Positions 1 to 39,323 of a stretch of DNA of 39,323 bases are shown in pieces (positions within the stretch are counted from its first letter, which is position 1; each line of letters begins with the position of its first letter). The notes beneath the pieces are model-generated. The model had not been told where the DNA came from. It saw only the letters and a program-made list of their open reading frames with translations, and ran no database searches. The DNA is from an uncultured Bacteroidales bacterium (GTDB lineage Bacteria > Bacteroidota > Bacteroidia > Bacteroidales > UBA932), in NCBI GenBank assembly GCA_900318015.1, contig ONJB01000014.1, positions 1 through 39,323 of the forward strand, given 5' to 3'. The position numbers were made by a program, and so were the translations under genes.

Positions 1-99
1 TAATTATCTGTATTTTTGTTGCCGAAAGATATAAACAAAGGTAATAAAAAGAATGGAAAAAGAAGTCGTGTACAATCGAGTTGTCGACTATTCCGCCAC
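1..99. repeat. 99-bp terminal redundancy, copy 1 (circular contig overlap)
   Basis: The first 99 bases are identical to the last 99 (39225-39323). Both copies hold the -7 box of the early promoter and the first codons of the first early gene. An exact overlap of this length at contig ends is the usual sign of a circular molecule assembled with a k-mer of that size, so this is one locus seen twice, not a biological long terminal repeat. Confidence 0.95.
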
Positions 100-265
100 C
101 CTGAATGGGCTGGAGGTCGGCCAATTCGCGAAAATCCCCACCTCCGACCGAGACATCCAGAACGTCCGCACCAGCGTCTCGAAGTTCCAGGCCGGCCTCA
201 CCGACGGCCGGACCTTCAGCGTCCACAAGACCATCAATGGCGCGATCGTCAAGCGCGAGTCCTAA
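53..265 (+). CDS. Early protein 1, unknown (70 aa)
   Basis: First gene downstream of the early promoter. It encodes a 70-aa soluble protein without signal peptide or membrane segment. The sequence (MEKEVVYNRVVDYSATLNGL at the start) is mixed alpha/beta in character, and the C-terminal half ends in short beta-prone segments (TFSVHKTINGAIV). The start is the first ATG after the -7 box and gives a leader of normal length. Its place directly after the repressor-controlled promoter fits a Cro-like or other immediate-early regulator, but no helix-turn-helix is visible and I assign no function. Confidence 0.75.
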   Translation: MEKEVVYNRVVDYSATLNGLEVGQFAKIPTSDRDIQNVRTSVSKFQAGLTDGRTFSVHKTINGAIVKRES

Positions 266-271
266 GTTTTC

Positions 272-296
272 AACGATAATATCAACACTTTTTCAA
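272..296 (+). promoter_or_regulatory. Repeated early-leader motif (copy 1)
   Basis: AACGATAATATCAACAC followed by TTTTTCAAA sits directly before the start codon at 297. Relatives occur before other early genes: AACGAAGATATCAACC at 642-657, ACACTTTTCAAAT at 1008-1020, and CACTTTTTCAAAT with TTTTTCAAAT at 1242-1266. The motif hugs start codons, so it may be a translation-initiation leader. A transcription signal is not excluded. Confidence 0.4.
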
Positions 297-555
297 ATGG
301 ACGAAATCACCTACCAGGAACTTATCAACAAGTTCAACGGCCTCTCTCAAAAAGGTCTACGCACTATCCCGGACCATGGACCAGTTCCACAAGAGGAACG
401 CCGTTCCCGGCGAGCTTCCGCTGCCGGTCCTCGCCATCGCGAAGGAATTCCTGTCGAACGCATCCTTCACCATCGACGCCATCTCCGACCAGATGGATGG
501 TGAGAAGGAGGAGATGGACGAATACCTTGCCGACTGCGGCCACGATTGCCAATAG
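297..555 (+). pseudogene. Early protein 2, unknown, frame interrupted at an A5 run
   Basis: The ATG at 297 opens a natural-looking protein (MDEITYQELINKFNGLSQ). At the A5 run 349-353 the natural sequence moves to the +1 frame (KVYALSRTMDQFHKRN, then an acidic tail ending CGHDCQ at the stop 553-555). The unshifted frame instead gives an Arg/His-rich artefact ending at 503. Removing one A restores about 85 codons. The cause is either an assembly or sequencing indel, a real mutation, or a programmed +1 shift. The repaired protein is small, helical and acidic at its C terminus. Function unknown. Confidence 0.7.
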
Positions 556-664
556 ACAAACCACGGGGGGGGGTGTCGGTGTCAGTAATGCTCCGAACGC
601 CATCCAAGGAATTGTGGCGCCTGGGACGGCCTCCCCGTTTTTAACGAAGATATCAACCGAATAG

Positions 665-916
665 ATGCAGCGCTACCGAATCATACTACGGGACTACCTG
701 AACCTGGGAAGGGATCGTGATGTGACCTTTACCGCCCTGGGGGCGGCGGAGGAATTCATCAACAGCCTGTCCAGGGAGGGAACGGTCTGCGTGTATGTCG
801 TGACCGGATATACCGATTCCCCCTACCGCGTCCTGACGTCCGTCGAGCGGTATGTGGTCTGGAACGACCGCGACAGGTACGCTGCCCTGGAAGGAAACCG
901 GCGGGCTGCCGGCTAA
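665..916 (+). CDS. Early protein 3, unknown (83 aa)
   Basis: A small soluble protein beginning MQRYRIILRDYLNLGRDRDV, with alternating hydrophobic segments (CVYVVTGYTDS, RYVVWNDRDRY) suggesting a compact alpha/beta fold. The ATG at 665 follows a copy of the ATATCAAC leader motif. The gap before it (556-664) holds a nine-G run and a weak GGGA/TCCC hairpin ending in TTTTT. Family not recognised. It belongs to the cluster of small immediate-early genes between the promoter and the SSB operon. Confidence 0.7.
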   Translation: MQRYRIILRDYLNLGRDRDVTFTALGAAEEFINSLSREGTVCVYVVTGYTDSPYRVLTSVERYVVWNDRDRYAALEGNRRAAG

Positions 917-961
917 AAGCACAACTTTCATCCGTGTTCGTTTTGGTTACGACGAACGAGC

Positions 962-991
962 CCTCTCCGGGTGCGAGCTCCGAGAGGTTTT
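962..991 (+). terminator. Candidate attenuator or terminator in the early leader
   Basis: CCTCTC (962-967) pairs with GAGAGG (982-987). The GG/CC inside extends the stem across one bulged C, with a 9-nt loop, and TTTT follows at 988-991. It lies in the 100-bp gap between early genes 3 and 4, where conditional termination would tune downstream early expression. Confidence 0.4.
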
Positions 992-1020
992 ACCAAGAGA
1001 AACTCAAACACTTTTCAAAT

Positions 1021-1224
1021 ATGAATGCAGAATGTACAGCCAAGCCCTCGGGGCTCTATTCGCTGAAGCAGGCTCGGGAGATCATCGGATGCTCGACCAG
1101 GGCGCTCGTGAACTACCGGAACTCCGGACTCATACCGACCCATGAGCGGAACGGGAACAAGCAGAAGGTCATCGTCGGAAAGGACATCATCGCCTTCATG
1201 AACCGCCACCACCTGGTAAGGTAA
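1021..1224 (+). CDS. MerR-like helix-turn-helix DNA-binding protein (67 aa)
   Basis: The start at 1021 is chosen because the repeated leader (ACACTTTTCAAAT) abuts it; the 934 alternative only adds unnatural sequence. The 67-aa protein reads GLYSLKQAREIIGCSTRALV followed by NYRNSGLIPTHERNGNKQKV. That is a winged helix-turn-helix of the MerR/excisionase (HTH_17) type: helix-turn-helix at about residues 13-32, then a wing with a basic tip. Proteins of this size act as excisionases or transcriptional regulators in Bacteroides mobile elements. Here it is early and far from the integrase, so either role is possible. Confidence 0.65.
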   Translation: MNAECTAKPSGLYSLKQAREIIGCSTRALVNYRNSGLIPTHERNGNKQKVIVGKDIIAFMNRHHLVR

Positions 1225-1266
1225 TTCAATCAACAACGTTTCACTTTTTCAAATCTTTTTCAAATC

Positions 1267-1464
1267 ATGAAACACAAGCTCATCTACGTCATGGCTATGC
1301 TCGCCATCCTCATCTGCGCCATCCTCATCTGGAACTATTCCTTCCAGATCGCCCGCACCATCCACTGCGACTCCGCCCTGGTGGACGTCGTGTCCGCCGC
1401 CATCCTCGCAGCTGCGTTCTATCCGGCCGGAAAGGTCACTGAAAAGAAGGAGGACTACGCATGA
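1267..1464 (+). CDS. Small early membrane protein (65 aa)
   Basis: One strongly hydrophobic N-terminal helix (about residues 5-23, rich in I, L, A, M) is followed by a second apolar stretch (SAAILAAAFYPAG, about 43-55) and a charged tail (KVTEKKEDYA). It is probably an inner-membrane protein with both ends charged. The ATG at 1267 comes after two tandem TTTTTCAAAT motifs. Its stop overlaps the next start as ATGA (1461-1464), so translation is probably coupled. Function unknown. Confidence 0.65.
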   Translation: MKHKLIYVMAMLAILICAILIWNYSFQIARTIHCDSALVDVVSAAILAAAFYPAGKVTEKKEDYA

Positions 1465-1625
1465 GCCGGAGGATCTATTTCGACAGGAAGAAGGACGCCG
1501 AGGCCGAGCTGGCCCGCCGTCACGATACGGCTGTCCAGGTCCGCCGCGTCCCGTATGGTCGGCACAAGGGGAAGTTCGTCGTCTGCTCATGGTTGGGCTT
1601 CATTAACGAGATGTATAGCCTATGA
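1461..1625 (+). CDS. Small basic protein (54 aa)
   Basis: A 54-aa ORF linked to both neighbours by ATGA overlaps (1461-1464 and 1622-1625). That linkage and the open frame are the evidence that it is real. The product is rich in Arg/Lys/His (MSRRIYFDRKKDAEAELARR; RRVPYGRHKGK) with a hydrophobic C terminus (FVVCSWLGFINEMYSL). Nucleic-acid binding is conceivable from the charge and from the SSB-like gene that follows. No family recognised. Confidence 0.6.
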   Translation: MSRRIYFDRKKDAEAELARRHDTAVQVRRVPYGRHKGKFVVCSWLGFINEMYSL

Positions 1626-1957
1626 GTCCGCTGAACAAGGTCGAGATGCGTGGCCGCGTAGGCTCGCATACTATCTCGCTGAGGAAGGACGGCCACTGGG
1701 AAGGCTGGTTCGACCTTCACGTCGTCACGAAGAACATGCACGGAATATCCCAGCCGATGGTCTTCGACTGCCATGTGGCCGAGGACGGGAAGAAGGTGAA
1801 GGACCTGGGCGCCGGTATCGGAGGGAAGATTGTCCTGATCACCGGCCGCCTGGTCCAATATCCGGAGGAGAACCGTATCGACTACTACATCCACGTCACG
1901 GGCCTGGATGTCGTCGGAGGTCCGCAGGACGAACTGAAGTTCGAGGAGGGGGAGTGA
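1622..1957 (+). CDS. ssb: Single-stranded DNA-binding protein, OB fold (111 aa)
   Basis: The protein follows the SSB pattern: an N-terminal strand NKVEMRGRVG, then WFDLHVVTKN, FDCHVAEDGKKVKDLG, GGKIVLITGRLVQYP and YYIHVTGLDVVGG, ending in an acidic tail (ELKFEEGE). The order of strands and the G-x-V/L-I-x-G-R-L segment fit bacterial and phage SSB domains. It is shorter than a host SSB (111 against about 150 aa) and lacks the DDDIPF-type tail. It would coat ssDNA during phage replication. It sits in a tight operon, with TGATG overlap to the next gene. Confidence 0.7.
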   Translation: MSPLNKVEMRGRVGSHTISLRKDGHWEGWFDLHVVTKNMHGISQPMVFDCHVAEDGKKVKDLGAGIGGKIVLITGRLVQYPEENRIDYYIHVTGLDVVGGPQDELKFEEGE

Positions 1958-2766
1958 TGGGGAAACTTACTGACATTAACGTCGTCGCCCGTAACGAATA
2001 CGGCGACACCCTGGGAATAGTTACCCCCGTTTCCGTTACGAAAGAAGGAATATTTACCACAACCCTGCCGGAAGAAGCTGTTAATAAATTGCTTGATTAC
2101 GGGGTCACCTTGCGTGCAAACCGGGTCGGCCGGGAAGGCTTTTTTTCGGCGAAAACCCTGGACGAGCTTAGGAAGGAAATAGCGTCCGTGATGGGGGAAG
2201 CCCTTAGCCGGGAGCTTGTCCAGGAAGAAACCGTTATAAAATACCAGATTAAGACCGCCGGATCTTGCTATCTTGATGACGACGGCGAAATTTTACCGAA
2301 CGGAGGATGGGCGAAAAACAAGAACTACGACACTACCACAAAAGGCCACTGGGAAAAATTTACGGAGTATTCCGACGCCATGCACATGCAGCAGGCAAAG
2401 ATCCAGGTCTGGGTCGGCGTTTACGACCGAAAGCGCTATCGCTTCAAGAGCGGGAAAGAAATAGAGGACTTAACAAGAAGGCGCTGCGAAACATACAGGA
2501 AGCAGAAAGAAAGAACGAACTTAAACTGGCTTTGCGACCAGGTATGCATGGTGGCGGAAGGGACGTATAGAGGGGACGTGTCACGCCTTCAAGAAGTACC
2601 GGCAACGGAGGAAAACGCCGCCATCTTTGTAAAAATTCTGAAATTCATTTACATGGCGAACCAGCTATTTACAAAGCTTTCGAACCAGGAAAACCTCCTG
2701 GCCTTTATTGAAGCGAACCGGCCGCTGGCGCTTCCGGATATAGTAGACGTTCAGGAGGTAGAGTGA
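1957..2766 (+). CDS. Unknown early protein, lower GC (269 aa)
   Basis: Starts at 1957 (TGATG overlap with the SSB-like gene) and ends at 2766, again overlapping the next start. The C-terminal two thirds are charged and aromatic, with DDDGEILPNGGWAKNKNY, then a basic helix (DLTRRRCETYRKQKERTN), then a leucine-rich helical end. No membrane segment. Its codons include many AAA, TTA, ATA and GAA, and it looks clearly less GC-rich than the genes on either side, which suggests later acquisition. The operon position beside SSB suggests a role in DNA metabolism, but the family is not recognised. Confidence 0.7.
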   Translation: MGKLTDINVVARNEYGDTLGIVTPVSVTKEGIFTTTLPEEAVNKLLDYGVTLRANRVGREGFFSAKTLDELRKEIASVMGEALSRELVQEETVIKYQIKTAGSCYLDDDGEILPNGGWAKNKNYDTTTKGHWEKFTEYSDAMHMQQAKIQVWVGVYDRKRYRFKSGKEIEDLTRRRCETYRKQKERTNLNWLCDQVCMVAEGTYRGDVSRLQEVPATEENAAIFVKILKFIYMANQLFTKLSNQENLLAFIEANRPLALPDIVDVQEVE

Positions 2767-3083
2767 TGGCGAAGGTAATTGGACATAGGGACCCGAAGTT
2801 GAGGCTGTCTTATTTTGAGGCGATAACCCTGAAGAGACTTGCCGAGCGCGCAAGGAAGAAGGAGGAGGAGGAAGTCGCGGCTCAGGAAGAGAGGCTCGCC
2901 TCGCACGGGGACGTCGTCGAGCTCGGCGGCCATACATACCGCAGGACGGAATGGATCCTCGACAGCAGGGAGAAGATTGCGGAGCTTGACGAGATCATCG
3001 CCGCCCTGACTGAATGCAAGCACCGGACCTGGGCGAACCTTAGCAGGCCCGGCACCAAGCGGGGGGGGGTGAGTCATGTATGA
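2766..3083 (+). CDS. Coiled-coil early protein (105 aa)
   Basis: The start at ATG 2766 (TGATG overlap) is preferred to an in-frame GTG one codon earlier. The protein has a strongly charged helix (LAERARKKEEEEVAAQEERL, about residues 22-41) followed by a beta hairpin (VVELGGHTYRRTEW) and another helix (REKIAELDEIIAALTECKHR). No known domain. The last codons run through a nine-G tract (3061-3069). One G fewer would end the protein at about residue 100, so the exact C terminus is uncertain. Confidence 0.6.
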   Translation: MAKVIGHRDPKLRLSYFEAITLKRLAERARKKEEEEVAAQEERLASHGDVVELGGHTYRRTEWILDSREKIAELDEIIAALTECKHRTWANLSRPGTKRGGVSHV

Positions 3084-3231
3084 AGTCGTGCTCCTCTCCA
3101 AGAAATGGGGAACCATCATAGATTCCTGGAAGTACAGGAAGACGCCGGAGGGGCTGGAGAAGGCGAGGGAGAAGCGCGTCGAGCTCATGGTGAAGTACCT
3201 GGACAACCGGGTGGAGATTTGGGAAATTTGA
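3076..3231 (+). CDS. Small basic early protein (51 aa)
   Basis: The ATG at 3076 lies inside the end of the preceding gene; the frame is open to TGA at 3229. The product begins MYEVVLLSKKWGTIIDSWKY and continues with a Lys/Arg/Glu-rich helix (EGLEKAREKRVELMVKYL) ending in VEIWEI. Support is the tight overlap and natural composition. Function unknown. Confidence 0.5.
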   Translation: MYEVVLLSKKWGTIIDSWKYRKTPEGLEKAREKRVELMVKYLDNRVEIWEI

Positions 3232-3282
3232 CAACAAGGCAGGATGATGTCATATCGAAAGGTAGTTTAAAGTGGAGGGGAA

Positions 3283-3308
3283 GCGCCCGGAAACCTGCCG
3301 CCGGGCGC
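3283..3308. promoter_or_regulatory. GC-rich hairpin in a 94-bp gap
   Basis: GCGCCCGG (3283-3290) and CCGGGCGC (3301-3308) form a perfect 8-bp stem with a 10-nt loop. No T-run follows, so it is not a standard terminator. It lies just before the start at 3326 and could affect expression of the gene preceding the replication initiator. Confidence 0.35.
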
Positions 3309-3325
3309 CGAACCTCGTAGGAAAG

Positions 3326-3535
3326 ATGGCGGACTTGGTCCAGGTATCGACGCCGACCGGAAGGTCGCTCCGCGTCCGGATTTCCGCCCTCTCCGGCATC
3401 GAGACCAGGGGAGGGTCGCTGGATGCGCGGCGGTTCTTCGTCAGGTACAGGTCCGGCCGCCGGCTGGAGGTGGACCACGATTCCGCCACGAGAGTGTTCG
3501 ACGCATTGTCGCCAAAACTGTTTGAAACGATGTAG
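3326..3535 (+). CDS. Small basic early protein (69 aa)
   Basis: The start at ATG 3326 (preceded by AGGAAAG) is preferred to the GTG at 3272, which would translate the GC-rich hairpin. The protein is beta-rich and basic (SLRVRISALSGIETRGGSLD, RRFFVRYRSGRRLEVDHDSA), with a helical end. The stop at 3533-3535 leaves one base before the replication-initiator start at 3537, so the two are probably co-translated. Function unknown. Confidence 0.6.
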   Translation: MADLVQVSTPTGRSLRVRISALSGIETRGGSLDARRFFVRYRSGRRLEVDHDSATRVFDALSPKLFETM

Positions 3536-3536
3536 C

Positions 3537-4586
3537 ATGCCGAAGAGAAACGATTACATTGTCATCCAGGAGCCGATGATCTCGGCGCTTGGCCTGAGCG
3601 GCATCTCGCTCCTGGTGTTCGCCGTGATCCACGGATTCACCAAGGACGGGGAGCAGCACTACCGGGCCTTCCCGGAGGATCTGATGAAATGGACGGGCGC
3701 CTCGGAGCGGTCCGTCAAGGCCGTTCTGAAGAGCCTCCTGGACAAGGGGTACATCAACCGGAGCAAGGTGGTGTACCGCGGGAAGTCTACCTTCGAATAC
3801 TGGACGAACTACGAGGACCTACTCGAAAGGGTGTCGGCCGGGGAGCCTCTCGGGCCCTATAACCTTTACGAAAAAGCCAAAGGTGCAGAAACTGCACCCT
3901 TGGAAAAAGTGCAGAAACTGCACCCGAGTGATGCAGAAACTGCACCCGTAAAGGTGCAGAAACTGCACTGCAAAGGTGCAGAAACTGCACCCGAGCCTAA
4001 TAATAATGTAGTCAAGCACTCTTGTAAGCACACAGATAAATATCTCTTTCATCTTGATGTGGCCCAGCGGGTGGGCCCCATCCGTCAAGAAGAGAAGAGA
4101 GAATTTTATAGAATTTTCTTTGAAAAGAACGCGGCCGACGCGGCCGCTCAGGTCACGAAGTTCGTCAACTACTACGAGTCGCTCGGATGGGAGAACGCGG
4201 ACGGGCGCCGGTACGACACCCCGGCGAAGCGCCGCGGCCTTGCGATGATGTGGGAGTGCAAGGGAAGCGCCCCGCGCCTGACTGCGGACTTCGGCACCGT
4301 GCAGGACAAGGAGAACCAGGCGGCCGCGAACAGGCATTTCCTGAAGATGCTCGGCGAGCTGTACGAGCTGGCCGCGTCGACCGGCGACCCGGAGGATCCC
4401 ACGCGGCTCCTGAATCCCGGCTACCGATGCCGCCTCTCCTGGAAGGACAACGGCAAGGTGTATGACCTCGTATGGTCCGGCCCCGGCCTTCCCGTCCAGT
4501 GGTACGACCGCCATCCGGAGGCGCAGGACATCATCAAGAAGCATTTCGGCGGCATGCAGTCCGTCATCTTCAATCCCACGGCGTAA
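3537..4586 (+). CDS. Replication initiator, lambda O-like organisation (349 aa)
   Basis: The N-terminal 90 residues form a helix-turn-helix/winged-helix domain (LVFAVIHGFTKDGEQHYRAF, then DLMKWTGASERSVKAVLKSL, then a wing with KSTFEYW), as in phage replisome organisers. Residues about 116-151 are low-complexity linker encoded by five DNA repeats (separate entry). The C-terminal part (from about 180) begins with an aromatic, charged helix and may recruit the host helicase. No helicase, loader or polymerase gene is recognisable nearby. The in-frame sequence upstream of ATG 3537 belongs to the previous gene read in another frame. The family resembles replication proteins of Bacteroidales prophages. 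The role is inferred from the HTH domain plus internal iterons, as in lambda O. Confidence 0.7.
   Translation: MPKRNDYIVIQEPMISALGLSGISLLVFAVIHGFTKDGEQHYRAFPEDLMKWTGASERSVKAVLKSLLDKGYINRSKVVYRGKSTFEYWTNYEDLLERVSAGEPLGPYNLYEKAKGAETAPLEKVQKLHPSDAETAPVKVQKLHCKGAETAPEPNNNVVKHSCKHTDKYLFHLDVAQRVGPIRQEEKREFYRIFFEKNAADAAAQVTKFVNYYESLGWENADGRRYDTPAKRRGLAMMWECKGSAPRLTADFGTVQDKENQAAANRHFLKMLGELYELAASTGDPEDPTRLLNPGYRCRLSWKDNGKVYDLVWSGPGLPVQWYDRHPEAQDIIKKHFGGMQSVIFNPTA
3882..3991. repeat. ori: Five palindromic iterons, probable replication origin
   Basis: Five copies of GGTGCAG-AAA-CTGCACC lie at 3882-3898, 3909-3924, 3932-3946, 3953-3969 and 3975-3991. Each is a palindrome with an AAA centre. Centres are 26, 22, 23 and 22 bp apart, close to two helical turns. 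Because the spacings are not multiples of three, the repeats are translated alternately as AETAP and VQKLH. The DNA, not the peptide, is therefore what has been conserved. An AT-rich stretch follows (about 3999-4060, and again 4090-4125), a candidate unwinding element. The arrangement matches the lambda O gene with internal ori. Confidence 0.8.
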
Positions 4587-5050
4587 TGAACTACAACATC
4601 CAGATAGACCTACTGAAGCTGCGGAACGTCACCGTGGAGGAGATGTTCGTCGGAGGGAAGCCGTGCCACCGCGTCTGCATCCCCCTGGAGGACAACTCCG
4701 GTCCGCTCAAGTACGATGGCGAGAACTGCTACCTGGCGCTGGCCGCCTTCGAGCTTCCGAACCCGAAGCGGGGCCAGACGCATTTCGTGAAGCCGCTGCT
4801 GCCGAAGACCCAGGTGTTCGGGATGTCCTACGAGGCCGTCCGCGCCATTCCGTATCTCGGGAACATGCGGCCCTGGGACAAGCCGGGCCCGCCAGCCATC
4901 TGCCACCTGTGCGACTACGCCATCGGCGCGCGGTATTCGTCCGGGGGCTACTATACGCGCTGCACCCATCCGAAGGTGAACAAGAACACGACCGGAGATG
5001 TCCGCTACATCGACGCCTGCCCGAAAGACAACGAAAGACAAACCAAGTAA
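4586..5050 (+). CDS. Unknown protein with Cys cluster (154 aa)
   Basis: The start at ATG 4586 overlaps the initiator stop by one base (TAATG). The N-terminal half is beta-rich (MNYNIQIDLLKLRNVTVEEM, CHRVCIPLEDNSGPLKYDGE). The C-terminal half has CHLCDY (about residues 110-115), CTHPK and a final ACPKD, a likely zinc-binding set of four cysteines. The gene is co-transcribed with the replication initiator, so a replication or nucleic-acid role is plausible. No catalytic motif seen. Confidence 0.65.
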   Translation: MNYNIQIDLLKLRNVTVEEMFVGGKPCHRVCIPLEDNSGPLKYDGENCYLALAAFELPNPKRGQTHFVKPLLPKTQVFGMSYEAVRAIPYLGNMRPWDKPGPPAICHLCDYAIGARYSSGGYYTRCTHPKVNKNTTGDVRYIDACPKDNERQTK

Positions 5051-5060
5051 ACCAATAGCC

Positions 5061-5594
5061 ATGAAAACAATCCTGATTATCATCCTGATCATCATCTTCC
5101 TTGCGGAGCTGTGGGTATATTTCCGCCTGCACGGGAGGGAGCTGCGTCTTGAACAGCGAATCCAGTATGTCGAATCCCGCGAGGAATCCGCCCGCGAGGC
5201 CATGTCCAGGAACGGCGACACGGCCAAGGAGCTGAACGAGAAGCAGAAGCGCCTGGAGGAGCGGAGCGAGGTCGTCGAACGTCGGAACGTGGCGAACATG
5301 ATGACCGCCGCCGAGAATGTCGAATTCGCCAATGCCGTCCGCGCCGACATCGCTGAGTACAAGCGGTTCAAGAATTCCATCCAGGTGCACGTGTTCTACA
5401 CGGTCTCCAAGAAAGACCGGGAGACGTATGCCGAGGATAAGATTCCGGCCGTCGTGAAGAGTCGGATTGCGAACAAGCTCGGCCACGCCATCCTGCGCGA
5501 TTTCCCGGATTGTATGTATCGCGGAGATGTCGATGGTCGAGAAGTCTATGCCGTCAAGATCTTCGTGAAGACGAAGCTGGAGGACGAGAAATGA
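5061..5594 (+). CDS. Membrane-anchored coiled-coil protein (177 aa)
   Basis: ATG 5061 is chosen because the hydrophobic helix begins at once (TILIIILIIIFLAELWVYF, residues 3-21). A long charged coiled coil follows (about 25-80: RELRLEQRIQYVESREESAR, ELNEKQKRLEERSEVVERRN), then a small alpha/beta C-terminal domain ending VKIFVKTKLEDEK. The single N-terminal anchor places most of the protein in the cytoplasm or periplasm. Its start reads in a different frame from the previous gene, 10 bp after that stop. Function unknown. Confidence 0.65.
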   Translation: MKTILIIILIIIFLAELWVYFRLHGRELRLEQRIQYVESREESAREAMSRNGDTAKELNEKQKRLEERSEVVERRNVANMMTAAENVEFANAVRADIAEYKRFKNSIQVHVFYTVSKKDRETYAEDKIPAVVKSRIANKLGHAILRDFPDCMYRGDVDGREVYAVKIFVKTKLEDEK

Positions 5595-5701
5595 CCGGCG
5601 CCATCGTGGGATTTATGACTCTTGCGTCGTATGTCCTTGGATACTTCATGGGGAGGGCATCGAAGGACGACGAGAAACGAAGAAAGGAGAACGAGAAATG
5701 A
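5591..5701 (+). CDS. Tiny membrane protein (36 aa)
   Basis: Bracketed by ATGA overlaps on both sides (5591-5594 and 5698-5701), which is the main evidence for it. It has one hydrophobic helix (GAIVGFMTLASYVLGYFMG) and a strongly charged tail (KDDEKRRKENEK). It may work with the preceding membrane coiled-coil protein. Function unknown. Confidence 0.55.
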   Translation: MTGAIVGFMTLASYVLGYFMGRASKDDEKRRKENEK

Positions 5702-5874
5702 AAGTGACGTTCGTGACTGCTACTGAGCTGGACCCGTTCACCGCGTCCGCCCTGAACCTTCGCTTCTACGGCTTCCTGCTGGCCCTGGCGAAGGATAAGA
5801 ATCTGGATCCGGAATCCGTCGTTCTCTCTGCGCGCCGGATCATGGAGAACGCCGATATCAAACAGGAGGACTGA
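5698..5874 (+). CDS. Small helical protein (58 aa)
   Basis: A 58-aa product of an ATGA-coupled ORF. It is helical, with an amphipathic apolar core (FTASALNLRFYGFLLALAKD) and an acidic C terminus (IMENADIKQED). Two bases separate it from the next start. Not recognised. Confidence 0.55.
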   Translation: MKVTFVTATELDPFTASALNLRFYGFLLALAKDKNLDPESVVLSARRIMENADIKQED

Positions 5875-5876
5875 CG

Positions 5877-6623
5877 ATGCCGCACTGCCAGGAATGCAAG
5901 CACTACAAGGCGACGAATGATGGCCCGTATTGCTTCAAGAGCTCCGGCCATCCGAAGCCCATCTCGCCCATCATGGTGAAGGACTGCTTCGAGGAGAGGC
6001 CCACAGGCGAACCGGCGAGCACGGCGCCCGTGGAGAAGCCCGGGTACGTTCCCAGGACGAAGGTCTGCGCCAAGTGCGGACGCGAGCTTCCGCTGCTCCA
6101 GTTCAGCACGAACCGCCGGATGAAGGACGGACATCAGAGCGAGTGCAAGGAATGCGTCGCGAAGGCCGGCAAGAAGAGCCGGGAGCGCCTGAACGAGAAG
6201 AAGCGCGCCGAGAGGGAGAAGGCTGCCCAGGCCGAGCTGGCCTCCGGCGTCAAGGTCTGCCGGAAATGCGGTCGCGAGCTTCCGATCTCCGCCTTCGGGA
6301 AGGGGCATGCCGCCGACGGCCTTCAGGCGTTCTGCAAGGAATGCAAGGCAGAGCAGGGGCGCTCAGCTCTCGCGAAGCGCTGGGCGAAGGATGCGGACGC
6401 CATCCGGAAGGAGGCCGACAATAAGATTATCCAGGAGGATCCCGCGGAGCCCCAGCCGATGGTTCACGAATTCGAGTGCGCCATCCGGAGCTTCGAGGTC
6501 CTGAATCCCATCCCCGGCGGACTCGTCGAGATTCGTCTCGTCGCCGCCCAGGAAGGCGTCCAGGGCGCCGCGATGCTGGCGCTCGGAGGAAAGATATTGA
6601 CAATCAAAATCGGTGTGAAATGA
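5877..6623 (+). CDS. Zinc-ribbon protein with repeated CxxC pairs (248 aa)
   Basis: Three Cys-rich units are visible. The N terminus carries CQECKHY with YCF; then come two tandem copies of a CxKCGRELP unit: VCAKCGRELPLLQFSTN...CKECVA (about residues 62-94) and VCRKCGRELPISAFGKG...CKECKA (about 128-160), joined by a charged helix. Each unit resembles the zinc-binding N-terminal segment seen ahead of endonuclease VII-like and other phage zinc-ribbon proteins, but no nuclease His/Asn follows. The C terminus is beta-rich (GLVEIRLVAAQEG). Likely a DNA- or protein-binding adaptor. A degenerate recombination nuclease is an alternative. Confidence 0.6.
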   Translation: MPHCQECKHYKATNDGPYCFKSSGHPKPISPIMVKDCFEERPTGEPASTAPVEKPGYVPRTKVCAKCGRELPLLQFSTNRRMKDGHQSECKECVAKAGKKSRERLNEKKRAEREKAAQAELASGVKVCRKCGRELPISAFGKGHAADGLQAFCKECKAEQGRSALAKRWAKDADAIRKEADNKIIQEDPAEPQPMVHEFECAIRSFEVLNPIPGGLVEIRLVAAQEGVQGAAMLALGGKILTIKIGVK

Positions 6624-7264
6624 GTGAAGTATTGCGAATCAATTTCGAGAAGTCGTACAAGCTATGGCAGGCCTGCGAAGAAGACGGGTCAGTCGACGAC
6701 AAGTTCGAGTATGTCTATTTCCTGAACGGCTACGCCTATGCGTCGAATCGGCACATTGTTGCTAAGGTTCCGCTCGGGATGTGTACCTCGTTCATGCCGG
6801 AAGACTATGCGAAGCTGAACAATCACCGGATCCATCGGACGATGTTGAAGACGCTCTGCTCGTTCAATATCGTCCAGGTCAAGGAAGACTGGAACATCAT
6901 TGACCACAATGGGAAACTCCTGAACAAAGAAGGAGACCCCGAGCGGTTCGTGATGCTCAGCGCTCAGCGAGGGGACAACTATATCACGGTCGAGCTCATG
7001 CAGTGCAAGGAGGTTCCGGACTTTGATGCCATCTTCAAGATAGAGGGCGAGCGTCAGCCGATTCGTTCTCTTGGAATCCGCGTCAAGTTCCTCGGCGACC
7101 TCTGCGCCGCTATGGGGCTCTCGTCCGTCAAAATGCGCTTCTCTCAGTTCAACGGGAAAGTGTTCGTTGAGGATGTTTCCGACGAAGATGGGCCAAAGGC
7201 GAGCGGTATCATTATGCCTCTCCGCCTCGATCCGACGCTCCCTGGAATGGAGGACTATGAATAG
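6620..7264 (+). CDS. Short sliding-clamp-like (DnaN-like) protein, tentative (214 aa)
   Basis: Starts at ATG 6620 (ATGA overlap). YVYFLNGYAYASNRHIVAKV near the N terminus resembles the clamp motif 'v.f.dg.a.atDgh.la.v'. Near the C terminus, KMRFSQFNGKVFVEDVS followed by GIIMPLRLDP resembles the last strands of the beta clamp ('llMPmRl'). The protein is about 60% the length of bacterial DnaN (about 370 aa), so it may hold two clamp domains rather than three, or a single half-ring. As a phage clamp it would hold the host polymerase on DNA. The assignment rests on motif memory only; an unrelated alpha/beta protein is possible. Confidence 0.4.
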   Translation: MSEVLRINFEKSYKLWQACEEDGSVDDKFEYVYFLNGYAYASNRHIVAKVPLGMCTSFMPEDYAKLNNHRIHRTMLKTLCSFNIVQVKEDWNIIDHNGKLLNKEGDPERFVMLSAQRGDNYITVELMQCKEVPDFDAIFKIEGERQPIRSLGIRVKFLGDLCAAMGLSSVKMRFSQFNGKVFVEDVSDEDGPKASGIIMPLRLDPTLPGMEDYE

Positions 7265-7276
7265 ACGGAGGTGGAT

Positions 7277-7453
7277 ATGAAACTTGACAACAGGAAACCG
7301 CCGAGGAGCCGACTGGAGCTCTTCGATGAGAGTGAGCAACCAACCGTATTCGGGAAGATTATCCTGGCGTTCTGCACCATCGTCGTGCTTGCCATCATCG
7401 CCGGGTTCTGCTACTATCAATTTTTGAAGATTCGATTCTTTTTGACGCACTAA
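7277..7453 (+). CDS. Small membrane protein (58 aa)
   Basis: ATG 7277 preceded by GGAGGTG, a rare clear Shine-Dalgarno-like sequence here. A basic, soluble N terminus (NRKPPRSRLELFDESEQP) precedes one transmembrane helix (about residues 27-50, IILAFCTIVVLAIIAGFCYY). Topology is probably N-in. Unknown function. Confidence 0.6.
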   Translation: MKLDNRKPPRSRLELFDESEQPTVFGKIILAFCTIVVLAIIAGFCYYQFLKIRFFLTH

Positions 7454-7455
7454 CT

Positions 7456-7614
7456 ATGGACATGAAGGAATTCATCCAGGCTGTCAGGAATATGCGGTCG
7501 TGGCAGAAGGCGTATTTCGAGCGCCGGCAGCCGTACTGCATGCAGGAGGCGAAGCGCTGGGAGAAGATGGTTGACAAGATGCTGGCCGAACAAGCTGAAC
7601 CACCACTGTTATGA
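7456..7614 (+). CDS. Small helical protein (52 aa)
   Basis: Starts two bases after the preceding stop and overlaps the next start (ATGA, 7611-7614). It is rich in charged and aromatic residues (SWQKAYFERRQPYCMQEAKR) and looks all-helical. Real by its coupling on both sides. Function unknown. Confidence 0.55.
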   Translation: MDMKEFIQAVRNMRSWQKAYFERRQPYCMQEAKRWEKMVDKMLAEQAEPPLL

Positions 7615-8255
7615 CAAAGAAGGACATCGTCGAGAAATACATCGCCGGATATGGCTACAAGCGAATCTCCGGGGCCACCCTGGAGCCAATTATGCCGGTG
7701 CTCGTTCTGGACCTGATGTATCAGATCCACAACGAATGGCTCGCTGAACCGGCGAAGCAATTCATCCAGAAGAATCGCCTCCATCACCAGAAATGGATGG
7801 AGTCCTACAAGGCTTTCAATCGGCGCTTCTACGGTGTCTTCACAGTGGATGAATACGATGAGGCCTGCGCCCTGATGGATGACTTTGAGACCCAGATGGC
7901 GAATGACCTGACCATCGCGAGGATAGCCGTCATGGGCTGCTTCCCTGAGCTCGAGACCGACCAGCGGATTGTGCTCGGAACGATATCGGTCTGCAACACG
8001 CTCTGCCATGTCGCGAACGCCTTTTGGCACAACGTCTTCAAGAAGCCGTACCGCGACGTGACCTGCAGGCTGGTCGCCGGTGATCCGCTGCCGAATCAGG
8101 ATATCGAGTCTATGATCCATCATTCTATCCGCCTGATGAATGAGTATTACCGGTCCATCGGAGGGAAGCGGACCAAAGCGCTCGCGCCGAAGTCCGTCGT
8201 GGATACCATCAACGTCATGATCAAGCACATCTGGGACTGGTTAAAAGAGAACTGA
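7611..8255 (+). CDS. Unknown helical protein (214 aa)
   Basis: A 214-aa, mostly helical soluble protein (MTKKDIVEKYIAGYGYKRIS; LVLDLMYQIHNEWLAEPAKQ; FYGVFTVDEYDEACALMDDF). Scattered His and Cys residues form no known motif. Tightly packed in the early operon, with the next start one base after its stop. I do not recognise a family. Confidence 0.65.
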   Translation: MTKKDIVEKYIAGYGYKRISGATLEPIMPVLVLDLMYQIHNEWLAEPAKQFIQKNRLHHQKWMESYKAFNRRFYGVFTVDEYDEACALMDDFETQMANDLTIARIAVMGCFPELETDQRIVLGTISVCNTLCHVANAFWHNVFKKPYRDVTCRLVAGDPLPNQDIESMIHHSIRLMNEYYRSIGGKRTKALAPKSVVDTINVMIKHIWDWLKEN

Positions 8256-8256
8256 T

Positions 8257-8670
8257 ATGAATAGAGAAAAATGGAATTCAATGACAGATGAGCAGAAGAC
8301 CGTCTTCATGAGAGGCGTCTTCAAGAATCTGAATTTCGGACAGGAGTTTGACTATGCGGAATGCAGGGGGAGATATGAGATACTGAAGGAAGCAAACGCG
8401 GCCGGATACGCGGTGTTTGACAACCCGTGCCTGGAGCTCGAACTTGTAGATCCGATTATGACATCCACCCTTATGTCGTGGCTTTACACGGACTACGGCG
8501 ATAACGGATGCTACGCTGCCGGCGGTGAGTCGGCTCCATTGTTCGGGTATAATCTGACAAATATCTGGTTTAATAAAGGCTCACTGATGGGATTTTCCGA
8601 GGAAGAGGAAATCGTGATTCGGAAGGCTTTCGATATCATCAAGAAGAAGACGAGGGGCAACCTGGAATGA
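8257..8670 (+). CDS. Unknown protein (137 aa)
   Basis: An acidic soluble protein beginning MNREKWNSMTDEQKTVFMRG, with LELVDPIMTSTLMSWLYTDY and a Gly/Tyr-rich stretch in the middle and a helical Lys-rich C terminus (AFDIIKKKTRGNLE). Less GC-rich than the head genes. No domain recognised. Confidence 0.6.
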   Translation: MNREKWNSMTDEQKTVFMRGVFKNLNFGQEFDYAECRGRYEILKEANAAGYAVFDNPCLELELVDPIMTSTLMSWLYTDYGDNGCYAAGGESAPLFGYNLTNIWFNKGSLMGFSEEEEIVIRKAFDIIKKKTRGNLE

Positions 8671-8689
8671 TTTATATTTTTCTATAAAA

Positions 8690-9121
8690 ATGTGTAAAAG
8701 TGACGCTGAATTTATAGGTCTCATCGACAAGCTCGTGTACAATGTCTCTCCTGATATCCGCCGCGATGAGGAAGGCGTCCACGTGAGAATCAATGGCGAA
8801 TGGATTCCGGTAGAAGACTGGAAGGATAGCGACGGTCCGAGCCTGCTTCGCCTCGCCAAGCATTTCTATCAGCTTGGCAGGACCGATGAGCGATGGCGCC
8901 TGACCAGGGGAATCGTGGAGAATCGCCCTGGTGGATTTATTACAGTCAGTATCGGTATGACGCCGTTCGGGCTTGAACTCTTCATGCATCGGAAAGAAGG
9001 CCGGCTGCTGACCGAAGAGATCGAGAACGCGCTGAAGCGCGCCTATGCCAGTTACCTGGAAGGCGAACTGGTAGATACCTGTCCTCGTAAGGTAGAAGCC
9101 GTAATGGAAGAGATAAAATGA
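8690..9121 (+). CDS. Unknown protein (143 aa)
   Basis: Follows a 19-bp AT-rich spacer (TTTATATTTTTCTATAAAA) that could hold a weak ribosome or promoter signal. The protein is mixed alpha/beta, with VHVRINGEWIPVEDW, a central helix (LRLAKHFYQLGRTDERWRL) and GGFITVSIGMTPFGLELFM. It overlaps the next gene by ATGA (9118-9121). Not recognised. Confidence 0.6.
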   Translation: MCKSDAEFIGLIDKLVYNVSPDIRRDEEGVHVRINGEWIPVEDWKDSDGPSLLRLAKHFYQLGRTDERWRLTRGIVENRPGGFITVSIGMTPFGLELFMHRKEGRLLTEEIENALKRAYASYLEGELVDTCPRKVEAVMEEIK

Positions 9122-9384
9122 GAAAGTCGAAGCATTATTGCAGCGAATGTGCATCATGGCAGCCAGGGACCTGGTGGCGGTCGTCGGCTACAGGAATAGT
9201 CGCCGATGGATCCTGTAAGGGAACCGGCAGGTCCGTGCTGAATTGTCACAAGGCCTGCGACCACTTCACGCGGAAGAAGAGGACTGGATTCATGATAAGC
9301 GGACATGGCCCGATAACGAAGCAGGAGGTGGAATACATCGCCGAGAAAATCGGCGAGATTATCGAGGACAACTTCGAGAAATGA
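9118..9384 (+). CDS. Cys-rich small protein (88 aa)
   Basis: The N-terminal half carries CSEC (residues 8-11), then SCKGTG, NCHKACDHF, giving five or six Cys plus His in a pattern suggesting zinc binding. The C-terminal helix (VEYIAEKIGEIIEDNFEK) is acidic. It could be a small zinc-dependent adaptor. The 98 bp after it (9385-9482) hold no convincing gene. Confidence 0.6.
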   Translation: MRKSKHYCSECASWQPGTWWRSSATGIVADGSCKGTGRSVLNCHKACDHFTRKKRTGFMISGHGPITKQEVEYIAEKIGEIIEDNFEK

Positions 9385-9482
9385 TGATTATAAAACAGGA
9401 GGCTTAGAAGCGTGGAAGCGCCCTCATGCGCTGCGCTGGTGCCTGATTGGCATTTGTGCGCGGATATATGAAGGGCGTATGA

Positions 9483-9773
9483 ATGAGTAAGAGAAGAAGA
9501 ATCAATCTCTCGCTAAGAGAGGAGACATACGACGACCTTCAGCAGATCGTAAGGGATTACCACTTCAAGAACGCCTGTGAGGTGGTAACTACCATTATCG
9601 GTCTGTTCCTGGAAATGAAGAAGCATCCGCCGAAACGCGGACGCCTGGACGGGCCGGTGGATGAGGATGCGGAATACATCAGGGAGATGTTCGATGACTT
9701 CGAGACCTGGGAGCCCCAGCCCCAGGCCGGTCACGCCCCGGTGATTAAGCGGCCGAGGAGGAGCCAGAAGTGA
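9483..9773 (+). CDS. Small DNA-binding-like protein, possible ribbon-helix-helix (96 aa)
   Basis: The start at 9483 is fixed by an in-frame stop immediately upstream. The N terminus RRRINLSLREETYDDLQQIV has the strand-then-helix look of ribbon-helix-helix regulators (basic strand, 'L.ee.yd.L..i'), followed by a second helix (CEVVTTIIGLFLEMKK). The remainder is acidic and then basic (VIKRPRRSQK). It sits directly before the HNH gene, overlapping its start (TGATG), so it may regulate or assist packaging genes. Tentative. Confidence 0.5.
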   Translation: MSKRRRINLSLREETYDDLQQIVRDYHFKNACEVVTTIIGLFLEMKKHPPKRGRLDGPVDEDAEYIREMFDDFETWEPQPQAGHAPVIKRPRRSQK

Positions 9774-10126
9774 TGGCGAAGGATGAAGACTACAAGCGGA
9801 TGATCCACACGATGAGGTGGCTCACGCTGAGAAAAGCTGTGCTGACGCGCCATCCAGTCTGTGAGAGCTGTGAGAAAGATGGCCGCCTGACTCCGGCCGT
9901 GGAGGTCCATCACATCGTGCCTGTCGAGACTGCGCTCACGTACATGGAGAAGGAGAACCTGATGTTCGACCCTCACAACCTGATGGCATTGTGTCACAAC
10001 TGTCACGTGTCCATACACATGTCGATGGGCAAAGGAACGAAGGCGAGCGCAAGGGAAAGAAGCAGGGAGAAAGCAGACGCGGCATGCCGGAAACTTTTCG
10101 ACGAAGACGGGGGCGGGTTTTTTTAA
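9773..10126 (+). CDS. HNH endonuclease of the packaging locus (117 aa)
   Basis: Starts at ATG 9773. The HNH fold is clear: CESC (zinc pair, about residues 30-33), VEVHHIVPVE (first H of HNH, about 44-53), then DPHNLMALCHNCHVSIHMSM (N, second Cys pair and last H, about 66-85). In many cos phages a small HNH protein of this size, encoded just upstream of the terminase, is needed with TerL for cos cleavage and genome packaging. Its position before TerS/TerL fits that role. Catalytic residues appear intact. Confidence 0.85.
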   Translation: MAKDEDYKRMIHTMRWLTLRKAVLTRHPVCESCEKDGRLTPAVEVHHIVPVETALTYMEKENLMFDPHNLMALCHNCHVSIHMSMGKGTKASARERSREKADAACRKLFDEDGGGFF

Positions 10127-10139
10127 GACGGTGGGGCAT

Positions 10140-10206
10140 CGCTCTAAACCCCACAGCGCAAAATTTTCACACGCGAGGCGATTTTTTCAGCCGTGGGGGT
10201 AGAGCG
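10140..10206. promoter_or_regulatory. cos: Candidate cos/packaging site with long dyad
   Basis: The 125-bp gap between the HNH and PLD-like genes holds an interrupted inverted repeat: CGCTCTAAACCCCAC (10140-10154) against GTGGGGGTAGAGCG (10193-10206). Between the arms is GCGCAAAATTTTCACACGCG, and GAGCGCAAA recurs at 10202-10210. An inner GTGGGG/CCCCAC pair (10131-10136, 10149-10154) is also present. A GC-clamped dyad beside an HNH-terminase block is where cos sites lie in related phages. The assignment is inference. Confidence 0.45.
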
Positions 10207-10234
10207 CAAACGGGGAGCCCCGTTGCCGCTTTTT
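10207..10234 (+). terminator. Rho-independent terminator or attenuator before the packaging operon
   Basis: AACGGGG (10209-10215) and CCCCGTT (10218-10224) form a tight GC-rich stem, extended by GC/GC outside one bulged A, then TTTTT at 10230-10234. Such a hairpin just before the PLD/terminase genes would end early transcription or act as an antitermination point. It may also belong to the packaging site. Confidence 0.5.
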
Positions 10235-10251
10235 CCCTATAAAAAGGAAAA

Positions 10252-10926
10252 ATGGGACGATTTGACGACGATATCTTCGATTTTGGCGCTTTTCTGAGCG
10301 GTCAGGAGACGCCCGAGGAAGCCGACGAGCAGCTCGCCGACGCGGCCACCGCGAAGCGCGCTCACCGGCGGACGAAGGCCTGCACGGAACTCAGCCAGCG
10401 CTACGAGTATCGCCGGGCCTTCAGCGAGGTCCGGATGCTCGAATCGATGCAATATGTCAAGCTCCAGGACGGCGTCACATACAATTTCATCACCGGCGGC
10501 GACGTGGACAGCCTCACCTATCTCAAGATCGTCCTCAATCAGCACGACCTGGACTATGCCCTTTGCTCCACCTGGTGCATGGCGGCCGAGGATATCCTTC
10601 AGCTCCAGGAATGGTACACCGCCGGCCGGATCCGGAAGCTGGACATGTACGTCGGCGAGATCTTCCCGAATTCCTACAAGGTCGAATGGTCGATGGTGAA
10701 GGGCTTCTATGACGCCCACCCGGAGGCCGGTCGCGTCGCGGTCTTCCGGAATCACAGTAAAATCTATGCCGGCTGCAACGAGAAGGAGAAATTCTATTTC
10801 GGGATCCAGACGTCCGCGAACATAAACACGAATCCCAGAACCGAGCAGGGCAGCATCACCATCGACAAGGGGATATACGAGTTCTACCGGGAATACTTTG
10901 ACGGCATCATATCCTTCGAGAAATGA
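10252..10926 (+). CDS. PLD-like (HKD-type) nuclease-fold protein (224 aa)
   Basis: The C-terminal part reads VFRNHSKIYAG (H-x-K), then FYFGIQTSANINTNPRTEQG, closely like the phospholipase D signature H-x-K...G-S-A-N-x-N-x-N-P. Earlier, FITGGDVDSLTYLKIVL and DYALCSTWCM fit the first strands of a PLD domain. Only one HxK is seen (single-motif proteins dimerise to form the site). The charged N terminus (residues 1-45) is variable. It lies between HNH and TerS, so it may process DNA during packaging or degrade host DNA. It overlaps TerS by ATGA. Confidence 0.6.
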   Translation: MGRFDDDIFDFGAFLSGQETPEEADEQLADAATAKRAHRRTKACTELSQRYEYRRAFSEVRMLESMQYVKLQDGVTYNFITGGDVDSLTYLKIVLNQHDLDYALCSTWCMAAEDILQLQEWYTAGRIRKLDMYVGEIFPNSYKVEWSMVKGFYDAHPEAGRVAVFRNHSKIYAGCNEKEKFYFGIQTSANINTNPRTEQGSITIDKGIYEFYREYFDGIISFEK

Positions 10927-11669
10927 AACCGGACAAGAAACAAGAGGACCTGATGGCGCAGGTCATATCGGCGATAATCCAGAGCAAGGGCTTCAAGACT
11001 GTCGCCTGCCAGGCTGTCGGCGTCAATCCTCGGACCTTCCGGTACTGGATGCAGAACGATGAGGAATTCCGGAAGGCTGTGGAGGATGCCGTTGAATTCT
11101 CTCGCGAGTACAGGGACGACCTCGCTGAGCAAAAGCTTTTCTCCCTGGTTGAGGCCGGCGACACGACCGCCTGCATCTTCTACGCCAAGACGCGCCTGAA
11201 GGACCGCGGATACACGGACAAGCGTACACCGAAGGAGCAGCCGCAGGCACAGGAGCAGCCGCAGGCCCAGCAGCTACCGGCCGAGACCATCGACCCGAAG
11301 GTGATGAAGCGGAAGGTGGAGAGCAAGAAGCAGTACATCGTGAAGCTCCTGAAGCAGGAGGGCAAGTACACCACCGAACTGTCGATGCAGGTGAAGATAG
11401 TCGCCCAGCTGCTGGTGAAGACGGACCTGCTGGCCGACGAGATCTTCGCGAGCGACCACAGGTCTGTCAACATCGAGACGTCCAGGGAGGGCGACGCCAG
11501 GGAAAGCATCAGTCCGAAGGAAAAGCTGTACCTGGACTACCTACAGCAATCCCAGAAGGCTCTCCGGGCGCTCGGCATGAATACGGATTCGAAGGCCGCG
11601 AAGCAGGCGGAGAACGGCCTTCAGAAATTCCTGGAACAATTCGGAGAAGGAGACGTTGACGAACAATGA
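10923..11669 (+). CDS. terS: Terminase small subunit, HTH plus P27-like domain (248 aa)
   Basis: Residues 1-95 form a helix-turn-helix DNA-binding domain (GFKTVACQAVGVNPRTFRYW, followed by a coiled helix), as in terminase small subunits that bind the packaging site. A Gln/Pro linker (PQAQEQPQAQQLPAE, about 104-118) joins it to a second domain resembling the P27 terminase small subunit (YTTELSMQVKIVAQLLVKTD ... SPKEKLYLDYLQQSQKALRA ... LGMNTDSKA). The two-domain arrangement is larger than a typical P27 protein (about 150 aa). It overlaps TerL by ATGA, as expected for subunits of one motor. Confidence 0.75.
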   Translation: MKPDKKQEDLMAQVISAIIQSKGFKTVACQAVGVNPRTFRYWMQNDEEFRKAVEDAVEFSREYRDDLAEQKLFSLVEAGDTTACIFYAKTRLKDRGYTDKRTPKEQPQAQEQPQAQQLPAETIDPKVMKRKVESKKQYIVKLLKQEGKYTTELSMQVKIVAQLLVKTDLLADEIFASDHRSVNIETSREGDARESISPKEKLYLDYLQQSQKALRALGMNTDSKAAKQAENGLQKFLEQFGEGDVDEQ

Positions 11670-13405
11670 CCGAAGAGGAAAAAGTCGCAATACGGCAGCT
11701 GAAGGCTGACACAGTCCGCTGGCTCCAGGAGTCGGCCGCCCTGCTGTGCTCCGGCTACCAGAACGCCATCTTCGGAACGGATAAGCGGATAGGTCAGTAT
11801 GTCACGGAGGTTATCTGGAATCCTGAGAAGCACAACCTCTATGAGATCCTCGGCGTGCGCCGGTTCTTCTACCTGCTGAACAGGTATGAGTGGAAGCCGG
11901 CGAAGGTGCGCCGGTTTTTCAAGTTCTATGAGACGCTGAGATTCTCCGGGGTTAACCAGCGCCGCCGGTACAAGCTGACGCCCGTGCAGGCGTTCATCTT
12001 CGGAAACATCTACGGATTCTATGACTCCGAGGGGTTGAGGCTTATCCGTAACGCATATCTGTTCGTTCCGAGAAAGTTCTCCAAGACGACATCCGTCGCG
12101 TCGCTGGCCATCTATGACATGCTCTTCGGCGATTCCAACGCCCAGGCCTATGTCGGCGCGAATTCCTATAACCAGGCCAAGATCTGCTTCGACGAGATCC
12201 GCGCCATCATGAGGGATATCGACCCGTCCGGTTCGAGCATCCAGGTGAACCGTGAGCAGATCTTCTTCAAGGCCGGCGGCAGGGACTCGTTCATCCGATG
12301 CCTGGCGTCGAATGCGAAGACCCTGGACGGACTGAACGCGTCCGTCGTGATCATGGATGAATACGCCCAGGCGAGAGACACCGCCGGTCATTCCGGCGCA
12401 GACCTAAAGAACGTCCTCACGTCCTCCATGGGCGCCCGGCGGCAGCCCTTGACCGTCGTCTGCACGACCGCCTCGGAGGTGGTTGACGGTCCCTTCGCGC
12501 GCGAGCTCGCCGGCGTGATGCAGGTGCTTCGCGGCGAGATAGAGAACGACAGTATCTATGCTGCGCTGTTCATGCCGGACGTTGACGACCTGGAAGGAGA
12601 TCCGGCGACCTGGCGGAAGGTCCAGCCGCATCTCGGCGTGACCGTCCGCGAGGATTTCTATGACCAGGAATGGGCGAACGCGCAGCTGTCGGCCGACAAT
12701 ATGATGGTCTTCCGGACGAAGCTGCTGAACATCTTCGCCGTGAGCGAGAAGTCTGCCTGGATCACGGAGCGCGTGATATCCAAGGCGACCAGACACATCA
12801 CCCTGGAATCCTTCGCCGGCCGTCCGCCGGCGATGTGTTCCATCGACCTGTCCGAGAGTGACGATTTCTCGGCCGTCTCGTTCGGTATCTACGACTCCAA
12901 TCAGAAATCCTATTCTTTCGTGGTGAAGTATTTCTTCCCGGAAGGAGCCCTGGCTGGTCACGCGAACGAGCGCCTGTACCGGATCTGGGCGGAGCAGGGA
13001 TGGCTCACGCTCACGAAGGGCGACGTCATCGACTACAAGGCCATCGTGGCCTGCGTCCTGGAGGCGAACAAGCACATCCAGCTGCTGTCCATCGGCTACG
13101 ATCCGTGGAAGAGCCAGGAGGTCGTCAATATGCTGGCAGCCGCCGGCGCCAAGAACGTCCTGAAGCCTGTCCGTCAGACCTACGGATATTTCACGGCTCC
13201 GGTCGAGTCCTTCGAGCACGGAATCAAGACAGGGCGCATATTCCTGGACGAGAATCCCATCAACGCCTTCTGCTTCGGGAACGCCGTCCTGGACGAAGAC
13301 CACCTTGAGAATCGGAAACCGGTGAAAAGGTCGCCCGACCGGAAAATAGATGGAACAATAACGACCCTGATGAATCTACGTCTCTTCATCGACTACGAGC
13401 GTTAG
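11666..13405 (+). CDS. terL: Terminase large subunit (579 aa)
   Basis: The ATPase domain has a deviant Walker A, VPRKFSKTTSVASL (about residues 132-146), and Walker B SVVIMDEYAQ (about 225-234). The nuclease domain has acidic positions in CSIDLSESDDFSAVSFG (about 391), IGYDPWKSQEVV (about 475) and a C-terminal DGTITTLMNL (about 561). This layout is that of Terminase_1/HK97-type large subunits that pair with P27 small subunits. It packages DNA into the prohead and cuts it. Length (579 aa) is normal. It follows TerS with ATGA overlap. Confidence 0.92.
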   Translation: MTEEEKVAIRQLKADTVRWLQESAALLCSGYQNAIFGTDKRIGQYVTEVIWNPEKHNLYEILGVRRFFYLLNRYEWKPAKVRRFFKFYETLRFSGVNQRRRYKLTPVQAFIFGNIYGFYDSEGLRLIRNAYLFVPRKFSKTTSVASLAIYDMLFGDSNAQAYVGANSYNQAKICFDEIRAIMRDIDPSGSSIQVNREQIFFKAGGRDSFIRCLASNAKTLDGLNASVVIMDEYAQARDTAGHSGADLKNVLTSSMGARRQPLTVVCTTASEVVDGPFARELAGVMQVLRGEIENDSIYAALFMPDVDDLEGDPATWRKVQPHLGVTVREDFYDQEWANAQLSADNMMVFRTKLLNIFAVSEKSAWITERVISKATRHITLESFAGRPPAMCSIDLSESDDFSAVSFGIYDSNQKSYSFVVKYFFPEGALAGHANERLYRIWAEQGWLTLTKGDVIDYKAIVACVLEANKHIQLLSIGYDPWKSQEVVNMLAAAGAKNVLKPVRQTYGYFTAPVESFEHGIKTGRIFLDENPINAFCFGNAVLDEDHLENRKPVKRSPDRKIDGTITTLMNLRLFIDYER

Positions 13406-13454
13406 GGTACCATTTGAGGCTTTGCGTGCGGATTGTAGAACAACAGACCAACGC

Positions 13455-14738
13455 ATGAGCCTTTTCACGCGCATATTCGGCCGCCGGGTCGCGCCGGCGT
13501 CCGTCAAGCGGGAAAGCGACGGCGGCACCTCTTCCAACCAATCCCACGAGGCGCCTCCGACGCCGCGTCAGGGTGGTTTCCTGTGGCCTGTCTATTCCGA
13601 ATATGCCGCCCTCTGCGTCGCTACCATCTACCGCTGCGTCAAGCTCCTGTCTGAAAGCGTCGCCGCGCTGCCTGTTCAGGTGATGCGCCGGAAGGGTGGC
13701 ATCTTCGTGGATGACCTGGATAGCCGCCTGTCCTTCCTGATGAATGTCCAGCCGAACGAATTCATGAGCGCCTTCGATATGTGGTCGCAGGCTGTCCGGC
13801 TGGCCCTCATGAAGGGGAACGCCTATATCGTCCCCGTCTATTCCGCCATGACGATGGATTACGCCGAGCTGGTGCTCTGCGGCGAAGGGACCGTGGCATT
13901 CGACACCGTGAACGGCGTCTATCACATCAACGACATCGTCAACGGCATCTCTGGGACCTATACCGAGGAGGAAATCATCCACATCAAGGGAATGACCCTG
14001 TCCGACCAGCGGCTGGGCGTCTCCGTCCTGGAATTCGCCAGGCTCACGACCGACATCGCCCGCGTGGGCGACAATGAGACCCACGACCGCTTCGAGAACG
14101 GCGGCGCCGTCCGCGGTATCGTCGGAAACGACACCTCGGTCCGTGGATTCGGCGAGTATCAGGACCAGGAGCTGCAGAAGACCGCCGAGAAACTGGACGA
14201 CCGGTTCAGCAGGGGAGAGCGAATCGTGTCCCTCCCCGGCCAGGTGGAATTCAAGCAGCTGTCCATGTCTTCGACGGACATGCAGTTCCTGGAATCCCGG
14301 AAGTTCACCGTCCGGGAGATCTGCCGCTTCTTCGGCGTCCCGCCGTCCTTCGTCTTTGACGACAGCTCGAACAACTACAAGAGCGCAGAGATGGCGAACG
14401 TGGACTTCCTGTCCAACACCCTGAACCCCCTGCTTCGGAACATCGAGAACGAGCTTCAGCGGAAGCTGTTCACGCAGTCGCAGTACGGCCGCCGGAAGAT
14501 TCAGTTCGACCGTCGCGGCCTGTACGCCTGCGACCTGAACAGCCGCGTGAAGTACCAGGCGGCCACCATCGCCGCCGGTCTCTATACCGTCAACGAGTGG
14601 CGCATCGAAGAGAACAAGCCCATCGTCGAAGGCGGCGACAAGGTTCTCGTCTCCGCCAACCTGAAGGGAATAGACGACCTGGGCGCCGGCCCGGCGTCCG
14701 CTGAACCGAAAACCCAAGAAAACAATGAAGAAGAGTAA
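13455..14738 (+). CDS. Portal protein, HK97 family (427 aa)
   Basis: Start at ATG 13455; in-frame upstream sequence is not natural. Typical landmarks are an N-terminal SLFTRIFGRR, AALCVATIYRCVKLLSESVA and ALPVQVMRRK, then MKGNAYIVPVYS, and REICRFFGVPPSFVFDDSSN with NNYKSAEMANVDFLSNTLNP. The last two are highly characteristic of HK97-type portals. It forms the dodecameric ring at the capsid vertex that TerL docks to. The acidic C-terminal tail overlaps the protease gene by 14 bp. Confidence 0.92.
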   Translation: MSLFTRIFGRRVAPASVKRESDGGTSSNQSHEAPPTPRQGGFLWPVYSEYAALCVATIYRCVKLLSESVAALPVQVMRRKGGIFVDDLDSRLSFLMNVQPNEFMSAFDMWSQAVRLALMKGNAYIVPVYSAMTMDYAELVLCGEGTVAFDTVNGVYHINDIVNGISGTYTEEEIIHIKGMTLSDQRLGVSVLEFARLTTDIARVGDNETHDRFENGGAVRGIVGNDTSVRGFGEYQDQELQKTAEKLDDRFSRGERIVSLPGQVEFKQLSMSSTDMQFLESRKFTVREICRFFGVPPSFVFDDSSNNYKSAEMANVDFLSNTLNPLLRNIENELQRKLFTQSQYGRRKIQFDRRGLYACDLNSRVKYQAATIAAGLYTVNEWRIEENKPIVEGGDKVLVSANLKGIDDLGAGPASAEPKTQENNEEE

Positions 14739-15414
14739 GACCGAAGAGATCCGCCGGGAGTTGCTGACCGCCTGCGCGGAGCTGCACGTCCGCGAAGCCG
14801 GCGAGGGAGAAGCCCCCAGCCGGACAATCGTCGGCCGTTCCATCCTCTTCAATGTTCCGTCCAGGCCCCTCTGGTCGGATGAGGAAGAGGAGGCTGTCGA
14901 AGTCATCGCTCCCGAAGCCATCACCCGGGAGATCCTGGATGCCTGCGACATCAAGATGACCATGTTTCACGACCGGCAGCTCATCCTCGCCCGCTCCAAG
15001 CAGGGCCAGGGCACGCTGACCTATGACGTGGACGAGAAGGGCGTCACCTTCGCCTTCGAGGCCCCGAACACCGTGGACGGTGACAAGGCTCTCGAGCTGG
15101 TGCGCCGCGGCGACCTCGCCGGCTGCTCGTTCATGTTCTCCACCCACTACTGGGATGAAGGATTCGTCTCCCGGTCCGTGGAGATCCGCGACGGAAAGTC
15201 CTACATCACCTACACGGTGCGCCAGGTCACCGGCATCTACGACTTCACCCTCGCCGCCGACCCCTTCTATGAAGGGACCGAGGTTGACACCCGCGAGATC
15301 CGCGAGGCTTCCAAGCCGGAGTCCGCGAAGGAAGACCCGAAGCCGGATACGGCCCAGATCAAAAAGCAGCTGCGCGAAATGCGCCGCGCTGCCAACGATA
15401 AAATTTTTGTTTAA
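14725..15414 (+). CDS. Prohead (HK97-type) serine protease (229 aa)
   Basis: The fold of the U35 family is visible: GRSILFNVPSRPLW, then EVIAPEAITREILDACDIKM, the catalytic His in MTMFHDRQ (His82) and the catalytic Ser in LAGCSFMFS (Ser135), followed by TGIYDFTLAADPFYEGTEV. It would cleave the capsid delta domain and itself during maturation. The position between portal and capsid genes is canonical. The C-terminal charged helix may act as scaffold. Confidence 0.92.
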   Translation: MKKSKTEEIRRELLTACAELHVREAGEGEAPSRTIVGRSILFNVPSRPLWSDEEEEAVEVIAPEAITREILDACDIKMTMFHDRQLILARSKQGQGTLTYDVDEKGVTFAFEAPNTVDGDKALELVRRGDLAGCSFMFSTHYWDEGFVSRSVEIRDGKSYITYTVRQVTGIYDFTLAADPFYEGTEVDTREIREASKPESAKEDPKPDTAQIKKQLREMRRAANDKIFV

Positions 15415-15432
15415 CCCTCAGTTTTTCCGCAC

Positions 15433-16794
15433 ATGAAGAAAAACACCATCAACGTTCGCGAGCTGGTGCAGAAGTACCAGGCGAACTGCGACCGCATCAA
15501 CGAAATCGCTGATGCGTGCGAGACGGAGCAGCGTGAGCGTACCGAGGCCGAGAACAAGGAGTTCGACGCCCTCACCCGCGAGAATCAGCTGCTCGGCATG
15601 CGGATGCAGGCGGCCACGGCCGACTACCTCCGCGAGAACCCCAACGCCCAGGCTCAGATGGAGAAGCTCGTCCGTGAGAACCTCAAGTCCGGCCGCACCA
15701 CGGAGATCACCCTCGTCCGCGAAGGTGAGTTCACCGGCATGATGGTCGCCGACGACATCAACGGCGGCATCGTCCCCCTGCGCGTCCAGGACTTCCTGGA
15801 GCCCCTCATCGAGGGCTTCATCCTGAAGCTCGTCGGCCTGCCGATGCCCACCGGCCTCTCCGGCGACTTCGTGTGGCCCATCTACGACATCGTCGAGGCG
15901 TCCATCGCCGGAGAGGGTGTCGCCCTGACCGACTCCAAGATCAACCTGTCCAAGCTCACGGCCACCCCGGAGCGTATCGGCATCGCGATCCCGGTCACGA
16001 ACCAGGCCATCAACCAGTCCGCCGGCATCATCGAGACCCTCGTCAAGAAGGTCATGCCGGAGGCCGTCGCCCTGCTCCTGAACAAGATCGTCTTCGGTCT
16101 TGACAAGGTGAGCGGCGCCAGCCACCTGGTCGGTCCCTTCGCCCACATCGTGGCCAAGGGCGGCGGCTCCGCCACCACGGAGGACAACCGCTTCGCCGAC
16201 ATGATCAACATCCACGAGGTCCCGACCTTCACCGAGCTCAACGCGAAGATGAAGGCCAAGGTCCTGGAGTCCGGCATCGAGGGCAACCACCTCTGCTGGG
16301 TCATGACCAAGACCATGAAGGCCATCCTGGAGGGCTCCCCGATCAACCCGAGCGGCGTGTATGTGCCGATGATCCAGAACGACCGCCTGTGCGGCCTGCC
16401 GGTGTACACTTCCAACGTCATGCGCAAGGGCGTCGTGACCTACAAGAAGTCCACCTATTCCAACGGCAACACCACCTGGGCGAGCTGCGACGCCGTCACC
16501 ACCCCGGACTACGAGGTCACCTGCGGTCCGAACGACGAGGCCACCATCCTCGCCGGCCTGAACTGCACGGCCTCCAACAAGGTCGTGAAGATCACCACCA
16601 ACACCGAGTACATCGGTATCGGCGACTGGAGCTACCAGCCGATGGGCCTGTTCGGCAGCTTCCGCTTCATCGTGGATCCGTACAGCCAGGCCCGCAAGGA
16701 TGCCATCGACTTCGTCCTGAACACGGACTACGCCACCAAGACCCTCCGCCCGGAGGCGTTCCTGCTGGCCGCCGCGAACACCGCGAATGCCTAA
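15433..16794 (+). CDS. Major capsid protein, HK97 fold (453 aa)
   Basis: Residues 1 to about 80 form a charged coiled coil (KKNTINVRELVQKYQANCDR, EQRERTEAENKEFDALTREN), the delta domain removed by the prohead protease. The shell domain follows, with GGIVPLRVQDFLEPLIEGFI, KLVGLPMPTGLSGDFVWPIY, LTATPERIGIAIPVTNQAIN and the C-terminal GLFGSFRFIVDPYSQARKDA. Codons are extremely GC-ending, as in strongly expressed genes here. It assembles the icosahedral head; protease and portal lie just upstream. Confidence 0.9.
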   Translation: MKKNTINVRELVQKYQANCDRINEIADACETEQRERTEAENKEFDALTRENQLLGMRMQAATADYLRENPNAQAQMEKLVRENLKSGRTTEITLVREGEFTGMMVADDINGGIVPLRVQDFLEPLIEGFILKLVGLPMPTGLSGDFVWPIYDIVEASIAGEGVALTDSKINLSKLTATPERIGIAIPVTNQAINQSAGIIETLVKKVMPEAVALLLNKIVFGLDKVSGASHLVGPFAHIVAKGGGSATTEDNRFADMINIHEVPTFTELNAKMKAKVLESGIEGNHLCWVMTKTMKAILEGSPINPSGVYVPMIQNDRLCGLPVYTSNVMRKGVVTYKKSTYSNGNTTWASCDAVTTPDYEVTCGPNDEATILAGLNCTASNKVVKITTNTEYIGIGDWSYQPMGLFGSFRFIVDPYSQARKDAIDFVLNTDYATKTLRPEAFLLAAANTANA

Positions 16795-16807
16795 ACCTCT
16801 CTGAGCG

Positions 16808-17107
16808 ATGGAACCGAGTCTGACACTTCTGAAAAAGCAGGTCCGCGCTGATGACTTCAGCGAGGACGACGCCTACCTGCAGCACCTCCTGGATACCGCT
16901 AAGGAAGCCGTCGTGACGGCGACCAACCGGACCCTGGACGAGCTTCGTGAGATGGGCGCCGGCCACCTGCCCAAGATGCTTCTGCAGGCCTGTCTCATGC
17001 TCGCAGCGCATTGGTACAACCAGCGTGAGAGCGTGTCGTCGGTCGCGATGCACGAAGTGCCGGACTCGGTCCAGGCTCTGGTGAAACCCTTCAGGAAACT
17101 GGCATGA
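16808..17107 (+). CDS. Head-tail connector, gp6-like (99 aa)
   Basis: A short helical protein (PSLTLLKKQVRADDFSEDDA; YLQHLLDTAKEAVVTATNRT; LLQACLMLAAHWYNQRESV; VPDSVQALVKPFRKLA). This is the pattern of HK97 gp6/phage_gp6_pdb connector proteins: an acidic, Asp-rich first loop, 'W..nRe' and a closing 'v..li.p.R'. It forms a ring under the portal. Overlaps the next gene by ATGA. Confidence 0.85.
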   Translation: MEPSLTLLKKQVRADDFSEDDAYLQHLLDTAKEAVVTATNRTLDELREMGAGHLPKMLLQACLMLAAHWYNQRESVSSVAMHEVPDSVQALVKPFRKLA

Positions 17108-17421
17108 TCGCTGGACGCCTCACCGAGTTCGTTGACCTTTACCAGCCCACGGCGACGACCAACACCTTCGGATCCGAGGATATCTCCTATTCGAAGGTGG
17201 CGACCGTACACGCCGAGGTCGTGTGGAAGGCCGGCCATCTCAGCCAGGAGGCGTCCGAGCTTTTCCCGGACGGGAGAGTCGAGATCATTATCTACGCCGC
17301 TCACAACGTAGCGGAGAAATGGCGGGTCGTGTATGCCGGCGTCACCTACACCGTGGGCGCCATCGAGCACAACCGGCGCAGGGGTCTGAAAAGGCTCATC
17401 TGCGACAAGGTGAATGACTGA
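17104..17421 (+). CDS. Head closure protein, SPP1 gp16-like (105 aa)
   Basis: Begins GRLTEFVDLYQPTATTNTFG and continues with VHAEVVWKAGHLSQE, IIIYAAHNVAEKWRVVYAGV and YTVGAIEHNRRRGLKRLICD. The 'G.l...v.i....ttd..G', 'r..y.g..y.i..i......rrl...c' order is that of head-tail joining/stopper proteins. About 105 aa is the normal size. It closes the neck between connector and tail. Confidence 0.8.
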   Translation: MIAGRLTEFVDLYQPTATTNTFGSEDISYSKVATVHAEVVWKAGHLSQEASELFPDGRVEIIIYAAHNVAEKWRVVYAGVTYTVGAIEHNRRRGLKRLICDKVND

Positions 17422-17981
17422 TGGCGAAGGCGCTGGAATATGACGACAGCCAGCTCCAGAAAATGTTCGCTGAGCTTGACGAGAAGGCGCAGGCCAAGGC
17501 CCTGAAGGGCGCATTCCGGGCAACGGCGAATCTGCTGAAGCGTTCGGCGATCCAGAACCTGCGGAGCTCCATCCGGTCCGACCGGGACCTGGAAAAGGGC
17601 GTCAGGGCGCTGGTGTTCAAGAAGAGGCTCGGCTTCCGCGTGACTGTGGGGACAGTCCTTCGAAAGAGCAAGGACAAGACCCACTACACCACGAAGAAGG
17701 GATTCCACCTGAACCGCCAGGGACTCGAGAAGCCTGTCCTGATCTGGGCTGAGGACGGAACGAAGGAGCGGCGCCTGAAGGGCTCGCGCGGGTCTCACAG
17801 GACCAAGCGGGGCTTCCGGAAGCGCTACCTGTTCAATGGAGCCTACCGCGGCCGGATGCGGGCCTACGAGTTCATCGTGAAGGCGAAGCAGCAGACCGGC
17901 CCGCAGATAACGCAGACGATGCAAGAGAATCTGAGAAAGTCAGTCGAAAAAACCGCGAAAAAGTATGGGTGCACAGTCTAA
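17421..17981 (+). CDS. Neck/tail-completion protein, HK97 gp10-like (186 aa)
   Basis: Begins MAKALEYDDSQLQKMFAELD, then a helical stretch (ALKGAFRATANLLKRSAIQN) and a basic beta region (RLGFRVTVGTVLRKSKDKTH, ending with WAEDGTKERRLKG). The gp10-like family has the same amphipathic start, Arg/Lys-rich loop and C-terminal helix. It links neck and tail. Overlaps the next gene. Confidence 0.75.
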   Translation: MAKALEYDDSQLQKMFAELDEKAQAKALKGAFRATANLLKRSAIQNLRSSIRSDRDLEKGVRALVFKKRLGFRVTVGTVLRKSKDKTHYTTKKGFHLNRQGLEKPVLIWAEDGTKERRLKGSRGSHRTKRGFRKRYLFNGAYRGRMRAYEFIVKAKQQTGPQITQTMQENLRKSVEKTAKKYGCTV

Positions 17982-18414
17982 CGCCACACCGACCCCTCCT
18001 CCCATGACGTCCCTGAGCGTGGGACTGCTTGTCTATAGCCTGCTGTCGAGCGATACGGCTATAGCGGCGAAGGCCACGCGCATCTATCCAGTCGTAGCGG
18101 AGCAGGACGCGAAGCTGCCGTACATCTGCTACCGACGCGCGGATTTCGACCGGAACTACGCGAAGGGGCCCGGCCAGGGCGCCGACGCCGTGTCTGTCGA
18201 GATTCTCTGCTATGCCTCCAACTACAAGGAGAGCATCGAGCTCGCTGAGCTGGTTCGCGGATGCCTGGACCACATGCAGGCCACCTACACCGATTCGGAA
18301 AACAACCGGAGCCTCGTGGCTCGTTCCATCGATATCGTCGGGGCTGAGGAAGGATGGGCGGATGACGCCTATGCCCAGAGCCTCGTGTTCACCGTCAGAG
18401 TAAACAACGTCTAA
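17965..18414 (+). CDS. Tail terminator protein, DUF3168-like (149 aa)
   Basis: Contains TSLSVGLLVYSLLSSDTAIA, AKATRIYPVVAEQDAKLPYI and a beta core (VSVEILCYASNYKESIELAE), ending SLVFTVRVNNV. The 'v...l..d..i......riyp..a.....lPyi.y' pattern is that of tail-completion proteins in siphophages. The ATG at 18004 (MTSLSV) is an alternative start without overlap with the previous gene and may be the true one, giving 136 aa. Confidence 0.75.
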   Translation: MGAQSNATPTPPPMTSLSVGLLVYSLLSSDTAIAAKATRIYPVVAEQDAKLPYICYRRADFDRNYAKGPGQGADAVSVEILCYASNYKESIELAELVRGCLDHMQATYTDSENNRSLVARSIDIVGAEEGWADDAYAQSLVFTVRVNNV

Positions 18415-18427
18415 AAACTACTGAACC

Positions 18428-18907
18428 ATGCCAGATCCTACACCTGTTGCCAAGAGCGGCTACGTGAACGGCGCTGACCTCCTGCTCTCCGTGGGCGGGA
18501 AGGCCATCGGCCACTGCACGACCCATACCTGCACCTACAACACCGAGACGAAGGAGCGCGCCGTCAAGCCGGCATCGTCCGTCGCCTACGGCGGCACCAG
18601 CCTCTGGAAAGAGAAGGGCGTCGTCGGCCTGAGCGTCTCCATCAATTTCGAAGGCCTGCGCCACTTCGGCGAAACCGAGGGCGGCTTCAAGGCCCTGCTG
18701 AACGCCTGGAAGAGCGGCGCCGCCGTCACCGTCACGGCGTACGAGCGCGACAGCTCGTCCAGCCCGTACCTGTCCGGCAGCTTCGTGATCACCTCCCTGG
18801 AGCAGAGCGCTCCGGCCCAGGACGATGCGACCTACTCCGGCACGCTGGAGAACAACGGCGCGGTGACCATCACCCCCACCAATCTCACCGGCGAAACCCT
18901 CAGCTAA
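18428..18907 (+). CDS. Major tail (tube) protein (159 aa)
   Basis: A compact beta-rich protein (SGYVNGADLLLSVGGKAIGH, CTTHTCTYNTETKERAVKP, VVGLSVSINFEGLRHFGETE, AAVTVTAYERDSSSSPYLSG, FVITSLEQSAPAQDDATYSG) with the alternating pattern of siphophage tube proteins. It lies directly between terminator and tail-assembly chaperone genes, the canonical place. It forms the hexameric tube rings. Confidence 0.8.
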   Translation: MPDPTPVAKSGYVNGADLLLSVGGKAIGHCTTHTCTYNTETKERAVKPASSVAYGGTSLWKEKGVVGLSVSINFEGLRHFGETEGGFKALLNAWKSGAAVTVTAYERDSSSSPYLSGSFVITSLEQSAPAQDDATYSGTLENNGAVTITPTNLTGETLS

Positions 18908-18913
18908 CCTGGT

Positions 18914-19237
18914 ATGAGAAAGGCCATCAACATCCAGGTCGGCGACCGTACCTATCCTTTCCGGATGACCCTCGGGGCGATGCTTCGCTTCAAGAGGGCC
19001 ACCGGGAAGGAAGTGGCGGATCTCGACGACAGCAACGTGGAGGAGGTCGCAACCCTGCTGCACGCCTGTCTCGCATCTACTTGCGCCGCTGACAAGATTC
19101 CCTTCGACCTGAGTTTCGAAGAGTTCTGCGACAACGTATCCGTCGAGGATCTCGAAGCGATGCAGGCCCTGTTGACCGAACCGGATGACGCGCCAGCCGA
19201 GTCCGGTGACGCCGGCGGGGATGAAAAAAAAAGTTAA
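18914..19237 (+). CDS. Tail assembly chaperone, short form (G-like, 107 aa)
   Basis: A 107-aa acidic protein starting RKAINIQVGDRTYPFRMTLG, then FDLSFEEFCDNVSVEDLEAM and an Asp/Glu/Ala tail. It ends KKS with TAA at 19235-19237, directly after a nine-A run. It lies between the tube and tape-measure genes. The position and the frameshift make it the lambda gpG analogue, which binds the tape measure during tail assembly. Confidence 0.8.
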   Translation: MRKAINIQVGDRTYPFRMTLGAMLRFKRATGKEVADLDDSNVEEVATLLHACLASTCAADKIPFDLSFEEFCDNVSVEDLEAMQALLTEPDDAPAESGDAGGDEKKS

Positions 19238-19614
19238 CGACCATCGAGGAGGCCCTGGGAATAGCCCTCGGAAGCCTCGGCCTCTCCTACGATGACTTCT
19301 GCGCCCTGGCCCCGGGTGAGTTCCGCCTGGTTCTCAAGTCCTGGACCGAGCGCGAGACCGAGCGGCTGCACGGAGAGTGGGAGCGGACGCGAGTCCTGGC
19401 AACCGTCTCTGTGCAGCCTCATTTGAAGAAGCCCATGGATCCCCGGAAGCTCATTCCGCTACCGTGGGACCGGAAGGTTCCGAAGGGGGCTCCGAGCACG
19501 GAGGCGCGCCGGCAGAGGATATTGAAACGAACGCAACTGTATTATGGTATCGACAATCAGCATAACCTACAAACTTCAGGGGGACGCCAAGACCCTGAAG
19601 GAACTGATGAATGA
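18914..19614 (+). CDS. Tail assembly chaperone, -1 frameshift product (GT-like)
   Basis: Slippage by -1 on the A-run lets ribosomes bypass the TAA and continue from KLTTIEEALGIALGSLGLSY through DDFCALAPGEFRLVLKSW to the stop at 19612-19614. The second segment (about 127 codons) has no good start codon of its own near the junction, as expected for a T domain made only by frameshifting. It overlaps the tape-measure start (19544) by 71 bp. The typical frequency is a few percent in related phages; here it is unmeasured. Confidence 0.8.
19224..19233 (+). promoter_or_regulatory. Slippery site for -1 ribosomal frameshift
   Basis: Nine A's at 19224-19232 are followed by G. In the zero frame the codons are GAA AAA AAA AGT TAA, so A-AAA-AAA (19225-19231) fits the X-XXY-YYZ rule. 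The stop lies two codons downstream. The G-to-GT frameshift is known for many siphophages. Confidence 0.8.
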
Positions 19615-21871
19615 CGCTGAAGGCCTGAAGAAGGCGTTCAATGGCGCAGCCGTGGAAGCCGGCCAGCTGAGCAAGAAGTCCAGCGGCCTGAAATCCTTCG
19701 CCGGAACGCTCGGGAAGTCATTCGGCGGCCTGGCTGCCGGCGTGCTGTCCGTCGGCGCCCTCATCAAGGGCCTGTCCAATGCCGTCAACACGATGAAGGA
19801 ATTCGAAAAGGCGAATTCCGAGCTGGCATCCGTCCTCGGTAAATCCATCGGCGAGATCAACGGCCTGACCGAATCCGCGATGGAGCTCGGGAAGCGGACA
19901 TCGTTCACGGCCGCAGAAGTCACGTCGCTCCAGACGGCCCTGGCCCGCCTCGGCTTCACGGAAGGACAGATCACGTCGATGCAGGAGCCGGTCCTGAAAT
20001 TCGCGGCCGCTGTCGGCACGGACCTCGCCAGCGCGGCCGACTTCTCCGGCGCCGCGCTCAGGGCGTTCGGGATGAAGGCTTCCGAGGCGAAGCCCCTCCT
20101 GGATCTCATGGCGGCATCCTGTTCGAAGTCCGCCCTCTCGTTCTCGAAGCTGCAGACCTCCATCTCTATCGTGGCTCCGGTCGCGAACGCTTTCGGACTG
20201 GATGCCCAGGCGACGACGACCCTGCTCGGCGGCCTGGCGAATGCCGGCTTCGATGCGTCGAGCTCCGCGAACGCCCTGAAGTCGATCCTGCTCAATCTCG
20301 CGAACGCGAACGGAAAGCTCGCCACCGGTATCGGACACACGGCGCGCACGATGCCGGAGATCCTGGATGCCTTCGACGAGCTGACGGCACGCGGCATCAG
20401 CCTGTCCGAAGCCCTTGACATGACGGACAGGCGGTCCGTGACCGCCTTCGAGACCTTCTTGAAGGGGACCGGCGACCTTCGTGAGCTGTACGCCGCCCTG
20501 GGCGACGTGAACGGAGCCCTGGACCAGATGTATGGCACGATGACGGACAACCTGGACGGCGCCATCAACCGCGTGAGCTCCGCCTGGCAGAATCTCGTCC
20601 TTCAGTTCAGGAGCAGTACGGGATTCCTGAAGAAGACCTTCGACCAGCTCGCCCGCGGCCTGAATGTCGTCGCCGACATGGTGGGCGGAATGAGCTGGCG
20701 CGACGCGCGGACCTCCATGAAGGCGGACGCCGTCATCGATTCCGGAATGCTCAAGATGCTCGAAGACTACGACCGCGCCATCGCGAACATCAACGCGAAG
20801 GAGAAGAAGAGCAGGAAGGACAAGCAGGCGCTTCATGTACTCGAAGCCGCCCGGATGAAGATCTGGAAGGAGCAGATGAAGGCCGATATCGATGCCATCG
20901 GTGAAGAGGACGATGCGCTCGGCGGCCTGGCATCCGCGAACAATGCGGCCGGCAACGCCGCAAGTAACGCCGCCGGGAATCAGAAGGGCCTCACGGAAGC
21001 CGTCCAGTCCTACAACGAATCCGTCAAGCGCGCCATCCAGCTGAATCAGGAGCTCGGCTACAAGCAGACGGACGAGGAGGCGCAGCTGGAAGCGATGCGC
21101 TCCGGCCTCACCAGCCTCATCAACAAGTACGGGACGGAGAGTCAGGTCGTCCAGCAGCTCATCGCCGACTATAAGGCCCTGCTGACCGCCCGCCGTGGCG
21201 CTGGCGCTTCGGCCATCGACCTATCCGGCATCGCGTCCGTCTCCGGTCCCGGTGCGTCCATCCAAGGGAAGACCGCCAAGAAGAAGGGAATGATTCCCGG
21301 ACTTGTCGGCACGGATCTCAAGAAGTTCAATAAGGAAGCCGGGAAGGCCATGTCGCAGACCGAGGCTCTGCAGACTACGGTCGGCGCCCTGGCCGGCGTC
21401 TTCCGCGACCTGGCCGGCGCCGTGGGCGAGTCTGCGGCCGCCTGGCTGGAATGGGGTTCCAATCTCCTGTCGGCCATCGCTCAGGCGCTCCCTCAGCTGA
21501 CCGCTCTCTTCGTAAAGCAGAATGCCGCCGCTACGGCGAACACGGCAGCCGCTGCATCCGGCGGCGCATCCGCTGTGGCGTCCATCCCTTATGTCGGCCC
21601 GGTCCTCGCCGTGGCCGCCGTGGCCTCCATCCTGGCAGCCCTCGCGTCCCTTCCGAAATTCGCGAAGGGTGGTGTCGTCTCCGGTCCTACCTTCGGCCTC
21701 ATGGGCGAATACGCCGGCGCTACGAACAATCCGGAAGTCATCGCGCCGCTGAACACCCTTCGCCAGTACATCCAGCCCGCGGCCGTCGGCGGCGAGGTGG
21801 ACTTCCGGATCCGTGCGCGAGACCTGTACGGCACACTGAAGAAGAACCGCCGACGGTCCTCCCGGTCGTAG
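19544..21871 (+). CDS. Tail tape measure protein (775 aa)
   Basis: Starts at ATG 19544 inside the chaperone reading frame. N-terminal coiled coil (TLKELMNDAEGLKKAFNGAA), then a TP901-type core: GKRTSFTAAEVTSLQTALAR, AALRAFGMKASEAKPLLDLM and FGLDAQATTTLLGGLANAGF. Near the C terminus there are hydrophobic segments (ASIPYVGPVLAVAAVASILA) and KGGVVSGPTFGLMGEYAGAT, a typical end motif. From the usual 1.5 Å per residue, the tail would be roughly 115 nm, as inference. The product spans the tail lumen and sets its length. Confidence 0.9.
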   Translation: MVSTISITYKLQGDAKTLKELMNDAEGLKKAFNGAAVEAGQLSKKSSGLKSFAGTLGKSFGGLAAGVLSVGALIKGLSNAVNTMKEFEKANSELASVLGKSIGEINGLTESAMELGKRTSFTAAEVTSLQTALARLGFTEGQITSMQEPVLKFAAAVGTDLASAADFSGAALRAFGMKASEAKPLLDLMAASCSKSALSFSKLQTSISIVAPVANAFGLDAQATTTLLGGLANAGFDASSSANALKSILLNLANANGKLATGIGHTARTMPEILDAFDELTARGISLSEALDMTDRRSVTAFETFLKGTGDLRELYAALGDVNGALDQMYGTMTDNLDGAINRVSSAWQNLVLQFRSSTGFLKKTFDQLARGLNVVADMVGGMSWRDARTSMKADAVIDSGMLKMLEDYDRAIANINAKEKKSRKDKQALHVLEAARMKIWKEQMKADIDAIGEEDDALGGLASANNAAGNAASNAAGNQKGLTEAVQSYNESVKRAIQLNQELGYKQTDEEAQLEAMRSGLTSLINKYGTESQVVQQLIADYKALLTARRGAGASAIDLSGIASVSGPGASIQGKTAKKKGMIPGLVGTDLKKFNKEAGKAMSQTEALQTTVGALAGVFRDLAGAVGESAAAWLEWGSNLLSAIAQALPQLTALFVKQNAAATANTAAAASGGASAVASIPYVGPVLAVAAVASILAALASLPKFAKGGVVSGPTFGLMGEYAGATNNPEVIAPLNTLRQYIQPAAVGGEVDFRIRARDLYGTLKKNRRRSSRS

Positions 21872-21916
21872 GTACCCGAAGACCCTTTTCCCCGGTTATA
21901 GTAGAAGCTCTTTACG

Positions 21917-24247
21917 ATGGCCAAGCGACTACGATATTCCGGGGAATTTTTGTCCCTGTCTGGTGACGTCTGGAGGTGTGAGATCCTCCAGGAGGCCGTA
22001 TCTGCATATCCTTCGGTCGGCGAGCTCGTCTTCCCGGCCGATGAGCCGCTTTCCATCGAATGGGACGCGCGCGCTCCGGAGGAGCCCGTCTGCGGATCCA
22101 TGGCGACGCTCACCATCGAATCTCCCGGCGACCGCACCTACGCGGACCTGTACACCGAGATTCCCGGGGCCATCCGGCTGGATGTCTACCGGAACAACGC
22201 CCTGTACTGGAGCGGCTGCCTGGACACCGAGACTTACAGCGAACCCTACGACCGCGGCTCCCACTACGACGTGGAGCTGACCTTCTACGACTTCGGCATG
22301 CTCGGCCGGATTCCCTACGACCTCACGGGGAAGAAGACGCTGCGCGAAGTCCTGGAGGGCGCCCTCGCCGCCGCCGGAATCAACTACGGCTCCATCAACG
22401 AGAGCTACACGTCCACGAAGTTCACGGACGACACGTCGGTGACCCTCGCGGCGCTCTCCATCTCTTCGGATAACTTCATCGACGAGGACGATGTGGCCTT
22501 CGACTGGGAGAAGGTCCTGGGCGGCATTCTCCAGCCGCTCGCCCTGAAGGTCATCCAGAAGGCTGGCATCATCTGGGTGTACGACATCAACGGTCTGTAC
22601 GGGCAGAAATCCTCGACCGTCCTCGTGGAATGGGACGGCGTGGGTCAGCGGATGGACGCCGGGCAGGTGTTCAACAATCTCCGCGTCACCTTCTCCCCGT
22701 ATTCCTCCGCGAAGCTGGGGAAGGAATTCGAGTACGGCGACACCTTCGGGCCGGAATACACGAACCTGGGCTCGAGCGAGATGGTCCCGGACCGCTACTC
22801 CTACTATCCGAACTACTCCGACGCGAAGCGCCCGAACGGATCCTGGGACTACAACCTCATCGACTTCACGATCTTCCGCTCCTCTGACGCAACCAAGTGC
22901 AAGGGCCTCGCCGCCATCGGCGGCAACAACCGCTTCTTCAAGACCTACCCGATGCTCGGCGGCGCAGAGGCGGAAGGCGTGGCTGTCGGTTTCTACACGG
23001 GGGGCCACGGCTCCCTGACGACCGGCTGGCCGGTCCTGAAGGGCGTCCAGCCCGGCGCCCATCCGCAGAACGTGGCGCTCAGGACCGAGCGGATCTACCT
23101 GCCGCCCATGAGCTCGGACGACCAGAAGAACAACTTCGTCCGAATCGTCATGGAGGCGCTCGCCGACGTCCGGTACAATCCGTTCGAGGATGCGCCGAAG
23201 GACGAGGAGGGCAACGACAACGACATCTTCGACTCCTTCAAGAGCTTCGGCTCCCAGGCCTTCGTGCCGGTCGATATCGTCCTGTACAACGCGAACGGGA
23301 CGGCCATTTATCACTACGAGAACAAGTACATCACGGCGAACGGACATCCGGGCGACTCCATCGCGAACTGTTCCGCCACCAAGCATGCCAACAGCACCAC
23401 GCGGGACGGATGGAAGAGCGGGAACGCCAGCTTCGGCGACGCCTGGCTGGCCTACTACGACGGCGAGCTCGACCTCGTGACGGGGCAGGGCGTCGGCGGA
23501 TGGAAGGCGAACCGGCAGAATTTCGGCAAGCCCTGGAGCGAGGGCCGGCAGGAGTCCAAGCGCAAGCTGTACTACTACGACATCAACGGGAACAAGCAGG
23601 ACTGGTGGTTCTTCGAGAGCTTCAAGAAGGCCCCCGACGGCCAGTTCATCCCGTACCCGCCCGTCGAGGGCTACCTGGAAATCCGCGTCTACAACGGCAT
23701 TTACATCTTCGACGACCTGGACCACTTCGACCAGACCCTCGCGGGCGAGTTCTACAACATGGGCCTGTACCAGAAAATGCGCTGGCTCCTGTACAAGGCT
23801 CCGGAGGTCTCCGTCGTGCGCCGCACACTCACCTTCGACGATGCGGAGCTGGACGATATCGAATACTCCGGTGTGTGCAATCCCAATGCGAAGGAGGACC
23901 TGGACCTCGAGACTATCTGCGGAACGTCCGGGTCCGTATGCCCGACCGCAAAGGGAATCCTGATGCGGACCTCGAACGGGGCGCAGCTGCAGCAGCTGAA
24001 GCGCGCCGGTCGCACCGAGACGGCCGAGCAGCTGCTTATCGGCACGCTGTTCTCGCAGTACGCCGCGCGGAAGACCGTCCTGTCCGGCGAGGTGCAGATG
24101 GACCCCGGCGGGCTTACCCTGTACAGGGAGGCCGCCCAGGGGGACGGTGTGAAGCTGCTGATGACCTCGGAAGTGCAGCATGTCAGGGAGGAGATGTCCG
24201 AGGCGGAGCTCCTCGAAGTCAGACCCGATGAATATACGGCTGAGTAA
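21917..24247 (+). CDS. Distal tail/baseplate protein (776 aa)
   Basis: A long beta-rich protein (MAKRLRYSGEFLSLSGDVWR; ADEPLSIEWDARAPEEPVCG; LYWSGCLDTETYSEPYDRGS) that follows the tape measure, where siphophages encode distal-tail and hub proteins. The N-terminal 130 residues resemble the Dit/Tal-like tail proteins of Bacteroidales prophages, in which an Asp/Glu-rich 'l.i.....' core is followed by 'Y.G.l.....'. The rest is Tyr/Asp/Gly-rich and probably surface exposed. It is followed by ATGG-overlapping fibre genes. The exact hub role is inferred from order. Confidence 0.65.
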   Translation: MAKRLRYSGEFLSLSGDVWRCEILQEAVSAYPSVGELVFPADEPLSIEWDARAPEEPVCGSMATLTIESPGDRTYADLYTEIPGAIRLDVYRNNALYWSGCLDTETYSEPYDRGSHYDVELTFYDFGMLGRIPYDLTGKKTLREVLEGALAAAGINYGSINESYTSTKFTDDTSVTLAALSISSDNFIDEDDVAFDWEKVLGGILQPLALKVIQKAGIIWVYDINGLYGQKSSTVLVEWDGVGQRMDAGQVFNNLRVTFSPYSSAKLGKEFEYGDTFGPEYTNLGSSEMVPDRYSYYPNYSDAKRPNGSWDYNLIDFTIFRSSDATKCKGLAAIGGNNRFFKTYPMLGGAEAEGVAVGFYTGGHGSLTTGWPVLKGVQPGAHPQNVALRTERIYLPPMSSDDQKNNFVRIVMEALADVRYNPFEDAPKDEEGNDNDIFDSFKSFGSQAFVPVDIVLYNANGTAIYHYENKYITANGHPGDSIANCSATKHANSTTRDGWKSGNASFGDAWLAYYDGELDLVTGQGVGGWKANRQNFGKPWSEGRQESKRKLYYYDINGNKQDWWFFESFKKAPDGQFIPYPPVEGYLEIRVYNGIYIFDDLDHFDQTLAGEFYNMGLYQKMRWLLYKAPEVSVVRRTLTFDDAELDDIEYSGVCNPNAKEDLDLETICGTSGSVCPTAKGILMRTSNGAQLQQLKRAGRTETAEQLLIGTLFSQYAARKTVLSGEVQMDPGGLTLYREAAQGDGVKLLMTSEVQHVREEMSEAELLEVRPDEYTAE

Positions 24248-25749
24248 TGGGAACCTATACCAAATCGAGCATCAACCGGGCGCCGCGCCCGCGCTCCGAG
24301 CGTCTCAGGGAGTCCGGCGCGACCATCGTGTCCACGTCGACCTCGCCCATGAGCGGCGCGGGTTACATCCCCTCCGGAAGCAACCACACGCACGCGAATC
24401 TCGACGCGCTGAACATGATCACCGTGGACGACGGCTACATCTACCTCACCGACACGTACACCGACGAGACCACCCAGGAGCAGGTGACCGAGACCGTCAA
24501 GGTCAAGGCCGGCTACGCTGACAAGGCCGCGGCGAACGCCGACGGCTACACCCTGGACTGGTTCATCCCGGTCACGGTGAACGGCGTCCTCACCCTGAAG
24601 CTCAACCCCGTCTACGCCGGTCTCTGGGCGGAGGGCTGGATCACCGCTGGCGGTATCGGCACGGGAGGTGGCGGGGGCGGTGGCGCCTCGTACCTGTGGG
24701 AGCTCGACGACGTCTCCCTCGGGACGCTCGGCAGCGGAAACCTCCTCGCCTGGAACGGCACGGCCTGGACGAACATCGACCAGTCCACCATCACGCCGGA
24801 CCTCACCGGCTACGCCACGCAGAGCTGGGTGACCGGCCAGGGCTACATCACGAACGAGAGCGACCCCGTCTTCTCCGCGTCGGCCGCGGCCGGGATCACG
24901 GCCAGCGACATCACCGCCTGGAACAACAAGACCTCCAACACCGGCACGGTGACCTCCGTCACCCTGACCTCCGGCACCGGCATCACGGTCTCGAACTCCG
25001 GCACGGCCATCACGACCTCCGGCTCCCGGACCATTTCCATCTCGTCCGCCTACCAGGTCTACATCGAGCACGGCGAGAACGCCTACGGCTGGGGCGACCA
25101 TGCGAACGCCGGCTACCTGACCGCCGTCCCCAAGGCGACGGACAGCGTCATCGGTGGCTTCCAGACCGGCTACTCCGAGAGCGGGAAGAACTACGCCGTC
25201 AAGATGTCCGGCAACAAGGCCTACGTCAACGTCCCCTGGACGGACACCATCTACACGCACCCGACCAATGGCGCCAACACGACCATCTCCGCCGCCAACG
25301 GGAAGGTCCTCTCCTCCATCACTGTGGACACGATGGGCCACGTCACGGCCGTCGCCGCGAAGACCCTGGCGGCCGCCGACATCCCGGCACTGGACTACCT
25401 GCCGCTCACCGGGGGCGAGCTGACCGGCGACCTGTGGCTGCACACCCGGGGCCTCAACTATGGCAGCAAGCTCTGGTTCGGCGACAAGGGTAGCGGGGAT
25501 GGCTATGTGTACCTGTACGAGGACGAGGACGATCACCTGCGAATCCATGCGGCCGACGGCATCAGGCTGTCCACAGGAGACGGCTACGGAATCCTCATGG
25601 ACAACAACGTCACCCTGAACAGCGCGAAGTCCTTCACCCTGGGCAACGGCGTCCTCACCTGGGACTCCAGCGTGAACGCCTGGAAGCTCTCCGGAAACCT
25701 CTACGCCACCGGCTTCATCACCTCCGGCGCAGCCAACCCTAACAGCTAA
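24247..25749 (+). CDS. Tail fibre or tip protein with Gly hinge (500 aa)
   Basis: Residues 1-135 are soluble beta-rich (KSSINRAPRPRSERL; MITVDDGYIYLTDTYTDETT). A run of seven Gly (about 139-146) acts as a hinge. The distal part has fibre repeats: LTGYATQSWVTGQGYITNES, SDITAWNNKTSNTGTV, a Thr/Ser-rich beta stretch, and VSAANGKVLSSI-like triple-helix segments, ending LSGNLYATGFITSGAAN. YATQSW..GQGY repeats are common in Bacteroidales phage fibres. No enzymatic motif. Confidence 0.7.
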   Translation: MGTYTKSSINRAPRPRSERLRESGATIVSTSTSPMSGAGYIPSGSNHTHANLDALNMITVDDGYIYLTDTYTDETTQEQVTETVKVKAGYADKAAANADGYTLDWFIPVTVNGVLTLKLNPVYAGLWAEGWITAGGIGTGGGGGGGASYLWELDDVSLGTLGSGNLLAWNGTAWTNIDQSTITPDLTGYATQSWVTGQGYITNESDPVFSASAAAGITASDITAWNNKTSNTGTVTSVTLTSGTGITVSNSGTAITTSGSRTISISSAYQVYIEHGENAYGWGDHANAGYLTAVPKATDSVIGGFQTGYSESGKNYAVKMSGNKAYVNVPWTDTIYTHPTNGANTTISAANGKVLSSITVDTMGHVTAVAAKTLAAADIPALDYLPLTGGELTGDLWLHTRGLNYGSKLWFGDKGSGDGYVYLYEDEDDHLRIHAADGIRLSTGDGYGILMDNNVTLNSAKSFTLGNGVLTWDSSVNAWKLSGNLYATGFITSGAANPNS

Positions 25750-25752
25750 GCC

Positions 25753-27501
25753 ATGGCACACGCAAACGGTAAGATATACAGGGACGCCTCGACCAACCCT
25801 CCCTACGGCATCGACGCCCGCGGGGACGTGGCCGTCGTCGTCCAGCGAAGCACGGGAGACTGGGGCCAGCTGTGCGGCGACGTGGACAAGAACGGCGCGG
25901 ACGTGAACAAGGTGAACATCCACTCCGTCCACAAGCCGGTCCGCTCCGATCTGCAGGGCGGGACGGAGCAGGAGGTCAAGGTGCCGGCGAAGTACGGCTT
26001 TGCCATCGACACCAAGGCGGCGGGCTCCGGCACGCTGTCCTTCATCCAGCAGCTGCGGAGCCAGGGCGCGAGCTACGCCCACTGGCGCTGGAACAAGCCC
26101 CGGGGAGAGGGCCGCAGCCCGAAGGAGCACTACCGCATCGACGACTTCGACGGCTACCGTCACGGCCAGCTTCCGTACAGGACGCCGGCCTTCCTGACCC
26201 GTCTCTCCGCCAGCCAGATCTCCATCAACGGGGGCCAGCCGCTTTCCGTGGAGATCGCCCGGAGATCCACGAAGACCGAGACCCTGACTTCCACGTCCTT
26301 CGTGCTCAATGACGCCTATGATGTCACGGTCCTTGTCACCATCGAGGATCCGAATCCCGAGAGCGCCGCGTCGTATATGAACTGGGATGTCGACGGCGAC
26401 TTCCAGATCAGCCTCATCGACTCCAACGGTCGGGTCGTAGACTCGGACTACCAGACCGGCTTCGGCATCCAGACCGGCAACCTTCCGCAGGCCATCTCCC
26501 TGCATTTCGAGGGATGGCATTCCCTGGAGGGATACCAGGGCCCGTTCCGTATCCAGTACCGGCTGCACATGGCCAATGATACCTACTACAACGATGGATC
26601 CAACGATGTCTACATTCCGGTCACACTGAAGATAGACACCGTATATGCCGCGACGCTCACGATGTCGAAGACCGGCCAGGACGGCGTGGTCGTGCGTCCC
26701 GGCGGCATTGAGGCCGAATGGAGGGAGAACGGCTACCGCGCCCGGGAGACCGTCTTCGGCGCGAACGCCTCCTGGCCCATCGCCGTGGTGGAGGTGTACA
26801 ACGGCAGCACCACGCAGCGGAAGATCTGCCTGGTGCCGAACTCCGGCTTCATCTCCTTTCAGCGCATAGGCATCACCATACAGCCTCGGCAGGCCACCAA
26901 CGCGAAGGACATCATCGTCTACCTGCTCTATGGAAACTACAACCAGATCTTCCCCGACATGCAGCGCCAGGTGGACTACGGCGACCTCTCGCTGGCCGAC
27001 TCCTACGTCCTGACCTGCGCCCCGAATTGCTACAACGAGCTGGGCATCCTTCCGGACGATCCGGAGCCGTTCATGTTCTACCAGGAGGACTGCCAGGGCG
27101 CCCGCTTCGACTACCGGGGCGGAACGTATCAGGCGAACCTGGAGCCGCAGGCGAACGGCTTCACGGAGAACGATCTGCTGCTGGACCGCCTGCGCCTGGC
27201 GTGGGACTTCAGCGCGGACAACGTGCCGGTCGCGACGGACATCGTCTTCCACCTGGACATCTACAACGAAGACGAAGAGCTCCTGCAGAGCGACGTGCAG
27301 ACCGTGGCCGTGCCGGCTACTTCGCACTGGTACGGCTCCATCCTCTTCGACATCAACCTCGTGACCGAGTCGCTCGCCCCCTTCGAGATGTGCGCCCGAA
27401 TGTGGGCGGACGTCGGCGGCGACATTTACTATGTCAACTTCTACCCGCAGGCCGTCGCCGTGACTCCCCCGGCGCTCTATCCGCTCGGCTGGCAGGATTA
27501 A
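25753..27501 (+). CDS. Tail/baseplate-associated protein (582 aa)
   Basis: Begins MAHANGKIYRDASTNPPYGI and DARGDVAVVVQRSTGDWGQL, followed by a charged stretch (WRWNKPRGEGRSPKEHYRID). The rest is repeated beta domains (TLTMSKTGQDGVVVRPGGIE; KDIIVYLLYGNYNQIF; VYNGSTTQRKICLVP). It has no hydrophobic segment and very GC-ending codons. Homologues of this N-terminal pattern sit in tail modules of Bacteroides phages. It lies between two fibre genes, so structural. Function in the tip is unknown. Confidence 0.6.
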   Translation: MAHANGKIYRDASTNPPYGIDARGDVAVVVQRSTGDWGQLCGDVDKNGADVNKVNIHSVHKPVRSDLQGGTEQEVKVPAKYGFAIDTKAAGSGTLSFIQQLRSQGASYAHWRWNKPRGEGRSPKEHYRIDDFDGYRHGQLPYRTPAFLTRLSASQISINGGQPLSVEIARRSTKTETLTSTSFVLNDAYDVTVLVTIEDPNPESAASYMNWDVDGDFQISLIDSNGRVVDSDYQTGFGIQTGNLPQAISLHFEGWHSLEGYQGPFRIQYRLHMANDTYYNDGSNDVYIPVTLKIDTVYAATLTMSKTGQDGVVVRPGGIEAEWRENGYRARETVFGANASWPIAVVEVYNGSTTQRKICLVPNSGFISFQRIGITIQPRQATNAKDIIVYLLYGNYNQIFPDMQRQVDYGDLSLADSYVLTCAPNCYNELGILPDDPEPFMFYQEDCQGARFDYRGGTYQANLEPQANGFTENDLLLDRLRLAWDFSADNVPVATDIVFHLDIYNEDEELLQSDVQTVAVPATSHWYGSILFDINLVTESLAPFEMCARMWADVGGDIYYVNFYPQAVAVTPPALYPLGWQD

Positions 27502-27521
27502 CCCCTAACAATGTCAACTAT

Positions 27522-27734
27522 ATGCAGCAGAAAAACACCTTAACCAACAAAGACCGGCTCCTCCTCGGCCTGAGAGTCATCCTCATGCTCATCTGGGCGG
27601 TCGCGACCTTCTGGACGTTCTCCACGGCCATGACCCACGGCGCGGGCGTCGACAAGGTCGTCGCGGGCATCCTGCTCGCCTTCAACGCCTACGCGCTCTT
27701 CCGCGTCGGCAAGCGCATCTGGGACGAAACGTAG
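27522..27734 (+). CDS. Small membrane protein, holin candidate (70 aa)
   Basis: ATG 27522 opens MQQKNTLTNKDRLLLGLRVI. There are two hydrophobic helices: about residues 14-33 (LLGLRVILMLIWAVATFWTF) and 41-60 (GVDKVVAGILLAFNAYALFR), with a charged tail (VGKRIWDET). Two helices in 70 aa fit a class II holin or a virion-associated membrane protein. It sits within the tail genes rather than beside the amidase, which weakens the holin idea. Confidence 0.55.
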   Translation: MQQKNTLTNKDRLLLGLRVILMLIWAVATFWTFSTAMTHGAGVDKVVAGILLAFNAYALFRVGKRIWDET

Positions 27735-27740
27735 AAGGCC

Positions 27741-28157
27741 ATGAAGAAGATAGACATCCAGAACGCGGTGAACGCCTTCGGGCGGATCCCCGTGAACAAG
27801 GTCAAGAACGACCAAGTCCGGAACACCCTCATCTACGACTACCGGAAGCTCCGGAAGGCCTCCCGGGAGATCGAGCAGGAGCGCCTGGACCTCGTGGAGA
27901 AGTTCCGCGAGGACTTCGCCGACGAGATGCTCGACGTCCAGGTCCTCCGGGAATCCGGCAGGCCCGTCGTCGACCATGACGAGTTCCTGAGGGCCGAGGC
28001 CTCCATGAACCGGCTCATCCAGAAAATGTTCCAGGAGGAGATCGCCGAAGACCTCGAGCTCGTGAAGGTCTCCATGGACGACTTCGCGAAAGCCGTCAAG
28101 GACGGAGAATACACCTTCGAGGATATCGCAGCCCTGGACGGGGTGATCCTCGAATAA
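27741..28157 (+). CDS. Helical structural-module protein (138 aa)
   Basis: A charged, all-helical protein (KKIDIQNAVNAFGRIPVNKV; REIEQERLDLVEKFREDFAD; MNRLIQKMFQEEIAEDLELV; FEDIAALDGVILE). Possible coiled-coil dimer. It sits between a small membrane protein and the Ala-rich fibre, so a fibre chaperone is conceivable. Unrecognised. Confidence 0.6.
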   Translation: MKKIDIQNAVNAFGRIPVNKVKNDQVRNTLIYDYRKLRKASREIEQERLDLVEKFREDFADEMLDVQVLRESGRPVVDHDEFLRAEASMNRLIQKMFQEEIAEDLELVKVSMDDFAKAVKDGEYTFEDIAALDGVILE

Positions 28158-28170
28158 AACCATACACGCT

Positions 28171-29724
28171 ATGCCCCAAGTAACCCTCGAAAACGGACGG
28201 CTGCATTCGGATATCCGGATGCACGTCGCATTGAAGGACAATAACGTGGCCATCGACTGGTCCACCCTGTCCGAGATCCGCGCATATCTCTACAGCGTGG
28301 AGCAGAAGCAGATTGCTGGACCGTGCACCGTCACGCCGAATGGAACGGACCTGGTGTGCGACTACAGCGCTGACGCCCCGCAATACGAAGGCCTGCAGCG
28401 AATCATTGTGCGCTGCGTCTATGAAGGCCGCACGAAGACCTATGACGCCGCCGCCCTGAACCTCGTCGCTTCCACGGACGACCTCGCCGGTGACCCCGTT
28501 GTCATCGACGACCCGGAAGTGGACATGGAGATCGTCGTTACAGACGTCGAGTCGTCCATCCTCGACGGCGCCATCCAGGCAGCCCTGGACGCCGCCGAGC
28601 TCGCCACCGCGAAGGCGGAACTGGCCGCTGCGAAGGCTGCCCTCGCTGCAGCTGCTGCGGACGCCGCCAATGCGGCCGCCCTGCTCGCCGATGCGAAGGC
28701 TGCCCTGGCTGCCGCGAAGGCGGAGCTCGCCGATGACGCCGCGACGAACGCGAACACAAAGGCCGCTCTGGCCAATTCCAAGGCCGCTCTCGCCGCCGAG
28801 AAGGCGCAGGCCGCACAGGATGCGGCGGACCTCGCACAGCAGAAAGCAGCCCTGGCTGTTGAGGCTGCCGAGCTCGCCACGCAGAAAGCAGCCCTGGCCG
28901 CCTCTGCCGCCTCTGCCGCAAACAATGCCGCAGATGCCGCTTCTACGGCTGCCGACAATGCCAACACGAAGGCCACCCTCGCTAACACGAAGGCTGGATA
29001 CGCCCAGGATCAGGGAGACTATGCTAAGGCTCAGGGAGACTATGCTAAGGGACAGATCGACGGTGCAAAGGGCACTTTCGAATCCCTGGACGAGCGCCTG
29101 ACGCACAACGAGCAGATCTCCATGTACCTGGAGGAGACGACCGACCCGACGAACGAGCATTACCGCGACGAATACCTGCGCGTCCTGGCCGTCCTGTATC
29201 AGGCCATCACGGATGCGAAGGCCGCCATCGCCCAGACCGAGGCCGCCACGTTCGATGCGAATTCCGCTGCCGGCGCCGCGACCGCTGCCGTGATGCAGGC
29301 CCTGCAGGCCGCCGGTATGGCGGAAGAGATGGCGAACCTCGCCCAGGCGGCAGCAGCTGCCGCGACGGCCGCCATGAATGCCGCCAAGGGAAACTACGGC
29401 TCTCTGAACGAGCGCCTCGTCGCCATCGAGGCCGGAAAGCAGGACGTCATCGAAGACCTGTCCGAAATCCGTTCCGGCGCCGCCGCCGGCGGGACCGCAT
29501 ATCAGAAGCCGGCCGACGGTATCCCGGGGACGGATCTGGACGAAACCGCCCGGGGCTCCCTCTCGAAGGCGGAGTCTGCCGTCCAGCCTGGCGACCTGAA
29601 TCCGGTTGCCTCTTCCGGCAACTATCAGGACCTCTCCAATAAGCCCGCCAACCTGTCCGAATTCACGAACAACGTCGCCGTCGTCTTCGTGGAGAGCGAG
29701 GATCCGCTCAGCATCTACCGATAA
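28171..29724 (+). CDS. Tail fibre with long Ala-rich coiled coil (517 aa)
   Basis: N-terminal beta domain (MPQVTLENGRLHSDIRMHVA; EIRAYLYSVEQKQIAG). Residues about 130-300 form an Ala/Glu/Lys-rich helix with heptad spacing (DAAELATAKAELAAAKAAL), ending in DYAKAQGDYAKG encoded by a 21-nt tandem repeat (29011-29052). A second Ala helix covers about 340-410, and a beta end contains NLSEFTNNVAVVFVESEDP. The design is a trimeric fibre shaft. The Ala-rich shaft is also encoded by repetitive DNA that is likely to vary in length. Confidence 0.7.
   Translation: MPQVTLENGRLHSDIRMHVALKDNNVAIDWSTLSEIRAYLYSVEQKQIAGPCTVTPNGTDLVCDYSADAPQYEGLQRIIVRCVYEGRTKTYDAAALNLVASTDDLAGDPVVIDDPEVDMEIVVTDVESSILDGAIQAALDAAELATAKAELAAAKAALAAAAADAANAAALLADAKAALAAAKAELADDAATNANTKAALANSKAALAAEKAQAAQDAADLAQQKAALAVEAAELATQKAALAASAASAANNAADAASTAADNANTKATLANTKAGYAQDQGDYAKAQGDYAKGQIDGAKGTFESLDERLTHNEQISMYLEETTDPTNEHYRDEYLRVLAVLYQAITDAKAAIAQTEAATFDANSAAGAATAAVMQALQAAGMAEEMANLAQAAAAAATAAMNAAKGNYGSLNERLVAIEAGKQDVIEDLSEIRSGAAAGGTAYQKPADGIPGTDLDETARGSLSKAESAVQPGDLNPVASSGNYQDLSNKPANLSEFTNNVAVVFVESEDPLSIYR
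29011..29052 (+). repeat. 21-nt tandem repeat in the fibre gene
   Basis: The unit CAGGGAGACTATGCTAAGGC(T) occurs at 29011-29031 and again from 29032, encoding QGDYAKA/QGDYAKG in the distal shaft. It may be a site of slippage that changes shaft length by seven residues. Confidence 0.6.
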
Positions 29725-29739
29725 TTCCATACCAACTTT

Positions 29740-29775
29740 ATGAAAGTCAAATTCACCAAACTCGCAGCGCTATGA
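29740..29775 (+). CDS. Mini-ORF, possible leader peptide (11 aa)
   Basis: ATG 29740 opens an 11-codon frame (MKVKFTKLAAL) whose stop overlaps the next start (ATGA, 29772-29775). It could couple translation to the fibre gene or be a remnant of an N terminus. Weak evidence. Confidence 0.25.
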   Translation: MKVKFTKLAAL

Positions 29776-31472
29776 GCAACAAACAGGGAAACATCAAGGA
29801 CTATGACGGTAACTACGTCTCGCCGACTACCGTCACGCACCTCGTATATGACGCCGCGAAGAACCAGGCTCTCTCGCAGACCCTGGCAGACACCCCGGAC
29901 CGGACCGCCCTGGGCTTTCCGGTTTTCTCCACGGTGACCGCCTATTCCGCCGGCGACATCGTCTTCTACAACAACGGACTCTGGAAGTTCACCGCCGACC
30001 ACGATGCCGGTGCATGGAACGGCGCCCAGGTTGAGGCCTACAGCGTCAAGGACTTCGTGGACGACTCCGTTCCCGAAGACGCCCAGCTGGCCGAGAACAT
30101 CAAGAGCTGGGCTAAGCGTGACGCTCTGAATGTCGGCGACGACTGGACGGATGCCATCCGGACCACGGCCGGCGACCAGAGCGTCGATTCCGCGAAGGGC
30201 GCCCGGATCCTGAGTATCGTCGCCCAGACCGATTTCGCCGCGTCGGCATTCAAGACCACCGGCTTCAACCTGCTTCATGATGCCGTGGGGGTCGGTGATG
30301 GATTCTATTTCCCCGTCCCCGCCCTGGCCTTCGGTGTCTTCGGTACGGCCGCTCAGCCGAACGGCGTCCTGTTCACGAGCAACGCCAATCAGAAGCTCAC
30401 CCCGACGGTCCGCTTCAAAGCCCTGTCCGCCGGCGTTCCTTCTTCCGTCAATGACGGCAGCGCCTGCGCCTACACGGATTCGAACGGCTACCGCTTCTTC
30501 ACCTGCACGGAGCCCGGCTACATGATCGTGAGCGGAATCGCCCTCGCGAACACCTGCGCGCATATCGCCTGGAGCCGCCGCTACGACGAATTCATCTCGC
30601 CGACCGAGGCTTCGGACGCCGGCAGCTCCATCTCCCTGTCCACCATCCTTGCCGCCGTCCATAGCGACGTGTCGAAGCTGCTGACCGTCGGCCGTGGCGC
30701 CGGTCTCGTTTCCGACCGTATCGACTTCGACGGGACGAAGGCCGTCTGGACGCGCAAGGTGGCTCGGGTGCAGCCTACCTGGACGCGGAGCGAGCTGGAT
30801 GCAGAAACCGGCCTGTACACCTACACCGCCGCCATCTCCGCGATGGCTTCCGGAGGCCTCGCCGAATTCGAGGGTGCGAACAAGCCCGCCATCTCCGTGG
30901 AGGGCACCACGCTGACCTACTACAGCGCGAGTTCCACGGCAGAGACAGCCTACGTCAAGTACGAGTTGGCCACCCAGGCCACCGGCAACGTCTCCCTGAG
31001 CAACCAGCTGACCATCGAGGACTGGGGCCTGGAGATCCTCGTCGGCGCCTCCGGTTCCGCGATCGTCACCACCCAGTACGCTCAGAGTTATCCGGACGCG
31101 CTGGCCCAGTTGCTCTCCGAAATCGACCGGAAGATATCCCTCGTCATCAGCGAGGCCATCGCCGCCATGAACGAACGGTTCTCAATCGTGGAGGCCGCGC
31201 TCCGCGATCCTCGCCAGCGTATCAGCCTGTCCGTGGAGAATCTCGACGCCGCGAACATCTCTCGCTTCGGCGTTCCCCTTTGCCTGGAGAGCTCCGTCGC
31301 CGGCGCTCCTTCTGCCGCTAATGTCCCTGACAACTGGGACCAGAAGACGATGGGGGTCTGGGCTGGCTATCCTCTCTTCGTCGGTCAGATCTATTCCGAC
31401 AAGTCGAGCGGTAAGATTTACATGGCCTACCGCGTCAACGCCTTGACGGGCGACTGGAAACTGCTGAACTAA
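29772..31472 (+). CDS. Tail fibre/tip protein upstream of the DGR target (566 aa)
   Basis: The N-terminal 90 residues include the fibre-attachment-type stretch STVTAYSAGDIVFYNNGLWK with FTADHDAGAWNG (an aromatic, Gly-rich motif similar to carbohydrate-binding repeats). Then follow a beta-rich middle and a C-terminal helix-turn region (LAQLLSEIDRKISLVISEAI), ending with GVWAGYPLFVGQIYSDKSSG and a final strand WKLLN. No signal peptide. The final ~70 residues resemble fibre tips. It is the last fibre before the diversified protein, with 14 bp between the two genes. Confidence 0.65.
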   Translation: MSNKQGNIKDYDGNYVSPTTVTHLVYDAAKNQALSQTLADTPDRTALGFPVFSTVTAYSAGDIVFYNNGLWKFTADHDAGAWNGAQVEAYSVKDFVDDSVPEDAQLAENIKSWAKRDALNVGDDWTDAIRTTAGDQSVDSAKGARILSIVAQTDFAASAFKTTGFNLLHDAVGVGDGFYFPVPALAFGVFGTAAQPNGVLFTSNANQKLTPTVRFKALSAGVPSSVNDGSACAYTDSNGYRFFTCTEPGYMIVSGIALANTCAHIAWSRRYDEFISPTEASDAGSSISLSTILAAVHSDVSKLLTVGRGAGLVSDRIDFDGTKAVWTRKVARVQPTWTRSELDAETGLYTYTAAISAMASGGLAEFEGANKPAISVEGTTLTYYSASSTAETAYVKYELATQATGNVSLSNQLTIEDWGLEILVGASGSAIVTTQYAQSYPDALAQLLSEIDRKISLVISEAIAAMNERFSIVEAALRDPRQRISLSVENLDAANISRFGVPLCLESSVAGAPSAANVPDNWDQKTMGVWAGYPLFVGQIYSDKSSGKIYMAYRVNALTGDWKLLN

Positions 31473-31486
31473 AAACATCAGAAGCT

Positions 31487-32785
31487 ATGATCAAGAAATT
31501 TACCAACGAAGCCGCTTACGCGGCAGCCGGTAAGCCGGTAACCGAGAGCCGGGTGGCGCAGATCGCCGACTCCAACGAGGTAAAGATAGATGGCGTGAAC
31601 GTCCTCGTGCCGGTTCCCGGAGACGGCGACGCCGTCTTTATCGACGAGAGCGGCAAGGATCGCTTCGTCCGTTTCGATACGATCAACAAGGCCCTCCTGC
31701 CGGCAGGCTGGACGCACGTCGGCTATGCGTTCGCGCAGCGCGGAAAGACCTACAAGGTCCTGGACAAGAATTTCCCGTCCGCCGGCTTCCAGTGGGTCGG
31801 CGGCTGGCAGCACGCTATCACGGCAATCTCCGCCACGACTATCAAGTTCTGGCTGAAGATGAAGGGCGACTATGCGACCTTCGTCCCTATCGAGGTGACC
31901 CTCACGTCTGCCGAGATCAATGCGACCACGGCCGCCGAAATCGACGCGGCCATCGACGCGGCCGGAAATGCCGGCAACGTAGGCTACGCCAATCACGGCT
32001 GGTGGGCTTTCCTGGACGGCGACCGCATCATCGTACAGTGCGACTTCAACGGAGACTATCGTCAGAACGCCACCTCTGACGGCACCCACGCCCTGGTGGG
32101 CTGCACGATGCAGCACATCACCTATCGCGACATGCCGTCCAACTCCTATGTCATGAGGAGCACCCTGACCTCCACGACATCCGCCTACATGAACATCGAG
32201 AAGGGGTACGCCTACGCATCGGTCTCCGGTTCGACGCCCAACGCGAACGTCCCCATCGGTTCCGCTTCGACCGTGAACAAGAACTCCTTCGACAATTCTG
32301 AGTACTGCGCCGATCTCCGCGCCTTTTATGGAGACTATCGCACCTATTTCCTGGCGCAGATGGTCAAGTATCCGCATCCGGACTACGGCGCCTTCGCGAT
32401 GATCGACGCGGATGAGATGACCCGCCGCTACGCGAACCTGACATTTACGAAGAAGGACGGCGAGACGACCGGCTTCCTTTTCCCGGCCCTTCATACGGCG
32501 GTCTCCGTCGGCTATGGCACGGGGAAGTACGCTCAGGGCAGATGGCACCTCTCCGACATCACGGACGGAGTCGAGTATATGCACGACGAGACGATGGCGA
32601 AGATCCAGGAGGCGCAGAGGAGGATGAACACAACCCTCCTCACCCATACCGTCACCCGCTGGTTCGCCCGTCGGTACAACGTCACCAACGCTTGGTTTTT
32701 CACCTCGACGCGCGGCACCCTCAGCTCCAACGGCGTCAACCACGCTTATCGCTGTCAGGCGGTCACGCTTTGCCGACTGGATTAA
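31487..32785 (+). CDS. DGR target (diversified tail-tip) protein (432 aa)
   Basis: The final 45 residues carry the variable repeat (residues 388-427) and only five more residues, LCRLD, follow. Around the VR, NAWFFTSTRGTL...RCQAV resembles the C-terminal C-type-lectin fold of DGR target proteins, with fixed scaffold residues and variable positions on loops. Residues 1-190 (GKPVTESRVAQIADSNEVKI; DGVNVLVPVPGDGDAVFIDE) are beta-rich. The gene follows the tail fibres and lies directly upstream of the Avd-like gene, TR and RT, the usual order. Likely a receptor-binding adhesin whose tip is retargeted by the DGR. Confidence 0.88.
   Translation: MIKKFTNEAAYAAAGKPVTESRVAQIADSNEVKIDGVNVLVPVPGDGDAVFIDESGKDRFVRFDTINKALLPAGWTHVGYAFAQRGKTYKVLDKNFPSAGFQWVGGWQHAITAISATTIKFWLKMKGDYATFVPIEVTLTSAEINATTAAEIDAAIDAAGNAGNVGYANHGWWAFLDGDRIIVQCDFNGDYRQNATSDGTHALVGCTMQHITYRDMPSNSYVMRSTLTSTTSAYMNIEKGYAYASVSGSTPNANVPIGSASTVNKNSFDNSEYCADLRAFYGDYRTYFLAQMVKYPHPDYGAFAMIDADEMTRRYANLTFTKKDGETTGFLFPALHTAVSVGYGTGKYAQGRWHLSDITDGVEYMHDETMAKIQEAQRRMNTTLLTHTVTRWFARRYNVTNAWFFTSTRGTLSSNGVNHAYRCQAVTLCRLD
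32648..32767 (+). repeat. VR: DGR variable repeat (VR)
   Basis: 120 nt, aligned without gaps to the TR (33331-33450). Of 120 positions, 105 match and 15 differ. All 15 differences are at adenines of the TR (A to C, G or T). All 85 non-adenine positions are identical; the TR has 35 adenines. The changes alter 11 of 15 AAY codons, for example AAT to TTT (residue 404) and AAC to CGC (409), TCC (414) and GGC (416). The pattern is a direct record of A-specific mutagenic retrohoming. Confidence 0.97.
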
Positions 32786-32796
32786 ACTTAATCTTC

Positions 32797-32823
32797 GCCG
32801 GGGCCGCTCCGTCGGTCCCCGGC
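32797..32823 (+). promoter_or_regulatory. Hairpin downstream of VR
   Basis: GCCGGGG (32797-32803) pairs with CCCCGGC (32817-32823). The inner CCG/CGG pair adds three base pairs with one bulged T, around a 6-nt loop. It sits 29 bp after the VR end, before the Avd-like start (32843). In known DGRs a hairpin or cruciform just downstream of VR assists homing. It might instead be a terminator or attenuator, but no T-run follows. Confidence 0.6.
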
Positions 32824-32842
32824 ATACCCCCGTAACGTCACG

Positions 32843-33328
32843 ATGGCAAGAGGAAACAAGGCGCAACGGGACCCCTTCGTGGATATCCCGGCAGAGGCGA
32901 AGGAAATGCTCCGCCATATCCATCCGGCCGTACAGCACATGCCGAAGGCTGAACGGATGGACGGCGCGGGCGCCGAGCTCAAGCGCGCCGCCTATGCCAT
33001 CATCAGGGAATACTATATGGCCTACTATGCCCCGAGCCGCAAGGTGAAGGGGGAGCATATCCTGCAGATGGTCGGCTGGTACGGTCATCTGCAGGCGGCC
33101 TTGGAGATCGCTTGCCGGCAAGGGGTCCTGATGGACCGCTTCCGGCTTCCGATCGCCGAAAGGATGGAGAGGATCGAGGAAGGTATACTCAAGTGGAACA
33201 GCTCGATGTCGGCCCAGCGTCAGGAATCGGCCAATGCTCCGGAGGAAGATGTCTCCGGCGCGGCCGGTCAGCGACTATGGGTAAAAGGGGACGGGGTGTC
33301 ATTTACACCAGCATCAGACTCGTCCTAA
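32843..33328 (+). CDS. avd: Avd-like DGR accessory protein (161 aa)
   Basis: An all-helical protein with HIHPAVQHMPKAERMDGAGA, LKRAAYAIIREYYMAYYAPS, GEHILQMVGWYGHLQAALEI and LPIAERMERIEEGILKWNSS, matching the four-helix bundle of Avd proteins. Avd forms a pentamer that binds RT and TR RNA and is required for mutagenic cDNA synthesis in known DGRs. It lies between the target and TR, and its stop (33326-33328) is two bases before the TR. The disordered acidic tail (about residues 125-161) is longer than in the Bordetella phage protein. Confidence 0.75.
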   Translation: MARGNKAQRDPFVDIPAEAKEMLRHIHPAVQHMPKAERMDGAGAELKRAAYAIIREYYMAYYAPSRKVKGEHILQMVGWYGHLQAALEIACRQGVLMDRFRLPIAERMERIEEGILKWNSSMSAQRQESANAPEEDVSGAAGQRLWVKGDGVSFTPASDSS

Positions 33329-33330
33329 AC

Positions 33331-33450
33331 ACCGTCAACCGCTGGTTCGCCCGTCGGTACAACGTCAACAACGCTTGGAATTTCAACTCGACGAACGGCA
33401 ACCTCAACAACAACAACGTCAACAACGCTAATCGCTGTCAGGCGGTCACG
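33331..33450 (+). repeat. TR: DGR template repeat (TR)
   Basis: 120 nt between the Avd-like gene and RT. It is dense in AAC/AAT codons: 15 AAY codons in the VR frame, with four AAC in a row at 33406-33417. AAY codons cannot mutate at A to a stop, so any A-substitution stays open. It ends GCTGTCAGGCGGTCACG like the VR. Beyond, both continue with TTTrCCGA (TR TTTACCGA at 33453-33460; VR TTTGCCGA at 32769-32776) offset by one base, an IMH*/IMH-like divergence. Confidence 0.95.
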
Positions 33451-33485
33451 AATTTACCGAGAAAGTCTTTATACGCTGCGACAAG

Positions 33486-34697
33486 ATGGATAGAAGGACG
33501 CGCTTCGCACATCTCACGGATGTCTACTTCGACACCCGCAGGAACAAGCGCTACGGCCGGGATTCGATGGTCTACGAGATGTCGTGGACCGCGAACCTGG
33601 TGCGCGACTTCCGCGACCGTGAGGACCGAACGCTCCGAATCCTTCACAACTATGCCTTCCTCGTCTCCGTCCCAAAATGGAGGGAGATCATGGCGACCGA
33701 ATTCAAGGGGCGCCTGGCGGATCACGAGATCTGCGAGGTTGTCATACCGGCAGCGAACGCAGTCTTGTCTCCGTATTCCTACAACAATAGGAAAGGGATG
33801 GGTGCCCAGGCGGCGATCAATCGGCTTATCGAGAACATTCTCATCGCCAGCGACAGGTACACGTCGCCAGCCAGAATCATCAAGCTCGACCTGAAGGGGT
33901 ATTTCCCTTCGGCACGGTGGGACTACGCCGAGGAGTGCCTTAGCCGCGTGATAGACATCTCCGGCTACGAGGATAAGGATTACCTGAAATGGCTCACGAT
34001 GGTCGCGGTCCACTGCAACCCTGCGGCTCACTGTGAGCTCCGAACCCCGCGCTACCTATGGAAGGAGCACATCGCTCCGGACAAATCCCTCCTGGCTAAG
34101 CCGGAAGGCGAGGGTGCGGCCATTGGTCGCCTCATCTGGCAGACCGCGATGGGCCTGTATGTGAATGACGAGATTCGGTGGCTCACGGAGGAGTGCGGCA
34201 TCCTTACGGTCTGCTTTGTGGACGACATCGTGATGGCTGTACCTGAGCATCTTCACGGCTACGCCCTGGGCCTCATTCCTGAGCTCCGCCGCCGGCTGGC
34301 CGAGAAGGGCGTCCGCCTCAATGAGAAGAAGTTCTACGACCAGCCTTTCGGTCATGGCGTGGAATTCCTCGGTTCGCATGTCAAGCCGTTCAGGATTCAT
34401 CTGAACGACAGCTCATACGGACGCGCCCTCTCCAGGGTGCACGAGCTGAACCGCGTAGTCGCGAAGGAGGAGCATCTGGACGACTTCGTCGCCTCTATCA
34501 ACAGCTACACCGGACTAATGAAGAACCGGAACGAATACCGCCGCATCGGGGAGCTTCGTGAGAAGGTGGACCCGTCCTGGTGGGAATTTGTCGAATGGGA
34601 CGACCGTAGGCAGTGCGTGCGCTGCCGCCCCGGCTTCACCCGCAACGAACGCTTAAACCGAAAATATCATTTGAACCTTAAAAGAAAACCGCTATGA
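33486..34697 (+). CDS. DGR reverse transcriptase (403 aa)
   Basis: Motif A contains KLDLKGYFPS (Asp135). The DGR-specific motif 4 reads IGRLIWQ (residues 213-219), where the family usually has I/L/V-G-x-x-x-S-Q. The catalytic FVDD is at 244-247 (CFVDDIVMAVP). The fingers segment MGAQAAINRLIENILIA, the thumb region and Arg-rich C terminus (RRQCVRCRPGFTRNERLNRK) follow. The DGR RT copies TR RNA into mutagenised cDNA. It starts 35 bp after the TR, and the 5' half-site of its mRNA may be part of the template RNA. Length (403 aa) is normal. Confidence 0.93.
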   Translation: MDRRTRFAHLTDVYFDTRRNKRYGRDSMVYEMSWTANLVRDFRDREDRTLRILHNYAFLVSVPKWREIMATEFKGRLADHEICEVVIPAANAVLSPYSYNNRKGMGAQAAINRLIENILIASDRYTSPARIIKLDLKGYFPSARWDYAEECLSRVIDISGYEDKDYLKWLTMVAVHCNPAAHCELRTPRYLWKEHIAPDKSLLAKPEGEGAAIGRLIWQTAMGLYVNDEIRWLTEECGILTVCFVDDIVMAVPEHLHGYALGLIPELRRRLAEKGVRLNEKKFYDQPFGHGVEFLGSHVKPFRIHLNDSSYGRALSRVHELNRVVAKEEHLDDFVASINSYTGLMKNRNEYRRIGELREKVDPSWWEFVEWDDRRQCVRCRPGFTRNERLNRKYHLNLKRKPL

Positions 34698-35200
34698 ACG
34701 AAGAGACAAGAGAACAGCAGAACGAACTGGAAACTCAGCGCCTGAACATCGAGGCGCGGATGGCATCCGTCCTTCCGTCCGTCATCGACTATGTGACCGG
34801 CCTGTCCGGTTTCAAGAACAAGTATCCCGCCGCAGCTGCCGAATACGCCGCAGCGAAAGAGGAGGAAGCTGATGTTGAGGTCGGCCTCTCCGAGTGGAAG
34901 TTTCGCATCGGGGAGTGGGTGAACGCCGGCGACGAGCTCCTCTGCGACGGGAGGATCTACGAGGTTCTCCAGGGTCACTACCTCCAGGAGGACTGGAAGC
35001 CCGGCGAGGTGCCTGCCCTCTACCGACTCAAGAGCGACCCCGGAGAGGAGTGGCCGGAATGGATCCAGCCGACCGGCGCGCATGACACCTACGCCAAGGG
35101 TGCAAAGGTGACCTACAAGGGCCAGCACTATGTCTCCCTCATCGACAACAACTCCTGGAGCCCCGAGGCCTATCCTGCGGGCTGGGAGCTCCAGCCTTAA
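34694..35200 (+). CDS. Carbohydrate-binding (CBM5/12-type) protein (168 aa)
   Basis: The C-terminal 50 residues, EWIQPTGAHDTYAKGAKVTY then KGQHYVSLIDNNSWSPEAYP and AGWELQP, match the chitin-binding/CBM5/12 module (W.qp.gAHDaY..Gd.V.y.G..Y.s..d.N.W.P). The N-terminal part is helical (ETREQQNELETQRLNIEARM). It probably binds cell-surface polysaccharide and could belong to the tail tip or help endolysin targeting. It overlaps the RT stop (ATGA) and precedes the lysis genes. Confidence 0.75.
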   Translation: MNEETREQQNELETQRLNIEARMASVLPSVIDYVTGLSGFKNKYPAAAAEYAAAKEEEADVEVGLSEWKFRIGEWVNAGDELLCDGRIYEVLQGHYLQEDWKPGEVPALYRLKSDPGEEWPEWIQPTGAHDTYAKGAKVTYKGQHYVSLIDNNSWSPEAYPAGWELQP

Positions 35201-35212
35201 TTCCCTTACGCT

Positions 35213-35566
35213 ATGGAGACGAATATCTGGGTGACTGTCATCACGGGAGCATTCAGTCTTCTCGCCGGCGGAGGCCTTTGGGGCTGGATCAAGTCGAGGG
35301 AGGAGAAGCGGAAGACCCCGTATGACATGTTCATGGAGCTCCTGAGGGAGCAGAAGAAATTCTACGAGGCGCGGAACGCCGACTACGAGCGCGAGAAGCT
35401 CGACTCGGCCGAGAAATCCTCCGTCATCATGCAGAGCCACTTCTGCAAGCATAAGTACAAGGACGAGAACATCGTCTGCCCTGTGGACGTGGCCAATGAC
35501 AAGCGGCTGAAGAAGCGCTGCGAGCGCTGCGGCCTGAACGAGAACGAGGAGGCTGCTGCGGAATGA
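35213..35566 (+). CDS. Membrane-anchored coiled-coil protein, lysis-module (117 aa)
   Basis: Hydrophobic helix at residues 5-24 (IWVTVITGAFSLLAGGGLWG), then a long charged helix (KSREEKRKTPYDMFMELLRE, FYEARNADYEREKLDSAEKS) and Cys-containing end (FCKHKY, CPVD, RCERCGLNENEE). It sits directly before the amidase, overlapping it by ATGA. Such proteins are often holins or their regulators in Bacteroides phages. With one TM helix, it may act as pinholin/antiholin or Rz-like protein. Uncertain. Confidence 0.55.
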   Translation: METNIWVTVITGAFSLLAGGGLWGWIKSREEKRKTPYDMFMELLREQKKFYEARNADYEREKLDSAEKSSVIMQSHFCKHKYKDENIVCPVDVANDKRLKKRCERCGLNENEEAAAE

Positions 35567-36153
35567 GGATCCTCATCGACAACGGTCACGGAATCGAGAC
35601 GCCCGGGAAGCGTTCCCCGGACGGAATCTTCAGGGAGTATGCCTGGGCCCGTGAGGTGTCGCGGATGATCTGCGACATCTTGCAGGCCGAAGGCTACGAC
35701 GCGCAGCTGCTGGTTCCGGAGGTTGAGGACATCTCCCTGGACGAGCGCTGCCGCCGGGCGAACCGGTTCCCGAAGACGGACACCATCCTCGTGTCCATCC
35801 ACAACAACGCCGCCGGTAAGGGTGACAGGTGGATGGGCGCCCGGGGGTGGTCCATCTTCACGACGAAGGGAATCACCCAGGCGGACAAGCTGGCCGACCG
35901 GATCTGGCGCCGCGCGAAGGAGACCTTCGCCTGGCCGCTGACCGTCCGGTCGTACTCGACGGCTGTGATGGGACACGACTACGAAGAGAACTTCTACATC
36001 CTCATGCACAGCTGGTGTCCCGCCGTCATCATCGAGAACTTCTTCCAGGACAACCGCGAGGATGTCGCCTACCTGATGTCGGACGAGGGGAAGGCCGCCT
36101 GCGCCGAGGTGGCCGTCCTCGGAATCAAGGACTACCTGAACAATGACCGCTAA
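35563..36153 (+). CDS. Endolysin, N-acetylmuramoyl-L-alanine amidase (196 aa)
   Basis: Amidase_3 type: ILIDNGHG (His9), GIFREYAWAR (Glu25), LVSIHNNA (His80) and VIIENFFQDN (Glu158) give the zinc ligands and catalytic Glu in the usual order and spacing. It cleaves the bond between N-acetylmuramic acid and L-alanine in peptidoglycan during lysis. It lacks a signal peptide, so it needs a holin. ATGA overlap on both sides places it in the lysis operon. Confidence 0.9.
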   Translation: MRILIDNGHGIETPGKRSPDGIFREYAWAREVSRMICDILQAEGYDAQLLVPEVEDISLDERCRRANRFPKTDTILVSIHNNAAGKGDRWMGARGWSIFTTKGITQADKLADRIWRRAKETFAWPLTVRSYSTAVMGHDYEENFYILMHSWCPAVIIENFFQDNREDVAYLMSDEGKAACAEVAVLGIKDYLNNDR

Positions 36154-36643
36154 GACCTGGCTCCAGCTCGCCGCCGTCCTGGCCGCTTTCCTCCTGTCGC
36201 TCGCCGTGTCCTTCTGGGCGGGGCGGACCGTCGGCAGGAGGGAGGCGCCGTCCGGGAAGCCGGACACCGTCAGGATCGAGAGGTGGCTGCCGGCGCCTAT
36301 ACCTGAGCCGGACTCGACGCAGCTCAGGCCGAAGGTGGTCTATCTCCCCAGGGCGGTCCACGACACGACCTTCGTCCACGACACGACCGCAGTCCATGAT
36401 TCCGTCCTCGTGGAGGTCCCCATCACGGAGAAGCGCTACGAGGCGGACAGCTACCGCGCCACGGTCAGGGGATTCCAGCCGGAGCTCGTGGATATCTGGG
36501 TGAAGGAGACCTCGACCACAATCCGCGTCCCTTATCGGAAGCACTGGAATTTCACCGTCGGCCCGCAGGTCGGAATCGGCTATACCCCCGCGGGGGTGCA
36601 GCCATACGCCGGGGCCGGCATCACATTCGGATATTCGTTCTAA
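36143..36643 (+). CDS. Spanin-like membrane protein (166 aa)
   Basis: An N-terminal helix (LQLAAVLAAFLLSLAVSFWA, about residues 7-26) is followed by a periplasmic-type linker rich in Pro and Thr (PAPIPEPDSTQLRP; DTTFVHDTTAVHDSV) and a C-terminal beta stretch GPQVGIGYTPAGVQPYAGAG and TFGYSF. The final phenylalanine after beta strands resembles outer-membrane targeting. Inner-membrane anchor plus outer-membrane end fits a unimolecular spanin. It overlaps the amidase by 11 bp and ends the late operon. Confidence 0.5.
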   Translation: MTAKTWLQLAAVLAAFLLSLAVSFWAGRTVGRREAPSGKPDTVRIERWLPAPIPEPDSTQLRPKVVYLPRAVHDTTFVHDTTAVHDSVLVEVPITEKRYEADSYRATVRGFQPELVDIWVKETSTTIRVPYRKHWNFTVGPQVGIGYTPAGVQPYAGAGITFGYSF

Positions 36644-36689
36644 GACCCACATCCCCGCCGAGGGGTTGTAATCAGTGTTAAGTTTCTCC

Positions 36690-36730
36690 GCCGGGCTGCG
36701 TCGTGATGACGCGGACCCGGCACCGTTTTT
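36690..36730 (+). terminator. Rho-independent terminator of the late operon
   Basis: GCCGGG (36690-36695) pairs with CCCGGC (36716-36721), and GCGTC (36698-36702) with GACGC (36708-36712), with a small internal loop and a GTGAT tip, then TTTTT at 36726-36730. A smaller CCCC/GGGG hairpin lies before it (36653-36665). It lies between the convergent late operon and integrase gene, so it stops late transcripts. Confidence 0.85.
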
Positions 36731-36762
36731 ACTCGGTTTCTACTCGCATTACTCGAGTAAGG

Positions 36763-36790
36763 GACATCTTGCGGACATCCGCAAAATGTC
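36763..36790. promoter_or_regulatory. 13-bp inverted repeat beyond the integrase 3' end
   Basis: GACATCTTGCGGA (36763-36775) pairs with TCCGCAAAATGTC (36778-36790) with one G-T mismatch. No T-run follows on either strand, so it is a protein-binding dyad or RNA-level hairpin at the 3' end of the integrase transcript rather than a standard terminator. Confidence 0.45.
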
Positions 36791-36797
36791 AAGAAAA

Positions 36798-36859
36798 TTG
36801 CATTATTTGGAAATTAATTGGCGAATTGTGCAATTTCTTTGCATAATTCGGAAATTTAA
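36798..36859. repeat. Two imperfect direct repeats by the integrase stop
   Basis: TTGCATTATTTGGAAATTAA (36798-36817) and TTGCATAATTCGGAAATTTAA-like sequence (36839-36859) are about 41 bp apart in an AT-rich patch. The second overlaps the integrase stop. They may bind a regulator or integrase/Xis. Confidence 0.4.
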
Positions 36860-38097
36860 CCGGCATTTCCGGAAAGCTGCTTCTTCAGCTCGTCGAAGCT
36901 CCGGGCGAACATATCCTCGACGGTCTGCTTCCTCTTCCCGTAGAGGACATAGTCGATGACCTGCCGGTTCGCCCTGTCGATACGGGAGATGTCGAAGTCG
37001 ATGTAGATGTCGGTGACGGTCTTCCCGACGCCGTGACCGGCGGCCGCGACGATCGTCTCCTTCGGTATCTCGAGCTCCGTCGCTATCGTCATCCAGGAGT
37101 GGCGGGTCCAGTACATCGAAATCCTCGGGAGGCCCAGCTTCGCGGCCACGTCCTTCAGGACGTTGTTCACCCGGGAGGTCCAGTGGCAGGTCTTCGCGTA
37201 GGTGTCCAGGGGGTTGAGGAGATATCTCTTGCCGGCCATCCGCTCGAAGATCGCCTGGCATTCCGGCTCCATCTTAATGGTGTACGGCTTGTGCGTCTTC
37301 GCCCTCCAGAACTCCAGGCGGCCGTCCACGATGTCGGTGGCGTGGAGGAGGTCCTCGGTGTTCATTCCTATCAGAAAGAAGCTGGCGAAGAAGAAGTCGA
37401 CGTACTTGCGCTGCCAGTCCGGGAGCTCGGCGTTGTACAGGCGCCGCAGGTTCTCCGCCGAGAGGTGGCGCTTCCTCGTCACCTCGTTCCTGATGGGATA
37501 GCAGAGGTAGGGGTAGTGCTGCGTGATGCCGTGCTTGCGGGCGTAGTTGAACACGGCGCGGATGTTCCTCAGGTGGATGTTCCTGGCGTTCTTCTTCGGG
37601 GAGGTCCTGGCGAGGAAGGCGTCGAAGCGGTCAAGCCATCCGATGCCGACATCCTCGAAGGCGAGGCGCTCGGCCTTCGGGTCGAAGGCGAGGATCCTGG
37701 CGACGGTCGCGAGGTAGATCTCCTTCGTGCGGGGTTTCAGCTTCGGCTGGTCCGCGTAGACGCGGAAGGTTTCCAGGAGGCGCGCCGGCCTCCGCTCGAC
37801 GGGTGACATCTCTTCCAGGATGCGGTCGCGGACCTCGCGGGCGGAGAGTCCATCGAGCTTCCGGCTCCGCTGCAGTTCGAGGAGGATGGCGTCGGCGTTT
37901 GCCTTCTTCAGTTCGGCGGAGAGCTGAACGGCCTGGGACTTCGCCTTCTGGGCGGCGACGTCCCAGTCGGAGGGGAGGAGGCGGATGCCGGTGGAGAGAT
38001 AGGAGACGGTGCGGTCCTTGGTGATGGAGATCTTGAGCAGCGCGGATTTTCCGGGCCCGGTCTTCCTGGTGTCGAGGTAGAACTTGGTGGTGATCAT
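36856..38097 (-). CDS. int: Tyrosine recombinase (phage integrase), about 413 aa
   Basis: The start is set at 38097 (MITTKFYLDTRK), where the typical Bacteroidales SAM-like N-terminal begins; the longer frame to 38160 would run through attP arms. The arm-binding domain (KSALLKISITKDRTVSYLST) and core-binding domain precede the catalytic part. There, FLIGMNTEDLLHA has Asn where Arg I is expected, as IntDOT is known to lack this Arg. Then come Lys in FWRAKTHKPYTI, MYWTRHSWMT (Tyr in the His position, Arg332 kept), AAGHGV (His355) and nucleophile DIYIDFD (Tyr365). It integrates the phage at tRNA-Ser. Confidence 0.9.
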   Translation of the reverse strand: MITTKFYLDTRKTGPGKSALLKISITKDRTVSYLSTGIRLLPSDWDVAAQKAKSQAVQLSAELKKANADAILLELQRSRKLDGLSAREVRDRILEEMSPVERRPARLLETFRVYADQPKLKPRTKEIYLATVARILAFDPKAERLAFEDVGIGWLDRFDAFLARTSPKKNARNIHLRNIRAVFNYARKHGITQHYPYLCYPIRNEVTRKRHLSAENLRRLYNAELPDWQRKYVDFFFASFFLIGMNTEDLLHATDIVDGRLEFWRAKTHKPYTIKMEPECQAIFERMAGKRYLLNPLDTYAKTCHWTSRVNNVLKDVAAKLGLPRISMYWTRHSWMTIATELEIPKETIVAAAGHGVGKTVTDIYIDFDISRIDRANRQVIDYVLYGKRKQTVEDMFARSFDELKKQLSGNAG

Positions 38098-38120
38098 GAT
38101 TTGAGAAGGTGTTTGAGAAA

Positions 38121-38141
38121 GTCGCAAACAAGTCGCAAACA
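38121..38141. promoter_or_regulatory. Integrase arm-type sites, left pair (P arm)
   Basis: Two direct copies of GTCGCAAACA at 38121-38130 and 38132-38141, 11 bp apart, one helical turn. The same pair occurs on the other side of the core (38377-38397). Symmetric placement around the core supports integrase arm binding. Confidence 0.65.
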
Positions 38142-38144
38142 AAA

Positions 38145-38180
38145 TGCACCTATTTTGCACATATTTGCACGAAAATGCAC
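38145..38180. repeat. Phased TGCAC repeats in attP
   Basis: TGCAC occurs at 38145, 38156, 38166 and 38176, spaced 11, 10 and 10 bp, with inverted GTGCA at 38217-38221 and 38226-38230. Helical phasing suggests a protein (integrase, Xis or host factor) bound on one face. Confidence 0.55.
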
Positions 38181-38258
38181 GACTGTTGCCTTTTTTTTAT
38201 GCGAAGCAGGGCGGTCGTGCAAATAGTGCAACCGATTGATTATCGGTGTTTTATGTCG

Positions 38259-38324
38259 CGGAGAGAGCGAGATTCGAACTCGCGATACCCTTTTGGGGTA
38301 CACACGCTTTCCAGGCGTGTGTAC
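38259..38324 (-). other. attP: attP core: 3' part of tRNA-Ser(GGA)
   Basis: Read on the minus strand, the sequence contains a tRNA-Ser anticodon arm (CACGC-CTGGAAA-GCGTG, anticodon GGA; 38303-38319), the long serine variable arm (TACCCC-AAAA-GGGTA), the T arm (GCGAG-TTCGAAT-CTCGC; 38267-38283) and the acceptor 3' strand TCTCTCC plus discriminator G (38259-38266). The 5' half (acceptor and D arm) is absent. The phage therefore carries the part that restores the host tRNA on integration. A 10-bp palindrome (GTACACACGC, 38298-38324) spans the anticodon stem. Confidence 0.88.
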
Positions 38325-38376
38325 ACTAACGGATAACCCTCTGAACCTTAACTACTTGCAAAACGGCATTTTTCAA

Positions 38377-38397
38377 GTTGCAAACAGGTCGCAAACA
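38377..38397. promoter_or_regulatory. Integrase arm-type sites, right pair (P' arm)
   Basis: GTTGCAAACA (38377-38386) and GTCGCAAACA (38388-38397), 11 bp apart, mirror the left pair's spacing. They lie between the core and the membrane-protein gene. Confidence 0.65.
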
Positions 38398-38451
38398 AAG
38401 ATAGTGTAAACTGCGGTTATAAACAACGGAAATAAACGAAATTAACAACCA

Positions 38452-38482
38452 CCCCGGGAGGCTGACGGTCAGCTTCTCGGGG
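38452..38482 (-). terminator. Terminator of the repressor operon
   Basis: CCCCGGGAGGCTGAC (38452-38466) and GTCAGCTTCTCGGGG (38468-38482) form a long stem with two G-T pairs. On the minus strand a T-rich tail (TGGTTGTTAATTT) follows. The stem overlaps the last codons and the stop of the gene at 38469. It would stop repressor-operon transcripts before attP, and can also work in the plus direction. Confidence 0.65.
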
Positions 38483-38738
38483 CTTCGTTTTCATTCGGCT
38501 CGTCCTTGCCGATGGCGAACGCCTGGTCTCCCTTCTCGAACAGGTCGCGCTCGGCGGAGCGGACGAGGACGGCGAGGCCGCGGAACAGGGGACGGGCGAT
38601 GATGCACGCGATGCCTGAGACGGCGATGGATCCGTCCTGGGCGATGATGGCGACCGCGACCGCGATGATGCCGATGATCAGGAAGAGCGCGGACCAGGTG
38701 TCGATGGCCTGGCTGGTTTTGAGATTTGGCTTTTTCAT
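38469..38738 (-). CDS. Small membrane protein of the lysogeny module (89 aa)
   Basis: Two hydrophobic segments (WSALFLIIGIIAVAVAIIAQ, about residues 15-34; SIAVSGIACIIARPLFRGLA, about 37-56) precede a charged tail (RSAERDLFEKGDQAFAIGKD). It is transcribed with the repressor (31 bp downstream of it) and so should be made in the lysogen. A superinfection-exclusion role is plausible by position and topology, but not shown. Confidence 0.65.
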   Translation of the reverse strand: MKKPNLKTSQAIDTWSALFLIIGIIAVAVAIIAQDGSIAVSGIACIIARPLFRGLAVLVRSAERDLFEKGDQAFAIGKDEPNENEAPRS

Positions 38739-38769
38739 TTGATTGGGGGTTTATAGAAGTTCAACTTGA

Positions 38770-39174
38770 TTATCCGGTGATTCCTTTTTTTGCCTGGGCG
38801 GTCTCTCCGCCGGTGAGGCGGTCGACCATAGCGGCGAGCCTGGCGATGTTCGCTTCCTGCTGGCTGAGTGTGACACTCATATTGACGACGAGCTGCTTTG
38901 CTGCGCCGGTCAGGACGAGCGGTTCTTCGTCCCTCTCTGCGCGGGGCGGCTTCGCCCAGATCATTTCGCCTTCACCGGAGAGCAGCCATGCCTGGCTGAT
39001 TTCAGGAAACGCCGTAACAATTTTACGGGCGAGATCCTGGGAGATGTTTTTCGTTCTCCCGGCGGCAACATCATACAAACCCTGCGGCCTGGCGTAGCCA
39101 AGGCGCTCTGAGAGGGTTTTCACGTTGGTCTTCGTGTATCGAAGGACCTCATTGAATCTTTCTGCTGGAGTCAT
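38770..39174 (-). CDS. XRE-type HTH phage repressor (134 aa)
   Basis: The N-terminal 70 residues hold a helix-turn-helix: ERFNEVLRYTKTNVKTLSER, then LGYARPQGLYDVAAGRTKNI and DLARKIVTAFPEISQAWLLS, typical of Bacteroidales phage repressors ('W.L.GeG.M'). The C-terminal half is a helix (VNMSVTLSQQEANIARLAAM) likely for oligomerisation. There is no LexA-like peptidase domain, so induction would not be by RecA-driven self-cleavage. It is divergent to the early promoter, as expected for the immunity repressor. Confidence 0.8.
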   Translation of the reverse strand: MTPAERFNEVLRYTKTNVKTLSERLGYARPQGLYDVAAGRTKNISQDLARKIVTAFPEISQAWLLSGEGEMIWAKPPRAERDEEPLVLTGAAKQLVVNMSVTLSQQEANIARLAAMVDRLTGGETAQAKKGITG

Positions 39175-39195
39175 ATCATAACGGGGTTAACTGAA

Positions 39196-39209
39196 TTTTT
39201 TGTAAAAAA
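39196..39209. promoter_or_regulatory. Candidate repressor operator dyad
   Basis: A short perfect dyad (six T, GT, six A) lies between the repressor start codon and the -33 box of the early promoter. Its place fits an operator, but the AT-only composition makes chance plausible and no second copy was seen nearby. Confidence 0.25.
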
Positions 39210-39211
39210 GT

Positions 39212-39242
39212 TTTGGAGTTTCCGTAATTATCTGTATTTTTG
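39212..39242 (+). promoter_or_regulatory. Early (rightward) promoter, Bacteroidetes type
   Basis: TTTG at 39212-39215 and TATTTTTG at 39235-39242 are separated by 19 bp. This is the Bacteroidetes primary sigma consensus (-33 TTTG, -7 TAnnTTTG). The -7 box recurs at 11-18 because of the terminal redundancy. Transcription would begin about 7 bp downstream and reach the first early start codon (position 53 of the circle) after a leader of roughly 25-30 nt. The promoter lies divergently just upstream of the repressor gene, as expected for the lytic promoter a repressor controls. Confidence 0.75.
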
Positions 39243-39323
39243 TTGCCGAAAGATATAAACAAAGGTAATAAAAAGAATGGAAAAAGAAGTCGTGTACAAT
39301 CGAGTTGTCGACTATTCCGCCAC
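39225..39323. repeat. 99-bp terminal redundancy, copy 2
   Basis: Exact copy of bases 1-99. It contains a second, truncated copy of the start of the first early gene (ATG at 39277). Joining the two copies gives a 39,224-bp circle. Confidence 0.95.

What the first reader, a model, noticed from the sequence alone, without database searches (positions are those of the whole stretch)
31487..34697. Complete diversity-generating retroelement with strict A-specific signature
VR 32648-32767 and TR 33331-33450 are 120 nt each. They align without gaps and differ at 15 sites, every one an adenine in the TR. None of the 85 non-A positions differ. Target, Avd-like protein, TR and RT are in standard order and intact. 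Established for DGRs: TR RNA is copied with errors at A and replaces VR. Here it lies in a temperate tail module, so host-range switching is the likely use.
Basis: partly seen in the sequence, partly recalled or inferred. Interest (0 to 1): 0.93.

Follow-up and report, generated by a model that had tools for sequence, protein, structure and literature searches.

The report
Phage DGR with unusual RT motif
A bacterial virus from Bacteroidales bacteria carries a gene-diversifying cassette that rewrites one probable surface-binding protein; the cassette is of a well-known type, but its copying enzyme has an unusual residue in a motif thought to control its errors.

Summary
VR 32648-32767 and TR 33331-33450 are gapless 120-mers with 15 differences, all opposite TR adenines; 0 of 85 other sites differ. 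The cassette target-VR / Avd / TR / RT is open and in the order of Bordetella phage BPP-1. The target model has a C-type-lectin-like C-terminal part; the Avd model matches BPP-1 Avd. The window is one circular 39.2-kb phage contig with an integrase and a 62-bp identity to a host tRNA-Ser gene that is empty in this assembly, so 'temperate' is well supported. No near copy of this lineage was found. In 8 of 12 evaluable pairs of related cassettes TR is identical and VR differs only opposite TR adenines. New is a feature of the RT: motif 4 reads IGRLIWQ instead of the usual (I/V/L)GxxxSQ. WQ occurs in 27 of 110 aligned RTs, and W and S cassettes have the same adenine specificity and base spectrum (p = 0.56). 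The TR-to-RT spacer is 31-35 nt, against 144 nt in BPP-1. A DGR with a modest RT variant; host-range switching remains inferred.

The parts
31487..32785 (+). DGR target gene, 432 aa; predicted C-type-lectin-like C-terminal part carrying VR
32648..32767 (+). variable repeat (VR), codons 388-427 of the target
32768..32771 (+). CTTT facing TR AATT: likely IMH versus IMH* boundary, recurrent in relatives
32797..32823 (+). G+C-rich stem-loop 29 nt after VR, like the inverted repeat after VR in BPP-1
   Evidence: DNA fold of 32768-32842 -13.8 kcal/mol, z -2.13; a perfect stem of 7 bp or more within 110 nt after the repeat in 9 of 12 loci looked at, BPP-1 included, none in L080, L082, L120
32843..33328 (+). 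Avd-like accessory protein, 161 aa, helical bundle
33331..33450 (+). template repeat (TR), 35 adenines
33486..34697 (+). DGR reverse transcriptase, 403 aa
   Evidence: PF00078 7.1e-8; phrog_1423 1.9e-34; only PDB sequence match at E 0.01 is BPP-1 RT 8ub7, 9.8e-13
34122..34142 (+). RT motif 4, IGRLIWQ (W218, codon 34137-34139, where GxxxSQ has Ser)
36856..38160 (-). tyrosine-recombinase-type integrase
   Evidence: phrog_1 integrase 5.9e-16; PF13102 5e-12 and PF17293 6.6e-8
38258..38319 (+). putative attP core: 62 bp identical to the 3' part of host tRNA-Ser(GGA), G000:C8:46462-46523
934..1224 (+). excisionase/HTH-like gene
   Evidence: phrog_66 7.4e-4; HTH_17 8.6e-6, just under cut-off
1..99 (.). 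99-bp repeat identical to 39225-39323: contig closes as a circle of 39,224 bp
   Evidence: seen again

Best explanation
A diversity-generating retroelement of a temperate tailed phage of Bacteroidales, most likely functional. RNA of the TR is copied by RT with Avd into cDNA that carries errors at adenines; the cDNA replaces VR in the last 45 codons of the target, which changes the binding face of a lectin-like domain of a protein encoded at the end of the tail module. Shown here: anatomy, A-only differences (15 of 35 TR adenines changed), protein kinships, temperate equipment, VR turnover opposite TR adenines in relatives. Inferred: current activity of this copy, the retrohoming mechanism (from BPP-1), receptor binding and host-range use. 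The RT belongs to a deep group in which the Ser of the GxxxSQ motif is Trp, without a visible change in adenine specificity.
For: VR/TR pair exact and A-only. 21 of 22 first-round viral relatives have an A-only VR/TR pair beside the RT; the 22nd, L007, holds only 815 nt upstream of its RT. In a wider set of 86 loci, 78 had a detectable repeat and in 78 of 78 the mismatches fall against A although all four bases were tried; the 8 without one hold under 850 nt upstream of the RT. Near-identical pairs with the W motif: L141/L142 (VR opposite A 23/40, other VR 0/84, TR 0/124, rest 8/1852) and L139/L140 (28/37, 0/78, 0/115, 69/2381); with the S motif L110/L111 (7/39 and 0 elsewhere). L017/L018 differ at 19 of 9,900 sites, all in VR, 18 opposite TR A and 1 opposite TR C. 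Avd and target folds. Integrase and att. W motif in 27 of 110 aligned RTs; S versus W spectrum p = 0.56 over 1576 and 897 adenine sites. The careful tree needs 2 changes of the W label (2-2 over the 5-95% bootstrap range) and rejects all W rows as one side of a branch, p-AU 9.8e-7.
Against: No second copy of this lineage was found, so turnover of this VR is not shown directly. Foldseek alone gave no PDB match at E <= 0.001 for the target, and no Pfam or PHROG family hit it credibly. The bAvd Pfam hit is below cut-off. The 144-nt BPP-1 spacer has no counterpart of that size here: from 33454 to the RT ATG are 31 nt, and no conserved RNA structure or clear extra synonymous constraint was found.
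Confidence: 0.95

Rival explanations
1. A decayed or dormant DGR: the 15 differences are old, and the W in motif 4 reflects a damaged enzyme.
For: No near copy of this lineage to show current turnover. Earlier authors thought departures from SQ could be inactivations or sequencing errors (PMC4244168 and PMC3521204, passages seen).
Against: All three genes open, and 0 of 85 non-A sites differ between TR and VR. W cassettes have 5 of 1957 non-A mismatches, and two near-identical W pairs differ at most of their VR sites opposite A with TR unchanged.
Confidence: 0.04
2. The cassette is active but the target is not a receptor binder; it varies some other surface protein, for example one shown on the lysogen.
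For: No tail-fibre family hit for the target. Best structural match is a Bacteroides fimbrial protein, 4eps.
Against: The gene sits at the end of the tail module, before the lysis genes. Authors of B. uniformis phages whose target matches the same structure presume a role in tropism (PMC8143477, passages).
Confidence: 0.15
3. A chance or gene-duplication repeat with no retroelement behind it.
For: None beyond the fact that two copies alone could arise by duplication.
Against: A-only signature, P 6.9e-10, next to an RT and Avd; same layout in relatives.
Confidence: 0.005

Closest known systems
Bordetella phage BPP-1 DGR (mtd-avd-TR-brt)
   Different: RT 28% identical; IGSLTSQ versus IGRLIWQ; TR-RT spacer 144 nt by the record's annotation versus 31-35 nt
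Bacteroides uniformis phages F1, F2, F4 (Bacuni)
   Same: F2 has bAvd, RT, amidase and recombinase in like order; the target is matched by its authors to BACOVA_04982, which is 4eps, our best structural match
   Different: RT 31-33% identical; F2 RT has SQ (IGNLFSQ); its authors could not show lysogeny
Hankyphage of Bacteroides dorei
   Same: DGR in a temperate Bacteroidales phage (PMC6199706, passages)
   Different: Not compared by sequence here
Uncultivated viral contigs L003, L004, L005 (IMG/VR)
   Same: RT 64-69% identical, WQ motif, same cassette layout
   Different: Target 58-61% identical

Membership tests
Diversity-generating retroelement | TR/VR pair with mismatches confined to TR adenines | tested here: met
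   15 of 15 differences at A, 0 of 85 non-A
Diversity-generating retroelement | VR at the 3' end of a target gene with a C-type-lectin fold | tested here: met
Diversity-generating retroelement | Homologous RT with intact catalytic DD | tested here: met
   FVDD; 8ub7 the only PDB sequence match at E 0.01
Diversity-generating retroelement | (I/V/L)GxxxSQ in RT motif 4 (usual, not universal: 90% of 155 in PMC3521204, passages) | tested here: not met
   IGRLIWQ: I, G and Q kept, S replaced by W. Read as a variant, since published exceptions exist and have A-only VRs
Diversity-generating retroelement | Accessory Avd protein | tested here: met
   phrog_3206 and fold match to 4dwl
Diversity-generating retroelement | IMH/IMH* difference and stem-loop after VR | tested here: met
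   CTTT/AATT recurrent; stem-loop 32797-32823. Presence only; function not tested
Diversity-generating retroelement | Structured spacer between TR and RT that primes cDNA (as in BPP-1) | tested here: inconclusive
   Spacer far shorter; consensus fold of 11 flanks has 0 pairs, single-sequence fold z -2.79
Diversity-generating retroelement | Active mutagenic retrohoming | not testable with these tools
   Needs reads or an assay; relatives show VR turnover
Temperate tailed phage | Head, portal, terminase and tail genes plus integrase and att site | tested here: met

The most novel reading that the evidence does not exclude
Two features taken from BPP-1 are not needed for adenine-specific diversification. 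A deep group of Bacteroidales phage DGRs (W here, A elsewhere, with a later return to S in one branch) works with the Ser of GxxxSQ replaced, so the adenine error must be set by other residues, the conserved Gly and Gln of the motif among the candidates. And in this group the TR is followed almost at once by the RT gene, so the RNA element that starts cDNA synthesis must lie inside the RT coding sequence, or be made differently from BPP-1.
Probability: 0.4. Interest if true: 0.6.

Novelty: new variant of a known kind. Interest (0 to 1): 0.4.

Why it matters
As a DGR it is ordinary: many are known in Bacteroidales phages. Its use is as a natural experiment. It has been proposed that the SQ motif sets the RT's errors at adenine; the same paper noted that 15 of 155 elements depart from SQ yet show A exchanges, so SQ 'may not be absolutely necessary', but held that these might be sequencing errors or recent inactivations (PMC3521204, passages); a later survey took its five departures as probable inactivation or sequencing error (PMC4244168, passages). 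Here whole groups of apparently working DGRs lack the Ser, with conserved W or A, which makes that escape unlikely. Motif-based finders can miss such elements, as reported for an SP variant (PMC11054128, passages). The circular contig plus an empty tRNA-Ser site also suggests a host for an uncultivated phage.

Tried and rejected

Results against or qualifying: the three-way S/W/A spectrum test differs (p = 0.0005); the A group has fewer substitutions. Sites are treated as independent there and several rows are near copies. L017's last 69 bases differ from L016 and L018 at 35 sites, taken as a contig-end effect and left out of the 9,900-base count. Of 13 pairs tried, 12 could be evaluated: 8 have TR identical and no non-A VR change; 4 more distant ones (L137/L139, L085/L087, L082/L025, L128/L129) differ also in TR and at non-A VR sites. 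In one search three loci (L003, L023, L024) also held other repeat pairs with mismatches against G or C, not next to the RT. The search for repeats selects segments whose mismatches face one base, so it favours specific repeats of whatever base. Motif frequencies are biased: one pattern required W or S, and my extraction script required G and one of Q, P, H, A, D at the ends of the motif. Rows dropped: L132, L147, L151 (no RT extracted), L121 (duplicate) and 8 loci without a detectable repeat; 40 of 110 RTs, SQ rows all, left out of the quick tree and 17 of its 70 rows out of the careful tree. My first motif script misread six loci as 'GH' and L025 as 'RA'; corrected on alignment columns. Papers: passages or search listings only, none read whole. 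A search for 'GxxxWQ', 'IGxxxWQ' and 'WQ motif' found no DGR paper that holds them in a library without most subscription journals; supplementary tables were not searched, and the NAR paper looked up by DOI was not held, so an earlier report of WQ is not excluded.

Full report
Observation. The register can be stretched to 124 nt, but the two further A differences (VR CTTT against TR AATT) recur in relatives at the same place (19 of 30 loci tallied, of 71), which fits the fixed IMH/IMH* boundary of BPP-1 (named in PMC12875486, passages).

Genome. The window is the whole contig C35 of a 3.2-Mb, 106-contig genome. Its first 99 bases equal its last 99, so it closes as a 39,224-bp circle. It encodes terminase, portal, protease, capsid, tail tube and tape measure, endolysin, a replication-initiation-like protein and, on the minus strand, an integrase. 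Beside the integrase, 38258-38319 is identical over 62 bp to G000:C8:46462-46523, the 3' part of a tRNA-Ser(GGA) gene at L164:1501-1589, minus strand. That tRNA gene is whole, with other sequence on both sides, inside a 61.8-kb contig. So the phage has a tRNA-Ser attachment site, and the assembled host copy is empty. Since tRNA genes are conserved, this supports a host of this kind rather than proving this strain.

Relatives. The RT found 22 viral contigs (49-69% identity) and 3 Bacteroidales genome contigs. 21 of the 22 viral loci have an A-only pair next to the RT, all four bases tried; the 3 genome loci do too, A only tried. With a profile, 250 viral stretches encode relatives; the best 80 were kept. 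Of 86 loci analysed, 78 gave a repeat, and in 78 of 78 the one base that takes the mismatches is A; the 8 without a repeat hold under 850 nt upstream of the RT. Near copies give the strongest evidence for mechanism. L017/L018 differ at 19 of 9,900 sites, all in VR, 18 opposite TR A and one opposite TR C. Of 12 pairs evaluated, 8 have TR identical and VR changed only opposite A: L110/L111 differ at 7 VR sites and nowhere else in 2,724 aligned bases; L141/L142 and L139/L140 at 23 of 40 and 28 of 37 A-sites, with 8 of 1852 and 69 of 2381 changes outside the repeats. The other 4 pairs are more diverged and differ in TR as well. None of these is this lineage itself: no near copy turned up in genus or family genomes (18 of 200 genus genomes and 11 of 398 family genomes have an RT match at the thresholds used, the own genome included; best other identities 37% and 53%), in phage records or in viral contigs. 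The tools warn that very near records may be left out.

RT motif. Motif 4 of the window RT is IGRLIWQ. On alignment columns, 110 RTs read SQ 69, WQ 27, AQ 14; the sample is biased and holds near copies. On a careful tree of 53 rows with the motif columns left out, the W label needs 2 changes (2-2 over the 5-95% bootstrap range), and all W rows as one side of a branch are rejected (p-AU 9.8e-7). The simplest reading is one S-to-W change at the base of a group that holds the window, then a return to S in a nested branch; the direction rests on taking the outside SQ and AQ rows as root, so it is inferred. W cassettes (24) have 51% of TR adenines substituted and 5 of 1957 non-A mismatches; S cassettes (41) 48% and 9 of 3410; the base spectra do not differ (p = 0.56). 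The AQ group (12) has 40% and 0 of 769, and the three-way spectrum test does differ (p = 0.0005). The DiGReF survey lists SP, SH, NQ, PA, AQ and VQ among 15 of 155 departures, notes that these still show A exchanges, and proposes that SQ has a role in fidelity (PMC3521204, passages). WQ is not in that list, and text searches found no DGR paper with it, within the limits of that library.

Spacer. From the A-only end of TR to the RT's ATG the window has 31 nt; by the same script the nearest in-frame ATG lies 10-50 nt after the TR segment in 61 of 69 loci without BPP-1 (a few of the rest have a shortened TR segment), whereas BPP-1 has 144 nt by its annotation. In BPP-1 a structured spacer recruits RT-Avd and primes cDNA (PMC12875486, passages). 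No conserved structure was found after TR in 11 W-type flanks, though the window's own flank folds better than shuffles (z -2.79), and RT start codons show no clear extra synonymous constraint. Where this group primes its cDNA is open.

Judgement. Host-range switching is likely by analogy but untested. This is a well-known kind of element with a variant RT motif; the interest lies in using such natural variants to ask which RT residues set adenine-specific error.

Noticed in passing
window 33451-33485: TR is followed by the RT gene after only 31-35 nt, against 144 nt in BPP-1; short in most relatives. Where cDNA is primed is unexplained.
   Followed up: partly
window 38258-38319; L164:1501-1589: Putative attP core identical to the 3' end of host tRNA-Ser(GGA), which is empty in the assembly while the phage contig is circular.
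   Followed up: yes
window 29772-31472 and 34694-35200: Two proteins flanking the cassette with CBM_5_12 carbohydrate-binding modules (9e-12 for the second; the first, 8e-5, is below cut-off).
   Followed up: no
window 21917-24247: 776-aa tail-module protein almost fully matched by phrog_30639, unknown function (E 2.4e-254).
   Followed up: no
L144-L158 (most) and L161: A second group of DGR RTs with AQ in motif 4; the 12 AQ cassettes with a repeat are A-only but with a lower substitution share and a different spectrum.
   Followed up: partly
G000:C41:55042-55797: Another reverse transcriptase in the same genome, 624-aa frame, PF00078 2.2e-14; type not determined.
   Followed up: no
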